Positions 1-64,000 of a DNA stretch of 64,000 nt are shown in pieces (position 1 is the stretch's first letter; every line of letters starts with the position of its first letter). The DNA is from Microscilla marina ATCC 23134 (GTDB lineage Bacteria; Bacteroidota; Bacteroidia; Cytophagales; Microscillaceae). The position numbers and the translations under genes are program-made. Where the stretch lies: contig NZ_AAWS01000013.1 of NCBI RefSeq assembly GCF_000169175.1, positions 62,001 to 126,000 of the forward strand, given 5' to 3'. The notes under the pieces were generated by a model. The model was not told the origin of the DNA. It was given only the letters and a program-made list of their open reading frames with translations, and made no database searches.

Positions 1-461
1 AACATTTGTAGTTCGTGCAGGGTGCTTACTGGTGCCAGGTCTGACACAAGGGTACGCGAGCAGTCGAGGCTACGTAGTTTGGGCAGGGTCATTAATGGCG
101 ACAGCGAGGTAATTTTGGTATTATGGCAAAGCAGCGTTTTGAGGTGAGGCAATGCTGTAAGCGGTGCCAATGAGGTAATCTTGCTGTTGTGGCAGATAAT
201 CTCTTCGAGCGATACTAATACACGGAAAAATTTGCCGTTGATACGGACTTTGGCAGGGTCAAACTCTTCTTTGAAAAACACACGATAGATTTTTTCAGGA
301 GCGTAATAATAGTTTTCGCGCGAGGCGGCCAAACCTATAATTTTGCTCTCCGATAACCTTGTTTTAAATATGTAATTAATCAAAAAAACCTTTTGCCACT
401 CCTGATCCAAATCATCCCACCATTGTTGTATTTTTTCAAAATCTAGTTCTTGGGTTGTCAT
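1..461 (-). CDS. Leucine-rich-repeat protein (partial, runs off the left edge)
   Basis: The frame is open from an ATG at 461 to the window edge, so only the first ~153 residues are visible. After an acidic, aromatic N-terminus (MTTQELDFEKIQQWWDDLD) there is a ~70-residue non-repeat stretch. It is followed by tandem ~22-residue repeats of the form 'L..L..L..L.C.NTKITSLSPL', matching the internalin/LRR_4 pattern. No signal peptide is seen, so a cytoplasmic scaffold or ligand-binding role is likely. The C-terminal part and the repeat number are unknown. The following divergent stretch to 575 shows nothing of note. Confidence 0.75.
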   Translation of the reverse strand, partial: MTTQELDFEKIQQWWDDLDQEWQKVFLINYIFKTRLSESKIIGLAASRENYYYAPEKIYRVFFKEEFDPAKVRINGKFFRVLVSLEEIICHNSKITSLAPLTALPHLKTLLCHNTKITSLSPLMTLPKLRSLDCSRTLVSDLAPVSTLHELQM

Positions 462-575
462 TTTTGTTACTATATGGGGTGGTTGCCTACTGCATAATGT
501 CTGGAGTATGTTGTTAAATATGTTTTGTGTAAATTACAAATGTAATAAAAATCCTTTGATACGATCTTTTTAAGT

Positions 576-1286
576 CTAACTATTATCTTTTAAAGAAGCA
601 AGCAACGTTTGCCAGTTGCCTTGGTGGGTAGGGTTTTGTAAGTGCTGCTTAAGTTGAGCCATGTACTCATCGCGGGGTATTTCTTCGGCACCAAGGCTCT
701 CTAAATGTTGGGTATATACCTGGCAATCAATCAATTTTATACCTAATAGCTGAAGCTTTTGAACCATTGTAATAAAACCAGCTTTTGAGGCATTACTTGC
801 CTTGCTAAACATAGATTCGCCGAAAAAACAATGCCCCAGCGATACTCCATACAGTCCACCTACCAGTTGCCCTTGTTGCCATACCTCTACCGAGTGGGCA
901 AACCCTTGGGCGTGCAACTGGCAATACCCTTCCAGCATATCCTCGGTGATCCAGGTGCCTTGTTGTCCTGTACGTTTTATTTGTTGGCAGGCAATCATTA
1001 CTTCTTTAAACCTTTGGTCAAATGTTACCTCAAACAGCCCTTTTCTCAGTACTTGTCGCATGCTTTTAGACACCCTGAGTTGGGTGGGGTATAGCACAAA
1101 ACGGGGGTCAGGTGCCCACCACATAATAGTAGGGTCTTCTTCACTATACCAGGGAAAAATTCCTGACTGATAAGCCAGCAGTAGCCTTTCTACCGACAAG
1201 TCTCCGCCAAACGCCAGTATGCCGTGTTCGTCGGCGTAGTGTACCGGAGGGAAATACAAAGACTCGTCTAACAAAGTATAGCGCAT
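576..1286 (-). CDS. aat: Leucyl/phenylalanyl-tRNA--protein transferase
   Basis: This enzyme transfers Leu or Phe from aminoacyl-tRNA to proteins with N-terminal Arg or Lys, marking them for ClpAP degradation (N-end rule). The family signature is clear: FPPVHYADEHGILAFGGDL, then LLLAYQSGIFPWY, then MWWAPDPRFVLYP, GTWITEDM and the C-terminal GGLYGVSLGHCFFGESMF block with LIDCQVYTQHLESLGAEEIPR. I chose the ATG at 1286 (MRYTLLDESLYFPP) because it matches the family N-terminus. The frame stays open upstream to 1331, but that extension is not conserved. The protein is 236 aa, normal for the family. It is a single gene with no obvious operon partner. Confidence 0.95.
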   Translation of the reverse strand: MRYTLLDESLYFPPVHYADEHGILAFGGDLSVERLLLAYQSGIFPWYSEEDPTIMWWAPDPRFVLYPTQLRVSKSMRQVLRKGLFEVTFDQRFKEVMIACQQIKRTGQQGTWITEDMLEGYCQLHAQGFAHSVEVWQQGQLVGGLYGVSLGHCFFGESMFSKASNASKAGFITMVQKLQLLGIKLIDCQVYTQHLESLGAEEIPRDEYMAQLKQHLQNPTHQGNWQTLLASLKDNS

Positions 1287-1539
1287 AGGTTTGATATAAA
1301 AAAATGAAAAATAGAGTTTTACAACCTTCAAAACAACAACTTCTAAAGTTAAAAAAGCTTTAGTTGGGATAAAAGTTTTGCTAAAGCTAAAGCCAGTAAT
1401 AGGGCAATTTTGTTACCCGAAGTTGGTAGACTCTAATTGACAGATGTGTATAAAAATGTGTAAATCGGACAGACCTCTCCACAATATTTTTTATACTTGC
1501 ACTTCGTTACGGGACAATAGCTTAAAATATTGTTGTCTT

Positions 1540-1805
1540 AGAGCTTGTTTAAAATTAGCCGAAAAGGCTGAGCTCGCTAAAGCTCGGTTCATTGATTAGG
1601 TCTTTTATGCGATTTTTCTGATTATATATTGTCAAATTTAGCTTCGCAGAGCTCGGCAGAGCATAGCTCTAGCCATCGGTTCTTCAAAATTAGTTTAAAT
1701 GCCAATTTTCAAAGGTGAAACAGAGCTCGCTAAAGCTCGGTTTGACGCATCTAATCCAAAAATTCATCATAAAATCTCCTGTAAACGAAAATTTAAACAA
1801 GCTCT
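1540..1805. repeat. MITE-like element, family 1, copy A
   Basis: This is a 266-bp non-coding element bounded by imperfect terminal inverted repeats. The left end is AGAGCTTGTTTAAAATT and the right end is the reverse complement of AGAGCTTGTTTAAATTTT. Inside, the sub-repeat gagctcgctaaagctcgg occurs twice, near each end. A second copy lies at 5469-5763 and shares most of its length. The element sits between aat and the transketolase gene and ends 53 bp before the transketolase ATG, so it separates that gene from upstream promoter sequence. A duplicated target site cannot be fixed (a flanking TTA is possible). No transposase is nearby. Confidence 0.8.
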
Positions 1806-1857
1806 TACATCTGAATACTACTTCAACATTACTTTTAATGAAGAGCAATTAGTGTCC

Positions 1858-2814
1858 ATGAAAAAGTTTGAAATTCTAAAGACTGCCGATACCCGTTCTG
1901 GTTTCGGAGATGGTTTGAGCGAGTTGGGTAAGAAAAACCCCAAGGTAGTGGCGTTGTGTGCCGACCTTACCGGATCGCTAAAAATGGGGCAATTTAAAAA
2001 AGACTTTCCTGAGCGTTTCTTTCAGGTAGGCATCGCAGAAGCCAACATGATGGGGGTAGCCGCCGGATTGACCATTGGAGGGCAAATTCCTTATACAGGT
2101 ACATTTGCTAATTTTTCTACCGGAAGAGTTTACGACCAAATACGCCAGTCGATTGCTTATTCGGAAAAGAATGTGAAAATATGTGCGTCGCACGCGGGCA
2201 TTACATTGGGCGAAGATGGAGCAACCCACCAAATATTAGAAGATATTGGGATGATGAAAATGTTGCCTCACATGACCGTTATCAACCCTTGTGACTATAA
2301 CCAAACCAAGGCAGCTACTATTGCCATTGCCGATCATGAAGGACCTGTATACCTGAGGTTTGGACGCCCCAAAGTACCTGCATTTATAGCTCCTGATGCT
2401 CCATTTGAGATAGGCAAAGCCTTGATGCTCAACGAAGGCAATGATGTATCTATTTTTGCTACTGGTCATTTGGTATGGAAGGCAATCCAGGCGGGCGAAA
2501 TACTGGCCGAAAAAGGCATCAATGCCGAAATTATCAATATTCATACAATCAAGCCGCTAGACATAAAAGCCATCATTGCTTCGGTAAAGAAAACCGGGGC
2601 AGCAGTAAGTGCCGAAGAGCACCAACTCAATGGAGGTTTGGGCGATAGCATTGCTCAAACATTGGCAAGAAATTATCCTGCACCACTCGAAATGGTAGGG
2701 GTAAACGATCAGTTTGGCGAAAGCGGTAAACCTGAAGACTTAATGGAAAAGTACGGTTTGTCGGCGCAGCATATTGTAGATGCAGCCCTCAAATCTATAG
2801 AGCGTAAGCAGTAA
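1858..2814 (+). CDS. Transketolase, C-terminal half (pyrimidine-binding and C-terminal domains)
   Basis: The 318-aa protein carries the pyrimidine-binding domain (residues ~5-170, with the cofactor-activating Glu in [16 protein letters not shown]) and the transketolase C-terminal domain (~190-310, [16 protein letters not shown]). The N-terminal TPP-diphosphate-binding half is absent, so it must work with a separate N-terminal subunit encoded elsewhere, as in other split transketolases. The expected reaction is two-carbon ketol transfer in the pentose phosphate pathway. I use ATG 1858 ([20 protein letters not shown]). The frame also stays open back to 1699, but that stretch is the upstream repeat element, so the longer start is an artefact. 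A terminator follows at 2873. Confidence 0.9.
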
Positions 2815-2872
2815 AAACCAAAGCTCGATGGGGCTATTCTGCATAAGAGTTTCCCGGTATATTATAAAAGAC

Positions 2873-2915
2873 AATGCCTTGCAAGTTTTTGAAAATCTGC
2901 AAGGCATTATTTTTT
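2873..2915 (+). terminator. Rho-independent terminator after the transketolase half
   Basis: A perfect 11-bp stem (AATGCCTTGCA / TGCAAGGCATT) with a 14-nt loop is followed by ATTTTTT. It lies between convergent genes. Confidence 0.8.
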
Positions 2916-2951
2916 AGTACCAGCGCTCAGGTTTGACTGTAAAGGTATGAG

Positions 2952-3653
2952 CTACAATATGTTAAGATTTTTGATAAAGTTGTTTTTGTAAGACCTGCCT
3001 ATAGGAATAGATTTGCCCCCAATCTCTACATATAAATCTTGTATAGACTCTATGTGCTGTTTGTTAACTATGTATGAACGGTGCACCCTTAAAAAGTTTT
3101 TTGCCGGAGCCAGTTTCTTCTCAATCCCCTTCATGGTAGAGTGTACCACATATTTCTTGTCGCCACAGTAAATAATAACATAATCAGACAGCGCTTCAAT
3201 ATAACTTACTTCTTCAAGTTCTATCTTCACTATCTTATAATCGGTTTTTACAAAAAGTGCCGATAGCTCTGTGTCATTGCCGCTTTGTGATTGACCCTGG
3301 AGCTGTTCTTCTACCCTGGCTACTGCTTTAAGAAAACGAGGGTAGTTGATTGGTTTGATGATATAGTCAGTCACATTGTATTCAAATGCTTCTACAGCAT
3401 ACTCCATCTTAGAGGTAATAAGTACAATGCATATAGAGGTAGACTTAAGGGCTGCAACGAGTTCAAGACCAGTCATTTCGGGCATTTCTACGTCCAAAAA
3501 GAGAATATCAACCGATTTGTCTTTCTTTAATATATTGATAGCATCAATCGCATTATCGCACAAATGCTTTAGGGTAAGCGAGTCTGTTTTTTCGACAAAA
3601 TGCTCTACTACTTTACGCGAAATGTCTTCATCATCTACAATCATGCAATTCAT
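2952..3653 (-). CDS. LytTR-family response regulator (orphan)
   Basis: This is a two-component transcription regulator. A receiver domain (residues ~1-115) has the acidic pair DDED at 7-10, the phospho-acceptor Asp in ILFLDVEMPEMTG (about D54), the SK motif (LITSKMEYAVEAFE) and the KPI motif. It is followed by a LytTR DNA-binding domain (~135-233) with YIEALSDYVIIYCGDKKYVVHSTMK and FLRVHRSYIVN. I start at ATG 3653 (MNCMIVDDED); an in-frame TTG at 3659 adds only two residues. No LytS-type histidine kinase is adjacent, so the partner is elsewhere. Targets are unknown. Confidence 0.93.
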   Translation of the reverse strand: MNCMIVDDEDISRKVVEHFVEKTDSLTLKHLCDNAIDAINILKKDKSVDILFLDVEMPEMTGLELVAALKSTSICIVLITSKMEYAVEAFEYNVTDYIIKPINYPRFLKAVARVEEQLQGQSQSGNDTELSALFVKTDYKIVKIELEEVSYIEALSDYVIIYCGDKKYVVHSTMKGIEKKLAPAKNFLRVHRSYIVNKQHIESIQDLYVEIGGKSIPIGRSYKNNFIKNLNIL

Positions 3654-3744
3654 AAGCAAGTAGGGGGTTTAATTAGGTAAACAGTAAATAAGGGGATTGA
3701 TTAGTTGTCTAAACATACAAAAAAACCATCAATTTATAACAGTG

Positions 3745-4347
3745 TTACTGGCTATATTGCGACACCAGTCGTTGTACGTACTTTCCTATAATATCAAACT
3801 CCAGGTTTACCTGATGGTTTGGTTCCAGGGTTTTAAAGTTGGTGTGTTCGTAGGTATACGGAATAATGGCTACCGAAAACCCCGTATCTTTTGAGTTAAA
3901 TACTGTCAGGCTTACTCCATTGATACAAATAGAACCTTTCTCTACAGTTACCTGATAAGAAGCATCTTCGCTTTTGGGGTACTCAAAGGTAAACACCCAG
4001 CTGCCATCTTTCTCTTCTTTTTGCACGCAAGTACCCACTTTGTCTACGTGCCCTTGTACAATGTGCCCATCCAGGCGGGCGTTCATTAGCATACTGCGTT
4101 CCAGGTTTACCAAAGTGCCTACTTTCCATTGCCCAAGGTTGGTTTTTTGCAAAGTTTCGTCAATTGCTGTTACTTTATACAGGTCACCCTCTATGTCGGT
4201 TACTGTAAGGCAAACCCCGTTGTGGGCTACACTTTGATCTATTTTTAGCTCAGATGTAAAAGTACTGTGCAGGGTAAAAATGTAGTTAGAGCCTTCGTTT
4301 TCGATGGCCTTTACTTCTCCCAGTGTTTCTATGATTCCTGTAAACAT
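3745..4347 (-). CDS. ribE: Riboflavin synthase, alpha chain
   Basis: The enzyme catalyses dismutation of two 6,7-dimethyl-8-ribityllumazine molecules to riboflavin. The 200-aa protein shows the two lumazine-binding repeats. The first starts MFTGIIETLGEV with AHNGVCLTV, and the second has LDGHIVQGHVDKVG and GSICINGVSLTV. The catalytic N-terminal MFTG motif is intact, which fixes the start. It is downstream of and co-directional with the tryptophan dioxygenase gene, but a hairpin separates the two, so separate transcription is likely. No RFN riboswitch is seen. Confidence 0.96.
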   Translation of the reverse strand: MFTGIIETLGEVKAIENEGSNYIFTLHSTFTSELKIDQSVAHNGVCLTVTDIEGDLYKVTAIDETLQKTNLGQWKVGTLVNLERSMLMNARLDGHIVQGHVDKVGTCVQKEEKDGSWVFTFEYPKSEDASYQVTVEKGSICINGVSLTVFNSKDTGFSVAIIPYTYEHTNFKTLEPNHQVNLEFDIIGKYVQRLVSQYSQ

Positions 4348-4375
4348 AAAATTACATGTGGTTTAAATATAAAGC

Positions 4376-4406
4376 AGGAATGAATGCCGCAGGTACATTC
4401 ATTCCT
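4376..4406 (-). terminator. Hairpin between tryptophan dioxygenase and ribE
   Basis: A perfect 11-bp stem (AGGAATGAATG / CATTCATTCCT) with a 9-nt loop lies just past the stop of the minus-strand dioxygenase gene. A short, imperfect T-rich run follows in the minus direction. Confidence 0.55.
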
Positions 4407-4444
4407 GACATTTGTTTCCAGTGTGTCTTCAGAGTTAAAAATTA

Positions 4445-5422
4445 CTATTGTTTATCTACCCATTTTTTGCCCCACTCGTTTATTTCGTTTTCCACCCACA
4501 GTTCAGGGTAGAATATCACCTTTTGAAAACGGGGAGGGAGGTATTTTTGCCAATTGGTACCCCCGGTAGCATCTATGGTACCATCACCGTTTTTGAGGTA
4601 ACGCACTGCCGACTTAAAGTGTGCCAGGCGCCAATCTACATTCATGAGGGTGTCAAATTTACGCAAGGCTTCTTTCATCTGCTCTTTTTGCGTGTCGGTG
4701 GTTGCTGGCTGTGCTACAAGTTTGAGGTAGATTTGCCACAGGTTACTGGTGCGGGTGGCTTCGCCCAGTAGAATAAAGTCGGTTTTGTATTTTTCCTGAA
4801 AGTGCTTAGAGGTAATTGTTTCTTCGCCAGTAGTGTCGTCAGTAGCTCCAGCTTTCCAATAAATGTACTGAAACATATCACTAATTTCATCATTAGGTGC
4901 AAAGCTATTTTTGTGTTTTTTGTTGACAAGGTTGATAAAATCGGTTGCCCAGATCTCTATTTTGCGTATTTGCGCCGACTGAAAACCACTGGCAGGCAGT
5001 AGTGCCATTCTAAACTGACGAAATTGTTTTACATCCATTCCCTCAATCATTGTATCATAACTAAATGTAAGGATTTGGAAGAATAAATTGATACGCTTGA
5101 GTTTGGTAGTAAAAAAATCGGCAGTAATATTTTCTTCAGTGGCAATTTGCTCTATTTCGCTCAGTATCAGTTTAAAATAAAGTTCGGTGACCTGATGATA
5201 CACAATAAAAATCATTTCATCAGGAAAGTCAGTGCGAGGGTTTTGCAGGCTCAATAGGGTGTCTAGGTGGACGTAGTTCCAGTATTTTAGGTAATTGGCG
5301 TGCAGCAAACCTTCGAGATTGTCGGTCAGACTTTGTCCGGTGAGGCTATATTTTTTTTTAAGTTCGCTTAGAAGATTGTCTACCAACTCAGGGTCAGTTT
5401 CTTGTTTATCAGAGTAATTCAT
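4445..5422 (-). CDS. kynA: Tryptophan 2,3-dioxygenase
   Basis: A heme enzyme that opens the indole ring of L-tryptophan to N-formylkynurenine, the first step of the kynurenine pathway. Family blocks are visible: DEMIFIVYHQVTELYFKLIL (heme-distal His region), GMDVKQFRQFRMALLPASGFQSAQIR (substrate recognition), WRLAHFKSAVRYLKNGDGTIDATGGTNW (proximal-His region) and YLPPRFQKVIFYPELW at the C-terminus. The length, 325 aa, fits the Bacteroidota members. No other kynurenine-pathway genes are adjacent. Confidence 0.95.
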   Translation of the reverse strand: MNYSDKQETDPELVDNLLSELKKKYSLTGQSLTDNLEGLLHANYLKYWNYVHLDTLLSLQNPRTDFPDEMIFIVYHQVTELYFKLILSEIEQIATEENITADFFTTKLKRINLFFQILTFSYDTMIEGMDVKQFRQFRMALLPASGFQSAQIRKIEIWATDFINLVNKKHKNSFAPNDEISDMFQYIYWKAGATDDTTGEETITSKHFQEKYKTDFILLGEATRTSNLWQIYLKLVAQPATTDTQKEQMKEALRKFDTLMNVDWRLAHFKSAVRYLKNGDGTIDATGGTNWQKYLPPRFQKVIFYPELWVENEINEWGKKWVDKQ

Positions 5423-5468
5423 CGTGTGTTGCGTTATTTCTTAGGGTATTGCCCACAAAGCAGGCATT

Positions 5469-5763
5469 AGAGCTTGTTTAAAATTAGCCGAAAAGGCTGA
5501 GCTCGCTAAAGCTCGGTTCATTAATTAGATCTTTTATGTGATTTTTCTGATTATTATATTGTCAAAGCGTAGCTTCGAAGAGCCCCGAATCAAGTTCGGG
5601 ATTTAGAAACTCGGCAGAGCATAGCTCTAGCCATCGGTTCTTCAAAATTAGTTTAAATGCTAATTTTCAAAGGAGAAACAGAGCTCACTTACGCTTGGTT
5701 TGACGCATCTAATCTAAAAACTCATCATAAAATCTCCTATGACCGAAAATTTAAATAAGCTCT
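5469..5763. repeat. MITE-like element, family 1, copy B (with nested insertion)
   Basis: This is the second copy of the element at 1540, in the same orientation, 295 bp long. The ends again read AGAGCTTGTTTAAAATT and (reverse complement) AGAGCTTATTTAAATTTT. Relative to copy A it carries about 27 extra bases containing the hairpin cccgaatcaagttcggg at ~5584-5601. The same motif recurs at ~41091 inside another element. It lies in the promoter region between the divergent tryptophan dioxygenase and coiled-coil genes. The remaining 5764-5957 stretch shows no feature. Confidence 0.8.
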
Positions 5764-5957
5764 ACAAGTTTTTTTCAAAATTAGATTTTTTGGGTCAAAT
5801 CCTAAACTTTTTGACAGAAACGTCAGACTATTTTTTTTCCGAACAATAGCCATTGCCAGAAAAACAGGGAAAAATGAAGCCTCCATTAAAAATATTGGTA
5901 ATTTGGGGTAACCTTATCCTTTGATTGCCAATAAACACCAAATTACAATTATGCCCC

Positions 5958-6893
5958 ATGAGTGACTTAAAAACAGTGAGTCGTACAGAGCGCTTGATTT
6001 ACCTCGTAACCATTGTTGTGTTGTTGGGCATTATAGCATATATTTATTACTCCAGCAAAAACACCCATATAAAAACCGAAGTGCTCAACCAAAGGTCAGA
6101 ACAATTACAACAAGAACTCAAACAATTAAATCACCAGATTAAGCGCAAAGAAATAGAAATAGACCAGGTAGCCCATAGCAAAGACATAGTGTTGAAAAAT
6201 ACCCGGCTTCAACTGGAGCGGGAACTTAAAAAACTGAAAATACAACGAAAAATCATTAAGCAACACTTGAAAGATATAGGAGTGTTCAAAGAAGAAAAAG
6301 TAGTCAATACCGAAAAAATACTTCGCTTAAATAAAGAATTGCTCACCGCGAAAAATAATTTACAAGCAGTAAAAAAAAGCATTCCCCGCTTGATTAGAGG
6401 TAAGATAGACTCAGTAAAAAAACAAGGTAGTTTGCAAACAAACCGTATGAGGCAGCAAAACACTCAGTTAAAACAACAGGTACGCCAAAGCCAACAAAAA
6501 CAGCAAAACCTAAGCAACCAACTCAAAGTACTGGAAAAACGCAGACGTTTGTTGTCATCCCCCCCCTTAAGGATAGAGGTGTTTAGCGATGCCTCCAAGT
6601 TGCGTTACAGTAAGTTGAGCCGTTATATACAGCTCTATTTTACCATCTTACCCAACCCTATCAGAAAGCCTGAGAACAAGTTGATCAAAGTATACCATTT
6701 GTTGTATAAATACGAAAACAACAAAACCCAGATGAAGCGTCGCTTGATTACTACAATTCCTTACCGTAAGCAAAAGCGATTGAATAAATCGGTCAAATAC
6801 AATAACCGCAAGCCCTTTGCAAAGGGAACCCACGTGTTTGAAGCAGAGGTAGATGGAATGGTGTTGGCAAGTAAAACTGTAAATGTAGAGTAG
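5958..6893 (+). CDS. Membrane-anchored coiled-coil protein, paralogue of the 7736 gene
   Basis: I do not recognise a named family. The 311-aa protein has a short cytoplasmic N-terminus, one membrane segment (RLIYLVTIVVLLGIIAYIYY, residues ~14-33), a Gln/Lys-rich coiled coil (~40-200), and a ~105-residue C-terminal domain rich in alternating hydrophobic residues, likely beta structure. The C-terminal domain matches that of the 7736 protein over LIKVYHLLYKYE...RRLITTIPYRKQKR...GTHVFEAEVDG. The likely location is the inner membrane with a periplasmic coiled coil. I chose ATG 5958 (MSDLKTVSRTERL) because its spacing to the membrane segment matches the paralogue. The frame extends to 5925 without support. 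Confidence 0.75.
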   Translation: MSDLKTVSRTERLIYLVTIVVLLGIIAYIYYSSKNTHIKTEVLNQRSEQLQQELKQLNHQIKRKEIEIDQVAHSKDIVLKNTRLQLERELKKLKIQRKIIKQHLKDIGVFKEEKVVNTEKILRLNKELLTAKNNLQAVKKSIPRLIRGKIDSVKKQGSLQTNRMRQQNTQLKQQVRQSQQKQQNLSNQLKVLEKRRRLLSSPPLRIEVFSDASKLRYSKLSRYIQLYFTILPNPIRKPENKLIKVYHLLYKYENNKTQMKRRLITTIPYRKQKRLNKSVKYNNRKPFAKGTHVFEAEVDGMVLASKTVNVE

Positions 6894-7299
6894 ACGTGCT
6901 TTTTTGAGTGATTTTACACTTCATAACCCGGTTATTATTTAAAATCATTAGTAAATTTGCAAATGGTTAATTGAACTGTTTTATAAAATGAACTGAAGGG
7001 CAGTACTTTGGTAAAACTACAAAAATAACCTAACCGCAGAACGAAGTTCAAGCTCTGCGCAGCTAATCCATTGTACTTCTTCAAAAATTTACCCTGTAAG
7101 GGACTTCCATAGCTAAGGCTATGTAAATGTTTTTTTTATCGTGCAATTAGAGATTCCTCAAGGCGAAACAAACAGATACTGCCTTCTTTGGGATTACTTT
7201 ATTTTTTCTGTTTTACTTAAGCAAAGAGATGCTTGAAAAGTACTTGAAAAAATATTATTTTTATAAAACAAGTGACAACAAAAATAAAATAGCTTTTTC
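6894..7299. other. Intergenic region with hairpin
   Basis: There is no gene in these 406 bp. A short hairpin catagctaaggctatg lies at ~7108-7123 and is followed within six bases by eight Ts. A similar motif (catagccaaagctatg then Ts) recurs at ~49304. The hairpin could terminate transcription from 5958 or be part of a dispersed repeat. A candidate promoter lies at 6932-6959. Confidence 0.4.
6932..6959 (+). promoter_or_regulatory. Candidate Bacteroidota-type promoter
   Basis: The -7 element TAAATTTG matches TAnnTTTG exactly and lies 17 nt after TTA, one mismatch from the -33 TTG box. It points toward the 7300-10034 gene set, but is ~340 bp upstream of the first start. Confidence 0.3.
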
Positions 7300-7734
7300 G
7301 TGGAAAAAAAATTAAAACTATATGTGTTTGCAGCAAGCTTTGTTTTAATGCTAATGTTGATTTTCTTTACCCTGAAGCCTGTCTACTTACGGGCGTCACA
7401 GCCAACCAAGAAAGTGTTTAAAACGGAAAACCTTAAGTTGGTATTGCAAAATTACTTTAACAAGGTAGCCACCGCCAATTTGTCTGCACAAGAAAAAGAT
7501 CGTTTTGCAAATAAGATTATTTCGCGTTGCGAAAGTGATGGCATTCTGGTTTTTTACCGCTATAAAGACACTAAAGTGCAAGACACCCTGTCGTTGGCAA
7601 GTTATCTTACACGTCTTAAAATATTGGGTTACAGGCAACCCCGCGTAATGGCAATACAACGCAATGCCCAACAAAAAGCGGTAACTGAGTTGAGGATTGT
7701 TGAAGATAGAAAGAAAACAAAATCAGACATTTAG
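7300..7734 (+). CDS. Small membrane-anchored protein of unknown function
   Basis: This 144-aa protein begins with GTG and has a basic N-terminus and one strong membrane segment (LYVFAASFVLMLMLIFFTL, residues ~7-25). A ~115-residue, basic, probably mixed alpha/beta extracytoplasmic domain follows (KTENLKLVLQNYFNKV...SLASYLTRLKILGY). No family is recognised. Its stop codon lies one base before the ATG of the next coiled-coil gene, which indicates translational coupling and a joint role. The GTG start is supported because the membrane segment follows directly. Confidence 0.65.
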   Translation: MEKKLKLYVFAASFVLMLMLIFFTLKPVYLRASQPTKKVFKTENLKLVLQNYFNKVATANLSAQEKDRFANKIISRCESDGILVFYRYKDTKVQDTLSLASYLTRLKILGYRQPRVMAIQRNAQQKAVTELRIVEDRKKTKSDI

Positions 7735-7735
7735 C

Positions 7736-8614
7736 ATGAGCAAAGAACTACACACGGTGAAAAATGAGCGCATTGTCTACCTAATGATTATTACATTATT
7801 GGTGTTGATTTTGGCTTATGTTGTGTTGATGAACGGCAACGACCGCGAAAAAAAGAGTTTACTCACTGAGAGCGAAGCTACCCTACGCAAAGAAATAGGG
7901 CAGCTTGATAGGGTGATTCAGGAGCGCGAAACCCAGGTAAAAGGGCTAACTACCAAAAATAGCAAGCGCAAGCAAGAATTGGTAGAGGCGATCAATGCTT
8001 TGAAAGGGCTCAAGGTTGAAAAACAAAAACTGCTCAAAAATGTACAAACCCTCAAGCGGGAGCACAACATTAACCTAAGACGTATTACCGACCTTAACTC
8101 TAAGATTGTAAAGCTGCGGAAAAGTGTAGCAGAGGTAAAGGAGCGGTATGTCAATGCGCCCCGCAATGTAGTTGACAGTAGTATACTGTTGGTGTTGAAT
8201 CAGTTAAAAAACGAAAACTCTTTGCTGTTGGCCGACAAAACCTACCTGAGTGAAAGGGTAAGCAATCTCGAAAACAAAGTAAGTAGTTCGCTTCCGGTAC
8301 ATGTGCAAATGGCCGCCGAAAAAAAAGGAAACAAACAGGTGAACCTTACCTTTTTTGTGTTTCCTAACAAGGCTCACCAACAAATAGATCGCTTGATCAA
8401 GATTTTTCATTTGCGTTACAAGTACAACAAGGTCAAAAAAGACACAGAGATAGAACGTGTACTTATTACCACCCTCGCCTACAAGAAAAAGCGCATGACT
8501 AAACGATTTGTTTACACCCCAAAAAAAGAGTTTGAAGCAGGTACACATATCTTTGAGGCAATGACTGGAGGCGAAACTTTGGGAAGTAGCAAGCTAAACA
8601 TTAGCGAGAAGTAA
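7736..8614 (+). CDS. Membrane-anchored coiled-coil protein, paralogue of the 5958 gene
   Basis: The 292-aa protein has the same layout as the 5958 product. There is a short N-terminus (MSKELHTVKNERIVYL), a membrane segment at ~14-34 (IVYLMIITLLVLILAYVVLM), and a coiled coil at ~40-185 with heptad-like L/I and K/E spacing. A C-terminal beta-rich domain follows (RLIKIFHLRYKYN...RVLITTLAYKKKRM...GTHIFEAMTGGE). The two clearly arose by duplication. ATG 7736 is used because it follows the 7300 stop directly. Tethering or scaffolding in the periplasm is an inference from architecture only. Confidence 0.75.
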   Translation: MSKELHTVKNERIVYLMIITLLVLILAYVVLMNGNDREKKSLLTESEATLRKEIGQLDRVIQERETQVKGLTTKNSKRKQELVEAINALKGLKVEKQKLLKNVQTLKREHNINLRRITDLNSKIVKLRKSVAEVKERYVNAPRNVVDSSILLVLNQLKNENSLLLADKTYLSERVSNLENKVSSSLPVHVQMAAEKKGNKQVNLTFFVFPNKAHQQIDRLIKIFHLRYKYNKVKKDTEIERVLITTLAYKKKRMTKRFVYTPKKEFEAGTHIFEAMTGGETLGSSKLNISEK

Positions 8615-8619
8615 ATGCA

Positions 8620-9063
8620 ATGGTTATGAAAAAACAGTGGATTGTATTAGTGTGCCTGTTGACAATAGTAGGCGTTGGGTGTATACCTGCGACTAACTTA
8701 TGGAAGGTGCTGATGAAGGTAAAGTGGGTAAAAAAGTATGACCAGAAAACAAAGGCAAATGCCTATGTGCCCAAATTTACTAAAGAAATACAAGCCCTCA
8801 ACGGCAAGCAAATCACCATCAAAGGTTACCTTATACCAGTAGATTTATACGGCGATGGCGACTTTGCCATTATATCGGCTTTGCCAGTAGCGAGTTGTTT
8901 TTTTTGTGGAGGAGCTGGCCCCGAAACTGTGATGGAGGTATATACCAAGCAAAAAATTAAAGCCGATAAATCGGGTAAAGTCACCTTTAGAGGCAGGTTG
9001 GAGCTCAACCCTGACAATGCCGACCACTTGATTTATATTTTGCGAGATGCTAAAGTGATGTGA
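8620..9063 (+). CDS. Predicted lipoprotein, OB-fold-like with CFFCGGAGPE motif
   Basis: The 147-aa protein begins with a signal peptide and a lipobox-like VGVGC (Cys at residue ~21). The core reads LNGKQITIKGYLIPVDLYG...SALPVASCFFCGGAGPETVMEVY...FRGRLELNPDNADHLIYILRDAK. This resembles small Bacteroidota proteins with a DUF3299-like OB-type fold. The paired Cys residues (CFFC) could bind metal or form a disulfide; that is inference. It starts 5 bases after the coiled-coil gene stop, so it is co-transcribed. A second ATG at 8626 is equally possible. Confidence 0.65.
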   Translation: MVMKKQWIVLVCLLTIVGVGCIPATNLWKVLMKVKWVKKYDQKTKANAYVPKFTKEIQALNGKQITIKGYLIPVDLYGDGDFAIISALPVASCFFCGGAGPETVMEVYTKQKIKADKSGKVTFRGRLELNPDNADHLIYILRDAKVM

Positions 9064-9095
9064 TTTCCTTTTTTAGAAAACCTCTAACCAAATTT

Positions 9096-10034
9096 ATGAA
9101 ACGAATAATAAGTGCTTTAGCTTTATGCTTATGTATGGTGGCTTGTGCCGATAGTAAAAAAGAAAATAACCACGATACCCCTGCCGTTACCCATAAGTTT
9201 GACTCGATAGGGGCGAACAGTAAAAAAACGGTAGACTCTATTGCCAAGGCTAAAATGGAGGATACCACCAGACTCTCAAAAACAGAAAGACTCAGTATAT
9301 CAAGCTTAGACACTACTTTAAAGGCGGCAGGTTATGAGTTTACTTTTAGTGAAGTTTCCAAGCCTGCTTTTGAGCAAAATTTTAGATACAGCAATCCTAC
9401 CAGTCAAAAGTACCACCAATTATGTGTGAGTATTCCTGTTAAAAAATACCCTGCTGTAGACTGTGCCGATACGCTGGAAGCCTCGCAGTTAAAAAAGCAT
9501 AAAGCCTTTATTCAGGTTTTCCCTGTAGTAAGTGAAATGGTAGAAGGTAGAAAAAAAATGGGCAAACGGTTTGCCTTTGGTACTCGTAAACAGTTTCGCC
9601 TGGTTGATAACATGACTTATGGAGAGGCGAGTAATTTTCATTATTTCCGAGAAATCATACAGCTCAACGATCATCCTTACTTTGTGTTTTTTAGGCAAAA
9701 CTGGGAGGGGGCTGATTACTTGATGGTTTCGGGCAAAACAGGCAAAGACACTCACCTCAATGGTGTTCCTCAAATATCGCCCAACAAGTTATATGCTTTT
9801 ACAACACCTTATGATGCAGGAACTTATCACAATTTTTTGGGTGTAGAGCTATGGCAGGCAACCGCTACACAATTGACCAAGGTGTTTAGTTTAAATATTG
9901 ATGTAGGCTCCCCTTGGCGGAGTTATTGGCTAGACGATCAAACCATTATGGTTGAAATAAGAAAGGGAAGCTTAGATAATTATACCTATCGTTATGGCAA
10001 AATAAGTTTGCGTAAGCTGCCCAAGAGTAAATAA
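9096..10034 (+). CDS. Predicted lipoprotein of unknown function
   Basis: The 312-aa product begins MKRIISALALCLCMVACADSKKEN: a basic start, a hydrophobic core and a lipobox ending in Cys17, so it is a lipoprotein. The mature N-terminus is Ser/Lys/Asp-rich and probably flexible (~20-75). The rest is a beta-rich domain with repeated aromatic motifs (FHYFREIIQLNDHPYFVFFRQNWEGADYLMVSG, WRSYWLDDQTIMVEI) reminiscent of propeller-type blades. No catalytic motif is recognised. ATG 9096 is chosen over the in-frame 9060 because only this start gives a signal peptide. It is the last gene before a strong terminator. Confidence 0.7.
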   Translation: MKRIISALALCLCMVACADSKKENNHDTPAVTHKFDSIGANSKKTVDSIAKAKMEDTTRLSKTERLSISSLDTTLKAAGYEFTFSEVSKPAFEQNFRYSNPTSQKYHQLCVSIPVKKYPAVDCADTLEASQLKKHKAFIQVFPVVSEMVEGRKKMGKRFAFGTRKQFRLVDNMTYGEASNFHYFREIIQLNDHPYFVFFRQNWEGADYLMVSGKTGKDTHLNGVPQISPNKLYAFTTPYDAGTYHNFLGVELWQATATQLTKVFSLNIDVGSPWRSYWLDDQTIMVEIRKGSLDNYTYRYGKISLRKLPKSK

Positions 10035-10036
10035 CA

Positions 10037-10068
10037 AAAGCCCCACTTGTGCGCACAAGTGGGGCTTT
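10037..10068. terminator. Bidirectional terminator, perfect 16-bp stem
   Basis: AAAGCCCCACTTGTGC is followed at once by its exact reverse complement, a 32-bp perfect palindrome ending in TTT on either strand. It lies between the convergent lipoprotein gene and purS. Confidence 0.9.
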
Positions 10069-10094
10069 GCAGTAATTTTGAGCCAATGGTATGC

Positions 10095-10349
10095 TTAAAT
10101 CTCCAGATTGATTTTATAAGTATATTCCTCTACAATCATATTGGCGAGTAATTTTTTGCAAGCTGTTTCGGTCTTTTGCTTAGCCTCTTCCAGGTTTTCT
10201 GCCTCAAGGTTCATCACAATGTGCTTGCCCACTCTAATATCATTTACATTGTTGATACCCAAATTACCCAAGCCCAGTTTTACGGCTTTTCCCTGAGGGT
10301 CTAATATCTCGGTGCGAGGCATAATATCTATTTCAGCTTGAAATTTCAT
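10095..10349 (-). CDS. purS: Phosphoribosylformylglycinamidine synthase, PurS subunit
   Basis: PurS is the small structural subunit that bridges PurL and PurQ in the three-part FGAM synthase of purine biosynthesis. The 84-aa protein shows the family pattern: FQAEIDIMPRTEILDPQGKAV, LGNLGINNVNDIRVGKHIVMNLEAENLEEA, CKKLLANMIVEEYTYKI. purL and purQ are not next to it, so the subunit gene stands alone here. Confidence 0.95.
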   Translation of the reverse strand: MKFQAEIDIMPRTEILDPQGKAVKLGLGNLGINNVNDIRVGKHIVMNLEAENLEEAKQKTETACKKLLANMIVEEYTYKINLEI

Positions 10350-10596
10350 TGTACTGTCAAGTTAGAAGTTAAAACTACAGATTCAATTGAGTTGCAATTA
10401 ACGAAGGTTCGCGGATAATTAAAAAAGCCGATTATAGATTTTTTGTTTTTAAATAGTAGCGAGCCATTAGTTTCAAGCCACAAGCGCCAGTAAATTACTC
10501 AAAAAAAGTGTATTACTGGAGCCCAATCATTGCCAAGGCTTTGCCTGATATATCTAAATAAGCAGTGTACTTAGCACCATCTAAACGGTAACTTAT

Positions 10597-11409
10597 CTAA
10601 AAATTGACTCCTTGACGATTGACTATTTTCTTGCCTTGGTTGGCAATGACAAAAGGTACTTGGTTGATGTCCCATTTGAGCACCAACCCTTTGGCAACCC
10701 CATCAGCGGCTTTTTTTCCGTAGAGCAACTGCACCAAATACAAGGCTGCTTCAAACGAGCGGGCTCCTCCAGCAGAAGTAATATATTTGCCGTCGTGTAC
10801 AAACCACACCTTGTCTAATATGTTGAGCTTTGGAAAGCGTTGACGGTATTTCTCCACGTCCCCCGGAAACGTAGTAGATGCCACATTGTCGAGCAAACCG
10901 GCTTGCGCCAGTACAAAAGCCCCGTCGCAATGCGATGTGACATAGCGCGCCTCTTTGTCTACTTTTTTTACAAAGTTGATCATAGTAGTATCTTTCAGGT
11001 CGGTGTCTAGGTGGTGCTCAGCACTGGGCACTACCAACACATCTATTTTAGGTAGTTTGTCTTTGGTATAGCTATAGTCTGGCAATATTTTTACCCCCTC
11101 GAAAGTAGTAATGGCTGCTTTGCTTTTGGCTATAGTAAACACCCTCATTCCAGGTTTGGCGTGAAAAATAGTATGTTGAAACATATCTATAGGTGCAGTG
11201 AGTTCGGTGTTAAAAGTACCATCCATAATCAAAAAAGCCACATGGAGTGTGTCGGTGGGCGTGTCTACCTTGGGCAAGGCAATCTGGGTGGTTTTTTTAG
11301 GTACAGTTGTATCTGCCTGAGAGGCTTCGTTTTGCTGGGATTGAGGCTGGCAAGCAACCATCAAAGCTACTATTGCCAGTATGGGCAGGCAAAGATATAT
11401 GTTCTTCAT
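10597..11409 (-). CDS. DJ-1/PfpI-family lipoprotein
   Basis: The 270-aa protein has a lipoprotein signal (MKNIYLCLPILAIVALMVACQ, lipobox LMVAC) and a DJ-1/PfpI (class I glutamine amidotransferase-like) domain from about residue 50. That domain includes LHVAFLIMDGTFNTELTAPIDMFQH, VLVVPSAEHH and the nucleophile elbow YVTSHCDGAFVLAQAGLLD with the conserved Cys. Relatives in AraC regulators carry a DNA-binding domain after this fold; here there is none. An envelope location is unusual for this fold. Substrate and activity are unknown. Confidence 0.85.
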   Translation of the reverse strand: MKNIYLCLPILAIVALMVACQPQSQQNEASQADTTVPKKTTQIALPKVDTPTDTLHVAFLIMDGTFNTELTAPIDMFQHTIFHAKPGMRVFTIAKSKAAITTFEGVKILPDYSYTKDKLPKIDVLVVPSAEHHLDTDLKDTTMINFVKKVDKEARYVTSHCDGAFVLAQAGLLDNVASTTFPGDVEKYRQRFPKLNILDKVWFVHDGKYITSAGGARSFEAALYLVQLLYGKKAADGVAKGLVLKWDINQVPFVIANQGKKIVNRQGVNF

Positions 11410-11723
11410 TATGTTTGCGTATGAGGTGATTGGTAAACAAAATTAAAATAAGTATTACCAAAGGCTAACACTACTTTGGGTAACTGGAGTTCAGTTTCGG
11501 CTTTGTTTCTTTGCTAAAGAAATAAGCAGACCAAGGAAGTTGGGAGTTCGCGGGTCTGCTTAGTAAACTGAATTTTTCGTTTTTGAAAAGAGTTTTGTGA
11601 TGAATTTTTGGTAAGTAACTATTGAGGCAGAATTAAATATACCTAATGAGTAGGTGTAACAGCCATATTATGAATGGGTTACCCTTACTTGTAGCTAATT
11701 ACTTGCTGCTACTTACTAACTAA

Positions 11724-11865
11724 CTGAAGTTACGTAGACCTACTTATTTTAATGGTTATGTGGCTTTATTGCTAAATGATTGGGCTACGCATCGCGCAAC
11801 CATAAAACAATAAAGCTATCAAACAATATAAATAAGCAGACTTGGAAATTACTGCGTAACATCAG
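11724..11865. repeat. MITE-like element, family 2, copy A
   Basis: A 142-bp element with terminal inverted repeats: left CTGAAGTTACGTAG, right end the reverse complement of CTGATGTTACGCAG. It also has inner inverted repeats around the phrase ggctttattg / caataaagc. A second copy in the opposite orientation lies at 19538-19667. It ends 3 bp from the stop of the small gene at 11869. The rest of 11410-11723 shows no gene or clear motif. Confidence 0.78.
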
Positions 11866-11868
11866 TAA

Positions 11869-12087
11869 CTAATAAATCACTCTTTTCAAAGTCCAGTATA
11901 GCCAATTGCTATTAGCCACACAAGAAGCTACCTCCCATCCTTCACTTCCCAACTCAGTAAGCATTGTCACTACCTCGCCATAGGTACCCGTGCGGGTAAA
12001 CTCCTCGCCATTAGGCAAATTACAACGAAGGTTGCTAGAGTCCCAAAGCCATTCTACACTGGCGTATTCAAACCGTTGATTGCTCAT
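11869..12087 (-). CDS. Small DUF4177-like protein
   Basis: The 72-aa soluble protein has the layout of DUF4177-type small proteins: an opening strand (QRFEYASVEWLW), a helix (TYGEVVTMLTELGSEGWEVAS) with the typical 'LxxLGxEGWE' motif, and a closing strand (NWLYWTLKRV). No function is known. Family 2 repeat DNA abuts its 3' end. Confidence 0.7.
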   Translation of the reverse strand: MSNQRFEYASVEWLWDSSNLRCNLPNGEEFTRTGTYGEVVTMLTELGSEGWEVASCVANSNWLYWTLKRVIY

Positions 12088-12342
12088 AATTGTTTTTTTT
12101 TATTAATAAGATTTTGATGATGCTCAAGCTACAAGATTTGCCAAATAAATTCTATAATCAGGAAGTGTTTTTTATGACAAGGCAGTATTGTTCGCTTGCC
12201 TTTTCTCAAGCTGATAAGTTGACATACAAGCTTAAAGGCAACTCAAAAAATGATGAATGACCAGCAGTCAAAAACTTAGCATGGTTGACTTAAAGCCTAT
12301 TTTTTGGATAAATGCCGTAATTTTGATAGCTTGCCAAAGCTT

Positions 12343-12435
12343 TAGGGGTGTTCTGTGAAGTAGTTATTTTATTTTGCAGGACTGAGACAATACCCTTTGA
12401 ACCTGATGTAGTTTATACTACCGGAGGGAAAAGTG
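12343..12435 (+). promoter_or_regulatory. TPP riboswitch (THI element)
   Basis: Conserved TPP-aptamer blocks are present in order: AGGGGTG at 12344, CTGAGA at ~12382 with ACCCTTTGAACCTGAT, and the 3' CCGGAGGGAA at 12421-12430. It lies ~190 bp before thiS, as expected for thiamine feedback control. The aptamer 3' strand GGAGGGAAAAGTG can also pair with CACTTTCCCTGG at 12480-12491, which sits just before a T-rich tract. I infer an expression platform based on this competing stem; its direction (terminator or antiterminator) was not calculated. The rest of 12088-12622 shows no gene. Confidence 0.92.
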
Positions 12436-12622
12436 AACAAAATACTACTATTCTTTAGGGAGGTTGTATATATACCTTAACACTTTCCCTGGTATTTCCT
12501 CATTTTTTTCCCCAAGTACTGTTCAAAAACAATCGTATTCCTCTGAGCTCATCATAAGATATAAATTTGTGGCAGCAATACGCCTTGGCGTTTAGAGGCT
12601 GGTCACTTATAGCTTAAAAAAA

Positions 12623-12826
12623 ATGGAAATACACATCAATCAAAATACCTATAGTTTCGATGCGTCAAAAACCATCGATGAAGTGCTCGAAGTGCTGGAT
12701 TTGCCCCGACACAAAGGCGTGGCTATAGCCGTGAACAATGCTGTAGTGCCTCAACACCAATGGGCAAGTTATGATCTCAAAAATGCCGACAAAGTATTGT
12801 TAATCAAGGCATCGGCAGGAGGGTGA
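12623..12826 (+). CDS. thiS: Thiamine sulfur-carrier protein ThiS
   Basis: The 67-aa ubiquitin-fold protein ends in the required Gly-Gly (KASAGG), the site of C-terminal adenylation and thiocarboxylation that delivers sulfur for the thiazole ring. The core INQNTYSFDASKTIDEVLEVL...GVAIAVNNAVVPQHQWASYDL fits the family. It is the first gene after the riboswitch. The adenylating partner ThiF is not in this window. Confidence 0.95.
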   Translation: MEIHINQNTYSFDASKTIDEVLEVLDLPRHKGVAIAVNNAVVPQHQWASYDLKNADKVLLIKASAGG

Positions 12827-15578
<2,752 letters not shown>

Positions 15579-16205
15579 ATGAACATTATTGTAATCTCTA
15601 GCCCGCAACAAGAACTCAACGAAGCAAGCATCATTGGTGCCTTGTTTGAGCACGGGCTGGAAGTATTTCATTTGCGCAAGCCAACCTACTCGATATACGA
15701 CACGGAGGCTTTGATTCAAGCGATTGAACCTAAGTTTCGCGACCGGGTAGTGTTGCACCATCATTATGCACTTGCCGAAAAATACAATTTGCGAGGTATT
15801 CACTTTACCGGGCATTATGTCAAAAGCCACAGTGATCAACTTACGAATTGGTATGACAAGGCAAAGCAACAAGCAATGACGGTGAGTGGTTCCAAACATC
15901 AGCTCAAAGAGTTAGAAACCCTGGAGGTACCTTACAACTATGTATTTTTGAGCCCAGTGTTCGACAGCATTTCGAAGGCAGGCTACAAAAGTAATTTTGC
16001 TGATTTGAAGAGTATAGAAAAATACAAGAGTGCTACCCAGCTTATTGCGTTGGGTGGCATCTCTTTAGATAAGATAGACCAAGTCAAACGCATGGGATTT
16101 GACGGCGCGGCGGTATTGGGTACTGTTTGGGAAAAGCCTGCTCAGGCAATCGCGGTATTTATGGAGTTAAAAGCAGCATGGGAAAAGAAAGACCAAATAT
16201 TTTAA
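15579..16205 (+). CDS. ThiE/TenI-like thiamine phosphate synthase family protein
   Basis: The 208-aa TIM-barrel protein belongs to the ThiE/TenI family (LEVFHLRKPTYS, FLSPVFDSISKAGYKSNF, ALGGISLDKIDQVKRMGFDGAAVLGTVW). The standard ThiE motif GVHLGQED is replaced by GIHFTGHY, whereas the second family member at 17513 keeps it. This copy is therefore more likely a TenI-type or otherwise diverged enzyme than the main thiamine phosphate synthase. Similar pairs flank thiD in related Bacteroidota. Its 3' end overlaps thiD by 28 bp, so the two are coupled. Confidence 0.85.
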   Translation: MNIIVISSPQQELNEASIIGALFEHGLEVFHLRKPTYSIYDTEALIQAIEPKFRDRVVLHHHYALAEKYNLRGIHFTGHYVKSHSDQLTNWYDKAKQQAMTVSGSKHQLKELETLEVPYNYVFLSPVFDSISKAGYKSNFADLKSIEKYKSATQLIALGGISLDKIDQVKRMGFDGAAVLGTVWEKPAQAIAVFMELKAAWEKKDQIF

Positions 16206-16930
16206 GCATTGCCGGGTTTGACCCTAGCGGAGGAGCCGGTATTCTTGCCGATGTCAAAACCTTTGAGTCACACAAAACCCTGGGAATGGCGGTGTGTACC
16301 TCATTGACAGTACAAAATGATGTAGCGTTTGAAAAAGCCAACTGGGTAGCCATAGAAGACATAAAAGCTCAATTGGTCACTTTGGGGGCGCGCTTTCGCT
16401 TTAAAGTGGCAAAAATAGGTTTGGTAGAGAGCTTTGACGTGCTACAGCAAATAGTAGCCATTTTGAGAGAACACAATCCACAAATAAAAATTGTGTGCGA
16501 TCCGGTGCTTAAAGCAAGTGCTGGCTTTGTGTTTCATTCAGAGGTAGCAAAACAACAACTGGAAGCTTTGCTGCCTCACTTGTTTTTGCTGACTCCCAAT
16601 TGGGAAGAAGTACAGCAACTATCGGGGGTGAAAGATGCCAAAGCGGGCGCACATTACCTGAGCCAGTTTTGCCATGTATACCTCAAAGGTGGGCATAACA
16701 CCGAGGCGTTGGGCAAAGATTTTTTGTTTAGTCAACAGCAAAAAGTGTATGCCTTCAACCCCAAGCGTACCAACGTAGCAGGCAAACACGGATCAGGCTG
16801 TGTCTTTTCTTCGGCACTAGCCGCTCACATTGCCCTACAATACCCGCTACACAAAGCCTGTGTACGGTCTAAAGATTATGTGACCCGCTTTTTGGCGAGC
16901 AATCAGACCAGGTTGGGATTTCATAAATAG
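16178..16930 (+). CDS. thiD: Hydroxymethylpyrimidine/phosphomethylpyrimidine kinase
   Basis: This kinase phosphorylates HMP and then HMP-P to HMP-PP for coupling to the thiazole. Motifs: SIAGFDPSGGAGILADVKTFE at the N-terminus (substrate site), LTVQND, KIGLVES, VCDPVLKASAG, LLTPNWEE, YLKGGH and the anion hole KHGSGCVFSSALAA. The last has Ser where most family members have Thr (GTGC). At 250 aa it has the usual length. I start at ATG 16178 (MGKERPNILSIAG), which overlaps the previous gene by 28 bp. The frame also opens at 16127, but that start lies well inside the upstream gene. Confidence 0.94.
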   Translation: MGKERPNILSIAGFDPSGGAGILADVKTFESHKTLGMAVCTSLTVQNDVAFEKANWVAIEDIKAQLVTLGARFRFKVAKIGLVESFDVLQQIVAILREHNPQIKIVCDPVLKASAGFVFHSEVAKQQLEALLPHLFLLTPNWEEVQQLSGVKDAKAGAHYLSQFCHVYLKGGHNTEALGKDFLFSQQQKVYAFNPKRTNVAGKHGSGCVFSSALAAHIALQYPLHKACVRSKDYVTRFLASNQTRLGFHK

Positions 16931-17512
16931 TTGGTAGCCTCTACAGCCTCAAGCTTTAGGCCGCTCTTCAAACCTATTACCGATTTTATAGAACGCTGAT
17001 TTTTAGTGGTTTATAAAATCGGTAGATAGAAGTTGCTACCAGCTTTTAGCCTGCTCTGCAAGCTTTTATGATCTTTAGTGGTTTATAAAATTAGTAGATG
17101 GACACTATAAGTGTTTAATGCCTAAATAATTTGCTTACTTGCAAATGTGATAGTTTGAACAGAGTTTAACTTGTGAGCTAATAGGGCTTTCTTATAAAAA
17201 ATGAGCATTCTCACTGCAGCTTGCAAAGTTCGAGGTTTCGATCGGGTGTGGAGACACTGCCCGAAGCGGAGATGAGCGCTATAAGTGTTTTATACTTAAA
17301 CGACTTGCTTATTTGCAACTATGATAGTTCGAGTAGAGTTTAACTTGTGAGCTAAAAGCCAGACAAACAAATTTTTGCAAAAAACGAAACCCAAAAAGAC
17401 GCCCAGCGTCGCCACTATGAATTTGTTAGTTACCTATAGAACAGGAAGCAACTTGAAGCTTGTCGCTTAAAACGTGCCCCTGTCAAGGCTATGGACTAAA
17501 AACTAAAAAAAC
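16931..17512. repeat. Intergenic repeats between thiD and thiE
   Basis: No gene is seen in these 582 bp. They hold the AT-rich inverted repeat accgattttataga...ttataaaatcggtag (16977-17025) and a partial copy at ~17069-17100. A direct repeat of about 78 bp (17105-17182 and 17279-17355, starting ctataagtgttt and ending ttaacttgtgagctaa) follows. The 'aaacgaaac...gacgcccagcgtcgccactatg' phrase shared with the thiC-side gap is at ~17380-17420. Confidence 0.7.
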
Positions 17513-18157
17513 GTGAAAAAAGAAATAGCAAAATTGCAATATATTACCCAGCAAACCGATACACTGAGCCATGTGCAAGCGGCACAAAAAGCTTGTGAAG
17601 CGGGATGCAATTGGGTGCAACTACGAGTAAAAGATACGCCTGAAGCCGAAGTACAAGCCATTGCCCTCAAGGTAAAAGCTATATGTGCCCTCTATGGGGC
17701 TACTTTTATACTGAACGACCACGTAGCAGTGGCAAAAGCGGTGCATGCCGATGGAGTACATCTGGGCAAAGAAGATATGTCGCCCAAAGAGGCGCGTAAA
17801 ATACTAGGCAAAGACGCAATCATCGGTGGCACAGCAAACACTTTTGAAGATGTACAAAGACTGGCCAAAGCTGGAGTAGACTACATAGGTGCAGGCCCTT
17901 TTAGGTTTACCACCACCAAAAAAAAACTCAGCCCGGTATTGGGAGCCCAAGGCTATACTACGCTCATGGCCAACTGTTATGAGCAAAACATTGATACACC
18001 TATAGTAGCCATTGGTGGCATAGTAGCCGAAGACATGAGCATTATCAGACAAACCGGCGTATACGGGGTGGCAGTATCAAGCGTCATTACACATCACCAA
18101 GCGCCCGCTCAGGTAGTAGAGACTATACAAACCACCTTCGACAGCAGCAAGGTATGA
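17513..18157 (+). CDS. thiE: Thiamine phosphate synthase
   Basis: This enzyme joins HMP-PP and HET-P to thiamine phosphate. The 214-aa protein shows the canonical family motifs: NWVQLRVKDTP, TFILNDHVAVAKAVHADGVHLGKEDMS, DAIIGGTANT, YIGAGPFRFTTTK and IVAIGGI. Translation begins at GTG 17513. The last four bases overlap the next gene (ATGA), so the unrelated gene downstream is translationally coupled. Compared with the ThiE-like protein at 15579, this one keeps the diphosphate-binding motifs and is probably the true synthase. Confidence 0.95.
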   Translation: MKKEIAKLQYITQQTDTLSHVQAAQKACEAGCNWVQLRVKDTPEAEVQAIALKVKAICALYGATFILNDHVAVAKAVHADGVHLGKEDMSPKEARKILGKDAIIGGTANTFEDVQRLAKAGVDYIGAGPFRFTTTKKKLSPVLGAQGYTTLMANCYEQNIDTPIVAIGGIVAEDMSIIRQTGVYGVAVSSVITHHQAPAQVVETIQTTFDSSKV

Positions 18158-18750
18158 GCTATCATGTAGCGGCTTATTTGGTAAGTGGACAACGTCTTGA
18201 GGCACTTACCAAGGGTAAAAGCCAGTTGGCGGAAGTATGGAAAGACGTAGAAGCTGGCGAACATACTAAAAGATTTGCCCAAAGTCTGGACGAAGGTTTT
18301 GCCGATGACTTTAAGGATGGTTGCCCTGATACTTATCGGGCTTTGCTTACGCTAATGCAAGGAAAAGCACAGGAAGCAACCGAGTGGGAGTATATGTATG
18401 GTTATGCCCTACAGTTACTCTGTGAAACTTATGGGCAAGCCCTGACCAACGATGGTTTTACTGAGCTTACGTCGGTAGAATACCTGCTTGACTTAGAGGT
18501 GTTTAGTGCCAAGGTATTGAATTTTAGGGTGTATGACGACTTTTTTGCCATGCCGCCTGCCTTGCCTTTGCCCTTAAGCGAATACCCAATGGTGGGTTTT
18601 TTACCATTGAGCCGAGCCAAGCCGCTTGCCAAAGGGTTTGTTGAACTAAACCTTGAGCATCCTGAGTTTGGCGAAGGCTTGTCTACTTTGCAAAGCTGGG
18701 TAGACCACATGTTGACTGAAAAAAAGGATTTGATTACATTTTTTTATTGA
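18154..18750 (+). CDS. Uncharacterised protein coupled to thiE
   Basis: The 198-aa soluble, acidic, mostly helical protein begins MSYHVAAYLVSGQRLEAL and ends with the aromatic tail LITFFY. I do not recognise a functional domain; it resembles uncharacterised 'YL...GS'-type DUF proteins of Bacteroidota. It overlaps thiE by 4 bp. Together with the following SUKH-like gene it interrupts the thi order between thiE and thiG. A role in thiamine metabolism is not implied by sequence. Confidence 0.7.
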   Translation: MSYHVAAYLVSGQRLEALTKGKSQLAEVWKDVEAGEHTKRFAQSLDEGFADDFKDGCPDTYRALLTLMQGKAQEATEWEYMYGYALQLLCETYGQALTNDGFTELTSVEYLLDLEVFSAKVLNFRVYDDFFAMPPALPLPLSEYPMVGFLPLSRAKPLAKGFVELNLEHPEFGEGLSTLQSWVDHMLTEKKDLITFFY

Positions 18751-18817
18751 GCAGCTTAGTAGCTTGTTTAGCTTCGCAGAGCTTGGAGGCAAGCCTCCTG
18801 CGGTTAAATTTTCGGTC

Positions 18818-19501
18818 ATGAGTTTTCAAACAATTGCCCAAAATATTTTGGGCAGAGAGCCCACACCAAACGAAGGTATCAGTGAGCAAGTCATTAGACA
18901 ACAAGAGGAACGCTTAAAGGTAAAGTTTCCTGCCCCTTTGTTAGAGTTTTATGCCAGTGTAGGCAACTTAAATTTATTTATAAAGGGATACCAACGCTTT
19001 GTCAGGTTAGAAGACTTGCGGGTGAAGGATGGCAAACTTGTGTTTTTGGCAGAGCATCAAGAGGTGGTGCATTGGGCGGTAGACTTGACCAATGGCAAGG
19101 CTGTTTACCAAACTACCGATCAGTGCCTGGACGGGCAAGTTGCCTGGCATAAGGAAGCTTTTGACTTGAGGCATTTTTTGGAGGCAATGCTCTTTTTACA
19201 ATGTGTAATGGCAGATGATGCTATGCATAGTCAAACTCAAGGTGGTTATGCGTTTTTTGCTTCGTTGAGCGCCAACGAATACCACCAAAATGCTAAATTT
19301 AGGCTTTATATTGAGGTTGTAGAGCAGCAGAGTACCATTATTGCTCACGGAAACGGTTTGGCAATTTTTTGGCAACAAGGCACCATTTTGCTGTATTTTA
19401 TAAATAGTCAGGGGATGCCAGAAGAAATGCTATTGGTATGTACCAAAGATGAGGTCTTGTTTGACGAATTGATAGATAGGTGTGGGTTTGCCCAGCTTTA
19501 A
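18818..19501 (+). CDS. SMI1/KNR4 (SUKH)-like protein
   Basis: The 227-aa protein starts MSFQTIAQNILG and contains the SUKH signature 'I...EERLKVKFPAPLLEFYASVGNLNLF' near residues 28-60. A repeat of hydrophobic-aromatic motifs follows (LVFLAEHQEVVHWAVDL, GLAIFWQQGTILLYF). SUKH proteins often serve as immunity proteins to contact-dependent or polymorphic toxins, but many are stand-alone. No toxin is adjacent. ATG 18818 is chosen; the open frame upstream to 18764 covers repeat-like intergenic sequence. Confidence 0.75.
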   Translation: MSFQTIAQNILGREPTPNEGISEQVIRQQEERLKVKFPAPLLEFYASVGNLNLFIKGYQRFVRLEDLRVKDGKLVFLAEHQEVVHWAVDLTNGKAVYQTTDQCLDGQVAWHKEAFDLRHFLEAMLFLQCVMADDAMHSQTQGGYAFFASLSANEYHQNAKFRLYIEVVEQQSTIIAHGNGLAIFWQQGTILLYFINSQGMPEEMLLVCTKDEVLFDELIDRCGFAQL

Positions 19502-19537
19502 AAAATAATGGTATGCACACCAAAAGAATGATATTAA

Positions 19538-19667
19538 CTCAAGTTACGCAGTTTTCTGAAGGTCACCTGTTTCTATTGTTGAATGGCTTTATTGCGCAAT
19601 GCGTAGCCAAACCATTGAGCAATAAAGCCATATAACCATCAAAATAAGTAGGTCTGCGTAACTTCAG
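19538..19667. repeat. MITE-like element, family 2, copy B (inverted relative to 11724)
   Basis: This 130-bp element ends with ctgcgtaacttcag, the reverse complement of the 11724 copy's left end, and begins ctcaagttacgcag. A central inverted repeat (atggctttattgc / gcaataaagccat) can form a long hairpin. It lies directly before thiG, only 28 bp from its ATG. Confidence 0.78.
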
Positions 19668-19695
19668 ATATTAAGTAATAACAGACATTAAAACA

Positions 19696-20475
19696 ATGAA
19701 TAATAGACTCACCATTGCTGACAAAACTTTTAATTCTCGCCTGTTTACAGGCACGGGCAAGTTTAGCCATAACCAATTGATGGAAGAAGCCTTGCTTGCT
19801 TCAGGGTCTGAGTTGGTAACTGTTGCCCTCAAAAGGGTAGATGTACAAAACGAGCAAGACGATATCCTCAAGCATTTAAACCATGCTCAGTTCCACTTAT
19901 TGCCCAATACATCGGGCGCCCGCAACGCCGAAGAAGCCGTATTAGCGGCACAGTTGGCACGTGAGGCTCTAGGTACCAATTGGCTTAAGCTAGAGATTCA
20001 CCCTGACCCTAAATACCTGATGCCCGACCCAATAGAAACCCTCAAAGCCGCCGAGCAACTGGTAAAACTGGGTTTTGTGGTATTGCCCTACATTCACGCC
20101 GACCCGGTATTGTGTAAACGCCTTGAGGAAGCAGGCACAGCTGCGGTAATGCCGTTAGGTTCGCCTATTGGCAGCAACAAAGGCTTGAAAACAGTAGATT
20201 TTCTGGAGATTATCGTAGAGCAAAGCAACGTGCCAGTAGTGGTGGATGCGGGTATTGGGGCCCCTTCTGATGCAGCAAAGGCAATGGAACTGGGCGCTGA
20301 TGCAGTATTGGTAAATACCGCCATTGCAGTATCGCCTAACCCGATAGATATGGGCAAGGCTTTTAAAATGGCAGTAGAAGCAGGGCGTCTGGCTTTTGAG
20401 GCAAAACTTGCCCAAACCAGTACCAAGGCAAGCGCCAGTAGCCCCTTGACCGCATTTTTGTTTGACGAAGAGTAG
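19696..20475 (+). CDS. thiG: Thiazole synthase ThiG
   Basis: ThiG builds the thiazole phosphate ring from DXP, the ThiS thiocarboxylate and dehydroglycine. Motifs are intact: [87 protein letters not shown] and [31 protein letters not shown]. At 259 aa it has the usual size. A repeat element ends 28 bp upstream, leaving little room for a private promoter. Confidence 0.97.
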
Positions 20476-20848
20476 TCAATAGCCTCTACATCCGCAAGCT
20501 TTTAGCGACAAACTTCAAGCTTGCGGCTGCTCTTCAAGCCTATTACCGATTTCATAGAATACTGATTTTTAGCGGTTTATCAAATCGGTAGATGGAAATC
20601 CCTAGAACCTTGTCGGGGCTTTTAGCTACGGTTTTTATAAGTTGCTAAAAGTCAACGTGATATAAAAGTGTAGCTACCTGTGAACCGAATCTACAGCAGT
20701 TTGCTGTGATGAGCTCAACGCAGTTAAACAGGGTGTAGCACCGATATTCATCGGTACCTAAGGACTTGTCGCTTGAAGCTTGCCCCCTGTGGGTGCTATG
20801 GACTGTTTAAGGAAACCGTAAACCATCGACTAAAAACTAAAGAAAACA
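20476..20848. repeat. Intergenic composite repeats between thiG and thiH
   Basis: There is no gene. The gap contains the AT-rich inverted repeat (ttaccgatttcatagaa...tttatcaaatcggtag, 20543-20591), a further variant at 20630-20672, and a REP-like block with the hairpin accgatattcatcggt (20739-20754). It also has the phrase gaaccgaatctacag...tgagctcaacg.agttaaa.aggg (20682-20733), which recurs at 30625-30672. Confidence 0.65.
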
Positions 20849-21961
20849 ATGACATTTAAAGATATATTTGCCCAATACAATTGGGACGAGGTAAAAGCGG
20901 GCATTTATGATAAAACAGACCGCGATGTAGCGCATGCCTTGAACAAAACAGGCAAGCGTGACTTAGAAGATTTCAAAGCCTTGATATCTCCGGCAGCGGC
21001 AAAATACCTTGAGCCCATGGCACAACTGAGTAACCAGTTGACCCAAAAGCGTTTTGGCAAAACCATTCAAATGTATTTGCCCATGTACCTTTCCAACGAG
21101 TGTCAAAACATCTGTACCTATTGTGGCTTTAGCCTGGATAATCCTTTGCGTAGAGTAACCCTGACCGATGCCCAAATCAGGCGCGAGGTAGAAGTAATCA
21201 AAGCATTGGGTTACGACCACATTTTGTTGGTGACTGGCGAGGCAAACAAAACCGTTGGAGTAGATTATTTTAAGAATGCCTTAAAACTCATCAAACCCCA
21301 CTTTTCGCACATTAGTATGGAGGTGCAACCCCTTGACCAGCAAGACTATGAAGAACTGATACCACTGGGGCTCAACACGGTATTGGTATACCAAGAGACT
21401 TACCACAAAGATGACTACAAAAAGCATCACCCCAAAGGCAAAAAATCTAACTTTGACTACCGCATAGACACGCCCGATCGCTTGGGCAAAGCAGGCATTC
21501 ATAAAATAGGTTTGGGCGTGCTCATTGGACTGGAAGATTGGCGAACCGATTGCTTTTTTACGGCGGCACACTTGCAATACATGGAACGCAATTATTGGAA
21601 AACCAAGTACTCTATTTCTTTCCCTCGTTTGCGTCCCTTTTCGGGAGGGCTGGAGCCTAAGGTAGAAATGAATGACCGCGAGTTGGTGCAAACTATTTGT
21701 GCCTACCGTATTTTCAACGAAGAAGTAGAATTGTCGTTGTCTACCCGCGAAACCGAGAAGTTTCGTAACCACATTATTCCGTTGGGTATTACCTCTATCA
21801 GTGCGGGTTCTAAAACCAACCCAGGAGGCTATGCGGTAGAGCCCCAGTCGCTTGAGCAGTTTGAAATTTCGGACGAGCGTACCCCCGCCGAAATCGCCCA
21901 AATGATTCGTACTTGTGGCTATGAACCCATTTGGAAAGATTGGGATGTGGTGTATAGTTAG
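20849..21961 (+). CDS. thiH: 2-iminoacetate synthase ThiH
   Basis: A radical-SAM tyrosine lyase giving dehydroglycine for thiazole synthesis. The [4Fe-4S]-SAM motif CQNICTYCGF (CxxxCxxC) is intact, followed by GYDHILLVTGEANKTVGVDYF, MEVQPLDQQDYEELIPLGLNTVLVYQETYH and the C-terminal thiazole-synthesis-associated domain (RPFSGGLEPKVEMNDRELVQTICAYRIF...GSKTNPGGY). The use of ThiH rather than ThiO indicates the oxygen-independent route. It is the last recognisable thi gene here. Confidence 0.96.
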   Translation: MTFKDIFAQYNWDEVKAGIYDKTDRDVAHALNKTGKRDLEDFKALISPAAAKYLEPMAQLSNQLTQKRFGKTIQMYLPMYLSNECQNICTYCGFSLDNPLRRVTLTDAQIRREVEVIKALGYDHILLVTGEANKTVGVDYFKNALKLIKPHFSHISMEVQPLDQQDYEELIPLGLNTVLVYQETYHKDDYKKHHPKGKKSNFDYRIDTPDRLGKAGIHKIGLGVLIGLEDWRTDCFFTAAHLQYMERNYWKTKYSISFPRLRPFSGGLEPKVEMNDRELVQTICAYRIFNEEVELSLSTRETEKFRNHIIPLGITSISAGSKTNPGGYAVEPQSLEQFEISDERTPAEIAQMIRTCGYEPIWKDWDVVYS

Positions 21962-22756
21962 GGGCTGAGCAAGGCTGTAGGTTTTACTCATGAAGATAGG
22001 AGAGGGGGCTAAAGCAAAAAAATATTGAGGGAATTATTAATTTCTTTTTTGTAAAGCTATACTTCCATCTGCCGGTTTTATAAACCCTTAAAAGTCAATA
22101 CATTATAAAACAGGTAGCATGCTTGCAAACCAGCCTAAAGCTATCTACTTTGCCTGATGATAATGTTTTCATAAGTAAGTACATGAAGTAGGTCAAATCT
22201 ATCCCCTCCCCTCTTTGGTGATTTTTTTGTTTACTTATTAAAAACTTTAAGAATGTCCAGACAATATGTCCAACGCTTTTTATGTTGGTGAAAACGTAGC
22301 CGAGCTGTTGATATGAATAGTTTGCCTAATAAGTATATCGTTTGAGAATTTTGGGCAAAATGCTGTTTTTCGGTGTGTTGTGGGGTGTTTGTACTTACAA
22401 AACAGCTGTCGACCGTCGACTGAATACTGTGGACTATTGTTCAGAAAAACTTGATAAAAAAAGAGGAAGGTGAAACGTCGAAGTAGTAAAATAAACGTGC
22501 CAGTTTTCGCCCAGAAAACTTATTTTTTGCCCTGTCAGACACATCACCAGCTAAACCGTTTCAGGCTCAATTGCTTACGTTTTTCAGCCTGAAAGTATTA
22601 GCTCAAATATGATAAATAAACTTATAGTGAAGAAGCCTTTATACTATTTTGAAGGGGGAAGACTATATATGATTGAGTATAACATCAAATATTCCCCCTT
22701 ATTTTGTATAGTTTTAAAGTAAATATTAGGGTCTACAAAAACTTTGTAGATTTAAT
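21962..22756. other. Intergenic region after thiH
   Basis: There is no supported gene in these 795 bp. I see an AT-rich inverted repeat (ccggttttataaac...ttataaaacaggtag, 22071-22115), 'gtcgaccgtcgac' at ~22408, and the first copy of a ~107-bp direct repeat (22486-22595, listed separately). A stem-loop with GGGGGAA / TTCCCCC arms spans 22654-22698, just past the 3' end of the minus-strand gene. Confidence 0.5.
22486..22595. repeat. Direct repeat copy 1 flanking the 22757 gene
   Basis: This ~107-bp segment starts aaaataaacgtgccag and ends caattgcttacgtttttcag. It matches 23860-23965 in the same orientation at most positions. The two copies bracket the membrane-protein gene, like flanks of an inserted segment. 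Confidence 0.75.
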
Positions 22757-23584
22757 TTATTTAAAACTAATAATTTCTAAAACATCACCCTCAAATGATA
22801 CTTTGGCTACAACTGTGTGGGTGACTATTCCTCCAAAGGAATTTTTTCCTCTGAATATAGTCTGCACCTTTACATGTTTGATCATGTCAACCCAACTTGA
22901 GCTTACATGTTTAAAACTATCTGGGTCATTCATCTTAGACTTGATGTGTTTTGTAAGTTTGACATGTGAACCATCCCAAATACTAAATTGAGCTTCAATT
23001 ACTTTCTTGCGTAGTTTTTTAGCGTAATCAAATCTATACTGTGACTTTTCCTTCATTTTTTGTTTAATGCGGTCATTAATGATTTTGTAAGGAGTAAAAT
23101 CAACTTGAAGTTGACTTTGATTAGTCATCAACTGTGTGAATTGGTCATCGGATAAGCTTATCAATTGCTTTTTTATATATTCTTCCGAATTATCAATTAC
23201 AATAAGGGCTTCTATTTTTTCTGCAGAATCCTTGACGAAAGGAGCTATAGTCTTTGATTGATTTAAAAAAACTTTAGCTTTAGCAATGTCACCATCTTTC
23301 AACGATTGATGTGCTTTTGCTATGTATGCTAGACCTTTGTTACCAACCTTTATGTCTGCTGAGATTCCAAAAGTCATAGCCAGAATAAAAATTAAAGAGC
23401 GGGCAACAATAGCTATTGAAGGTTTCCAAGTTTTTATAAGAGATGGGTAAACTTTTGGTATTAATAAAATAGTTGTTAATGTGAGCAAGCATCCACCAAC
23501 ATATACACCACGACTAAGCCAAGCAATTGCAAGAATGGCTGATAGAATAACTCCTGCTATTTGAGCTTTTTGAGTATTGTTCAT
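22757..23584 (-). CDS. Membrane protein of unknown function with a C-terminal conserved domain
   Basis: The 275-aa protein has about three N-terminal membrane segments (residues ~8-25, 30-45, 58-75), a Lys-rich helical linker, and a C-terminal ~75-residue domain. That domain reads EAQFSIWDGSHVKLTKHIKSKMNDPDSFKHV...TIFRGKNSFGGIVTHTVVAKVSFEGDVLEI. I have seen this pattern (FS.WDGSH..L...IK..MNDPdSf.HV, FRGKN.FGG.V) in many uncharacterised bacterial proteins, but no function is known. It sits between two direct repeats and is AT-rich relative to its neighbours, which is compatible with acquisition as an insert. Confidence 0.75.
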   Translation of the reverse strand: MNNTQKAQIAGVILSAILAIAWLSRGVYVGGCLLTLTTILLIPKVYPSLIKTWKPSIAIVARSLIFILAMTFGISADIKVGNKGLAYIAKAHQSLKDGDIAKAKVFLNQSKTIAPFVKDSAEKIEALIVIDNSEEYIKKQLISLSDDQFTQLMTNQSQLQVDFTPYKIINDRIKQKMKEKSQYRFDYAKKLRKKVIEAQFSIWDGSHVKLTKHIKSKMNDPDSFKHVSSSWVDMIKHVKVQTIFRGKNSFGGIVTHTVVAKVSFEGDVLEIISFK

Positions 23585-24066
23585 TGTTACAGTTTATTGT
23601 TAAAAAATGAGTATTATTATCCACTTTTATGCAGTTATGAGTACTGTTAGGATAATTTGTGTTTGATTACCTGGTTTTCTGTATTCAGAAAAAGAAAACC
23701 TTATATTAAACCTCTTATCATGGAGGCTTTTCTGACATATACTTGTTTTTGGCTAGCGTGACGGAAATTAATTGGTAGTTTTTTTTGGTAGGTGTTATTG
23801 TTAAGTTCAATTGTAGGTGAGTAAGCGCTTTTTTGATGGGGATTAGTGGGTGAAAACAACAAAATAAACGTGCCAGCTTTGCGCGGAAATTTTATTTTTT
23901 ACCCTTGTCAGTTATATTACAGGTTAAACTGTTTAAGCTTCAATTGCTTACGTTTTTCAGCCTATTTGTCACCTCTTTTGCTCGCCAAATCGTCACCCAA
24001 AATATTTGAATCGGGCGGGAATTTTGCCGATTTTTATAATACCAATTATTTAAAACATCGAGCATC
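23585..24066. other. Intergenic region between divergent genes
   Basis: There is no supported gene here. It includes the second copy of the direct repeat (23860-23965). A short open frame over that repeat (23846-24070) is not credible as a gene. No clear promoter was recognised. Confidence 0.5.
23860..23965. repeat. Direct repeat copy 2 flanking the 22757 gene
   Basis: This is the counterpart of 22486-22595, again starting aaaataaacgtgccag and ending caattgcttacgtttttcag, with internal substitutions and small indels. It lies ~100 bp upstream of the small gene at 24067. Confidence 0.75.
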
Positions 24067-24552
24067 ATGAAAAAAATCGTCATCAACATTCCAGAGGTAA
24101 AATGGAACATCAGAACTATGTTTGACAAGCTTGTGAAAAGCTTGACGTATGAGGTAGATGAAGCAGGAGAAAAGCTTCCCAAAAGCAAAACAAAAAAGCC
24201 TGTTGAAAAACAAACAACTTTGCAAACGCAACCAAAACCAACACAAAAAACAGCAGCGAATGAAAACACTCCACCACTTTTTCCAAAAACTCAAAAAAAC
24301 TCAAATACCAATAAAATTCAGATACAAAAAGAAGATTTAGCCTTGATTTCTACAGCCTTGATTCGTTACAAGAAACACCTTGCCCAAAACAATCAGCTTG
24401 AAAAAGCGAAAAAAGTAGGCACACTCGATCAAATGTTTTATGAAATGATGCAACCCGCCAAGGCATCGAGTGAAACTGTGACTCAACCACCGTCGAATTT
24501 GTCGGAAAGGTACAGGCAAAACAAAAGAGAGCGAGCGACAAATTTGGGGTAA
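24067..24552 (+). CDS. Small Lys/Gln/Thr-rich, largely disordered protein
   Basis: The 161-aa protein opens MKKIVINIPEVKWNIRTMFDKLVKSL. A ~60-residue low-complexity stretch rich in K, Q, T, P and N follows, then a short helix pair (EDLALISTALIRYKKHLAQNNQLEKAKKVGTLDQMFYEMM) and a basic tail. No family is recognised and there is no signal peptide or membrane segment. Coding status is supported by a fitting start, regular length and a hairpin right after the stop, but remains a moderate call. Confidence 0.5.
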   Translation: MKKIVINIPEVKWNIRTMFDKLVKSLTYEVDEAGEKLPKSKTKKPVEKQTTLQTQPKPTQKTAANENTPPLFPKTQKNSNTNKIQIQKEDLALISTALIRYKKHLAQNNQLEKAKKVGTLDQMFYEMMQPAKASSETVTQPPSNLSERYRQNKRERATNLG

Positions 24553-24583
24553 AAAAAAGCGACAAGGGGTTTAACCTTGTCGC
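24551..24583 (-). terminator. Terminator for the TonB receptor gene
   Basis: Read on the minus strand, a perfect 9-bp stem (GCGACAAGG / CCTTGTCGC) with a 7-nt loop is followed by eight Ts. It lies between convergent genes. Confidence 0.75.
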
Positions 24584-24613
24584 CTAAAGCCTGTTGTCGA
24601 TTGTTTACAGCAA

Positions 24614-26848
24614 CTAAAACCTCACCATTGCATTGAGCAAAAACGACCTGCCCGGTGCTGGAATCAAAGAGTTGTAGTAGCCCTGACTTCGTTGGGTAAA
24701 ATCATTGCCACTGTTGGCGCTTCGTACCCCTGGCAACATATACAGGTGGTTAAAGATATTATTTACCTTTAACATCAGTCTTACCATCCCTACATTATAG
24801 GCCACATTTCCATTAAAAATAGCATAAGGTGCCAAGCGGTAATCTTGATCACGGAGTGGGTTTCTTAGGTAAAGTTCTCGTTCGCCTACCATGTTAGACC
24901 TTAAGTTGATATGAAACCGCTGGATAGGAATATGTACCCCTACATTGAGCTTGTGCGTAGCAATATCGCCTAGGTTAGCTTCTCCATCTATCCATTCGCC
25001 CGCCTGGTGGTCGTAAGTAATGCCACTTTTTACATCAGTATAGTTATAATACAGATAGCCCTTGATGTCGCCCGAATTGGGCAAAGGGTTAGGCAGGTTG
25101 TAGCTTAATTTGTAGCCCACCCCCAGTATTTTACGTTGTCCGGCATTTTCGGCTTCCTCTTTTATCACATTGTTATACAAGGCATAGTAGCCTATTATTT
25201 CGTGTAAAAGTCGCCCGGTTTTACGCAAAAGGTTTACTTCCATATTTTGTACCTTCTCTGGCTTCATGTCAGGGTTGGCACTTCTACCGTTCCAGCCCCC
25301 CCACAAAGAACGTGGTGATGGTTCCTGAAATGCTTCTCCATACAGTAATTTGATAGCAGAGCGACTGTCAGGCTTGAAAATAAGCGATACTCTGGGGTTG
25401 ATTGATTGCCCATATACTGAGTTGCGGTCGTAGCGTACCCCTGTATTGAAACGAAACTTGCCTATATCAAACACCCCCAAAAAATATCCACCCACATCGT
25501 GGGTAATTACCTCATTTTCAGACGGAACATCTCGGTTGGGGGTAGGTGATATAATAAACGAGGGATCAGTACTGAGCGTAATACCTCCACCTTGCCCATA
25601 AGGACCGTCAGGGTTTTCTAAAGTCAGTGAACTATAAGACCCTGTCCAGTAACCAGGTACATCGTAGTTTTTAGCAAGTATTTTTCGTTCATACTTTACT
25701 CCAGTAAGCAACTGAACGTGCTTGCTTAGTTTAACATTTAGATTATCTCTAAACAGTACACTACTACTGAAGGTGTTCCAATTGGTATAGCTCACATAAG
25801 AGTAAGCCTCCCTGCCTGGGTTCCAGTCTGGCTCAGCCTCTGCCCAATCGCCCCAGGTACGCGAATTACGGTATAGCAATGTTGCATTGTTGCTGATATT
25901 ACCCTGGTCAAAACTGTGGCGTAAATAGTACTGGTTAGAACCATTGTTCCAACCTGCATTGTTTTGGGCACGGTCTGCCACAAACTCATTGCCGTAGCCA
26001 TTGTATCTTGTCCACTTAATAATGCCTGCCTCAAACCCGCGATAGGCAACATTAGCCACTAAACCAAATTCTTCGTTAAGGCTGCGGTAACGCCCCAGTC
26101 TTTCCCCCCTTATTTTGAGCCCAAGTAATGGACCCCAAATGTCTTGATTGCCGTACAGATCATCTGACAAAAAATGCCACCGATCTGATATGTCTTCTGC
26201 TTCGCTACGAAAAATCCGGCCAGACACAGAGTAGCGCAAGCCTGCTACATTCCCCCTTACACTGGCATCTATTGCCCCAGTTTGATTGCTGCCACCGATA
26301 AAGTTAATATTCCCCTTATTACGTCTAAACTTTTCCCGTTTAGTTACCACATTGATAATGCCCAGAAAAGCATTAGGCCCATACACTACCGATGCAGGAC
26401 CTGAGAGTACCTCTATACGCTCGATAGAGCTCATGGGAAACTGTTCGCCTAAGGCAGCAATGTGCGACCATAAATCATTGACAATGATCCCGTCTATCAT
26501 AAACAAGGTTCTTTGAGTGTTTACGGTGCGGTAGCCTCTCTGGTAGGCATTGACGTAAGAGTTGCCCCCTGATACCGGAATCAGGTCAAAATCGGGAAGA
26601 TCGGCTACTACCTCGTGCAAACTGGTGTAGCCTCTGTCAGCAATGTCTTTTGCCGTGAGTACTACCATAGAGGCAGGAGCATCCAATACCGTTTCTTTTA
26701 CCCCAGATGCAAGGGTACTTTTGGTACTTAAAATGTCACTTACCGACAATTTGTACAAACGAGTATTTGAGGTGTCAGAGATTTGGGCAAATCCCTGGGC
26801 AATGAACCCCCACAGGCCTAACACCATAATGAATGTCCTTTTTTTCAC
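24614..26848 (-). CDS. TonB-dependent outer-membrane receptor
   Basis: The 744-aa protein has a signal peptide (VKKRTFIMVLGLWGFIAQGFAQ, read from a GTG at 26848), and then a plug domain (~residues 40-170). The plug includes VLDAPASMVVLTAKDIADRGYTSLHEVVADLPDFDLIPVSGGN, RTLFMIDGIIVNDL and IERIEVLSGPASVVYGPNAFLGIINVVTKR. A 22-strand-type barrel follows, ending in a C-terminal aromatic (NAMVRF). There is no carboxypeptidase-like N-terminal extension and no SusD partner, so it is more like a siderophore or vitamin receptor than a SusC. The substrate is unknown. A longer frame upstream to 26914 crosses a palindrome and is not the preferred start. Confidence 0.9.
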   Translation of the reverse strand: MKKRTFIMVLGLWGFIAQGFAQISDTSNTRLYKLSVSDILSTKSTLASGVKETVLDAPASMVVLTAKDIADRGYTSLHEVVADLPDFDLIPVSGGNSYVNAYQRGYRTVNTQRTLFMIDGIIVNDLWSHIAALGEQFPMSSIERIEVLSGPASVVYGPNAFLGIINVVTKREKFRRNKGNINFIGGSNQTGAIDASVRGNVAGLRYSVSGRIFRSEAEDISDRWHFLSDDLYGNQDIWGPLLGLKIRGERLGRYRSLNEEFGLVANVAYRGFEAGIIKWTRYNGYGNEFVADRAQNNAGWNNGSNQYYLRHSFDQGNISNNATLLYRNSRTWGDWAEAEPDWNPGREAYSYVSYTNWNTFSSSVLFRDNLNVKLSKHVQLLTGVKYERKILAKNYDVPGYWTGSYSSLTLENPDGPYGQGGGITLSTDPSFIISPTPNRDVPSENEVITHDVGGYFLGVFDIGKFRFNTGVRYDRNSVYGQSINPRVSLIFKPDSRSAIKLLYGEAFQEPSPRSLWGGWNGRSANPDMKPEKVQNMEVNLLRKTGRLLHEIIGYYALYNNVIKEEAENAGQRKILGVGYKLSYNLPNPLPNSGDIKGYLYYNYTDVKSGITYDHQAGEWIDGEANLGDIATHKLNVGVHIPIQRFHINLRSNMVGERELYLRNPLRDQDYRLAPYAIFNGNVAYNVGMVRLMLKVNNIFNHLYMLPGVRSANSGNDFTQRSQGYYNSLIPAPGRSFLLNAMVRF

Positions 26849-26897
26849 TGGATTTTTTTTTGATGAGATAAATAAAAAGTTAAAAACTAATCTAAAA

Positions 26898-26938
26898 GCT
26901 TGTTTAAAAAGCACCTATCAGGTGAATTTTAAACAAGC
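26898..26938. repeat. Palindrome matching family 1 element ends
   Basis: The 41-bp inverted repeat has arms GCTTGTTTAAAA...CACCT, loop ATC, then AGGTG...TTTTAAACAAGC. The outer 12 bases equal the terminal repeats of the elements at 1540 and 5469, so it looks like a collapsed derivative. It lies 50 bp upstream of the TonB receptor start and could alternatively act as an operator. The rest of 26939-27345 shows no gene. Confidence 0.7.
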
Positions 26939-27345
26939 CCTAAATAGGTCATCACAAGTGTAGCAGTCAATCAATAGTGTCTGTTTTGCCAGAGCAAATC
27001 ACACATTGGAACTTCCAGGTGATGGTAAATTTTTCTTAAAGATGTTGAACAGTGCTATTTTGGTGGTGCCTTTGGTTAGATGCTGGGCTGTAGGACGGTT
27101 GCTTATCAGAATGGTTAGGGCATAGAAGAGTAACTTTATCATTCAATGTTACTCTGTTTAAACTTAAATTTTGCGTGAATAGTTACTTTTTAGTTAAATA
27201 TTTTGTTTTTTAGCGTTATTTAGATCAATTATTCGGTGTTGTAGGTTTTTACTTGGATTAAACAGGTTGCTAATGCAACATTACTTTGTAAACCAAGTAA
27301 ACTATAATTGAAAACTATACAGTTACTAAAACCTATAAAAACACT

Positions 27346-28644
27346 ATGAGTAAACGTATCAATGATCGAGGCATAGAAATAGATTTATTATTGGATGACG
27401 AAAACCTGCCTAGAGCAATTATTCGCTTGCTTGATTTTGTGCAAGATTTTAGTACCAATGCAACCCATGTAAACACTGCTTTGGAGATTAGCACCAGTCA
27501 AAAACAAGTTATCCGCGATCAGGAAAACCAAACCATCACCTACGAACAAGCCCTCCAGCGTACTGCTGAGATTATTCAACGTATCAGACAATTAAAACAA
27601 GACATTGCCGATGTATATTTGTTGGCAGTGCACGTAAACGCTCAAAATACCCGGCAGGTACAAACCGAAACGGCTGAGCTGACGAATGTAGCAGGAGAAG
27701 AGTTTAAGGAAGCCATGCCCATTTTGATGGAGTGTTTTGGCTTGAGCAAATATTACCGAAAATCAGGTTTTAGTTTGTCAGGCATAGACCTGCACCTACG
27801 TTTGGGCGAGATTACAGGAGTCGTAGGAGAAAACGGCAACGGAAAAACCACCCTCTTTAAAGTCATTACCGGAAATCTGCAACACGACGCCGGAGTGATT
27901 GCTTTTCCGCTGTTGCAAAAGCACCAAATCAGTAAAGATAAGGTAGACTGGATAGAGGTAAAGTCTGAGATAGCCTATGTAGAGCAAGAGTTACCTTCGT
28001 GGCATGGCACGCTCAAGCAAAATATTCATCTTGAGTTAGCACAACATGGCATCAAGGGAGCATATAACGAGCAAAACACTGCTTATATACTTGAGCGCCT
28101 GGGCTTAACCGAACATGCCGACAAAAAATGGTCAGAACTATCGGGAGGATATAAATTGCGCTTTGCTTTGGCAAAAGCCCTGGTATGGCGCCCCAAAATG
28201 TTGGTAATAGATGAACCCCTTGCCAACCTGGATGTACGCTCTCAGCGTATTGTATTGAACGACTTGAAAGACCTTGCCAAAAGCGCCAAATATCCCATCA
28301 GTATCATTATTAGTTCACAGCACTTGCACGAAATAGAAAGCATTGCCGATAACCTGATGTTTTTGCAAAAAGGACGCATGGTATTTAGTGGCGATAAAAA
28401 TAACATAGGAGATGCCCGGCTGCACAACTTTTTTGAGCTTTCGTGCGTGTTGGAAAAGAGGGCTTTGGAAAGTTTACTTACTGGTTTGCCTGTTTCCGAA
28501 ATAGAACATAATGGTTTGTCTTATGTGATTACAGGCAGTAAAGAACTAGACGGACAGAAAATATTAGAAACGCTCGTTCAAAACAATGTAGAAGTAGAGT
28601 ATTTCAGAAACATTAGCAATTCAGCCAAAAGGCTGTTTTTATAA
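27346..28644 (+). CDS. ABC transporter ATP-binding protein with N-terminal EAD-like helical domain
   Basis: The 432-aa protein has an ABC ATPase domain from ~130 to 355: Walker A GENGNGKTT (161-169), signature LSGGYKLR, Walker B MLVIDEPLANLD and H-loop (SSQHLHEIE). A C-terminal extension follows. Residues ~1-100 are a separate helical domain (LPRAIIRLLDFV...HVNTALEISTSQKQVIRDQENQTITYEQALQRTAEIIQRIRQL). Its pattern resembles the 'effector-associated domains' that act as death-like adaptors in bacterial conflict systems; this is a pattern match, not a search result. The two membrane proteins directly downstream are the likely transmembrane partners. Confidence 0.88.
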   Translation: MSKRINDRGIEIDLLLDDENLPRAIIRLLDFVQDFSTNATHVNTALEISTSQKQVIRDQENQTITYEQALQRTAEIIQRIRQLKQDIADVYLLAVHVNAQNTRQVQTETAELTNVAGEEFKEAMPILMECFGLSKYYRKSGFSLSGIDLHLRLGEITGVVGENGNGKTTLFKVITGNLQHDAGVIAFPLLQKHQISKDKVDWIEVKSEIAYVEQELPSWHGTLKQNIHLELAQHGIKGAYNEQNTAYILERLGLTEHADKKWSELSGGYKLRFALAKALVWRPKMLVIDEPLANLDVRSQRIVLNDLKDLAKSAKYPISIIISSQHLHEIESIADNLMFLQKGRMVFSGDKNNIGDARLHNFFELSCVLEKRALESLLTGLPVSEIEHNGLSYVITGSKELDGQKILETLVQNNVEVEYFRNISNSAKRLFL

Positions 28645-28681
28645 GCCAACATATACACAAACACTGAAACACTAGATCACG

Positions 28682-29593
28682 ATGAAACCTGAATTTCTTA
28701 AAAAAATTGATAATTATTTATTAGTCAACTACCCTGTCATCTGGCAATCCCGGATACTTTGGGTAGGAACCTATTCACTGGCTTTATTTGCCTTGTTCTA
28801 TTTTTTTGGCGATCGGTTTGACTATGAGCCTTACGAAAATGGAGAGTTTAGTTATTATTACCACGAACGGCAAGACCGGGTCATGTTTGGGATATTGCCT
28901 TTGTTTTTGAGCATACTTACGCTCTTTTATTGGTTGTATACCCAGTACCAACAAAAAATAGACTATAGCAAACTGTCATTGGGTGGATTTACCGCTACTA
29001 CTTTATTGAATTTTGCTTGTGTGGTTTTACTCTTTTTACCCGCCATTGGTTTGGCATACAGTACACTTGACTTTCCTCGTAACCTTGAAAATACCTGGCT
29101 GGGGATTCAAACTGTAGTTACCTTAGCTACGGCAGCTTCTATACTCCCTTTTATATTACGTCAATATACGATCATAGAAACCGTGTTGGTGATCTTTTTT
29201 GGTTTTGTTTATTGCCTTGGAGTAGCGTTGGTTTTTGCCGGAATATTAGAAGTAAAAGGCGATAGTGTAATGGTCACCATATTTGTAATAAACTACCTAG
29301 TGTTTTTGGGCTATGTGCTGGTAAAGTTTGCCAACCGAGAGATTACCCAAAACCTTAAGCGTCTTGCTTTGCTTTGTGTGTTGGCATTGCCTTTGGTTGT
29401 TCCAGCCTTTACTTACTATGCAGGGTATTATAACTATAGAATAGAGCGCGCGTATGAATATGCTTTAGGTTTCAAAGGAGATCCTTTTACCCTCAAATGG
29501 ATGGTATTGCATGTAGTCACTGTCCTTACTACTTATAGCCTGTTGGCTTATTTTATGTATCGTTCTATGGTATTTCCCGTTAAACGAAAGTAA
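28682..29593 (+). CDS. Polytopic membrane protein, probable ABC partner (copy 1)
   Basis: The 303-aa protein has a conserved N-terminal amphipathic start (MKPEFLKKIDNYLLVNYPVIWQSRILWVG) and about seven to eight predicted membrane segments (from ~25 to 298), including ATAASILPFILRQYTIIETVLVIFFGFVY. It is paralogous along its length to the next gene. It lies 37 bp after the ABC ATPase stop. I infer that it is a transmembrane subunit or partner of that ATPase, though it lacks an obvious classical ABC-2 motif. Confidence 0.78.
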   Translation: MKPEFLKKIDNYLLVNYPVIWQSRILWVGTYSLALFALFYFFGDRFDYEPYENGEFSYYYHERQDRVMFGILPLFLSILTLFYWLYTQYQQKIDYSKLSLGGFTATTLLNFACVVLLFLPAIGLAYSTLDFPRNLENTWLGIQTVVTLATAASILPFILRQYTIIETVLVIFFGFVYCLGVALVFAGILEVKGDSVMVTIFVINYLVFLGYVLVKFANREITQNLKRLALLCVLALPLVVPAFTYYAGYYNYRIERAYEYALGFKGDPFTLKWMVLHVVTVLTTYSLLAYFMYRSMVFPVKRK

Positions 29594-29610
29594 ACAGATA
29601 TTATCGCACT

Positions 29611-30516
29611 ATGGCTTTTGACAAAATTAAACCTGAATTTTTAAAACGTTTAGACCATTACTTGCTGGTACACTACCCGGCAATATGGCATTCTAAAATA
29701 ATATGGGTAGCCTTTTATTCCCTATCGTTGTTTGGCTTGTTTTATATGTTTGGCGATCATTTCGACCAAGAGGTGGACAACACAATGCAGCACTATTTTT
29801 ATGAGGGTAACGACTTTGTAATGTTTATAGGCATTCCTATGTTTTTGGCAACGCTTATGGGTTTATACTGGTTATATATTCAATATCAACAACAAATAGA
29901 TTATAGCAAGTTATCATTGGGCAAGTTTGTAGGTATTGCCGGGCTCAATTTTCTTTGCATGGCACTCATCTTTTTGCCTGTAGTAGGGTTGGCACTTAGT
30001 ACACTTGACAACCCCAGCAATCAGACAAGTGCTGTGATGGTAATACAAGTGTTTTTGAGTATGGCAACTTTTACCTCAGTATTACCTTTTATTTTACGTC
30101 AATACAAAATCATAGAAATTGTGTTAGTCATCTTCTTTGGTTTTATTTATAGTATGGTCGTAGGGGGGCTTTTGGCAGGTATATTCAACGAGGCAGCCCT
30201 TGGCATGTATGTCATCAATTTGTTAGTTTTTGCGGCTTATGTAGGGCACAAGTTTTACCATAAAACATATAACCAAAACACCAAGCGTTTAGCGTTGTTT
30301 TGTTTGTTGATGCTGCCAGGGTTGTTTCCTATAATATTACATTTGTTAGGAGTTTATGGCTCTTATGAAACAGCTTATTTGGCGGTTAACAAGGGGGATG
30401 GGGGATTTCTAGGCATCAAATGGATGCTTACCAACATTGTAGCCATTATATTGATCTACAGCCTGATTACACGCTTTATGTATCAGTCTATGGTAGCCCC
30501 TATGTTGAGGAAATAA
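29611..30516 (+). CDS. Polytopic membrane protein, probable ABC partner (copy 2)
   Basis: The 301-aa tandem paralogue of the 28682 protein shares IKPEFLKRLDHYLLVHYPAIWHSKIIWV, QQQIDYSKLSLGKF, VLPFILRQYKIIEIVLVIFFGFIY and a C-terminal RFMYQSMVAPMLRK (RSMVFPVKRK in copy 1). It starts 17 bp after copy 1. Two unequal copies suggest a heterodimeric membrane unit. A terminator follows at 30533. Confidence 0.78.
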   Translation: MAFDKIKPEFLKRLDHYLLVHYPAIWHSKIIWVAFYSLSLFGLFYMFGDHFDQEVDNTMQHYFYEGNDFVMFIGIPMFLATLMGLYWLYIQYQQQIDYSKLSLGKFVGIAGLNFLCMALIFLPVVGLALSTLDNPSNQTSAVMVIQVFLSMATFTSVLPFILRQYKIIEIVLVIFFGFIYSMVVGGLLAGIFNEAALGMYVINLLVFAAYVGHKFYHKTYNQNTKRLALFCLLMLPGLFPIILHLLGVYGSYETAYLAVNKGDGGFLGIKWMLTNIVAIILIYSLITRFMYQSMVAPMLRK

Positions 30517-30532
30517 GTAAACATTAAAATAC

Positions 30533-30572
30533 AAAAAATGCCGTGTAGCTCTGGAGTTACACGGCATTTTTT
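30533..30572 (+). terminator. Terminator ending the ABC/membrane-protein operon
   Basis: A stem AAAAAATGCCGTGTA / TACACGGCATTTTTT (15 bp, perfect) with a 10-nt loop and a T tract. It is symmetric and could also act on the opposing RND gene. Confidence 0.9.
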
Positions 30573-30599
30573 ATGCTTCATACAGGTGAGATGCTTTCT

Positions 30600-30710
30600 A
30601 ACTAATGAATTGTTGACTACCTATGAACCGAATCTACAGCTTGCTGTGGTGAGCTCAACGGAGTTAAATAGGGCGCAACTCGCCCCCTGTCGGAGCTTCT
30701 AACTGATTAA
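30600..30710. repeat. Composite intergenic repeat
   Basis: The block 'tgaattgttgactacctatgaaccgaatctacag...gtgagctcaacggagttaaatagggcg...ccccctgtcggagcttctaac' shares long phrases with the thiG-thiH gap (20675-20810) and with 53940-54070. It lies just past the stop of the RND gene. Confidence 0.6.
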
Positions 30711-30713
30711 GAC

Positions 30714-33242
30714 TTAATCCTTTGCTTCGTCTTCTTTATACACCTTGATCAAGTCAGTATCCAACTCTTCGTCGTCTTGTTCCAGATGAAACTCGTCATA
30801 CTCTTCGATAATTTGCATTTTGTTTTTGCTATACTTGCCATTGTCAAACGACAGTAACATAGATGGAAGCAAAATAAGGTTGGCAAACATGGCCGACATC
30901 AGCGTAATAGAAGTAAGCCCACCCAAAGACACAGTTCCTTGAAACTCGGACGATACAAATACAATAAAACCAAAAAATAAGATGATAGAAGTATAGATCA
31001 TTCCGGTGCCTGTTTCTCTCAGGCTTTTAAGAATGGCGTCAGGCACATTGAACTTATTCAAAAACAACTCTTGTCGGTAACGGGCAAGGTAATGAATAGA
31101 GTCATCTACTGCTATCCCAAAGGCTATACTAAATATAAGCGCAGTACTGGGTTTAAGCGGCACTCCCAGAAAGCCCATCAATCCGGCAGTAATTGCCAGC
31201 GGAATAATATTGGTAATGATAGATACTAAAATCATCCGGAAGGAACCAAACAACGCTGCCATTAAAATAGAGATGAGCAAAATAGCCAGTAATAAGCTGT
31301 TTTTGAGGTTGTTAACCAAGTACTTGTTTCCTTTGATAAACAATAGGGTGGTACCTGTGATATTGACTTTAAGCTTGCGTGGGTTAAAAAACTCTCTAGC
31401 AACATCCTGGGCAATATCGGCTCCTTCGCTCATGAGTTCTTCATCACTGAGCTTAGAGTAGTCAATGGCTTTTTGCTCGTAAAATGTTTTGGCAACCAAT
31501 GGACGTACTACTTGGCTGACCAACGAATCCATCTTGATAGAACCTACATCGGCTACTTTAAGCGAAATACGCATGGTTTGCCCAGTGCTGTCTACAAAAG
31601 CAGTAAGCAACTTAGAAGTAGGGGTTACCTTTTTATCTTTTTGGTTGGTTTTGAGGTATTGTATGATAAAGCCCTGGTCGTTGCGGGTGGGCAAACTATA
31701 AAAAGACGAATCGTTTCGATAATATGCCTGGCGGGTAGCTTTTATAAAGTTGATCATAGACACAGGAGGCGAGAGTAAGGTGATTTTTCTTAATTCTTTT
31801 TCAAACTCATCCACCTTTTGTAAATTACGCAAACTCATCACTCCTTTTTTGCGCCGTGTATCTATCACAATTTCCAGCGGCATTACCCCGCTAAAGTTTT
31901 GTTCAAAAAAAGCCAGGTCACGTTTGATTCGGCTTTCGGGAGGAATATCGTCTACCATAAACGCCACCATTTTCATTTTAGAAATACCAAAGCCGCTCAA
32001 TACCAAAATAACTACCAATACCAAATACACTTTTTTACGGTGATTGAATACAATATTGGCAAAGGTAGTAAGCGTAGCGTTGAGGTGTTTGCGGTCGAGG
32101 TGGGTAAGCTCATGAGGTTTGGGTTTGGGTAAAAAGGAAAAAAATATCGGCAACAGTATAAGGCTTACCACAAAGGTACTCATGATGTTGATACTGGCCA
32201 CAATACCAAACTCGCGCAAAATGGTGATTTCCATAAAGCTAAACACGAAAAAACCAATGGCAGTGGTAGTATTGGTCATCAGGGTAACCACCCCAATTTT
32301 ACGAATAATAGTACTCAGGGCACGTATCTTACTTCCGTGGCGACGAAATTCCTGATGGTATTTGTTGAGCAAATATACTGCATTGGGTATGCCAATCACC
32401 ACCAAAATAGGCGGCAATAGCCCCGTAAGAATGGTAATTTCAAACTGGAATAGTCCCAACATACCCATTGTCCATACTACCACCACCGCAATAATGATAA
32501 TAGGAAACAATACCGCTTTGAGTGATCGGAAAAATAAAAATAAAATCAAAGCCGTGGCTCCCAATGATACTACCAGCAACAGGGTAAGTTCTTTGCCTAC
32601 CTTGGTCATCATCATAGAACGCACTACCGGCACTCCTGCAAAGTGCAGGTCAATTTGGGTATTTTCGGTAAACTTATCGGTTAATTTATATATCTTCTTT
32701 ATGAGTACATCGCGATCGGGCGAGTTAAGAATGTCGCGTTTCATGGATGCCAATATCAAAGTAGCTCCATTCTCGGCATTGACCAGTTGGTTTTCGTAAA
32801 ACTTGAGCGTTTTGGCAAAATTGAGCAAGCTGTCTAGCTCTTGTTGGGTAGCAGGCTTTTCGCTAAATACCGGTTTGCCTACAAATTTGCGGTTTTCGGT
32901 ATCTTTTACCAGGTATTGCATGCGGGGCAACGACAACACCTGCGTGATACCCTCCAGCTTTTTTATCTCGTCGGCAAGCTTTTTCAATTCATTAAAATTG
33001 GCAAGCTTATAAACATTCTTGTCTTTCAGACCAATTGCCACAATGTTACCATCTTCGCCATATTGGGCTTTAAAATTTTTGAGGTATTTAAAATCTGCAT
33101 CAGACGGAGGTACTAGTTGAGCAAGTTCATAGCTCTTTTGCACCTTCAGGGCGTGGTAGCCCATAAAAGCTGTAATCAATGCAATAATTACAAGGAATAC
33201 AGGACGGCGTTTGAGTATGGTATGGGCAATTTTAGTCCACAT
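30714..33242 (-). CDS. RND/MMPL-superfamily exporter
   Basis: The 842-aa protein has the two-fold RND layout. TM1 (~15-32) is followed by a large extracytoplasmic loop (~35-210). A cluster of five membrane segments (~215-380: LLLVVSLGATALILFLFFRSLKAVLFPIIIIAVVVVW...) follows. TM7 (~395), a second large loop and a second five-helix cluster (~625-790) then appear, including FGIAVDDSIHYLARYRQE, a hallmark of the patched/MMPL-type subgroup. The acidic C-terminal tail is cytoplasmic. No membrane-fusion protein or outer-membrane factor is adjacent, so it fits the stand-alone lipid/hopanoid-type exporters. The substrate is unknown. Confidence 0.92.
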   Translation of the reverse strand: MWTKIAHTILKRRPVFLVIIALITAFMGYHALKVQKSYELAQLVPPSDADFKYLKNFKAQYGEDGNIVAIGLKDKNVYKLANFNELKKLADEIKKLEGITQVLSLPRMQYLVKDTENRKFVGKPVFSEKPATQQELDSLLNFAKTLKFYENQLVNAENGATLILASMKRDILNSPDRDVLIKKIYKLTDKFTENTQIDLHFAGVPVVRSMMMTKVGKELTLLLVVSLGATALILFLFFRSLKAVLFPIIIIAVVVVWTMGMLGLFQFEITILTGLLPPILVVIGIPNAVYLLNKYHQEFRRHGSKIRALSTIIRKIGVVTLMTNTTTAIGFFVFSFMEITILREFGIVASINIMSTFVVSLILLPIFFSFLPKPKPHELTHLDRKHLNATLTTFANIVFNHRKKVYLVLVVILVLSGFGISKMKMVAFMVDDIPPESRIKRDLAFFEQNFSGVMPLEIVIDTRRKKGVMSLRNLQKVDEFEKELRKITLLSPPVSMINFIKATRQAYYRNDSSFYSLPTRNDQGFIIQYLKTNQKDKKVTPTSKLLTAFVDSTGQTMRISLKVADVGSIKMDSLVSQVVRPLVAKTFYEQKAIDYSKLSDEELMSEGADIAQDVAREFFNPRKLKVNITGTTLLFIKGNKYLVNNLKNSLLLAILLISILMAALFGSFRMILVSIITNIIPLAITAGLMGFLGVPLKPSTALIFSIAFGIAVDDSIHYLARYRQELFLNKFNVPDAILKSLRETGTGMIYTSIILFFGFIVFVSSEFQGTVSLGGLTSITLMSAMFANLILLPSMLLSFDNGKYSKNKMQIIEEYDEFHLEQDDEELDTDLIKVYKEDEAKD

Positions 33243-33448
33243 AAAGATCGTGTTTTGGTGTTTTATGATAACCCGGTATTTTCAAAATTCTAATGAACAA
33301 AGCTAAGGATTAACCTTTGAAATATCCAATAAACAGTACGTTGCCCTCAGCTTAGCTGACGCAATAACCAAAAAAATCAAAAAAAAACTAACAAAGTTAT
33401 ATAAAAGCTGTGCGTTATCGTATTACAATTACCTACAACAAGAAAAAT

Positions 33449-33901
33449 ATGAAAACTGTTTTTTTAACACTGTTTGATGCAAAGGGTAACACTGCCCGAA
33501 AAGGTCTTTGGTGCATTGGTTTTTGCCTTTTGTCAACAGGACTTTTTGCCCAGTCTTCTGCCGTACACCACTTTACCTTGGGACAACAAAAGCGCAACCA
33601 GGGCAATTATGCCAAAGCCGTGACCCACTTTACCCGTGCTTTAGAACTAGATGCCAGTCTGGTACAAGCCCATGAGTTGCGTGGGTATAGTTACGCCTGC
33701 TTACGTAAGTACCGCCAGGCGCTCAAAGACTACAACAAAGCCCTGACAATGGGTTATGAAAATGCCATGCTCTACCTCAATAGAGGATGGGCGTATTACA
33801 GTTTAGGCGAAAAAGACGAAGCTTGCATCAATTGGGAAAAGTCGAACCTAATGGGGTACAAAGGGGTAGAAAAGGTTTTGAAGAAATACTGTGGGTTTTA
33901 G
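33449..33901 (+). CDS. Secreted/periplasmic TPR protein
   Basis: The 150-aa protein has an N-terminal signal region (GLWCIGFCLLSTGLFAQSS, cleavage near residue 35) and about three tetratricopeptide repeats (AVHHFTLGQQKRNQGNYAKAVTHFTRALELDASLVQ, AHELRGYSYACLRKYRQALKDYNKALTMG, MLYLNRGWAYYSLGEKDEACINWEKSNLMG). ATG 33449 is chosen; an upstream GTG at 33410 would add 13 residues before the signal. It is likely a protein-interaction module in the envelope. Confidence 0.85.
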   Translation: MKTVFLTLFDAKGNTARKGLWCIGFCLLSTGLFAQSSAVHHFTLGQQKRNQGNYAKAVTHFTRALELDASLVQAHELRGYSYACLRKYRQALKDYNKALTMGYENAMLYLNRGWAYYSLGEKDEACINWEKSNLMGYKGVEKVLKKYCGF

Positions 33902-34154
33902 CCACTCAGAGAAAAAGGTACAAGCAATGCACTTGTGTCCCTACTTGGAAGCGTTCAGGTAACTGTGTTTTTTTTGAAAGTATCAACACTGATAATCAGT
34001 AAATTAAAAATTATAAACACAATTTTGTGAACACTACCCCTTCCTCTATTCACTGATTTTTTCCTGCCATTCGTTGATTATCCTGCTACTATTCTCTAAA
34101 AATTGCGTTGGTTTATATATAACATACTATTTCGTATAAGAATAATAAACAACT

Positions 34155-34934
34155 ATGAGTGTAATTTTAGCTATAGAATGGTACACCCGTTGGGGGATCA
34201 TATTGGGTATACTTGCCCTGCGTTATTTTGTGGTAGCGGGCATTTTCTTTGCCATTTTTTATGTCATTCGCAAAAAATACTGGATCCACCGTCGTATTCA
34301 AACCCGCCAACACCAGGATCAACAGTATTGGCAGGAAATTAAGTATTCACTGAGTACTATGTTTATCTTTTCTATCATTGCCATTAGCATTCTGTCATTC
34401 AAAGAGTACACCCTCATTTATCACGACATTAGCCTGTATGGTTGGGGCTATTTATTGGCCAGCTTTCCCTTGATGGTGATTATTCACGACACTTATTTTT
34501 ACTGGACTCACCGCTTGATGCACCACCCCAGGCTTTACCGTATCATGCATCGCACCCACCACCTGTCGCACAATCCGTCGCCTTGGGCAGCCTTCTCTTT
34601 CCACCCGCTCGAAGCCATCATAGAAGCAGGCATTTTCCCTTTATTGGTATTTACCATGCCCCTGCATCCTTTAGCTATATTTACCTTCTTGTTGTTTATG
34701 ATGACCCTCAACGTAATAGGGCACTTGGGTTATGAGGTTTACCCCAAAAACTGGACACGCCACTGGTTGGGGCGTTGGCAAAACACCAGTACTCATCACA
34801 ACATGCACCACGAGTTGGTCAAGGGTAATTATGGGCTCTATTTCAATTGGTGGGACAAATGGATGGGCACCAACCACGAGCATTATTTAGAGCGGTTCGA
34901 CGAGGTCACTGCTCAAGCAAAAAAGCCCGTTTGA
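34155..34934 (+). CDS. Sterol desaturase/fatty acid hydroxylase superfamily membrane protein
   Basis: The 259-aa protein has about four membrane segments and the complete three-part His signature of di-iron membrane hydroxylases: HDTYFYWTHRLMHH, HRTHHLSHNPSPWAAFSFHPLE and STHHNMHHELVKGNYGLYFNWWD. This superfamily hydroxylates or desaturates lipids (sterols, carotenoids, sphingoid or fatty acids). The substrate cannot be read from sequence. The stop codon lies within a terminator loop. Confidence 0.93.
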   Translation: MSVILAIEWYTRWGIILGILALRYFVVAGIFFAIFYVIRKKYWIHRRIQTRQHQDQQYWQEIKYSLSTMFIFSIIAISILSFKEYTLIYHDISLYGWGYLLASFPLMVIIHDTYFYWTHRLMHHPRLYRIMHRTHHLSHNPSPWAAFSFHPLEAIIEAGIFPLLVFTMPLHPLAIFTFLLFMMTLNVIGHLGYEVYPKNWTRHWLGRWQNTSTHHNMHHELVKGNYGLYFNWWDKWMGTNHEHYLERFDEVTAQAKKPV

Positions 34935-34946
34935 CGACGGGCTTTT
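34921..34946 (+). terminator. Terminator overlapping the hydroxylase stop codon
   Basis: A perfect 10-bp stem (AAAAGCCCGT / ACGGGCTTTT) has its 6-nt loop over the TGA stop at 34932-34934, so the last codons form the upstream arm. Confidence 0.85.
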
Positions 34947-35344
34947 CATACAAAATGTGGGTGTTTTTTTGGGTGACTATCAACAATATTCTACAACTAT
35001 TTGAGTCAAAATGACCTATAAACTATCAGTTGTCTATGCACCTGAAAATGATTTATTTATCTGTATAGGGTTAAACCCTACCATTCGTTTCTTCTTGAAA
35101 AGAATGTGTGTTGACAATATCAAAGACTGATAGATAGTGAATGTAAACAGTGCTCGTATGAGCTGTTGACTAAACGTGGTGGACTATTGATTTATAGTAT
35201 TTACCCAAGCAAAGGTTAACAGCTTTGGGTAAAAACTTTGTGGTATAAAAAATAAAGGAGTGGGTCGTAAAGTTGTATAGATATTTCACAAATTTCTTAT
35301 AGATTACCAGCCAAATGGGTAATCATCACTCTAAAAAAAATATT

Positions 35345-35857
35345 ATGATAGCAACACAAGAGAATGAGGGTAATCAAATTTTTTTTCAACACACTATGCC
35401 AAACAATGTGTGTTTTGGCTGTGGGCACGAAAACCACGAGGGGCTCAAGATAAAAAGTCATTGGGAAGGCGATGCCAGCGTATGTGTGTGGGAGTCGCAA
35501 GAAAAATACAATGGCTGGAAGGGAATTATGAATGGAGGCATTATTGCCACTATCATAGATTGCCACACAATGGCAACAGCTACTATGCACGCCTACAAAG
35601 TGGAAGGTAACCGCCCCTGGAACAGCGACCCTGAATACCGTTATGCTACTGGTACCCTTACTGTAAAGTACCTAAAACCTACTCCAAACGATGTACCCGT
35701 AAAATTAGTCGCTAGAGTAACCGAAGTAAAAGGACGCAAAACAGTGATGACATGCGAGTTGTGGTCAAATGATCAAAAAACCGCTGAAGCCGATGTAGTA
35801 GCTATTCGAGTATACGACAGCAGCCAACAGAATGGAGATAATCCCTTTAAGGGATAG
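35345..35857 (+). CDS. PaaI-type hotdog-fold thioesterase
   Basis: The 170-aa cytoplasmic protein matches PaaI/4HBT thioesterases: NVCFGCGHENHEGLKIKSHW, the catalytic helix region GIMNGGIIATIIDCHTMATATM and the strand ATGTLTVKYLKPTPNDVPVKLVARVTEVKGRK. The likely role is acyl-CoA thioester hydrolysis. The CFGCG motif is typical of a subgroup often annotated as 'PaaI family'. I start at ATG 35345 (MIATQENEG); a frame from 35315 adds ten residues without support. Confidence 0.88.
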   Translation: MIATQENEGNQIFFQHTMPNNVCFGCGHENHEGLKIKSHWEGDASVCVWESQEKYNGWKGIMNGGIIATIIDCHTMATATMHAYKVEGNRPWNSDPEYRYATGTLTVKYLKPTPNDVPVKLVARVTEVKGRKTVMTCELWSNDQKTAEADVVAIRVYDSSQQNGDNPFKG

Positions 35858-36573
35858 TCAATGATGTTAGGGCAAGTTTGATGCTCATCTGTTTACAAAC
35901 CTTAGCATCTTACTTGCCTACTAACCCCTCTTATTATATGGACTACTATGTGTGATTTCAAGTAGGTACCTTAATTTTATTACTTACCTATATAAATAGG
36001 GATTTGCAAAGGATTAAAATGTAAGCAAAAAGTTTCTCCTTTCTATTCGATCTTTACCTCCGTTTACCTCCATTATCATTTTTTTTGTATATAGAAAAAG
36101 TTAAATTATAACTTGATATAGTTATATTTAATGTTTGTAGAATTCTCCGTAGTATAATTTTATGTATATTTTAAGTGAAAATATTGTAAACTTTTGATAA
36201 TCAGAAGCATAGCATTTGTTTTTGCATTTGTTCTCAGAATGTTGTAAGGGTGCTTTGGTTTTTTGGAGAAATAATCTATCAAGATAATATCAAGCTTCGC
36301 TAATAAATTGGGAGAATGTGAGCTATAACAGAATTACCTTTGTAATAGAGAAAAATCTGCTAATGTGTTGTTCCCCGAAAATAGGTAGGAGGTTAGATGA
36401 TTAAATTTAATCATACCCAATCAAGATGTTTCTATACAGATAATTTCTTTAAGTACTTCGGAAAGCTAAAAGGTCTTTTATTTGGACAATAAGGCATTGC
36501 CATTGATGATGTTTTTAGCTTGATATATTACACCTTTGCAGACCCAATTTATTACATTTTAACGATAAAAACG
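35858..36573. other. AT-rich intergenic region before the first metalloprotease gene
   Basis: There is no gene in these 716 bp. It is strongly AT-rich and none of the dispersed repeat families was recognised. A weak promoter-like CACCTTTG (two mismatches from TAnnTTTG) lies at ~36531-36538. Translation could begin at 36520, but the signal-peptide start at 36574 is better. Confidence 0.4.
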
Positions 36574-39500
36574 ATGCGTAAAAACTTACTACAGTATAAG
36601 CTGTGTGTACTCTTGATCATGTGCTGGACTATGAGCGCCTGGGCGCAAAAAATCCCGCCACATTATAAATGTGGGCACTTACCAATGCATAAAAAGTTAA
36701 TGCAACGAGCCAATCCATTGCTAAAGCAGCAAATAGAAAACGCACGTCAAATATTAGAAAAGCAAACCACTGAGTATACTACCCTAAGTGCACGGCAAAG
36801 TTCTGCCAGTCAAAGTGTACTTACTATTCCTATTGTATTTCATGTAGTGCACGACGGGGGCGTAGAAAATATTTCAGATGCTCAAATTATAGAGTCAGTA
36901 AAACAACTCAACGAAGATTTTAGTGCTACCAACCCAGGAGTGGGCGATGTCGTAAACGAGTTTAAACCATTGGTGGCAGATGTGGGACTTAAGTTTGTTC
37001 TTGCCCAAAAAGACCCCAACGGCAACCCTACTACAGGTATTACTCGTACTCGCTCTTCGATTACTTATAATGGAGGCAATCTAGATCTTAAACGACTCAT
37101 TCGCTGGCCGAGAAATATGTACCTCAATGTATGGGTGGTGCGTAGCTCTGACGGGGGCAATGGTTCAGGTTTTGCCTTTTACCCATCAGGTACAGTAGGT
37201 TCCAACGCTGTTTATGATGGAGTAGTAGTTTCGCATTGGGCAGTAGGGCGTACTGGTACTGCTGCTGCCACTCACTATAAATTATTGACTCACGAAGTAG
37301 GTCACTGGGCAAACCTAAAGCATATTTGGGGGGGCGACAGCAGCAACAGCGATGATAGCGCCTGTAACGATGATGACGACGTAAGTGATACACCTAATAC
37401 TAAAGGTACCACTGGGTGTGAGCTTACTGCTACTAGTTGTGGATCTTTAGACAACAACCAAAACTACATGGACTATGGGACTTGTTCTGAGATGTTTACC
37501 GAAGGACAAAAAACCCGTATGCTTGCTGCAATGAATTCAAGTGTAGGTGAGCGTAACAACCTTTGGACTCAAGCTAACCTGGATGCTACTTTATATTCTT
37601 CGGCTACCCCAAGAGTTGTATTTGCCAAAACTACTTTTAGCGAAAGCAAAACCAACGACGGAGGTATAGACGAAACCATTGAATTAAACTTATTAGATGG
37701 AGCTACTTTTAACGTTGCTTCGGGCGAATTAGACGCTTCGGCTTATAGTATTACTGGACTACCTACTGGTTTTTCGGCCAAAATTACCATCGCAAACAAT
37801 ACTACTGCTGAGCTTGTTTTGCAAGGCAGCACCGATTTGCACGCCAAAGCAAATAGTGTGGACGATATTAGTTTAAGTTTTAACGCATCAGCGTTTGGAG
37901 TAGTGGTCAGCAATTTGACTACATCTGGCATTGGCATTGACTTTATCAACCCTTATACAATAGTATACGAAGACATCAATGACCTACAGGTGACTACCAG
38001 TGCAGTGTGGACATCCTTTAATATGGGGTTTGGCAACGCTACCTATGGTATTTTTTATAATGCTGAGAAAGCTTCTTTTCAGTTAGAATCTTATGGCAAA
38101 TCAGCTGTTTGTGAGGCTGGTACCCGCAATATTGTACCATTGCCATTCAATACAGTAATAGGTTCTGTCAGTCAATGGGAAGCCGGAGGAAACTATCCTG
38201 ATTTGCTAGATGTAACCAATGCTACTCATACCGCCTGGAACGGCAAAACCGCTTATGTAGGGGTGCGTTTTAGTAATGCAGGTAGCATACACTATGGTTG
38301 GCTTAAGCTAGAAGTAGCTGCCGATGGTCAATCTTACAAATTATTGGAGTATGCTTACCATGAGCAACCTGATGCTGCAATCCGCGCTGGGCAATCTATG
38401 CTTGATGTGGGCAACTTATCGGTATCTAAAACAACAGTGAAAGAAGATGCGTTTGCCAACGACGGTTCAGTAAACGAAACTATTATTTTAAGTTTGTTAA
38501 ATGGTGAAGAGTTTAACCAAAGTACAGGTGACCTCACCGCTAGCACCCACTTTAGTGTGGCCAATTTGCCTGCTGGTTTATCAGCCAAAATCAAAGTACT
38601 GACAACTACTACTGCTGAGCTTTCTTTTACTGGAAAAGCAACCAGCCACGACGAAGTACACAAAGTAAATAATGTGCAAATAGCCCTAAAAGCAGCGGCT
38701 GTATCAGGCAACAACGATTTACCATTACCTGTACTTAGCATCTTTTTTATGGATGCATATCAAATCATTTATCGTGATGTAACTCCTGACCTTGAGGTAA
38801 CAACTGTCAATGTTTGGAATTTTTTCAGAATGGATGTAGGCAATGCTGAGTATGGTGTTTTTTACAATGCCGAGCAGTCTGCTTTTCAGTTAGAGTCTTA
38901 TGGCAAGTCGGCAGTGTGTGAAGCAGGTACACGAAATATGGTACCGTTACCACTAAATACTGTTATTGGTGAAAACAGCCAATGGGAAGCTGGAGGAGCT
39001 TTTCCTGACTTGTTGAATGTAAATAGTCCTACGTATACCGCCTGGAACGGCAAAACTGCTTATGTTGGTATTCGTTTTAATGCAAACGGCAATACGCACT
39101 ATGGCTGGCTCAAACTGGAAGTAGCTGCTGATGGTCAGTCTTATAAACTATTAGAACACGCCTATAACGAACAGCCTGAAGCTCCTATCAAGGCTGGACA
39201 AACCGAAGTTGATGATGAAGTTGAGCCTGAGACTCCTGTAGCAGCTTTTAGTGCCGACCCTACCACTATTTTTGTAGGCCAGAGTGTACAGTTTACTGAT
39301 GAGTCTACCAACAGTCCTACCAACTGGATTTGGATTTTTGAAGGAGGCGATATTACTACTAGCAACGGTGAGCGTAACCCATTAGTAAGCTATTCTAAAA
39401 CAGGTACTTTTAGTGTAACCCTTACTGTAAGCAATGCTGAGGGCACGAACACTTTGACCAAAACGGCTTACATTACGGTAATTGACCCACCAGCACCTAT

Positions 39501-40926
39501 TGCTGCTTTTACAGCCAATACTACCAATATCCAGGCAGGTGATACTGTTACCTTTACCGATGAGTCTCTTAATAACCCTACTTCGTGGGCATGGACTTTT
39601 GAAGGAGGTACTCCTGCTACCAGTACTGAACAAAATCCTACTGTAACTTACGATCAACCTGGGTTTTATACTGTAACCCTTACGGTGGGTAATTCAGGAG
39701 GAGCTAGTATCATAATCAAAAAAGAATACATTATAGTAAGACCTGCTTGTGACTATTGCGACTTTGCCAGTAGCCGAGCTGATTTTGAATACATTGCCGG
39801 AGTAAAAATGGGGAATATGACTCATACTTCGGGTGCTGCCGAATACAGCGATTTCAGAGAAAATATGGCCACGGTATTTGCCGGACAAGACAATGCCATT
39901 GAGCTTACGCCAGGCTTTGCTGGTACCGAATACAGCGAGTATTTCAGTGTATGGATAGACTATAATGGTGACTGTGATTTTGACGATGCCGGAGAGCTGG
40001 TATATACCTCAGAAGGTACAATGAATACAGTAACAGGTATGATTGCCATTCCTGCCGACTTACAAGGAATGACAACGATGCGTGTCGCTATGCGATTTAG
40101 TGATGTAGCTACACGCCCCTGTGGTAACTTTGCCGACGGTGAAGTAGAGGATTACACGATTCATATTGTTCCTGGTGATGGTGACAATGATGATGATGAT
40201 GACGATAACGACAACGACAACGACTATTGTGATGCAGGTGCAGACAACTTAGGCTCTGAGCATATCGCACAAGTGCAGTTAAGCAATATTGATAACTCAT
40301 CTACATCAAGCGGTTATGCCAACTATACATCAGAGGTGGCCAATGTAAGTGTAGGTCAAACTCATAATTTAACTGTAACGCCAAGTGCAAGCTGGGAGGA
40401 CAGTAAATTGAGTGTGTGGGTAGACTGGAACCAAGACGGTGACTTTAACGACAGTAACGAGGCCAATGTAGTAACTGGTGTAGGACCTTATAGTATTGAG
40501 CTTGACGTACCTGCCGGAGCAAAACTAGGAGAGACTCGTATGCGTATTCGCCTATCTTATGCCAACTCAATGAACGAGCCTTGTGGCAATAGTTGGACTG
40601 GCGAAGTAGAAGACTATACCCTGAAGGTACAAAAAGCGGGTACCAGCTCTCAAGAAGCCGAAGCTGGTAAGCCAAAGTTAGTATTGGAAGCAAGTGCTTA
40701 CCCTAACCCAAGCCCTAACGGACAATATACTGTAGAAGTACCTGCCAACGGACAAGCACAGCAAATGAACATTCGTGTATTCAGCTTGCAAGGCAATTTG
40801 GTAACGTCTAAAACTGCCGAAGGTAACCGTACCACTTTGAGTTTGCAAGGATTGGGCAAAGGTTTGTACCACATGCAGGTGGTTAGTGGAGGCAAAGTAT
40901 ACAATAAGAAACTGATTTATCGCTAA
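36574..40926 (+). CDS. Secreted M43-family metalloprotease with two PKD, two GEVED and a T9SS sorting domain
   Basis: The 1450-aa protein has a signal peptide (MRKNLLQYKLCVLLIMCWTM...AQ) and a propeptide with a Cys (HYKCGHLPMH) that could serve as a Cys switch. The M43 (pappalysin-like) catalytic domain follows with HEVGHWANLKH (residues ~240-250) and a Met-turn (NYMDYGTCSEMF). Next are two ~270-residue homologous modules (~345-620, ~620-885), PKD domains at ~890-970 and ~975-1055, GEVED domains at ~1057-1190 and ~1218-1355 joined by a DNDDDDDDNDND linker, and a type A T9SS sorting domain (~1370-1450; YPNPSPNGQYTVEV...GLGKGLYHMQV...LIYR). It is secreted and probably cell-surface attached. It is paralogous to 41926. 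Confidence 0.93.
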   Translation: MRKNLLQYKLCVLLIMCWTMSAWAQKIPPHYKCGHLPMHKKLMQRANPLLKQQIENARQILEKQTTEYTTLSARQSSASQSVLTIPIVFHVVHDGGVENISDAQIIESVKQLNEDFSATNPGVGDVVNEFKPLVADVGLKFVLAQKDPNGNPTTGITRTRSSITYNGGNLDLKRLIRWPRNMYLNVWVVRSSDGGNGSGFAFYPSGTVGSNAVYDGVVVSHWAVGRTGTAAATHYKLLTHEVGHWANLKHIWGGDSSNSDDSACNDDDDVSDTPNTKGTTGCELTATSCGSLDNNQNYMDYGTCSEMFTEGQKTRMLAAMNSSVGERNNLWTQANLDATLYSSATPRVVFAKTTFSESKTNDGGIDETIELNLLDGATFNVASGELDASAYSITGLPTGFSAKITIANNTTAELVLQGSTDLHAKANSVDDISLSFNASAFGVVVSNLTTSGIGIDFINPYTIVYEDINDLQVTTSAVWTSFNMGFGNATYGIFYNAEKASFQLESYGKSAVCEAGTRNIVPLPFNTVIGSVSQWEAGGNYPDLLDVTNATHTAWNGKTAYVGVRFSNAGSIHYGWLKLEVAADGQSYKLLEYAYHEQPDAAIRAGQSMLDVGNLSVSKTTVKEDAFANDGSVNETIILSLLNGEEFNQSTGDLTASTHFSVANLPAGLSAKIKVLTTTTAELSFTGKATSHDEVHKVNNVQIALKAAAVSGNNDLPLPVLSIFFMDAYQIIYRDVTPDLEVTTVNVWNFFRMDVGNAEYGVFYNAEQSAFQLESYGKSAVCEAGTRNMVPLPLNTVIGENSQWEAGGAFPDLLNVNSPTYTAWNGKTAYVGIRFNANGNTHYGWLKLEVAADGQSYKLLEHAYNEQPEAPIKAGQTEVDDEVEPETPVAAFSADPTTIFVGQSVQFTDESTNSPTNWIWIFEGGDITTSNGERNPLVSYSKTGTFSVTLTVSNAEGTNTLTKTAYITVIDPPAPIAAFTANTTNIQAGDTVTFTDESLNNPTSWAWTFEGGTPATSTEQNPTVTYDQPGFYTVTLTVGNSGGASIIIKKEYIIVRPACDYCDFASSRADFEYIAGVKMGNMTHTSGAAEYSDFRENMATVFAGQDNAIELTPGFAGTEYSEYFSVWIDYNGDCDFDDAGELVYTSEGTMNTVTGMIAIPADLQGMTTMRVAMRFSDVATRPCGNFADGEVEDYTIHIVPGDGDNDDDDDDNDNDNDYCDAGADNLGSEHIAQVQLSNIDNSSTSSGYANYTSEVANVSVGQTHNLTVTPSASWEDSKLSVWVDWNQDGDFNDSNEANVVTGVGPYSIELDVPAGAKLGETRMRIRLSYANSMNEPCGNSWTGEVEDYTLKVQKAGTSSQEAEAGKPKLVLEASAYPNPSPNGQYTVEVPANGQAQQMNIRVFSLQGNLVTSKTAEGNRTTLSLQGLGKGLYHMQVVSGGKVYNKKLIYR

Positions 40927-40999
40927 TGATGAATCAAATATAAACTTTGTAAGCGTTTGAATCATTTCTCACATTAATGAAGTAAAGCGTAATAAATTC

Positions 41000-41033
41000 A
41001 ATAGGTTGTCTGTTTTTCAGGCAACCTATTTTA
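41000..41033 (+). terminator. Terminator after the first metalloprotease
   Basis: A stem AATAGGTTG / CAACCTATT extended by imperfect pairs around a CTGTTTTTCAGG loop, followed by TTTTA. Confidence 0.75.
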
Positions 41034-41046
41034 CGTTGACAAGGGT

Positions 41047-41335
41047 ACTAGTGCATCAGGTACTAAGTTACTCACATATTATTTGGCGTCCCCGAATCAA
41101 GTTCGGCTCACAGCTCCGAGCTTGTTCTCGGAGGACTGTGAGCTTTTGCCCCCTGACTTCCTCGTAAAAAAGTTAGATAGCTAAGGTTCCGATATGCATC
41201 GGAATTCAGAAAGCGAACTATCCGCCATTTTCACGACTCGTCAGAAAACAAAACCGAGCTTTTCGCGAGCTCAACGTAGTTAATTCATCCAAATTAATAG
41301 GCAACTTATTTAATCCCTAATGCACTAGCGCTGGA
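41047..41335. repeat. MITE-like element, family 3 (single copy here)
   Basis: This 289-bp element has ~38-bp imperfect terminal inverted repeats. The left end starts CTAGTGCATCAGGTACTAAG, and the reverse complement of the right end starts CTAGTGCATTAGGGATTAAA; both continue to 'tatt..atttgg'. Inside are two hairpins: gctcacagctccgag...ctcggaggactgtgagc (~41105-41143) and ttccgatatgcatcggaa (~41194-41211). There is also the gaatcaagttcgg motif seen in the insertion within 5469-5763. There is no coding capacity. Confidence 0.75.
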
Positions 41336-41925
41336 AATAAGGTCGAGTCATCGTTCCTTTGTATAGCAAACAATCACTGGTTTGTCCCTTCTAAACCTGC
41401 CAAATTCATTAATCGCTGGCGTATAACCAGGTTTTTTGTACTTATTTACCCTCTTATTTACTTATTTCAATAATAATAGGTTAATATTCTGCTTTTTGTG
41501 TGATATTCAGTAAGAAATACTGTGTTTTTGTTAAAAAAATGATCTTTGTATTGAATTTACCTCCTGATTATCAAGATAGTACCAACTTTTGCTAATAAAG
41601 CAGAAGAGAGTTGGATTTTATCAACCTATATTTGTATTAAGTAAATTCATCTATATTCCGCTATTTTAAAAAGGCCTTTCTATAAAATATGTTTCTACTT
41701 AGGTAGAAGCCGGAATGACTACTACAACCAATTATCAGAGAGAGTTGTCATATTACACACTGACACCTCATGCATTAACAATTGACTGATTGTAAAAACT
41801 GTGTCGTAAAAGACCAGGTGAAAAGATTGGGATTTGATGGGAGGAGTATGACTGAACTTGCCCACAAGCAAACCTAATGAACGTTTCCTACACACACTTT
41901 TAATATTACACAAACTAGTAAACCA

Positions 41926-44900
41926 ATGTTGACAAAATCACCTTTAAGGCAAAAAGAAAGCTTATATATACGCTTGTTTGGACTCTTGGTAGTCCTGTTG
42001 ACTATAAGTAACAATGGCTGGAGCCAACAAATCCCTCACACTACCAAATGTGGGCATTTGCCCATGCAGCAAAAACTAATGCAACGTGCTACCCCAGCGC
42101 TAAAGCGGCAAATAGAACATGCGCGCCGTGCTCTGGAAAACAAAACTGTTCAATTTAAAAAACAACGAGCCCGGCAAAGTTCTGCCAGTCAAAGTGTACT
42201 TACCATTCCTATTGTATTTCATGTAGTGCACGATGGAGGCATAGAAAATATTTCAGATGCTCAAATTATAGAGTCGGTAAAACAACTCAACGAAGATTTT
42301 AGTGCTACCAACCCAGGGGTAGGCGATGTAATCAATGAGTTTAAGCCATTGGTGGCAAATGTAGGACTTAAGTTTGTTCTTGCCCAAAAAGACCCTAATG
42401 GCAACCCTACTACAGGTATTACTCGCACTCGTTCTTCTTATACTTACAATGGAGGCGATATAGGTCTCAAGCAACTCATTCGCTGGCCAAGAAATATGTA
42501 CCTCAATGTATGGGTAGTGCGTAGCTCTGACGGGGGCAATGGTTCAGGCTTTGCCTTTTACCCATCAGGTACAGTAGGTACCAACGATGTTTTCGATGGG
42601 GTAGTAGTTTCACACTGGGCAGTAGGGCGTACTGGTACTGCGGCTTCTACTCACTATAAATTATTGACCCACGAAGTAGGTCACTGGGCAAATCTAAAGC
42701 ATGTATGGGGTGACCAAACCAACAATGGCGATGCCAATGCCTGTAACGACGAAGATGATGTAAGTGACACGCCTAATACTATAGGTACCACTGGCTGTGA
42801 ACTTACCGCTACCAGTTGTGGATCTTTAGACAACAACCAAAACTATATGGACTATGGGACTTGTTCTGAGATGTTTACCGAAGGGCAAAAAACCCGTATG
42901 CTTGCTGCAATGAATTCAAGTGTGGGTGAGCGTAACAATCTTTGGACTCAAGCTAACCTGGACGCTACGCTGTATTCTTCAGCGGTTCCACGCCTTTTGT
43001 TTGCCAAAACCACTTTTGCTGAAGGTATTGCCAATAGTGGTAGTATAGACGAAAAAATTACGTTGAGTTTATTGGATGGGGCTACCTTTAGCCAATCATC
43101 AGGCATTTTGTCTACTTCAAGTTTTTCGGTGAGTGGTTTGCCCGCTGGTTTGTCTGCTCAGATAACGATATTGAGCAGTACTTCGGCAGAGCTTGCCCTG
43201 AATGGAACGGCTACCAATCACGCCCAAGCAAACAGTGTAAACAATATCGAGATTACTTTTAATGCTTCGGCATTTGGCGTTAATGTAAACAACCCTACTA
43301 CCTCAGGGGTAGGTATCGACTTTCTTGACCCTTACCAAATTGTATATGAAGATATAACCGATCTGGAAGTAACTACCGGGGCTGTTTGGAATGCATTTAA
43401 TTTGGATTTTGGTAATGCTGCTTATGGTGCTTTTTACAATGCTACTAGTAGCGCTTTTCAACTGGAAGCCTATCAAAAATCAGTTGTTTGTGCGGCAGGT
43501 ACTCGTAACATTACTCCTTTGAGTTTTAATACTTTGGTAGGTGCAGCAAGCCAATGGGAAGCTGGAGGAGCTTATCCTGACTTGCATAATGTAAGCAATG
43601 CCACTTATACCGTTTGGAATGGTCAAACAGCGTATGTAGGCATTCGTTTTAGCAATGCAGGCAATACGCACTATGGCTGGATAAAATTTCAGGTAGCTGC
43701 CGATGGTCAATCTTATAAAGTGTTGGAACACGCCTACCACGAACAGCCCAATGCAGCAATCCGTGCTGGTCAGACAATGCTTGATAACGGTAACATAGCA
43801 GTATCTAGGTCTGAATTGCCCGAAAGTACTACCAACAATGGTGCAGTAAACCAAACAGTGATTCTAAGTTTATTAAACGGAGTCAATTTTAGTGTAGGTG
43901 CAGGAGCGCTTACTGCAGGTACCCACTTTACAGTTGCCAATGTACCTGCTGGTCTTGCCACTACTATTACTGTAACCAATGCCAGTGAAGCAATACTTTC
44001 GTTTACTGGAGCAGCTAGTAGTCATGCCGCAGCAAACAGTGTAAGTGATGTACAAATAACTTTGCAGGCAGCAGCTTTGTCGAGCAGCAACAACTTGGTT
44101 TTACCTGACCTAAGCATCGACTTTATTGACCCTTACCAAATCGTATATGTTGACATAGAACCCAACCCAGAAGTAAACACACTCAGTGTTTGGGCATCAT
44201 TTAATATGGGCATAGGTAATGCCGTGTATGGAATCTTTTACAACACTGAACAATCATCGTTTCAGTTAGAAACTTACACCAAAGCTGTAGTATGTGATGC
44301 AGGTACTAACAATATTACTCCTTTGGCTTTTAACACCACTGTTGGTGCATCAAGCCAATGGAAAATTGGGGATGCTTATCCCGATTTGCACACCGTGACC
44401 AATGCTGGTTATACTGCCTGGAACGGTCAGACTGCCTATGTAGGTATTCGTTTTAGTGCAAACGGTAATACTCATTATGGTTGGTTAAAACTGCAGGTGG
44501 CTGCCGATGGTCAATCTTATACACTATTGGAGTATGCATATAACGAAGCCCCAGATGAACCCATCAGAGCAGGACAAACCCAAAGTGGTGGAGGGGTAAC
44601 TGAACCTGTAGCTGCCTTTACAGCAAGTAACACTACTATTAGTGTAGGCCAAAGCGTGAACTTTACCGATCAGTCAAGTAATACACCTACTGCGTGGGCG
44701 TGGACGTTTGCCGGAGGAAGCCCAGCCAGCAGCTCAGTACAAAACCCACAGGTGACTTATAACACGGCAGGAACTTATGCTGTGACCTTGACAGCTACCA
44801 ATGCTGGGGGAAGCAATACCTTGACTAAAACTGCTTATATTACAGTAAATACAGCGACTGGATGTAATTATTGTGCTGCGGCAAGCAATCGCTCAGCCTA

Positions 44901-46014
44901 CGAACACATTGCAGTAGTGAAATCGGGTGACTTTAACAATGCTTCGGGTGCGTCTAACTATTCTGACTTTACCGGGCAGGTAATTGAACTAAAATCGGGC
45001 GAAGACAATGCCATTGACCTGACCCCAGGGTATGCAAGCACTCCTTATGATGAACATTTTAGAATATGGATAGACTATAACGGTGACTGCGACTTTGACG
45101 ATGCCGGGGAGTTAGTATACACCTCAGGTGGTACTCAAACTACAGTGACCGCAAACATTGCCATTGCTGCCGGAATAAACAGAACTACTCGTATGCGGAT
45201 TGCTATGAAATATAATGGAGCAGCAAATAGCCCTTGTGGAAACTATGCCGATGGTGAGGTAGAAGACTACACCGTAAATATTAGTGAAATCATTGATATT
45301 CCTGCCCCGGATTATTGCACAGCTTCTGCTCAGCAAACCGATTCAGAACATATCACTCAGGTACAGCTAGGTAGTATCAACAATACTTCTGCTTCAAGTG
45401 GGTACGCTGACTATACTACCCAGTCTACTACAATGACCCCTGGCCAATCTTATGCCTTGACAGTAACCCCAAGTGCGAGCTGGTCAAGCAGTAAATTGAG
45501 CGTATGGGTAGATTGGAACCGTGACGGTGATTTTGACGACAGTGGAGAGGCTACTGTGATTGACGGAAGTGGTCCTTACAACATCAACTTAAACGCCCCT
45601 GTTGGAGCCGCCTCAGGCGACATCCGCATGCGTATTCGCTTGTCTTATGGCACCTCATTGAGTACTGCTTGTGGTGATGGCTGGACTGGTGAAGTAGAAG
45701 ATTACACCATCAATATTTCGGGAGCAAGTGGAAGTAGTGCACAGGCTGGAACACATCAAGGATTTACCATTGGACAAGGTGCACAGGCTTATCCTAACCC
45801 AAGCATCAACGGAAACTATACTGTGGCAATACCTGCCAACACTGAGGAGAAGTCATTGATTAGAGTATTTAATATGAGAGGCAAGTTGGTGAAAACCAAG
45901 AGTGTTGAGCTTAAACAAACCAATATTAGCTTGCAAGGGTTGCCCAAAGGATTGTATCAAATGCAGATTACCAACGGAAAAAGTGTGTATACTAAAACAT
46001 TGATTTATCAATAA
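41926..46014 (+). CDS. Secreted M43-family metalloprotease with one PKD, two GEVED and a T9SS sorting domain
   Basis: The 1362-aa paralogue of 36574 has a signal peptide (~30 aa, ending NNGWSQ) and a propeptide (HTTKCGHLPM). The M43 domain has HEVGHWANLKH at ~249-259 and NYMDYGTCSEMF. Two homologous ~270-residue modules (~355-895) precede a single PKD (~895-975), GEVED domains at ~980-1115 and ~1130-1265, and a T9SS type A domain (~1287-1362, YPNPSINGNYTVAI...GLPKGLYQMQI...LIYQ). Relative to its neighbour it lacks one PKD and the poly-Asp/Asn linker. The protease coding DNA is nearly identical to the neighbour, including many third positions. Confidence 0.93.
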   Translation: MLTKSPLRQKESLYIRLFGLLVVLLTISNNGWSQQIPHTTKCGHLPMQQKLMQRATPALKRQIEHARRALENKTVQFKKQRARQSSASQSVLTIPIVFHVVHDGGIENISDAQIIESVKQLNEDFSATNPGVGDVINEFKPLVANVGLKFVLAQKDPNGNPTTGITRTRSSYTYNGGDIGLKQLIRWPRNMYLNVWVVRSSDGGNGSGFAFYPSGTVGTNDVFDGVVVSHWAVGRTGTAASTHYKLLTHEVGHWANLKHVWGDQTNNGDANACNDEDDVSDTPNTIGTTGCELTATSCGSLDNNQNYMDYGTCSEMFTEGQKTRMLAAMNSSVGERNNLWTQANLDATLYSSAVPRLLFAKTTFAEGIANSGSIDEKITLSLLDGATFSQSSGILSTSSFSVSGLPAGLSAQITILSSTSAELALNGTATNHAQANSVNNIEITFNASAFGVNVNNPTTSGVGIDFLDPYQIVYEDITDLEVTTGAVWNAFNLDFGNAAYGAFYNATSSAFQLEAYQKSVVCAAGTRNITPLSFNTLVGAASQWEAGGAYPDLHNVSNATYTVWNGQTAYVGIRFSNAGNTHYGWIKFQVAADGQSYKVLEHAYHEQPNAAIRAGQTMLDNGNIAVSRSELPESTTNNGAVNQTVILSLLNGVNFSVGAGALTAGTHFTVANVPAGLATTITVTNASEAILSFTGAASSHAAANSVSDVQITLQAAALSSSNNLVLPDLSIDFIDPYQIVYVDIEPNPEVNTLSVWASFNMGIGNAVYGIFYNTEQSSFQLETYTKAVVCDAGTNNITPLAFNTTVGASSQWKIGDAYPDLHTVTNAGYTAWNGQTAYVGIRFSANGNTHYGWLKLQVAADGQSYTLLEYAYNEAPDEPIRAGQTQSGGGVTEPVAAFTASNTTISVGQSVNFTDQSSNTPTAWAWTFAGGSPASSSVQNPQVTYNTAGTYAVTLTATNAGGSNTLTKTAYITVNTATGCNYCAAASNRSAYEHIAVVKSGDFNNASGASNYSDFTGQVIELKSGEDNAIDLTPGYASTPYDEHFRIWIDYNGDCDFDDAGELVYTSGGTQTTVTANIAIAAGINRTTRMRIAMKYNGAANSPCGNYADGEVEDYTVNISEIIDIPAPDYCTASAQQTDSEHITQVQLGSINNTSASSGYADYTTQSTTMTPGQSYALTVTPSASWSSSKLSVWVDWNRDGDFDDSGEATVIDGSGPYNINLNAPVGAASGDIRMRIRLSYGTSLSTACGDGWTGEVEDYTINISGASGSSAQAGTHQGFTIGQGAQAYPNPSINGNYTVAIPANTEEKSLIRVFNMRGKLVKTKSVELKQTNISLQGLPKGLYQMQITNGKSVYTKTLIYQ

Positions 46015-46106
46015 TCTTTGCCAGGTACAAGCTACTATCTGCTTGTACCTGTTTTTATAAAACCTTACCTCAATAGTACCTACACGATTTTTACCATCGA
46101 TAACAA

Positions 46107-46140
46107 CAGGTTGCTGACCATTGTCAGCAACCTGTTTTTT
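46107..46140 (+). terminator. Terminator after the second metalloprotease
   Basis: A perfect 12-bp stem (CAGGTTGCTGAC / GTCAGCAACCTG) with a CATT loop, followed by six Ts. Confidence 0.93.
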
Positions 46141-46232
46141 GGTTAACAACCAATGTAACAAATAAGATTTATCTCCTGCTTGCACCTTGCTTGCCTAATT
46201 GTTTAGTTTGCAATAGCTAAACCCTGAAAAAC

Positions 46233-46679
46233 ATGAAATACAACACTGAAATAGACATCAACTTGCCTTTAGACAAGGTAGTAACCTTGTTTGACAATCC
46301 TGATCACCTCAAAAAATGGCAGCCTACTTTGCTTAGCTTTAGCATGATAAGTGGTGAGTTAGGGCAACCTGGGTCTAAGGTGAAACTAGTCTATAAGCGA
46401 GGCAAGAAAGGGCGCCTGACAATGATTGAAACCCTGATCAAACACGATTTGCCAGAAGAACTATTGGCTACTTATGAAGCCCCTGGAGTACTGAACCATC
46501 AAAAAAACACCTTTATTGATTTGGGCAACGGCAAAACCCGGTGGCAGTCAGTCACTGAGTTTAAGTTTTCGGGAACGATGAAAGTTGTTGCGTTTTTATT
46601 AGGTAAGAAAGGTTTTCAAAAAGAAACTATGAAGTTTCATCAATTATTCAAAGACTTTGCAGAAAGCAACCCCGAATAG
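46233..46679 (+). CDS. SRPBCC-family (START-like) protein
   Basis: The 148-aa protein begins MKYNTEIDINLPLDKVVTLFDNPDHLKKWQPTLLSF, the typical first strand and helix of polyketide-cyclase/SRPBCC proteins. It continues with strands and the long C-terminal helix (FQKETMKFHQLFKDFAES). These folds bind small hydrophobic ligands; the ligand is unknown. It is a single-gene unit with its own terminator. Confidence 0.85.
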   Translation: MKYNTEIDINLPLDKVVTLFDNPDHLKKWQPTLLSFSMISGELGQPGSKVKLVYKRGKKGRLTMIETLIKHDLPEELLATYEAPGVLNHQKNTFIDLGNGKTRWQSVTEFKFSGTMKVVAFLLGKKGFQKETMKFHQLFKDFAESNPE

Positions 46680-46696
46680 GAGAGGTTGTTATAAAC

Positions 46697-46732
46697 AAAA
46701 ACCCCTGAAATAATACATCTCAGAGGTTTTTA
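46697..46732 (+). terminator. Terminator after the SRPBCC gene
   Basis: A stem AAAACCCCTGA / TCAGAGGTTTT (one mismatch) around a short loop, with A and T tracts on both sides. It may serve both the SRPBCC gene and the convergent amylase gene. Confidence 0.75.
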
Positions 46733-46820
46733 CTCAAGTATTGTAATCTGATTTACATAAACGTTACCACCTTTTTGTGTGAATGGTTGCCTATGTATAA
46801 AAATAACCCTATTTGTGATA

Positions 46821-49127
46821 CTATTTTTTGATCAGTTGTTCTTGATAAACTTTTCCATTATGGCGCACCTTAAGCAAGTAGCTACCCGCAGGCAAATGCC
46901 CTAAGTCAAACGATGCCCTGGTTTTTCGGCTAAACTTCTGAGTATATACTATCTTGCCATGCAGGTCTGTCACCCGAAGGTGAGTATTGCCTGCGGCGGC
47001 GCTCTTTAGTTGTAGAGTAAATCGGTTTTTGAAAGGGTTAGGAAACACCTTGACCATGCCCACATTGTTCAAATCAAGCGCCTGCTTGCCAGTAATGCTT
47101 GTGTTTGTTGTGGTGTGGCGAGTAGTATTGGCGGTAGCCCCCATTGGAATAGTAGCTACTTCGCCTTGCACCCATACACTATAGCTACGAGCGGGCAAGT
47201 CTACATAAATGCGGCTCTGACCATCTACCACAGCATAAGGATAAGCCGAACGACCCAATACATCAGTAAAACGAGTGCCTTGTGCCATGGGTTTTATCTG
47301 GTGATCTACCCTTAGTGGTTGGTCAGCAAAATTGATTGCTACAATGACTTCTTTTCCTGCTTTGCCACCACTTAGTTGATAAATCATGGTTTTATTTGCT
47401 GCCCCTGAAAAGTAATTTACTTGGGTATAAGGCGAGTCGAAACGATTGAGATAATCTACCTTGTTTGCCCCCAAAATATAGTTTTTATGCACCTTAATTA
47501 GTTGGTTTATACGGTCTTTCATAGGCGCTACGCCCGTTGGGTGGTAGTTAAATTTATCAGGTTGATAGCCATAATAATCGGGATAAAAAATAGTAGGTAT
47601 ACCCAACTGGTTGTTGCTCAATACAAAAGCATACGCCAACATAGGGTCATTTTTAATCAACATATTAAAGTTGGTATTGGCAGCATCAACAGGGCTGCGG
47701 AAATCGTGGTTGTTTACAAAAGTTACAATATTAAAACCACTCAATCCCTTGGCATGTAGGTTTTTATTGTATAGTTGGCGCACGTCATAATCGGGTAAAT
47801 CGCACGCCTGACGCAAATGATCGCGAAGCAAAAAGTCAAAAATCTTGGGTTTAATCGCACGTTTGGTGTCTTCATCCATACTATTGAGTACATTGTTTAT
47901 CCAGCCCTTAAGCTCATCAGGGTTGGTACCATACCACTCGCCCACTACCATTCCAGGGTCAATGCCATTGTCGTGCAAATAGTCTAGCAAATCGCCCACA
48001 AAAGTTGGGGTAAAGTGTTTAATGGCATCCATACGCAAACCACGAATCCCTACCTTTTTCCAGTTCCATTTAGTCCAACGAAACAGTTTATGCTGAGTAG
48101 CGGGTACAAATTGGTCGTAGTCATAAAAGAAATACATTGCATCCCAATCACCACGCAAATCGGTAGGTGTACCATTGGGTTTAAAGTGTCTCCAGCGCAT
48201 GCCACCTCTGCCACTGGGCAAATTGGTAAAATCAGTATAAGTTTGATAGCGCATATTTTTCTCAATGTCCTGATTACGTGCTGTGTTCCACACCTCATAA
48301 ATATAATGGTCGGTATAGTCGCCATTGGGGTTGTTCATATAAATATATAAAGTATCCCCATCACAATGAAAATCATCTTGGTTGATAGTGAGCGCAAACT
48401 CATCTGCCTGGCATCCGCCTGCATCTAATGTAGCAAACATATCCCGCCCCAGTTCTATGGTGTCTGCCGCACCCGTGCCTGGACAATTATTTTCCGACTC
48501 GTTGAGCCCATTCAAGCCTCCATAGCCTTTTTTGTTGGTTTGTATATACAGCTTATAGGGCTTGTTATGAAACCTGAGTGCACCAGTTTTTGATGAAATT
48601 TTAAAATAATAAGTACCTGCTCCATTTTTAGACTTGCCCCCCAATGGAATAATACAACGGTAACGATCAGACGGGAAAGGGTTGTTTTGATCAGGGTTGT
48701 TATAACGCTTAATATATTGTTTTACCGCCCGGTTGTTTTCAGGACGCCCCCCATCGCGATGATTGTAAATCATATCGCCCACCGGGTTGATACCATAACG
48801 ACGTAATACCGCAATCATCGCATCTAGCTCAAGGCGGGTACCCAGCCCGGTAGGACCCTGTCCATACTCTCCCAAGTCGTACAAATCTTGAGGATCATAG
48901 CCGTTGCTGCGGTTGCCAAAACTAGCCCTTACATGAGGTGGAATCCACAAATAGTTAATGCCAGCCGCGCTTAGTTCGGCAGCTTTCAGGCGCAGTGTAT
49001 CTGTCCATTTATATCCATCTGCAGTTTTGGGGTAGTCCCAGTACCAGCCCTGCATCATAATGTCTTGTGCTTGAGCCCACGAAAAGCTCATCACGAATAA
49101 AAACGTAGTAATCAATCTGAAATTCAT
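46821..49127 (-). CDS. Secreted GH13 alpha-amylase with T9SS sorting domain
   Basis: The 768-aa protein has a signal peptide (MNFRLITTFLFVMSFSWAQA). In the GH13 barrel the four signature regions are seen: GDMIYNHR (117-124), GIRGLRMDAIKHF with nucleophile Asp ~367, MVVGEWYG with acid/base Glu ~397, and FVNNHDF (~470-476). A long ~150-residue insert (~135-290) is present as an enlarged B domain. A C-terminal beta domain (~600-660) and a type A T9SS sorting domain (~690-768, VFPNPFKNRFTLQL...AGSYLLKVRHNGKVYQEQLIKK) follow. The likely role is extracellular starch or glycogen breakdown. No SusC/D genes are nearby. Confidence 0.94.
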   Translation of the reverse strand: MNFRLITTFLFVMSFSWAQAQDIMMQGWYWDYPKTADGYKWTDTLRLKAAELSAAGINYLWIPPHVRASFGNRSNGYDPQDLYDLGEYGQGPTGLGTRLELDAMIAVLRRYGINPVGDMIYNHRDGGRPENNRAVKQYIKRYNNPDQNNPFPSDRYRCIIPLGGKSKNGAGTYYFKISSKTGALRFHNKPYKLYIQTNKKGYGGLNGLNESENNCPGTGAADTIELGRDMFATLDAGGCQADEFALTINQDDFHCDGDTLYIYMNNPNGDYTDHYIYEVWNTARNQDIEKNMRYQTYTDFTNLPSGRGGMRWRHFKPNGTPTDLRGDWDAMYFFYDYDQFVPATQHKLFRWTKWNWKKVGIRGLRMDAIKHFTPTFVGDLLDYLHDNGIDPGMVVGEWYGTNPDELKGWINNVLNSMDEDTKRAIKPKIFDFLLRDHLRQACDLPDYDVRQLYNKNLHAKGLSGFNIVTFVNNHDFRSPVDAANTNFNMLIKNDPMLAYAFVLSNNQLGIPTIFYPDYYGYQPDKFNYHPTGVAPMKDRINQLIKVHKNYILGANKVDYLNRFDSPYTQVNYFSGAANKTMIYQLSGGKAGKEVIVAINFADQPLRVDHQIKPMAQGTRFTDVLGRSAYPYAVVDGQSRIYVDLPARSYSVWVQGEVATIPMGATANTTRHTTTNTSITGKQALDLNNVGMVKVFPNPFKNRFTLQLKSAAAGNTHLRVTDLHGKIVYTQKFSRKTRASFDLGHLPAGSYLLKVRHNGKVYQEQLIKK

Positions 49128-50047
49128 ACGATCGAATGTGGTTTGTTAGTGAAGCTACCTAAATGTAGTAGAGCAACTTCTGAAAAAAATAGGTGCTTAA
49201 TAGTCAATTTATCTTACTTTTTGATCTTTAGTGATCTGGAAAAAATAAGATGCGCCAATTTAAGAAAATATATTGTTCTCAGACGATTCAAAAAAAACGG
49301 TGCATAGCCAAAGCTATGAGGCTTTTTTTTTGAGAAGAATGAGGGCAATAGATACACTTTAATAGCTCAAATTATTTATGAAAGATCACTTAAACCTTTT
49401 ACCCAGATGTTTCAACGCTATCAATATTGCAAGAGAACAACTACCAAGTATTCAGTAGCATTTATCTAATAAAACCCTTGAGTGATGGTTGATTTTTGTT
49501 TATTTTATGTGTAAAACTTACAGCCTGACAATGCCTTGTTTGTGAATTTTTTGCCAAATCTAGGAGGGTTTTTAGCATAACTCTACCTCTTTTTTGTTAA
49601 AAAATGCTACTATATTGAAAGTATTGAAGCGTAATGCAATTTTTTCTTTCAATTATATTGTAAGGTGTTTTTGAAAAAACAGGAGGATATTACTATAAAT
49701 AACTCTATATTTAATTTTTCGGAGTGTTTAAGCTTTTTATTTATCAATATGGTGTTTTACGTAAGGGTGAATGCTTATATATAAGAGTAGGGAATGGGAG
49801 AGAGCAAATTTGCAAATGAACTCAAAGTGATATGAGGCAGCGAGTCTTTGGCTGAGCTCAGCACAGCGGTAGCTATCGGTTTTTGATAACTATGGCTAAT
49901 AAAGTGAACGAATTATAACAAAGAGTACTACATACAGCCAAAGCGGACAGTTATTGTTGAGGGTTACGCCCTAAGTGAGCAATAAAATTAGTGAAAAGTG
50001 ATGCCATCAAAAGTCTCTGGCTGAAAACTAAAGGAGCAACATACGCC
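49128..50047. other. Intergenic region upstream of the amylase
   Basis: There is no gene in these 920 bp. A hairpin segment (ttcaaaaaaaa...catagccaaagctatg...tttttttttgagaa, ~49288-49334) has A-rich and T-rich arms and resembles the motif at ~7108. The remainder is AT-rich with a few short repeat phrases (gctgagctcagcac at ~49853). Confidence 0.45.
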
Positions 50048-51037
50048 TTACTTTTTCATCACAATCAACTCAAACCTACGGTTACGGGCTTTGTTGATTT
50101 CGGTATTGTTGGGTGCTATCGGTTTCAGTTCGCCCGCCCCCCTGGTTTGCAAACGTTGCGCAGCGATGCCTTGCTTCATCAAGTAGTTGTACACACTTTT
50201 TGCCCTTTGTTGCGACAACCTCAGGTTGGCGAGTCGGGTACCATCACTATCGGTGTGGGCTTCTATCAATATATGAGAGGTAGGATGATCTTTGAGTAGT
50301 TTCACTACGCGCCCCAGTTCTTCAAAAGAATGGGTGTTCAGTCGGGCAGATTTTGTGGCAAAGGTGATATTGTATAGAGGAATCTTTGCCCCCACTTTAT
50401 AAGGAATAAGACGTATGTTGATTTGATCTTTTGTCTCTTGTTTGGTTTTTTTGTTAATAGTAGTGGCGTAAAAAGCATAAGAACTTCCATTCTGCACCTC
50501 TAGATCGTAAGTATCACTTGCCCTGATGCGCACCACATAGTTGCCTGCTCTGATGTCTTGAGCACTGATAAAAATCTTTTCATTGCGATTTTTGTTATTC
50601 AGCACTACCCCTACAGCCACATTTTCGTTGGTTTCTATATCTTGCACCGATATTTTAAAGGCCTTTTTCTGGGGGCGTAGCCTAATCGCTTGTTGTATAT
50701 TATAACCCAATTCCCGATTGGTAAGGTCAAGCACAATGGTAGTATCTACAAAACCTGCAACTTTCACATTTACCTGATGGGTTTTATATAAAGGCAGCTT
50801 TACCTGCCCCTTGCCTTGGCGCAAAGTTACTTCTGTTTGGTTGTTAATAATCAGTTTGCCCGAATCAACAACTGAAGTGTTCAACTCGGCATCGGTCAAA
50901 GTAAAAGAACAAACTGCCTGTGCCAGGTCAAAATTGTATGTCTTGCTGATGCTTTCTATAGGAGTTTGTGCCAAACTATTTAGGCAAATACCTGGCAATA
51001 TGATGAGGCATATAAAAGTGCTGAAAATTCGTGTCAT
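50048..51037 (-). CDS. OmpA-family outer-membrane/periplasmic protein
   Basis: The 329-aa protein has a signal peptide (MTRIFSTFICLIILPGICLNSLAQ), a ~190-residue N-terminal beta-rich region, and a C-terminal OmpA peptidoglycan-binding domain (~210-329). That domain has IPLYNITFATKSARLNTHSFEEL, ILIEAHTDSDGTRLANLRLSQQRAKSVYNYL and the NRRFEL end motif. It is the third gene of a tight minus-strand operon, 4 bp after the 51042 gene. It probably anchors the products of this operon to the cell wall. Confidence 0.9.
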   Translation of the reverse strand: MTRIFSTFICLIILPGICLNSLAQTPIESISKTYNFDLAQAVCSFTLTDAELNTSVVDSGKLIINNQTEVTLRQGKGQVKLPLYKTHQVNVKVAGFVDTTIVLDLTNRELGYNIQQAIRLRPQKKAFKISVQDIETNENVAVGVVLNNKNRNEKIFISAQDIRAGNYVVRIRASDTYDLEVQNGSSYAFYATTINKKTKQETKDQINIRLIPYKVGAKIPLYNITFATKSARLNTHSFEELGRVVKLLKDHPTSHILIEAHTDSDGTRLANLRLSQQRAKSVYNYLMKQGIAAQRLQTRGAGELKPIAPNNTEINKARNRRFELIVMKK

Positions 51038-51041
51038 TTGA

Positions 51042-51773
51042 TCAACGTTTGGTAGTAAAAGTAGTCACATCAAAACTGTAGGCAATGTTGCCATTGTCAC
51101 CCTTGGCGTACGCTCGTACAAAATATTCGGTAGCAGGCAACAAGCCCATCAAGGTAGTACTAAATGTCCCTGCATCAGTAGGATTTCCCAGGTTTACGAC
51201 CTGATCGGCAATGGTGGGCTGTGGATTAGAACCTGACCAACAAAATCCATACTCTATGACTTGTTCGGGGTTGCGCGATACTACCACCCCTAACACTGCA
51301 TTGGCTTGTGCCGAAGTGCTGGTCACATTGTCTACACTGTTCATGCGTACAATCAAGTCTAAAAACTCTTCCAGCGTAAGCGTAGTAAAACTCAACTCAT
51401 TTCCATATACTACCTCGCCACTGCTAAATTCTATATAAGTTCGCACATAGTAGGTAGTATTGGGTTGTAGTGAGGTTACTTGGCTTACAAAAGCCACCAG
51501 CGAGTCAAGATTGGTGCGTTCGTTTAAGTTTTGGGCAATGGTAGGAGCGGGTACTGAGTCCCAGCAATGTCCAAAACGTACCACCTGATTTCTTTTTTCT
51601 TCGGGCAAATCTACCAAGTTACCCGTTGCTAAAGCCTCTTCAAATCCAACCTGAGAAACTTCTCCTGTATTGATGATTACTTGGCGAGGCAAGTCGAACA
51701 CCTGACAGGAGCCAAGCAATAATAGGCTTATGAACAAGTAACCAGTCCAGTATATTCTTTGTGTTTTATACAT
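51042..51773 (-). CDS. Lipoprotein with two fibronectin-III-like domains
   Basis: The 243-aa protein has a lipoprotein signal (MYKTQRIYWTGYLFISLLLLGSCQ). It carries two homologous ~95-residue beta domains, each with an 'FGHCWDS..PTIAQN / YGFCWSGSNPQPTIADQ' motif and 'SLQPNTTYYVRTYIEFSSGEVVYGNELSFTT / GLLPATEYFVRAYAKGDNGNIAYSFDVTTFTT', the Fn3-type pattern common in Bacteroidota surface proteins. The duplicated domain may bind glycan or protein. It is the middle gene of a three-gene operon. Confidence 0.85.
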   Translation of the reverse strand: MYKTQRIYWTGYLFISLLLLGSCQVFDLPRQVIINTGEVSQVGFEEALATGNLVDLPEEKRNQVVRFGHCWDSVPAPTIAQNLNERTNLDSLVAFVSQVTSLQPNTTYYVRTYIEFSSGEVVYGNELSFTTLTLEEFLDLIVRMNSVDNVTSTSAQANAVLGVVVSRNPEQVIEYGFCWSGSNPQPTIADQVVNLGNPTDAGTFSTTLMGLLPATEYFVRAYAKGDNGNIAYSFDVTTFTTKR

Positions 51774-51776
51774 ATT

Positions 51777-52592
51777 CTAAAACTTTACTTTGACCCCAAG
51801 CGTGGGCTGACGGTTGTTAAAATCATAAGAGGTGATAATGCCAAAATTTTGATCCATTTGCTGGTTTTTTTTGATCAATCGTTGTTGTTTTTTACGGTTC
51901 TTATTGCCTTTTATTGCCACCCATAGTATATCGCCCAGCCATATTACCCCAGCAGCCAACAATGCCCCTACAAAAATACGTTGCTGTTGGTTGGCTGTAT
52001 TAAATAAGTCCTCAGCACTGCTTGCTGTAGTGGCCTGTTGGTACTGTTTGTAGGTGTTGGTTGATGCCACCTTAGCTACTATCCCCGTGGCAACGAGCCC
52101 ATACGTAAGCACGGCAGGCACAAACCAAAATTTGCGATGAATAGAAGTAGGTTGATACACTTTTTTACGCCCCAACCCAGGCAATAATAAAGAGTAAAAA
52201 GCAGCACTACCCTTGCCCAATCCCAATACACTGGATTGATAACTGCCCGATATTTTAAATTGTACATTTCTACCTGTAAAGGGAAGGGTGTCTTTGGCGT
52301 AATGCCATACTATTTTTTTTTGTCCTGGCAATATTCCCTTGCCTATGTGACCATTGGTGTGGGTTAAAGGCCCTGTATAAGACGCACCCTGATTTTGAGT
52401 ATAGTATAGTTGTAACTGGTATTGGTGGGCGCCATTGACAACAGGTGTTCCAGCGTCTTCGATGAGGTAAGGAATAGTAATGGTTTGTTGTGCGGTATCT
52501 AATATAGCTTCTTGTTGCACAATTGTTTGTGCCCAAAGTTGTCCTGCCCAGCAACTACATAAGATAAAAATGGCTATGCGATGGTATATCAT
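51777..52592 (-). CDS. Signal-peptide protein with C-terminal DUF5683-like membrane domain
   Basis: The 271-aa protein has a signal peptide (MIYHRIAIFILCSCWAGQLWAQ), an N-terminal ~100-residue beta domain (QLQLYYTQNQGASYTGPLTHTNGHIGKGILPGQKKIVWHY), and then SAAFYSLLLPGLGRKKVY with two membrane segments (~160-180 and ~208-228). It has a basic tail. The membrane part resembles DUF5683. Only 3 bp separate it from the next gene, so the three genes form one transcript. The function is unknown. Confidence 0.75.
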   Translation of the reverse strand: MIYHRIAIFILCSCWAGQLWAQTIVQQEAILDTAQQTITIPYLIEDAGTPVVNGAHQYQLQLYYTQNQGASYTGPLTHTNGHIGKGILPGQKKIVWHYAKDTLPFTGRNVQFKISGSYQSSVLGLGKGSAAFYSLLLPGLGRKKVYQPTSIHRKFWFVPAVLTYGLVATGIVAKVASTNTYKQYQQATTASSAEDLFNTANQQQRIFVGALLAAGVIWLGDILWVAIKGNKNRKKQQRLIKKNQQMDQNFGIITSYDFNNRQPTLGVKVKF

Positions 52593-52796
52593 CAGTCATG
52601 ATTGTTTTAGGAAAAACTAAAATTTAGCTGAATGTTTAAAAAAGTATTGCATCAAAATAAATCATTTAACAAAGCAACCTTTATTTTAGCTTTGCTGTAA
52701 TGTTGGCAAATGTAATGGTCGTCATAAGCAAAAATACTCATACATTTTATACTAAAAAGTAAAACTACTTTAAACAAACCCTTTATTGTCATTTTT

Positions 52797-53699
52797 ATGA
52801 AAAAACCATACTTTCTAAATTTTGTTTGCCACTTGTTGATCGCTTTGATAGCCACTGGTGTTACCGTGCAGGCACAAGACCTGAACAATATACTAGATGA
52901 GAATACCCAGGCTAAGACCCGGTTTGTAACAGGAGCTTTTAAAGACATTAGGGTAGTAAACCTACAGTCGACCGAAACGGTTGCCCCACGCGATCTTGTT
53001 TTTAGAATTTCTCACCGATTTGGTACGCTCAACTCTGGCGGAGTAAACTTATGGGGTTTAGACAACGCCTCTATCCGGCTGGCGTTAGAGTATGGTTTAA
53101 GCGAACACCTCATGATTGGCGTAGGCAGAAGTAGCGCCTCTAAAGATTATGATTTTTTTGCCAAAGCCAAAATTTTACGCCAATCTAAAGGCAAACGCTC
53201 AATGCCTGTATCGTTATTGTTTATGAGCAGTGCGGTACTCAATGGGCAAGAAGACCCTCCTGGGTTACAACGAACCATTGCTCAACGTATGTCATTTGTG
53301 CATCAACTCATCTTGGGTCGCAAGTTTAGCGATAGACTTTCGTTGTTGATTGCCCCCACTCTTATCCACCGCAACCTGGTAGAAACTCCCAACGATTTGA
53401 ACAACCTTTGGGCACTGGGTTTTGGTGGGCGCTTTAAACTAAACAAAAGATTGGCATTGAACGCCGAGTATGTAGTACGAAATCCACCTGCCGACGAATT
53501 GAAAAGGGCACGCTTTGACAATTTCCAAGACTCTTTTTCTATAGGGTTTGACATAGAAACCGGGGGGCATGTATTTTCGTTGCACCTCACCAACTCCCTC
53601 TCTATGATAGAAAAAGGTTTTATTGCTGAAACTACCGAATTATGGGAAAAAGGAGGGATTCATTTTGGTTTTAATATTAGTCGGGTATTTTCTCTGTAG
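52797..53699 (+). CDS. DUF5777-family outer-membrane beta-barrel protein
   Basis: The 300-aa protein has a signal peptide (MKKPYFLNFVCHLLIALIATGVTVQAQ). It has the DUF5777 pattern: TRFVTGAFKDIRVVNLQSTETVAPRDLVFRISHRFGTLN, NASIRLALEYGLSEHLMIGVGRSS and FSIGFDIETGGHVFSLHLTNS near the end. In related genomes such genes often accompany YceI-family genes, as here (54102). No transport substrate is known. Confidence 0.85.
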   Translation: MKKPYFLNFVCHLLIALIATGVTVQAQDLNNILDENTQAKTRFVTGAFKDIRVVNLQSTETVAPRDLVFRISHRFGTLNSGGVNLWGLDNASIRLALEYGLSEHLMIGVGRSSASKDYDFFAKAKILRQSKGKRSMPVSLLFMSSAVLNGQEDPPGLQRTIAQRMSFVHQLILGRKFSDRLSLLIAPTLIHRNLVETPNDLNNLWALGFGGRFKLNKRLALNAEYVVRNPPADELKRARFDNFQDSFSIGFDIETGGHVFSLHLTNSLSMIEKGFIAETTELWEKGGIHFGFNISRVFSL

Positions 53700-53864
53700 T
53701 TGTACCCCATATCATGAGTTCATAGACTAAGAAGCCATCTCGATTTTTAGGATGTTGATGAAAATGGTTGCTTTTGTTCGATAATGATGAAATTTTTTTG
53801 AAACATAGCAGTGTTATGGTGATAAAAAACATCGAAGCTAGTGGATAAAATGAGTGCTATCTAA

Positions 53865-54070
53865 TTCATTACTAAAAGTCGATATAGCTTCTAGCTAATA
53901 AATTCGCAATTTTCTGAAAATTAAGCGTGTTATGAATTTGTTAGCTACCTATGGAATAGCACCGATATGCATCGGCATCTAAGGACTTGCCCCTGTTAGT
54001 TGCTTATAGAATAGGGTGTACCTAGCACCTAGAGCCTAGTCGCTAGAACCCTGTCGGAGTTTCTAACTTA
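53865..54070. repeat. Composite intergenic repeat between DUF5777 and yceI genes
   Basis: It contains the AT-rich family (attactaaaagtcgatat...gttatgaatttgttag), a REP-like block with the hairpin accgatatgcatcgg (53961-53975, then catctaaggacttg) and the phrase 'cctgtcggagtttctaac' shared with 30690. The wider gap 53700-54101 has no other feature. Confidence 0.65.
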
Positions 54071-54101
54071 AAAAAACTTTATCATAATTTTTTACATACC
54101 A

Positions 54102-54659
54102 ATGAAAAAAACTAATTGTATTTCCCTTATGCTGGCTCTAGTGCTGGTGTGGGGTGTAGGTGTATTGAAGGCACAAGACCGCTTTTTTTTACAGAAGTCA
54201 CAAATCACGTTTGAGTCTGAAACTCCCGTAGAAACTATCAAGGCAGTAAATGCCAGTAGCCAAGGCGTAGTAATTACTGGCAAAAATAAGTTTTTGATAC
54301 GCGTGCCTATTCAGGCATTTAAATTTAAGCGAAGACTACAGCAAACCCACTTTAACGAAAACTACCTGGAAAGTAACAAGTACCCCAATGCAGTTTTCAG
54401 AGGGCAACTTGATGGCAATTATGATTTGACCAAAGAAGGGACTTACCAGGTAAAAGCAAAAGGAAAACTAGATATACATGGGGTAAAAAAAGACCGTACG
54501 GTACCTGCTACTATTACCGTAAAAAATGGATTGGCCAATCTTAAGGCTCAGTTTATAGTAAAACCAGCGGATCACGGAATTAAAATACCTAAAGTAGTGG
54601 CAGGCAAAATAGCCAACGAGATTAAAGTAAATATACAATCAGAGTTGAAAAAGAAATAA
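54102..54659 (+). CDS. YceI-family protein
   Basis: The 185-aa protein has a signal peptide (MKKTNCISLMLALVLVWGVGVLKAQ) and a YceI-like lipocalin fold. Visible motifs are ITFESETPVETIKAVNASSQGVV, IRVPIQAFKFKRRLQQTHFNENYLESNKYPNAVFRGQL and YQVKAKGKLDIHGVKKDRTVPATI. YceI proteins bind polyisoprenoids or other lipids in the periplasm. The DUF5777 gene upstream is a probable partner, separated by repeat DNA. Confidence 0.9.
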   Translation: MKKTNCISLMLALVLVWGVGVLKAQDRFFLQKSQITFESETPVETIKAVNASSQGVVITGKNKFLIRVPIQAFKFKRRLQQTHFNENYLESNKYPNAVFRGQLDGNYDLTKEGTYQVKAKGKLDIHGVKKDRTVPATITVKNGLANLKAQFIVKPADHGIKIPKVVAGKIANEIKVNIQSELKKK

Positions 54660-54865
54660 ATTGACGAAATAATGTTTTTGATACGATATATCGTGTAAAA
54701 ACAGCGGTTCTGATAATCAAAGTTTTTCGTGAAAGTAAAAATATATAAATTTATTTAATTGATAGTCAGTAAGTTAAGAGTTGGTTTCTGGCCATGTTGG
54801 TTTTTGGACTTTGGTTTGAATAAAGAGTAATCAAAGATATTTAATAAGCTTTGTGGTTAGGAAAG

Positions 54866-54897
54866 AAAAACGAGACTCTGTTAGGGCCTCGTTTTTT
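54866..54897 (+). terminator. Terminator downstream of yceI
   Basis: AAAAACGAG / CTCGTTTTTT stem with a 13-nt loop and a T tract. The rest of 54660-54991 shows no feature. Confidence 0.75.
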
Positions 54898-54991
54898 ACT
54901 TTAGAGCTTGTTACTATTTAGAAAGTTTTCCCTCCAAATTAAACCTTGACTTTTTCAAACAATCTAAGCAAGCAAAACACTTAGATCACTT

Positions 54992-55630
54992 ATGAAAAAG
55001 ATTATTTTCCTCATCGCTTTATTTATTATTACTACCGGAGTTCAAGAGGCAGACGCTCAGAGAAGACGTGCGCCCCGCCACCGCCATAAAGTAAGGCATC
55101 ATAACAAAAGAGTACATCGGGCTAAACGTCGTCAAACTCGACGAGTTATCCGTCGAACAACGTTTCGTAGAGCAAGGCTGGTATACCGGGTGCGTCCTCG
55201 CCGAGCCACTGTTAGAACATTGCCTGTGGGTTATTTAACGTTCAATCATCAACGCCATCGGTTTTTCTTCCACAGAGGACGTTACTACAGACCAGTACCT
55301 GCGGGCGGTTATGTAGTAGCAGTTGCACCAAGAGGATTAAGAGTCAGGGTGTTGCCAGTGGGGTATCATCGTGTAGTAGTGAGCTCACGCCCTTATTACT
55401 ATTACCAAGGTACTTACTATACTCAAGTAACCGATCAGAACAAACAAACTGCTTATGAAGTAGCCGCGCCACCTGCCGGAGCTGTAGTACCTGATTTGCC
55501 CGACGATGTGGCTCAGGTAACCATTGATGAGCAAGACTTGTACGAATATGACAATACACTTTACCGAAAGGTAGCAACCGACGAAGTAGAAGGCTATGAA
55601 GTGTATGGTAATGTGAGTGGCAAAGACTAA
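54992..55630 (+). CDS. Secreted DUF6515-like basic protein
   Basis: The 212-aa protein has a signal peptide (MKKIIFLIALFIITTGVQEADAQ) and a ~50-residue very basic Arg/His/Lys stretch (RRRAPRHRHKVRHHNKRVHR...). Two 'LPVGY..V.......YYY..G.YY' repeats follow (residues ~75-110 and ~120-150), typical of DUF6515, and then an acidic C-terminal third (DLPDDVAQVTIDEQDLYEYD). It is periplasmic or outer-membrane associated. The charge polarity suggests electrostatic binding, but the function is unknown. Confidence 0.8.
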   Translation: MKKIIFLIALFIITTGVQEADAQRRRAPRHRHKVRHHNKRVHRAKRRQTRRVIRRTTFRRARLVYRVRPRRATVRTLPVGYLTFNHQRHRFFFHRGRYYRPVPAGGYVVAVAPRGLRVRVLPVGYHRVVVSSRPYYYYQGTYYTQVTDQNKQTAYEVAAPPAGAVVPDLPDDVAQVTIDEQDLYEYDNTLYRKVATDEVEGYEVYGNVSGKD

Positions 55631-56562
55631 CGAACGAATTATTCTATATAAATATGGTTGCGCAGTGCATGCGTGCATTGGGCAACCATAAAAAAATAGA
55701 CAAGCCTCAACGAACCTTGTCTATCTGATACTATAATATATACTATGGTTAAAATATATTACAAACACACGATTTTGTAATGTTTTGTCTCATCTCAGCG
55801 ATTGTATTGAGTTAATTATCTACACATCGATTACTCCCCCTCGTTTATCATTGTATAAAGTTTCCATTTTTTGATGCTACTCATTTCTGAACCTCAACTC
55901 CTTGGTTTTAGTCATTTTTCACGGTACAATTTTAGGAAAAGTAAGATGAAGTTTATAATTCTATATTGCATATAATTATGCTATATTGAATGTAATAGGG
56001 TTTTTAATGAAATATAAAGTAAATTTGGTGTTAGTAATGAAGTATATATAGGCAAAGTCATTGGCATCAATTACTCTACCCAGCTTTTAACTTCGCTTAG
56101 CTCAGCAAAGTAGCACTGCACCTTTGGTTTTTAAAAACACCGTCCTCGCCAACCAAGCGAAATCTTAAAATAAGCTGTTTTTTGGGTGGTTTGATTTAGC
56201 TTTGCTGAGCACCGATATACGTTGGTATCTTAGGGCTTATCAATTCAGTTGTGAGGACAAATCAAAGCGAAAAATAGTAGGATAGACATCAATGTGTTAC
56301 TTTTTATTTAATATTTTGAATAAACATTTAAATCTGTGTTTTTTATAAATATTTGACAGATAAACCCAAATTATCGCATAATAAAATAGCATTTGCTTAT
56401 ATAAAAGGTGTTTTAGAGAGGTGTTGTCATGTATAAAGTTAAATTGTTAGAGAGAGGTTGTTTAGGTAATCACCTTCACTGTTGTACTATATCAAGATAG
56501 AGTATCTTGAGGTTAAGTAAATCAGATTCCACACAAGTTTTTAAACCCTATTGAATTAGACA
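55631..56562. other. Intergenic region before pfkA
   Basis: There is no gene in these 932 bp. Two hairpins follow the DUF6515-like gene: ATGGTTGC / GCAACCAT (55654-55689) and ATAGACAAG / CTTGTCTAT (55696-55724). A ~110-bp inverted pair GCTCAGCAAAG / CTTTGCTGAGC (56100-56210) is followed by a degenerate REP-like block (gcaccgatatacgttggtatctta). The remainder is AT-rich. Confidence 0.55.
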
Positions 56563-57534
56563 ATGAAAAGAATGGCAGTATTTACCTCTGGTGGAGATGC
56601 TCCAGGTATGAACGCCTGCATACGAGCAGTGGTGCGTTCTGCTACCTACCACAATGTAGAGGTTTTTGGCGTAATGAGAGGCTACGAAGGTATGATTCGC
56701 GGACGGCTACATCGCATGGAGTCAAGCGCAGTGAGCAATACCATTCAAAAAGGAGGCACTATATTAAAATCGGCGCGTAGCAGTGAGTTCAAAACCCATG
56801 AAGGTCGAAAAAAAGCCTACCAACAACTCCGTCACTTCGACATTGAGGGCTTGGTAGCTATCGGAGGAGACGGTACCTTTACTGCCGCCAAAGTATTTCA
56901 TGAGGAGTTTGGGTTGCCCATCATTGGTTGCCCTGGTACCATCGACAACGACATCTATGGAACCGACTATACCATTGGCTATGATACTGCCGTAAATACG
57001 GCACTAGAGGCCATTGACAAAATACGTGATACAGCCGACTCACACAACCGGGTTTTCTTTATAGAGGTGATGGGACGCGACTCAGGCTATATAGCTGTAC
57101 AATCGGGCATTGGCGGTGGTGCCGAAATTATAGTATCGCCCGAAAACAGCAACACTACCGAAGACATTATCAATGCCTTGCGTAAAGGAAAACTGCACCA
57201 CAAAGCCTCTGCTATAGTATTAGTGGCCGAAGGAGAAGTAATGGGCAATGCTACTAAACTTGCCGCTGAAGTACAGGCAGCTACCGAAGGGCTAGACATA
57301 CGAGTAACCACACTGGGACATATTCAGCGAGGAGGGTCACCCACCGCAAGCGATCGTATCCTTGCCAGTCGTACAGGTGTAGGTGCAGTAGAGGGGCTGC
57401 TCAATGGTAAGACCTCGGTCATGGCAGGTATTCAAAACAACCACTTGGTATATACACCTTTTGATGAAGCCATCAACAAGAAAAAACCTATCAATCAAGA
57501 GTTGCTAAGGATGGTGAAAATTTTGAGTATATAA
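56563..57534 (+). CDS. pfkA: ATP-dependent 6-phosphofructokinase
   Basis: Catalyses phosphorylation of fructose 6-phosphate to fructose 1,6-bisphosphate in glycolysis. At 323 aa it has the length of the bacterial ATP-type enzyme. Motifs: FTSGGDAPGMNACIRAVVR, GYEGMIRG, GGTILKSARS, GGDGTFTAA (Gly after GGD indicating ATP use), PGTIDNDIYGTDYTIGYDTAVNTA (catalytic Asp), EVMGRDSGYIA and GHIQRGGSPTASDR. All are intact. Confidence 0.97.
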   Translation: MKRMAVFTSGGDAPGMNACIRAVVRSATYHNVEVFGVMRGYEGMIRGRLHRMESSAVSNTIQKGGTILKSARSSEFKTHEGRKKAYQQLRHFDIEGLVAIGGDGTFTAAKVFHEEFGLPIIGCPGTIDNDIYGTDYTIGYDTAVNTALEAIDKIRDTADSHNRVFFIEVMGRDSGYIAVQSGIGGGAEIIVSPENSNTTEDIINALRKGKLHHKASAIVLVAEGEVMGNATKLAAEVQAATEGLDIRVTTLGHIQRGGSPTASDRILASRTGVGAVEGLLNGKTSVMAGIQNNHLVYTPFDEAINKKKPINQELLRMVKILSI

Positions 57535-57589
57535 CAAATACGTTCTCCCCAATGGTTTGAGCATCTTGCTCAGGCCAACTTAAAAGCCC

Positions 57590-57700
57590 CTACAGGGGCA
57601 AGCTTTAAGCGACAAGTCGCAAGCTACACCCTGTCCATAGGGAGCTAACAAATTCATAGTATGCTTATTTTTCAGCGGGTTATAAATTTGATAGTTAGAA
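57590..57700. repeat. Composite intergenic repeat after pfkA
   Basis: Repeat phrases 'aagcttta.gcgacaagtcgcaag...ccctgt' and 'aaattcatagtatgcttatttttcagcgggttataaattt' (the AT-rich inverted family) recur from the thi gaps. Confidence 0.5.
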
Positions 57701-57718
57701 GGGGCAGTCACCACAGGG

Positions 57719-58132
57719 CTAATGATCGCTGATAGCCTTATGCTTTACTTTTGTCAATTGCCTGCCTTCGGCAAAAGCAAGCCCACCCACTACTATGATC
57801 TGTAGTACCAAAACAATTTTGCCTAAAATGGATGCATTGCCAAAGTGTAGGCAAAGCAAGCCCACACTAATAAGTGCCCAAAGCCAATTGGCGTATACCA
57901 GTACAAGTACTAAGCGAGCAATGGTGTTTTTCATAAGAGCCAGCCCTAGTGCGTTGAGCGCATATACCAGAGTAATTGCTGAAACCCATACAATAAATAA
58001 GTAAGGCAGACCTAATAGATTGGTGAGTTGGTGGCTAAACATCAGTCCAATGACACCCGTAGAAGAGCCTGCCACAAAGTCAGTCCAGAGGATCTTTTTC
58101 AATATTACCGGGTTTTTTATTTCGTATGTCAT
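57719..58132 (-). CDS. Small four-helix integral membrane protein
   Basis: The 137-aa protein has four predicted membrane segments (~15-35, 42-63, 70-92, 98-120) and a short basic tail. It resembles uncharacterised SPW/DoxX-like small membrane proteins, but I do not assign it. It is convergent to pfkA and divergent from the archaemetzincin gene. Confidence 0.7.
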   Translation of the reverse strand: MTYEIKNPVILKKILWTDFVAGSSTGVIGLMFSHQLTNLLGLPYLFIVWVSAITLVYALNALGLALMKNTIARLVLVLVYANWLWALISVGLLCLHFGNASILGKIVLVLQIIVVGGLAFAEGRQLTKVKHKAISDH

Positions 58133-58280
58133 TGCATTTTACTTTTACTTAAATGTTATTTAATATAAGTTCGGTTTATAATTAGGTCAATAGTATTGCC
58201 CAGTGATAGGAGGCAAAAACTGTAAATCCATTTTATTGTATTAATATTGATCAACCATTTTTAGCACAAATAACTTTTTT

Positions 58281-59180
58281 ATGATGATAAAAAAAATAGG
58301 CAACTTGTTGATCACCATAATTATTGCAGCACAAACTGCTTGTGGACAACCCCCCAATAACGACCAGGTGCTATATGAAAAAATAAACAAAACTGCTTAC
58401 TTGCATGCCCCTGTGCCCAAGCCCGGTTACCGCGATTGGCTTACTTTGCATAAAGAGTCAGGACAAAGCTTTAAACAATACAGTGCCTTGGCGCGAAAGT
58501 TCAAAAAAAACTCCGCCAATATCTTTTACATTCAGCCCATTGGCAAGTTCAATAACAAACAGCAGGAAATACTCCAACTAACAGGCAAATATCTGAGCAT
58601 ATTTTATCAGTTGCCAGTCAAGTTTTTGCCCTTGATTTCCCCCAAAGAAATTCCGGCAAACGCCCGCCGAAAAAACCCTCATACCAAACAGCCCCAAGTC
58701 TTGTCTACCTATTTGTTGTCTGAGGTGCTCAAAAAAAACTTTCCCAAAGATGCTGCCTTGGTCATAGGTTTTACCAGCGAAGACCTATACCCCGCTCCCC
58801 AATGGAACTTTGTCTTTGGGCAGGCATCACTCAGCGATAAAGTAGGCGTGTGGTCAATGAGTCGTTTTGGTGATCCCTCGCTGGTAGCTAACTATAATTT
58901 ATGCTTGTTGCGTACTTTCAAAACTGCCACTCACGAAACTGGGCACATGTTGGGCATTTATCATTGCGTAGCCTATCATTGCAACATGGGCGGTAGCAAC
59001 CATTTGCAGGAACTAGACAAGAAGCCAGTATGGTTTTGCCCCGAATGCCTCGCCAAAATTTGTTGGAAACAAGGCATTGACCCAGCCAAGCGTTACAACG
59101 ATTTGGAAAGGTTTTGGCGGATACAAAAGTTTAGCGACTTCAAGAAGTTTTACCGCAAGGCAAGCAAGATAGTCAGGTAA
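58281..59180 (+). CDS. Archaemetzincin-like zinc metalloprotease, lipoprotein
   Basis: The 299-aa protein starts with a lipoprotein signal (MMIKKIGNLLITIIIAAQTACGQ). It has the archaemetzincin (M54) zinc signature HETGHMLGIYHC at ~218-229, then four residues, CNM, about 16 residues, and CPEC. This matches the HExxHxxGxxH-C-x4-C-x-M-x(n)-C-x-x-C pattern. Archaemetzincins are usually cytoplasmic, so export as a lipoprotein is notable. The first ATG pair (MM) cannot be resolved. Substrates are unknown. Confidence 0.9.
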   Translation: MMIKKIGNLLITIIIAAQTACGQPPNNDQVLYEKINKTAYLHAPVPKPGYRDWLTLHKESGQSFKQYSALARKFKKNSANIFYIQPIGKFNNKQQEILQLTGKYLSIFYQLPVKFLPLISPKEIPANARRKNPHTKQPQVLSTYLLSEVLKKNFPKDAALVIGFTSEDLYPAPQWNFVFGQASLSDKVGVWSMSRFGDPSLVANYNLCLLRTFKTATHETGHMLGIYHCVAYHCNMGGSNHLQELDKKPVWFCPECLAKICWKQGIDPAKRYNDLERFWRIQKFSDFKKFYRKASKIVR

Positions 59181-59279
59181 TCCTTAGCAAATTGAAAAAA
59201 ATGTAGTCTTTGTTTATCAAAATATAGAAATTAGCGTTTGAGAATAAAGTTAGACAGGAAAAATAAAAAACAACAAGCA

Positions 59280-59426
59280 ATGAAAAAAAACAAAATATAT
59301 ATACTCATTTTAATCTTTGTATTACCCGTATTGTTAGAGTCATGTCGCCCTTACCGCGATCGTCGTCCGTGGATGCCCAAAAAGCACAAAAAGCAAAAGC
59401 TCTCGTCGAAACCGCGTCGTCGATAG
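59280..59426 (+). CDS. Tiny basic lipoprotein (copy 1)
   Basis: The 48-aa protein has a signal with lipobox (MKKNKIYILILIFVLPVLLESC, Cys22) and a mature tail that is almost entirely Arg/Lys/Pro (RPYRDRRPWMPKKHKKQK...). The start at 59280 gives the signal. It is paired with the similar gene at 59461. Coding status rests on this shared layout. Confidence 0.6.
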   Translation: MKKNKIYILILIFVLPVLLESCRPYRDRRPWMPKKHKKQKLSSKPRRR

Positions 59427-59460
59427 TAACCACGTCAAATTACTTACTAATCAACGCCCT

Positions 59461-59649
59461 ATGAATTTTCAAAGAGTGATAAAATATAGCCTCATGATGC
59501 TGTTTTGCTTTTCGCTGAGCCTAACGGTAGAGTCTTGCACCACCAAGTCGAGACACAAACGTTACCGCTCTGCCAAGCGCAAAACCCGTAAGCGTCATAA
59601 AAAAATTCCCCGCAAGGGCAGAATCCCTTGCCCGATTAAAGATTGTTAA
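59461..59649 (+). CDS. Tiny basic lipoprotein (copy 2)
   Basis: The 62-aa protein has a lipoprotein signal (MNFQRVIKYSLMMLFCFSLSLTVESC) and a mature tail rich in Lys/Arg (TTKSRHKRYRSAKRKTRKRHKKI). It ends with CPIKDC, a possible Cys pair. It shares the 'ES-C' lipobox and basic mature tail with copy 1. A terminator follows. Confidence 0.6.
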   Translation: MNFQRVIKYSLMMLFCFSLSLTVESCTTKSRHKRYRSAKRKTRKRHKKIPRKGRIPCPIKDC

Positions 59650-59678
59650 TACCTGAAATCAGGAAAAATAAAAACATA

Positions 59679-59716
59679 AAAAAAGCCCTTGTTATTTGTC
59701 GTGGCAAGGGCTTTTT
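59679..59716 (+). terminator. Terminator after the small lipoprotein genes
   Basis: AAAAAGCCCTTG / CAAGGGCTTTTT, a 12-bp perfect stem with a 13-nt loop and T tract. It also suits the convergent ettA gene. Confidence 0.85.
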
Positions 59717-59904
59717 GTGTTACACTTTCGTGTAATTATTTATCTTGATGATTGAATGTGATCTGTCTTACAAGCCGCTTAGTGCAACCAGCCATTTAGC
59801 CATACAATCATTACTTGTTTGATAGCATAAGTATGGGCAAGTCTTTTTAGTGGCTCAACGTTACTTATCGCTTGAGGCTAATAGCTAGCTTGTTACTATT
59901 TGCC

Positions 59905-61575
59905 TTAGGTCAACTTCTTATACCTAATTCGCTTAGGACCTTCGTCACCCAAACGCTTCTTACGGTTAATCTCATAGTCAGAGTAGTTACCCTCAAACCA
60001 ATATACCTGAGAGTCGCCCTCAAAAGCCAATATATGGGTAGCAATACGGTCTAAGAACCAGCGATCGTGAGAAATGATCACTGCACAACCTCCAAAGTTT
60101 TCTAAGGCTTCTTCCAAGGCACGCAATGTGTTCACGTCCAAATCGTTGGTAGGTTCATCAAGCAAAATCAAATTACCCCCTTGCTTGAGTGCCATTGCCA
60201 AGTGTACCCGGTTGCGCTCTCCTCCCGATAAGTCGCCCACCTTTTTCTGTTGGTCGGTTCCCGCAAAGTTAAAACGACTTACATAAGCCCTGGCATTCAT
60301 TTCTTTGCTCCCCAATTGAATAATCTCATTGCCTCCCGAAATAGCTTCATAAACGGTGTGTTCCGGTTTCAGGTCATTGTGTTCCTGGTCTACATAAGCA
60401 ATGTCTACAGTTTCGCCTACTTCAAAACTTCCCTCATCGGGGGTTTCTTTGCCTGTAATCAGTTTAAACAAAGTAGTTTTACCTGCACCATTGGGACCAA
60501 TGATTCCCACGATTCCGGCTGGAGGAAGGTTAAACGACAGGCCTTCAAACAAGAGTTTGTCGCCATAAGCTTTCGATACACCATTTACCTCAATTACTTT
60601 GTTGCCCAAACGTGGCCCAGGCGGAATAAAAATCTCAAGCTTGGCTTCTTTCTCACGAGCATCTTCTCCCAGTAGTTTTTCGTAAGCACTCAAGCGCGCC
60701 TTCGATTTAGATTGGCGTGCTTTGGGCGTCATTCGTATCCACTCAAGCTCTCGCTCCAGCGTTTTCATGCGCTTGCTTTCAGTTTTTTCTTCTTCCGACA
60801 AACGTTTTTGCTTCTGATCCAGCCACGACGAATAGTTTCCTTTCCAGGGAATTCCTTCCCCACGGTCGAGTTCCAGAATCCAGCCCGCTACATTGTCTAA
60901 AAAGTAACGGTCGTGAGTCACAGCTATTACTGTACCTTTATACTGTTGTAGATGTTGCTCTAGCCAATGCACCGACTCAGCATCTAGGTGGTTGGTAGGT
61001 TCATCTAACAACAACACGTCAGGCTCTTTGAGCAACAAACGGCACAAGGCTACACGTCGTTTTTCACCCCCTGACAAATGTTCTATTGTAGCATCAGCTG
61101 GTGGAGTACGCAAAGCATCCATGGCTCGCTCTAGCTTAGAGTCAAGTGACCAAGCATCGACATTATCCAGTTTTTCTTGCACCACTCCCTGACGTTCTAT
61201 GAGCTTGTTCATATCGTCATCGCTCATAGGTTCGGCAAACTTTAGGTTGATTTCATCAAATTCTTTTAATAAATCTACCACTTCTTGCACACCTTCTTCT
61301 ACGATTTCCCGTACTGTCTTTGTAGGGTCAAGTTGAGGCTCTTGTTCGAGGTACCCCACCGAATAACCCGGTGAAAAAACCACCTCTCCCTGATAGTCTT
61401 TGTCTATACCAGCTATAATTTTGAGCAACGAAGACTTACCAGAGCCGTTTAATCCCAAAACACCTATTTTGGCACCGTAAAAAAAAGATAAATAAATATT
61501 CTTTAAAACTTGCTTTTTAGGAGGATATATTTTATTTACTCCTGCCATTGAAAAGATAATAGTTTCTTTACTCAT
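59905..61575 (-). CDS. ettA: Energy-dependent translational throttle protein EttA (ABC-F)
   Basis: The 556-aa protein has two ABC domains, each with Walker A ([24 protein letters not shown]), signature ([31 protein letters not shown]) and Walker B ([22 protein letters not shown]). They are joined by the ABC-F linker (~245-315) with the EttA-type R-rich motif ([27 protein letters not shown]). EttA binds the ribosomal E site and gates the first elongation steps according to ATP level. The start [19 protein letters not shown] matches the family. Confidence 0.96.
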
Positions 61576-61709
61576 CTTTTATGTGTAGTTTTACATCTAA
61601 TACCCTAAAAACTAACAATTAAGCATTTTTTGGTGAACATTTCACTAAACTTGCATAATTATCGAATAATGATCGTTATGAAAAATATAACAAAAGCCAA
61701 ACTTAGCCG

Positions 61710-63560
61710 ATGGAAGAAATGAACACAACCGATACCACAGCGCACGAATATGGCTACATTCGTGGCAATGAGATTTATTTAAAAGGCTTTTTAGACTTTC
61801 CAGACAGACAAATTGGACAAGTAAAAGAATCAGAAGAAGCCTCCATCAAATACTTTGAAAAAAGATTTGACCTGGCAAAAAAGAAAGTGCAAGATCTTGA
61901 AACTATGATAGATGAGGCGCAAAACAAAGGTTCATATTTAATGAAGCTTGTTCATATGCGTAAATATCTAGCACAGTTTGATGGTTTAGGAGATTATGTA
62001 GCCCTGTTTAAAAAATTAGACGAGCTTGAAGCAGAATTAAGAGAGCTGATTGCCGTTAATAGAATCAAAAATCTCGAAATTAAGAGAGCTTTGATTAGAG
62101 AAACTCATGACATTCTGGAAGATGTACAAGATTGGAACGATGCCACCGAGCTGATTCGTGAGGTAAAACTCAAGTGGATCAAAACGGGAGCCGTGAAGAA
62201 AGACTTCCAGGAGAGTATTGAAGAAGACTTTAACGAAATGGTGAGAGTTTTCTTTGACAAACGCAAAGATTTCTACAAGAGTAGAAACAACGAGGTAAAA
62301 GACCGGGTGCGTATGTACCGTGATATTGTATATCGCGTAGAAAAAATGAAAGACTCTGATCGTTTTGATGAGACTTTCGAGCAGTTCCGTGATTTGCAGC
62401 AGCGTTGGAAAACCATAGGAAAAATTCCACACAAACGTGCTGTAGAAATGTGGGATAAGTTTAAGAAAAGTAACGACTACTTCTTTAAGCGTTATAAGTC
62501 TTACAAAGCCTTGCGCGAAGAGCACGCAGAGGATGAAGCACCTACAGAGGAGTTTCGTGATATGATTGTGCGCAAAATGTGTGTGAAAGCTGAAGACTTG
62601 CTCGAAGATCCTGACATAGACTCGAGTGCTGATCAGGCAAAGGAATTGTTGATGAGCTGGAAGCGAATCAGTGGTATATTCAAAGGCATTGATCGCCACA
62701 TGAGTAGCCAGTTCAGAAATGCCTGTGACCGCATTTTTGAGATAAAATACCTCATGCGGGTAATCAAAAGAAAGTATCCTTACTTTGATGATAAGCCCCG
62801 TGAAGATCAATTACGCATCAAAATTAGTTTTATGCGTGAATTGATTCGTCGTGATGAGCACGATGTACAGTTTGCTGAAAGCAAATTGAGCCAGAGCCAA
62901 AGTCAGTATGACAACCGTGGTGGTGGTTATAACAACAACAGGTACGACAACCGTGGAGGTGGTGACCGTTATAACAATAACCGTGGAGGCGGTGGAGGTT
63001 ATAATAAGTATGACAACCGCGACAAGTACGACAACCGTGGAGGTGGTGACCGTTATAACAATAACCGTGGAGGTGGCGACCGTTACAACAAATATGACAA
63101 CCGTGGAGGCGGAGGTTATAACAAGTATGACAACCGCGACAAGTACGACAACCGTGGAGGTGGCGACCGTTACAACAAATACGATAACCGCGACAAGTAC
63201 GACAACCGTGGAGGCGGTGACCGTTACAACAAGTATGATAACCGCGACAAATACGATAATCGTGGAGGTGGCGACCGTTACAACAAATATGACAACCGTG
63301 GTGGCGGTGGTAGTTATAACAACAACAGGTATGACAACCGTGGAGGTGGCGACCGTTATAACAACAACCGTGGAGGCGGTGGAGGTTATAATAAGTATGA
63401 CAACCGTGGAGGTGGCGACCGTTATAACAATAATCGTGGCTATCAAGACAAGGATGAACGCCAACTTCGTAATACGCTTGCCATTCAGAAGCGTAAAATT
63501 GAGGTGAAAAAACAAATTTTGGCAGAAATGGAGGCTGAATTGGCAGACTTAATGAATTAA
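61710..63560 (+). CDS. DUF349 protein with a YDNRGGG-repeat low-complexity tail
   Basis: The 616-aa protein has three parts. Residues ~1-130 form a coiled, acidic region. Residues ~130-395 contain DUF349 repeats (DWNDATELIREVKLKWIKTGAVKKDFQESIEEDF, RFDETFEQFRDLQQRWKTIGKIPHKRAVEMWDKFK, QAKELLMSWKRISGIFKGIDRHMSSQFRNAC). Residues ~400-580 are built almost only from Y, D, N, R, G and K in repeats of YDNRGGGDRYN(K/N) and YNKYDNRDK, an RGG/FUS-like disordered region. The last ~35 residues form a coiled coil (AIQKRKIEVKKQILAEMEAELADLMN). RNA binding or condensate formation is inferred from composition. There is no signal peptide. An alternative start at ATG 61719 is possible. Confidence 0.9.
   Translation: MEEMNTTDTTAHEYGYIRGNEIYLKGFLDFPDRQIGQVKESEEASIKYFEKRFDLAKKKVQDLETMIDEAQNKGSYLMKLVHMRKYLAQFDGLGDYVALFKKLDELEAELRELIAVNRIKNLEIKRALIRETHDILEDVQDWNDATELIREVKLKWIKTGAVKKDFQESIEEDFNEMVRVFFDKRKDFYKSRNNEVKDRVRMYRDIVYRVEKMKDSDRFDETFEQFRDLQQRWKTIGKIPHKRAVEMWDKFKKSNDYFFKRYKSYKALREEHAEDEAPTEEFRDMIVRKMCVKAEDLLEDPDIDSSADQAKELLMSWKRISGIFKGIDRHMSSQFRNACDRIFEIKYLMRVIKRKYPYFDDKPREDQLRIKISFMRELIRRDEHDVQFAESKLSQSQSQYDNRGGGYNNNRYDNRGGGDRYNNNRGGGGGYNKYDNRDKYDNRGGGDRYNNNRGGGDRYNKYDNRGGGGYNKYDNRDKYDNRGGGDRYNKYDNRDKYDNRGGGDRYNKYDNRDKYDNRGGGDRYNKYDNRGGGGSYNNNRYDNRGGGDRYNNNRGGGGGYNKYDNRGGGDRYNNNRGYQDKDERQLRNTLAIQKRKIEVKKQILAEMEAELADLMN
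62908..63445. repeat. Imperfect DNA tandem repeats encoding the YDNRGGG tail
   Basis: The region is made of units such as tatgacaaccgtggaggtgg and taacaacaaatacgataacc variants with mostly synonymous differences, within the DUF349 gene. Units are multiples of three, so the frame is preserved. It creates spurious long open frames on both strands. Confidence 0.85.
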
Positions 63561-63573
63561 AAATGTAGCTAAA

Positions 63574-63618
63574 AAGCCTGTTTAAAGAACGTATTTATAC
63601 ATTTTAGTCAACAGGCTT
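63574..63618 (+). terminator. Terminator-like hairpin after the DUF349 gene
   Basis: AAGCCTGTT / AACAGGCTT arms with a long AT-rich loop, followed by A and T runs. The outer sequence is also reminiscent of family 1 element ends. Confidence 0.55.
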
Positions 63619-63733
63619 AAAAAAACTATTTTTTTTGTCAAAAAAGAATGGAATTTGTTAAAACAAATTCCTCTGTCAGATAGTATCTGAAAATAAATAG
63701 ATGTAGAACAATAACCTTTTTCAATTTCTATAT

Positions 63734-63955
63734 ATGTACTGGACATTAGAATTAGCTTCATATTTAGAAGATGCTCCGTGGCCTGCCACAAAAGAGGAGT
63801 TAATAGACTTCTCTCTTCGAACGGGAGCCCCTATGGAAATCGTGGAGAATCTTCAACAAATTGAAGACGACGGCCAACCTTATGAGAACATTGAGGAAAT
63901 CTGGCCAGATTATCCAACAAAAGATGATTTCCTTTTCAATGACGATGAATATTAG
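63734..63955 (+). CDS. DUF2795-type small protein
   Basis: The 73-aa acidic protein has LELASYLEDAPWPATKEELIDFSLRTGAPMEIVENLQQIEDDGQPYENIEEIWPDYPTKDDFLF. This helix-turn-helix-like layout (LE..PWPATK.EL) is characteristic of DUF2795 proteins; Bacteroidota members are a short acidic variety. The function is unknown. It follows the DUF349 gene in the same direction after a hairpin. Confidence 0.85.
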   Translation: MYWTLELASYLEDAPWPATKEELIDFSLRTGAPMEIVENLQQIEDDGQPYENIEEIWPDYPTKDDFLFNDDEY

Positions 63956-64000
63956 CGTATGCTTATAACTTCGTATGATTTCAAGAATAGCTATTTATAG

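What the first reader, a model, noticed from the sequence alone, without database searches (positions are those of the whole stretch)
5958..10034. Locus of paired coiled-coil membrane proteins, a small anchored protein and two lipoproteins
Two paralogous proteins (5958, 7736) share an N-terminal anchor, a long coiled coil and a C-terminal beta domain. They bracket a one-TM protein coupled to the second by 1 bp, and are followed by two lipoproteins in the same direction up to a perfect terminator. The layout suggests an envelope complex spanning the periplasm, and no family is recognised for most members.
Basis: partly seen in the sequence, partly recalled or inferred. Interest (0 to 1): 0.65.

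Follow-up and report, generated by a model that had tools for sequence, protein, structure and literature searches.

The report
Membrane-anchored stalk proteins of Bacteroidia
Two neighbouring genes encode divergent copies of a rod-shaped, membrane-anchored protein that nearly every sampled genome of one large bacterial class carries, that has no entry in the protein-family libraries searched, and that probably reaches into the space between the two cell membranes; the surrounding gene cluster itself is special to one genus.

Summary
In detail: five genes, a clear paralogous pair (5958, 7736), a one-TM protein ending 1 nt before the second, two exported proteins, then a hairpin. The five-gene order was found only in the one other species of the genus sampled; it is not a Cytophagales-wide complex. 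The larger finding: the pair's C-terminal domain matches, by profiles built without window proteins, an unnamed family of ~300-residue proteins (TM anchor, coiled coil, C-terminal domain) found in 274 of 295 class genomes (12 of which supplied profile rows) and 0 of 223 genomes of other classes of the phylum; no Pfam or NCBIfam model was seen to cover that domain. AlphaFold models of P0003 and of a relative both give an Ig/FnIII-like sandwich on a helical stalk. Fusions and signal-peptide copies suggest the stalk points into the periplasm, but the topology of the window pair itself is unsettled. The first "lipoprotein" (8620) is a DUF3299-like (ZrgE-like) protein; its link to the stalk is genus-only. 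Best reading: inner-membrane-anchored periplasmic stalks with an Ig-like tip, duplicated and strongly basic in this genus. The mechanism is inferred; membership is well supported.

The parts
4445..5422 (-). Tryptophan 2,3-dioxygenase gene (named by eye), head-to-head with P0001
   Evidence: ORF. The same head-to-head arrangement with a stalk-family gene is seen in at least 10 of 295 class genomes, by comparing the listed rows by eye (both lists are cut).
5958..6893 (+). P0001: stalk-family paralogue 1 (311 aa; TM at residue 13, coiled coil, C-terminal domain from about residue 201); net charge +42
6558..6890 (+). P0001 C-terminal domain
   Evidence: hhalign against 10 relatives without window proteins: probability 92.8, E 4e-7 (together with the P0003 domain and the two sister copies); hmmsearch with the same 10-row set E 3.9e-5 in a set of 6 sequences
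6894..7299 (+). 406-nt gap between P0001 and the P0002-P0005 unit; 299 identities in 408 alignment columns with the sister species
7300..7734 (+). P0002: small one-TM protein, GTG start, 144 aa; no relative outside the genus at E<=0.01 in 57 genomes
7736..8614 (+). P0003: stalk-family paralogue 2 (292 aa), 1 nt after the P0002 stop; net charge +25
   Evidence: (found at E 3.2e-4, profile positions 82-127 of 128, by a profile without it)
8297..8602 (+). P0003 Ig-like C-terminal domain (residues 188-289, seven strands; ten-residue pLDDT means 69-88 from residue 191 to 290)
8620..9063 (+). P0004: exported DUF3299-like (ZrgE-like) protein with SCFFCGGAGPE motif; possible lipoprotein
9096..10034 (+). 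P0005: probable lipoprotein (MVAC, by eye), faster-evolving; only weak partial relatives outside the genus
10037..10068 (+). Hairpin with a perfect 14-pair stem between convergent genes
   Evidence: scored as terminator on the - strand only

Best explanation
P0001 and P0003 are duplicated, genus-specific, strongly basic members of an unnamed protein family that nearly every sampled genome of the class carries. Each is anchored in the inner membrane by one N-terminal helix, sends a long coiled coil (about 150 residues) into the periplasm and ends in an Ig/FnIII-like sandwich. They most likely act as dimeric rods that hold the Ig-like tip at a set distance from the inner membrane, where it binds something near the peptidoglycan or outer membrane: a structural tether or reach-across adaptor. 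Copy 2 (P0003) lies in one tight gene unit with the small membrane protein P0002, the DUF3299-like protein P0004 and the probable lipoprotein P0005, in this genus only. Shown here: paralogy, family membership, class-wide distribution, predicted fold, genus-limited gene order. Inferred: periplasmic direction for the window pair, dimerisation, tether role, co-transcription.
For: Membership: C-terminal domains of the pair against 10 relatives, hhalign 92.8%, E 4e-7, four control comparisons with coiled-coil parts E 0.54-0.82; against a 24-row class profile 92.1%, E 6.3e-7; a profile without window proteins finds P0003 in the genome at E 3.2e-4. Same architecture and length: 80 of 80 named relatives have one N-terminal hydrophobic segment, 78 of them starting at residues 10-29 (4 of the 80 give tied peaks of one segment), lengths 292-341, median 308.5. 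Distribution: 274 of 295 class genomes, 240 of 253 good ones (262 of 283 without the 12 genomes that gave rows); 64 of 73 class and 0 of 223 other-class genomes of the phylum; with a 10-row profile of which one row's genome is in the sample, 64 of 73 and 1 of 223 (weak, E 0.006). Fold: models of P0003 and of an Echinicola relative both give the Ig-like sandwich, best VIA match AlkC (its Ig-like domain, name recalled), Z 10.2 (99 aligned, 2.9 A) and Z 11.0 (101 aligned, 2.1 A). Export: in 76 of 80 named relatives the side before the helix is more positive; one own-genome copy reads as having a signal peptide in place of the anchor (L075, L077, by eye); the domain is fused behind kinase-TM-coil (L230; domain match E 3.9e-5) and behind an OmpA domain (L229; E 2.2e-14).
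Against: The positive-inside test is undecided for the window pair and its sister copies (before > after in 2 of 4) and weaker in the other class loci (63 of 93); the coils of the pair are strongly basic, which also fits a cytoplasmic or nucleic-acid-binding protein. The P0003 model has pTM 0.37 and ten-residue pLDDT means of only 48-67 from residue 111 to 190 apart from one block of 73. The profile hit on P0003 covers only the last third of the domain, P0001 was not found there at E<=0.01, and the 24-row profile does not list the pair at E<=0.001. The infC-type relatives are linked to the pair only through the third set (direct hhalign probability 0.6). No partner of the tip is known.
Confidence: 0.6

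Rival explanations
1. P0002-P0005 (with or without P0001) form a dedicated envelope complex: the stalk carries or docks the two exported proteins at the outer membrane.
For: Tight spacing 1, 5 and 32 nt and purifying selection of all members; order kept in the sister species.
Against: 0 of 154 loci around other family members have relatives of P0002, P0004 or P0005 at E<=0.01; P0004 relatives occur in 30 of 57 genomes and elsewhere keep other company; P0005 evolves faster than its neighbours.
Confidence: 0.25
2. The unit is a metal (zinc) starvation unit: P0004 is a ZrgE-like factor and the stalk helps a metal ABC system that lies elsewhere.
For: 12 of 23 P0004-family members match DUF3299 at E<=0.01, P0004 not among them; DUF3299 is ZrgE of a Zur-regulated zinc operon in Vibrio parahaemolyticus (PMC9817125, passages); two own-genome paralogues follow a COG0523-type GTPase gene with folE close by (L051, names by eye); a FtsX/MacB-type permease lies beside the relative in 9 of 28 loci (by eye).
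Against: P0004 itself is below the Pfam cut-off (13.5 of 22 bits); no ABC or metal gene in the window unit (by eye); no regulator site was tested.
Confidence: 0.2
3. The TM-coil-Ig module is a sensor: the tip feels an envelope state and the coil passes it through the membrane, as in the kinase fusion.
For: Kinase-TM-coil-domain fusion in one genome.
Against: In the window pair only 12 residues precede the membrane helix, too little for an output domain; the fusion was seen once.
Confidence: 0.1
4. The coil and domain stay in the cytoplasm and bind an acidic partner such as nucleic acid; neighbours rpsF and infC hint at translation.
For: Net charge +42 and +25; rpsF on the same strand in 64 of 80 named loci; infC in 16 of 221 loci, some of them overlapping. 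Best structural match is a domain of a DNA glycosylase.
Against: The 80 named relatives average -3 and 76 of 80 are more positive on the short side; signal-peptide copies and the OmpA fusion put the domain outside.
Confidence: 0.08

Closest known systems
GldM/PorM, periplasmic shaft of the type IX secretion motor
   Same: Bacteroidota, periplasmic dimer forming an 18 nm shaft from the inner membrane (PMC9389320, passages); TM plus helical part plus beta domains (recalled).
   Different: No GldM model among the matches shown for the pair or for 15 relatives (25 of 33 NCBIfam families shown); one tip domain instead of several; no GldL-like gene seen by eye among the ORFs beside it.
PorE-type OmpA-family proteins (PD40, CarboxypepD_reg, OmpA)
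   Same: One protein with these three domains carries the same Ig-like domain at its C-terminus (domain hit E 2.2e-14). That PorE has this layout is recalled.
   Different: PorE is a periplasmic lipoprotein at the outer membrane (PMC7192894, start of abstract in a listing); the pair has no OmpA domain and is anchored by a TM helix.
ZrgE / DUF3299 (for P0004)
   Same: 12 of 23 family members match DUF3299; relatives beside permeases, as in the Zrg operon.
   Different: P0004 has a CFFCGGAGPE motif, is below the family cut-off, and sits in no ABC operon.
Ig-like domain of AlkC and FnIII/Ig domains of glycoside hydrolases
   Same: Fold: Z 10.2 and 11.0 to AlkC; Z about 8-10 to domains of glycoside hydrolases.
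   Different: A common sandwich fold at 3-19% identity; shows no shared function.

Membership tests
Class-wide TM / coiled-coil / Ig-like stalk family (unnamed; defined here) | Homologous C-terminal domain | tested here: met
   hhalign E 4e-7 and 6.3e-7; P0003 found at E 3.2e-4 by a profile without it, P0001 not found at E<=0.01; P0003 5e-8 and P0001 3.9e-5 in a 6-sequence hmmsearch
Class-wide TM / coiled-coil / Ig-like stalk family (unnamed; defined here) | Single N-terminal membrane helix and length near 300 aa | tested here: met
   TM at residue 13, 311 and 292 aa; 80 named relatives 292-341 aa
Class-wide TM / coiled-coil / Ig-like stalk family (unnamed; defined here) | Long coiled coil between anchor and domain | tested here: met
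   Heptad-range periodicity above nearly all shuffles; helices 36-70, 73-138, 144-183 in the model, the last stretch at low confidence
Class-wide TM / coiled-coil / Ig-like stalk family (unnamed; defined here) | C-terminal part in the periplasm | tested here: inconclusive
   76 of 80 named relatives by charge, but 2 of 4 for the window and sister proteins
GldM/PorM | GldM domain models | tested here: not met
   None among the Pfam matches or the NCBIfam matches shown
GldM/PorM | Adjacent GldL motor gene | tested here: not met
   ORFs of window 1-16000 and of the sister locus, read by eye
DUF3299 / ZrgE (P0004) | Pfam PF11736 at its cut-off | tested here: not met
   13.5 bits against 22; 12 of 23 family members, not P0004, at E<=0.01
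DUF3299 / ZrgE (P0004) | Neighbouring ABC permease and ATPase genes | tested here: not met
   No such gene in 5958-10034, read by eye
DUF3299 / ZrgE (P0004) | Zinc-dependent (Zur) regulation | not testable with these tools
   needs transcription data
Ig/FnIII-like fold (tip domain) | Seven-stranded sandwich | tested here: met
   Seven strands in the P0003 model; Z 10.2 and 11.0 to AlkC

The most novel reading that the evidence does not exclude
A class-wide, nearly universal trans-periplasmic stalk of Bacteroidia, so far without a family model: an inner-membrane rod with an Ig-like tip that couples the inner membrane to the wall or outer membrane and that also serves, by fusion, as the outer half of a receptor kinase and as an add-on to an OmpA-type wall binder. 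In this genus it has been multiplied (seven copies in the genome), made strongly basic in at least four of them and wired to a ZrgE-like protein.
Probability: 0.4. Interest if true: 0.72.

Novelty: new variant of a known kind. Interest (0 to 1): 0.5.

Why it matters
A protein kept in 274 of 295 sampled genomes of a whole bacterial class but not covered by the curated family libraries searched is a likely core component that annotation has missed. If it is a periplasmic tether or spacer it bears on how these bacteria hold their two membranes apart and place their class-specific secretion and uptake machines. The genus-specific pair is a ready natural contrast: the same rod made basic and put into a new gene unit.

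Tried and rejected
Single-sequence searches with P0003 suggested a genus-only orphan (2 of 57 genomes); profiles of the C-terminal domain overturned this. Coiled-coil matches in Pfam, NCBIfam and PDB (SMC, Rad50, IncA, GldL coil at E 0.052 and others) were set aside as compositional. The infC-type profile A5 reaches few genomes (7 of 296) and does not list the pair, so the two types are joined only through the third set (A vs B: 95.9%, E 5.8e-9). A special origin of P0001 with the dioxygenase-linked members was not supported (hhalign 2.4%), so the shared neighbour may be chance or old synteny. P0002: no family at its cut-off, no solved relative below E 0.42; its best outside match (E 0.011, 346-aa frame; L045 read) was not accepted. 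P0005: no Pfam family at E<=1, no solved relative at E<=1. Paper searches, all in the one open-licence library: coiled-coil + immunoglobulin-like domain + Bacteroidetes + inner membrane + periplasm (0 papers), Microscilla marina + coiled-coil, rpsF + Bacteroidetes + coiled-coil (1 review, listing only), conserved signature proteins + Bacteroidetes + Cytophagales + unknown function, Flavobacterium johnsoniae + coiled-coil + periplasmic + GldM + inner membrane (2 listed, passages of one read). These do not show that the family is undescribed elsewhere. Absence of further structural relatives of the coil was not tested, since the tip fills the list. The membrane-segment caller was a plain hydropathy window, not a trained predictor. 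Counting loci: the 154, the 221 and the 96 contain stretches fetched twice.
Full report
What is in the sequence. The five ORFs are as described. P0001 (5958-6893) and P0003 (7736-8614) align over their whole length at 29% identity (E 4e-32 for that comparison). Each has one hydrophobic segment, at residue 13, a coil whose 3.4-3.65-residue periodicity was reached by 3 and 4 of 2000 shuffles, and a C-terminal domain. P0002 ends 1 nt before P0003, P0004 starts 5 nt after it and P0005 32 nt after P0004, whereas P0001 lies 406 nt upstream. Between the two species of the genus dN/dS is 0.15, 0.03, 0.06, 0.10 and 0.21 for P0001-P0005. The order, including the GTG start of P0002, is kept in the sister species. 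The hairpin at 10037-10068 is real but scored as a terminator only on the - strand.

Is the order conserved? Not seen beyond the genus. By single sequences P0003 finds only the two species (2 of 57 genomes), P0002 only those at E<=0.01, P0005 those plus four genomes with weak partial matches (6 of 57 in all). P0004 is common: 30 of 57 genomes, nine matches in the own genome, some of them broken pieces. Of 154 loci fetched around other members of the stalk family (some overlap), none has a relative of P0002, P0004 or P0005 at E<=0.01 in its flanks, mostly 1.5-3 kb; nor did 221 loci at E<=1e-6, 40 of them up to 12 kb long.

The family. A third own-genome paralogue (contig C44) and a profile of the C-terminal domain opened up the family: proteins of about 300 residues with the same layout, some beside infC, some beside rpsF and rplI. 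Because coils attract chance matches, I compared the C-terminal domains alone: window pair and sister copies against ten rpsF-type and similar proteins, hhalign probability 92.8, E 4e-7; these ten against fifteen infC-type and similar ones, 95.9, E 5.8e-9; the pair against the latter directly, 0.6 (not significant); four comparisons of domains with coils as controls, E 0.54-0.82. A profile of the ten, with no window protein in it, found P0003 in the genome at E 3.2e-4 (profile positions 82-127 of 128), did not list P0001 at E<=0.01, and found a closer own-genome member on contig C3 at E 4.8e-35. A 24-row class profile gives 92.1, E 6.3e-7 with the pair, though in a genome search at E<=0.001 it lists only the C3 copy. 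The own genome thus holds seven members: the pair, C44, C52, two in tandem on C57 near infC, and C3.

Distribution. With the 24-row profile 274 of 295 class genomes have a match at E<=0.001, 240 of the 253 that are at least 90% complete and at most 5% contaminated; 12 of the 295 had supplied rows of the profile, so 262 of 283 without them. In a sample of the phylum it was 64 of 296: 64 of 73 genomes of the class (15 of the 73 had supplied rows) and none of 223 of other classes, read from the order of the list. The 10-row profile, with one contributing genome in that sample, gave the same 64 of 73 and one weak match (E 0.006) among the 223. All six genomes of one family (f25) lacked it; loss or divergence is open. 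A scan of named genomes with an eight-row subset confirmed 151 places and kept the best 80, all labelled as Bacteroidota, mostly Cytophagales (Algoriphagus, Echinicola, Fulvivirga, Ohtaekwangia, Nafulsella and others). In 64 of 80 rpsF lies downstream on the same strand, in 46 of these 100-247 nt away and in 15 of them 844-2260 nt; 7 of the other 16 loci hold less than 3 kb downstream. No Pfam model covers the C-terminal domain consistently, nor does any NCBIfam model among the 25 of 33 families shown; the matches of 15 relatives are coil-type or scattered (two members match DUF4469, an Ig-like domain, at best 1e-4). No solved sequence matches the domain profile below E 0.98.

Fold. AlphaFold2 on P0003 with P0001 and 15 relatives: mean pLDDT 71.4, pTM 0.37, helices 36-70, 73-138 and 144-183 (ten-residue means 48-73 from 101 to 190) and seven strands from 188 to 289 (means 69-88 from 191 to 290). 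An Echinicola relative with 14 others: mean 79.9, the same layout with some extra short strands. Foldseek and VIA put both tips among Ig/FnIII-like sandwiches, AlkC first each time (Z 10.2, 99 aligned, 2.9 A; Z 11.0, 101 aligned, 2.1 A), then domains of glycoside hydrolases and others. This is a common fold and tells no function. About 140 helical residues would be near 21 nm at 0.15 nm per residue if straight (arithmetic, recalled rise), similar to the 18 nm GldM shaft (PMC9389320, passages).

Which way it points. In 76 of 80 named relatives the 15 residues before the membrane helix are more positive than the 15 after it, and in 63 of 93 other class loci with a helix (some of them overlapping fetches); for the pair and its sister copies it is 2 of 4. 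One own-genome copy (C57, second gene) has what reads as a cleavable signal peptide instead of the anchor (by eye), and so do two short proteins with weaker domain matches (L081 E 4.4e-4, L088 E 0.02). The domain also ends a kinase-TM-coil protein (match E 3.9e-5) and a PD40-CarboxypepD_reg-OmpA protein (E 2.2e-14). These put the domain outside the cytoplasm for the family. Against this, the window pair is strongly basic (+42 and +25, against a mean of -3 in the 80 relatives; two further own-genome copies are +21 and +23), which I cannot explain.

P0004. Its relatives share a CFFCGG-type motif. Of 23 members taken from the 28 collected, P0004 included, 12 match Pfam DUF3299 at E<=0.01, P0004 itself only at E 0.081. 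DUF3299 is ZrgE in the Zur-regulated ZrgABCDE operon of Vibrio parahaemolyticus, function of ZrgE unknown (PMC9817125, passages). By eye, a FtsX/MacB-type permease adjoins the relative in 9 of 28 loci, and two own-genome paralogues follow a COG0523-type GTPase gene with folE close by (L051). So P0004 brings a metal flavour, but nothing ties the window unit to zinc directly.

Neighbour on the left. The gene at 4445-5422 reads as tryptophan 2,3-dioxygenase. Comparing listed rows by eye, it stands head-to-head with a stalk-family gene, within about 3 kb, in at least 10 of 295 class genomes (six of family f79, four of f102; both lists are cut); 207 of 295 have a dioxygenase match at E<=1e-20. This may be old synteny kept at P0001, but the pair is not closer in sequence to those members, and none of the ten is in the window's order.

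Judgement. Membership is well supported, the periplasmic rod with an Ig-like tip is the likely form, and the tether role is an inference.

Noticed in passing
window 1538-1805 and 5467-5763: A dispersed repeat in two pieces (88 nt at 97%, 154 nt at 92%) lies upstream of two different genes; it fills part of the gap before P0001.
   Followed up: partly
window 9096-10034: P0005 has dS 0.985 between the two species against 0.10-0.21 for the four genes beside it, as if replaced by recombination in one species.
   Followed up: no
L229:3194-5998: The same Ig-like domain ends a protein with PD40, CarboxypepD_reg and OmpA domains.
   Followed up: partly
L230:1364-3541: Ser/Thr kinase - TM - coil - Ig-like domain fusion in a genome of the same family, beside two more kinase-like genes.
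   Followed up: partly
G000 contig C57 (L075, L077): Two tandem stalk-family genes near infC in the own genome, the second with what reads as a signal peptide instead of a membrane anchor.
   Followed up: partly
L051:2182-4668: Two tandem P0004 paralogues follow a COG0523-type GTPase gene, with folE close by: looks like a zinc-starvation locus (names by eye).
   Followed up: no
G000 contig C19, 128562-136003: Pieces of P0004-like genes, some with stop codons inside, in a stretch with ABC-type permease and receptor-like genes (names by eye).
   Followed up: no
window 15347-15601: An ORF made largely of a short tandem repeat (TMDYGLW units) overlapping the start of the gene at 15579.
   Followed up: no
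named loci L149-L228: The stalk-family gene lies upstream of rpsF in 64 of 80 loci, in 46 of them 100-247 nt away: an unexplained link to ribosomal protein genes.
   Followed up: partly
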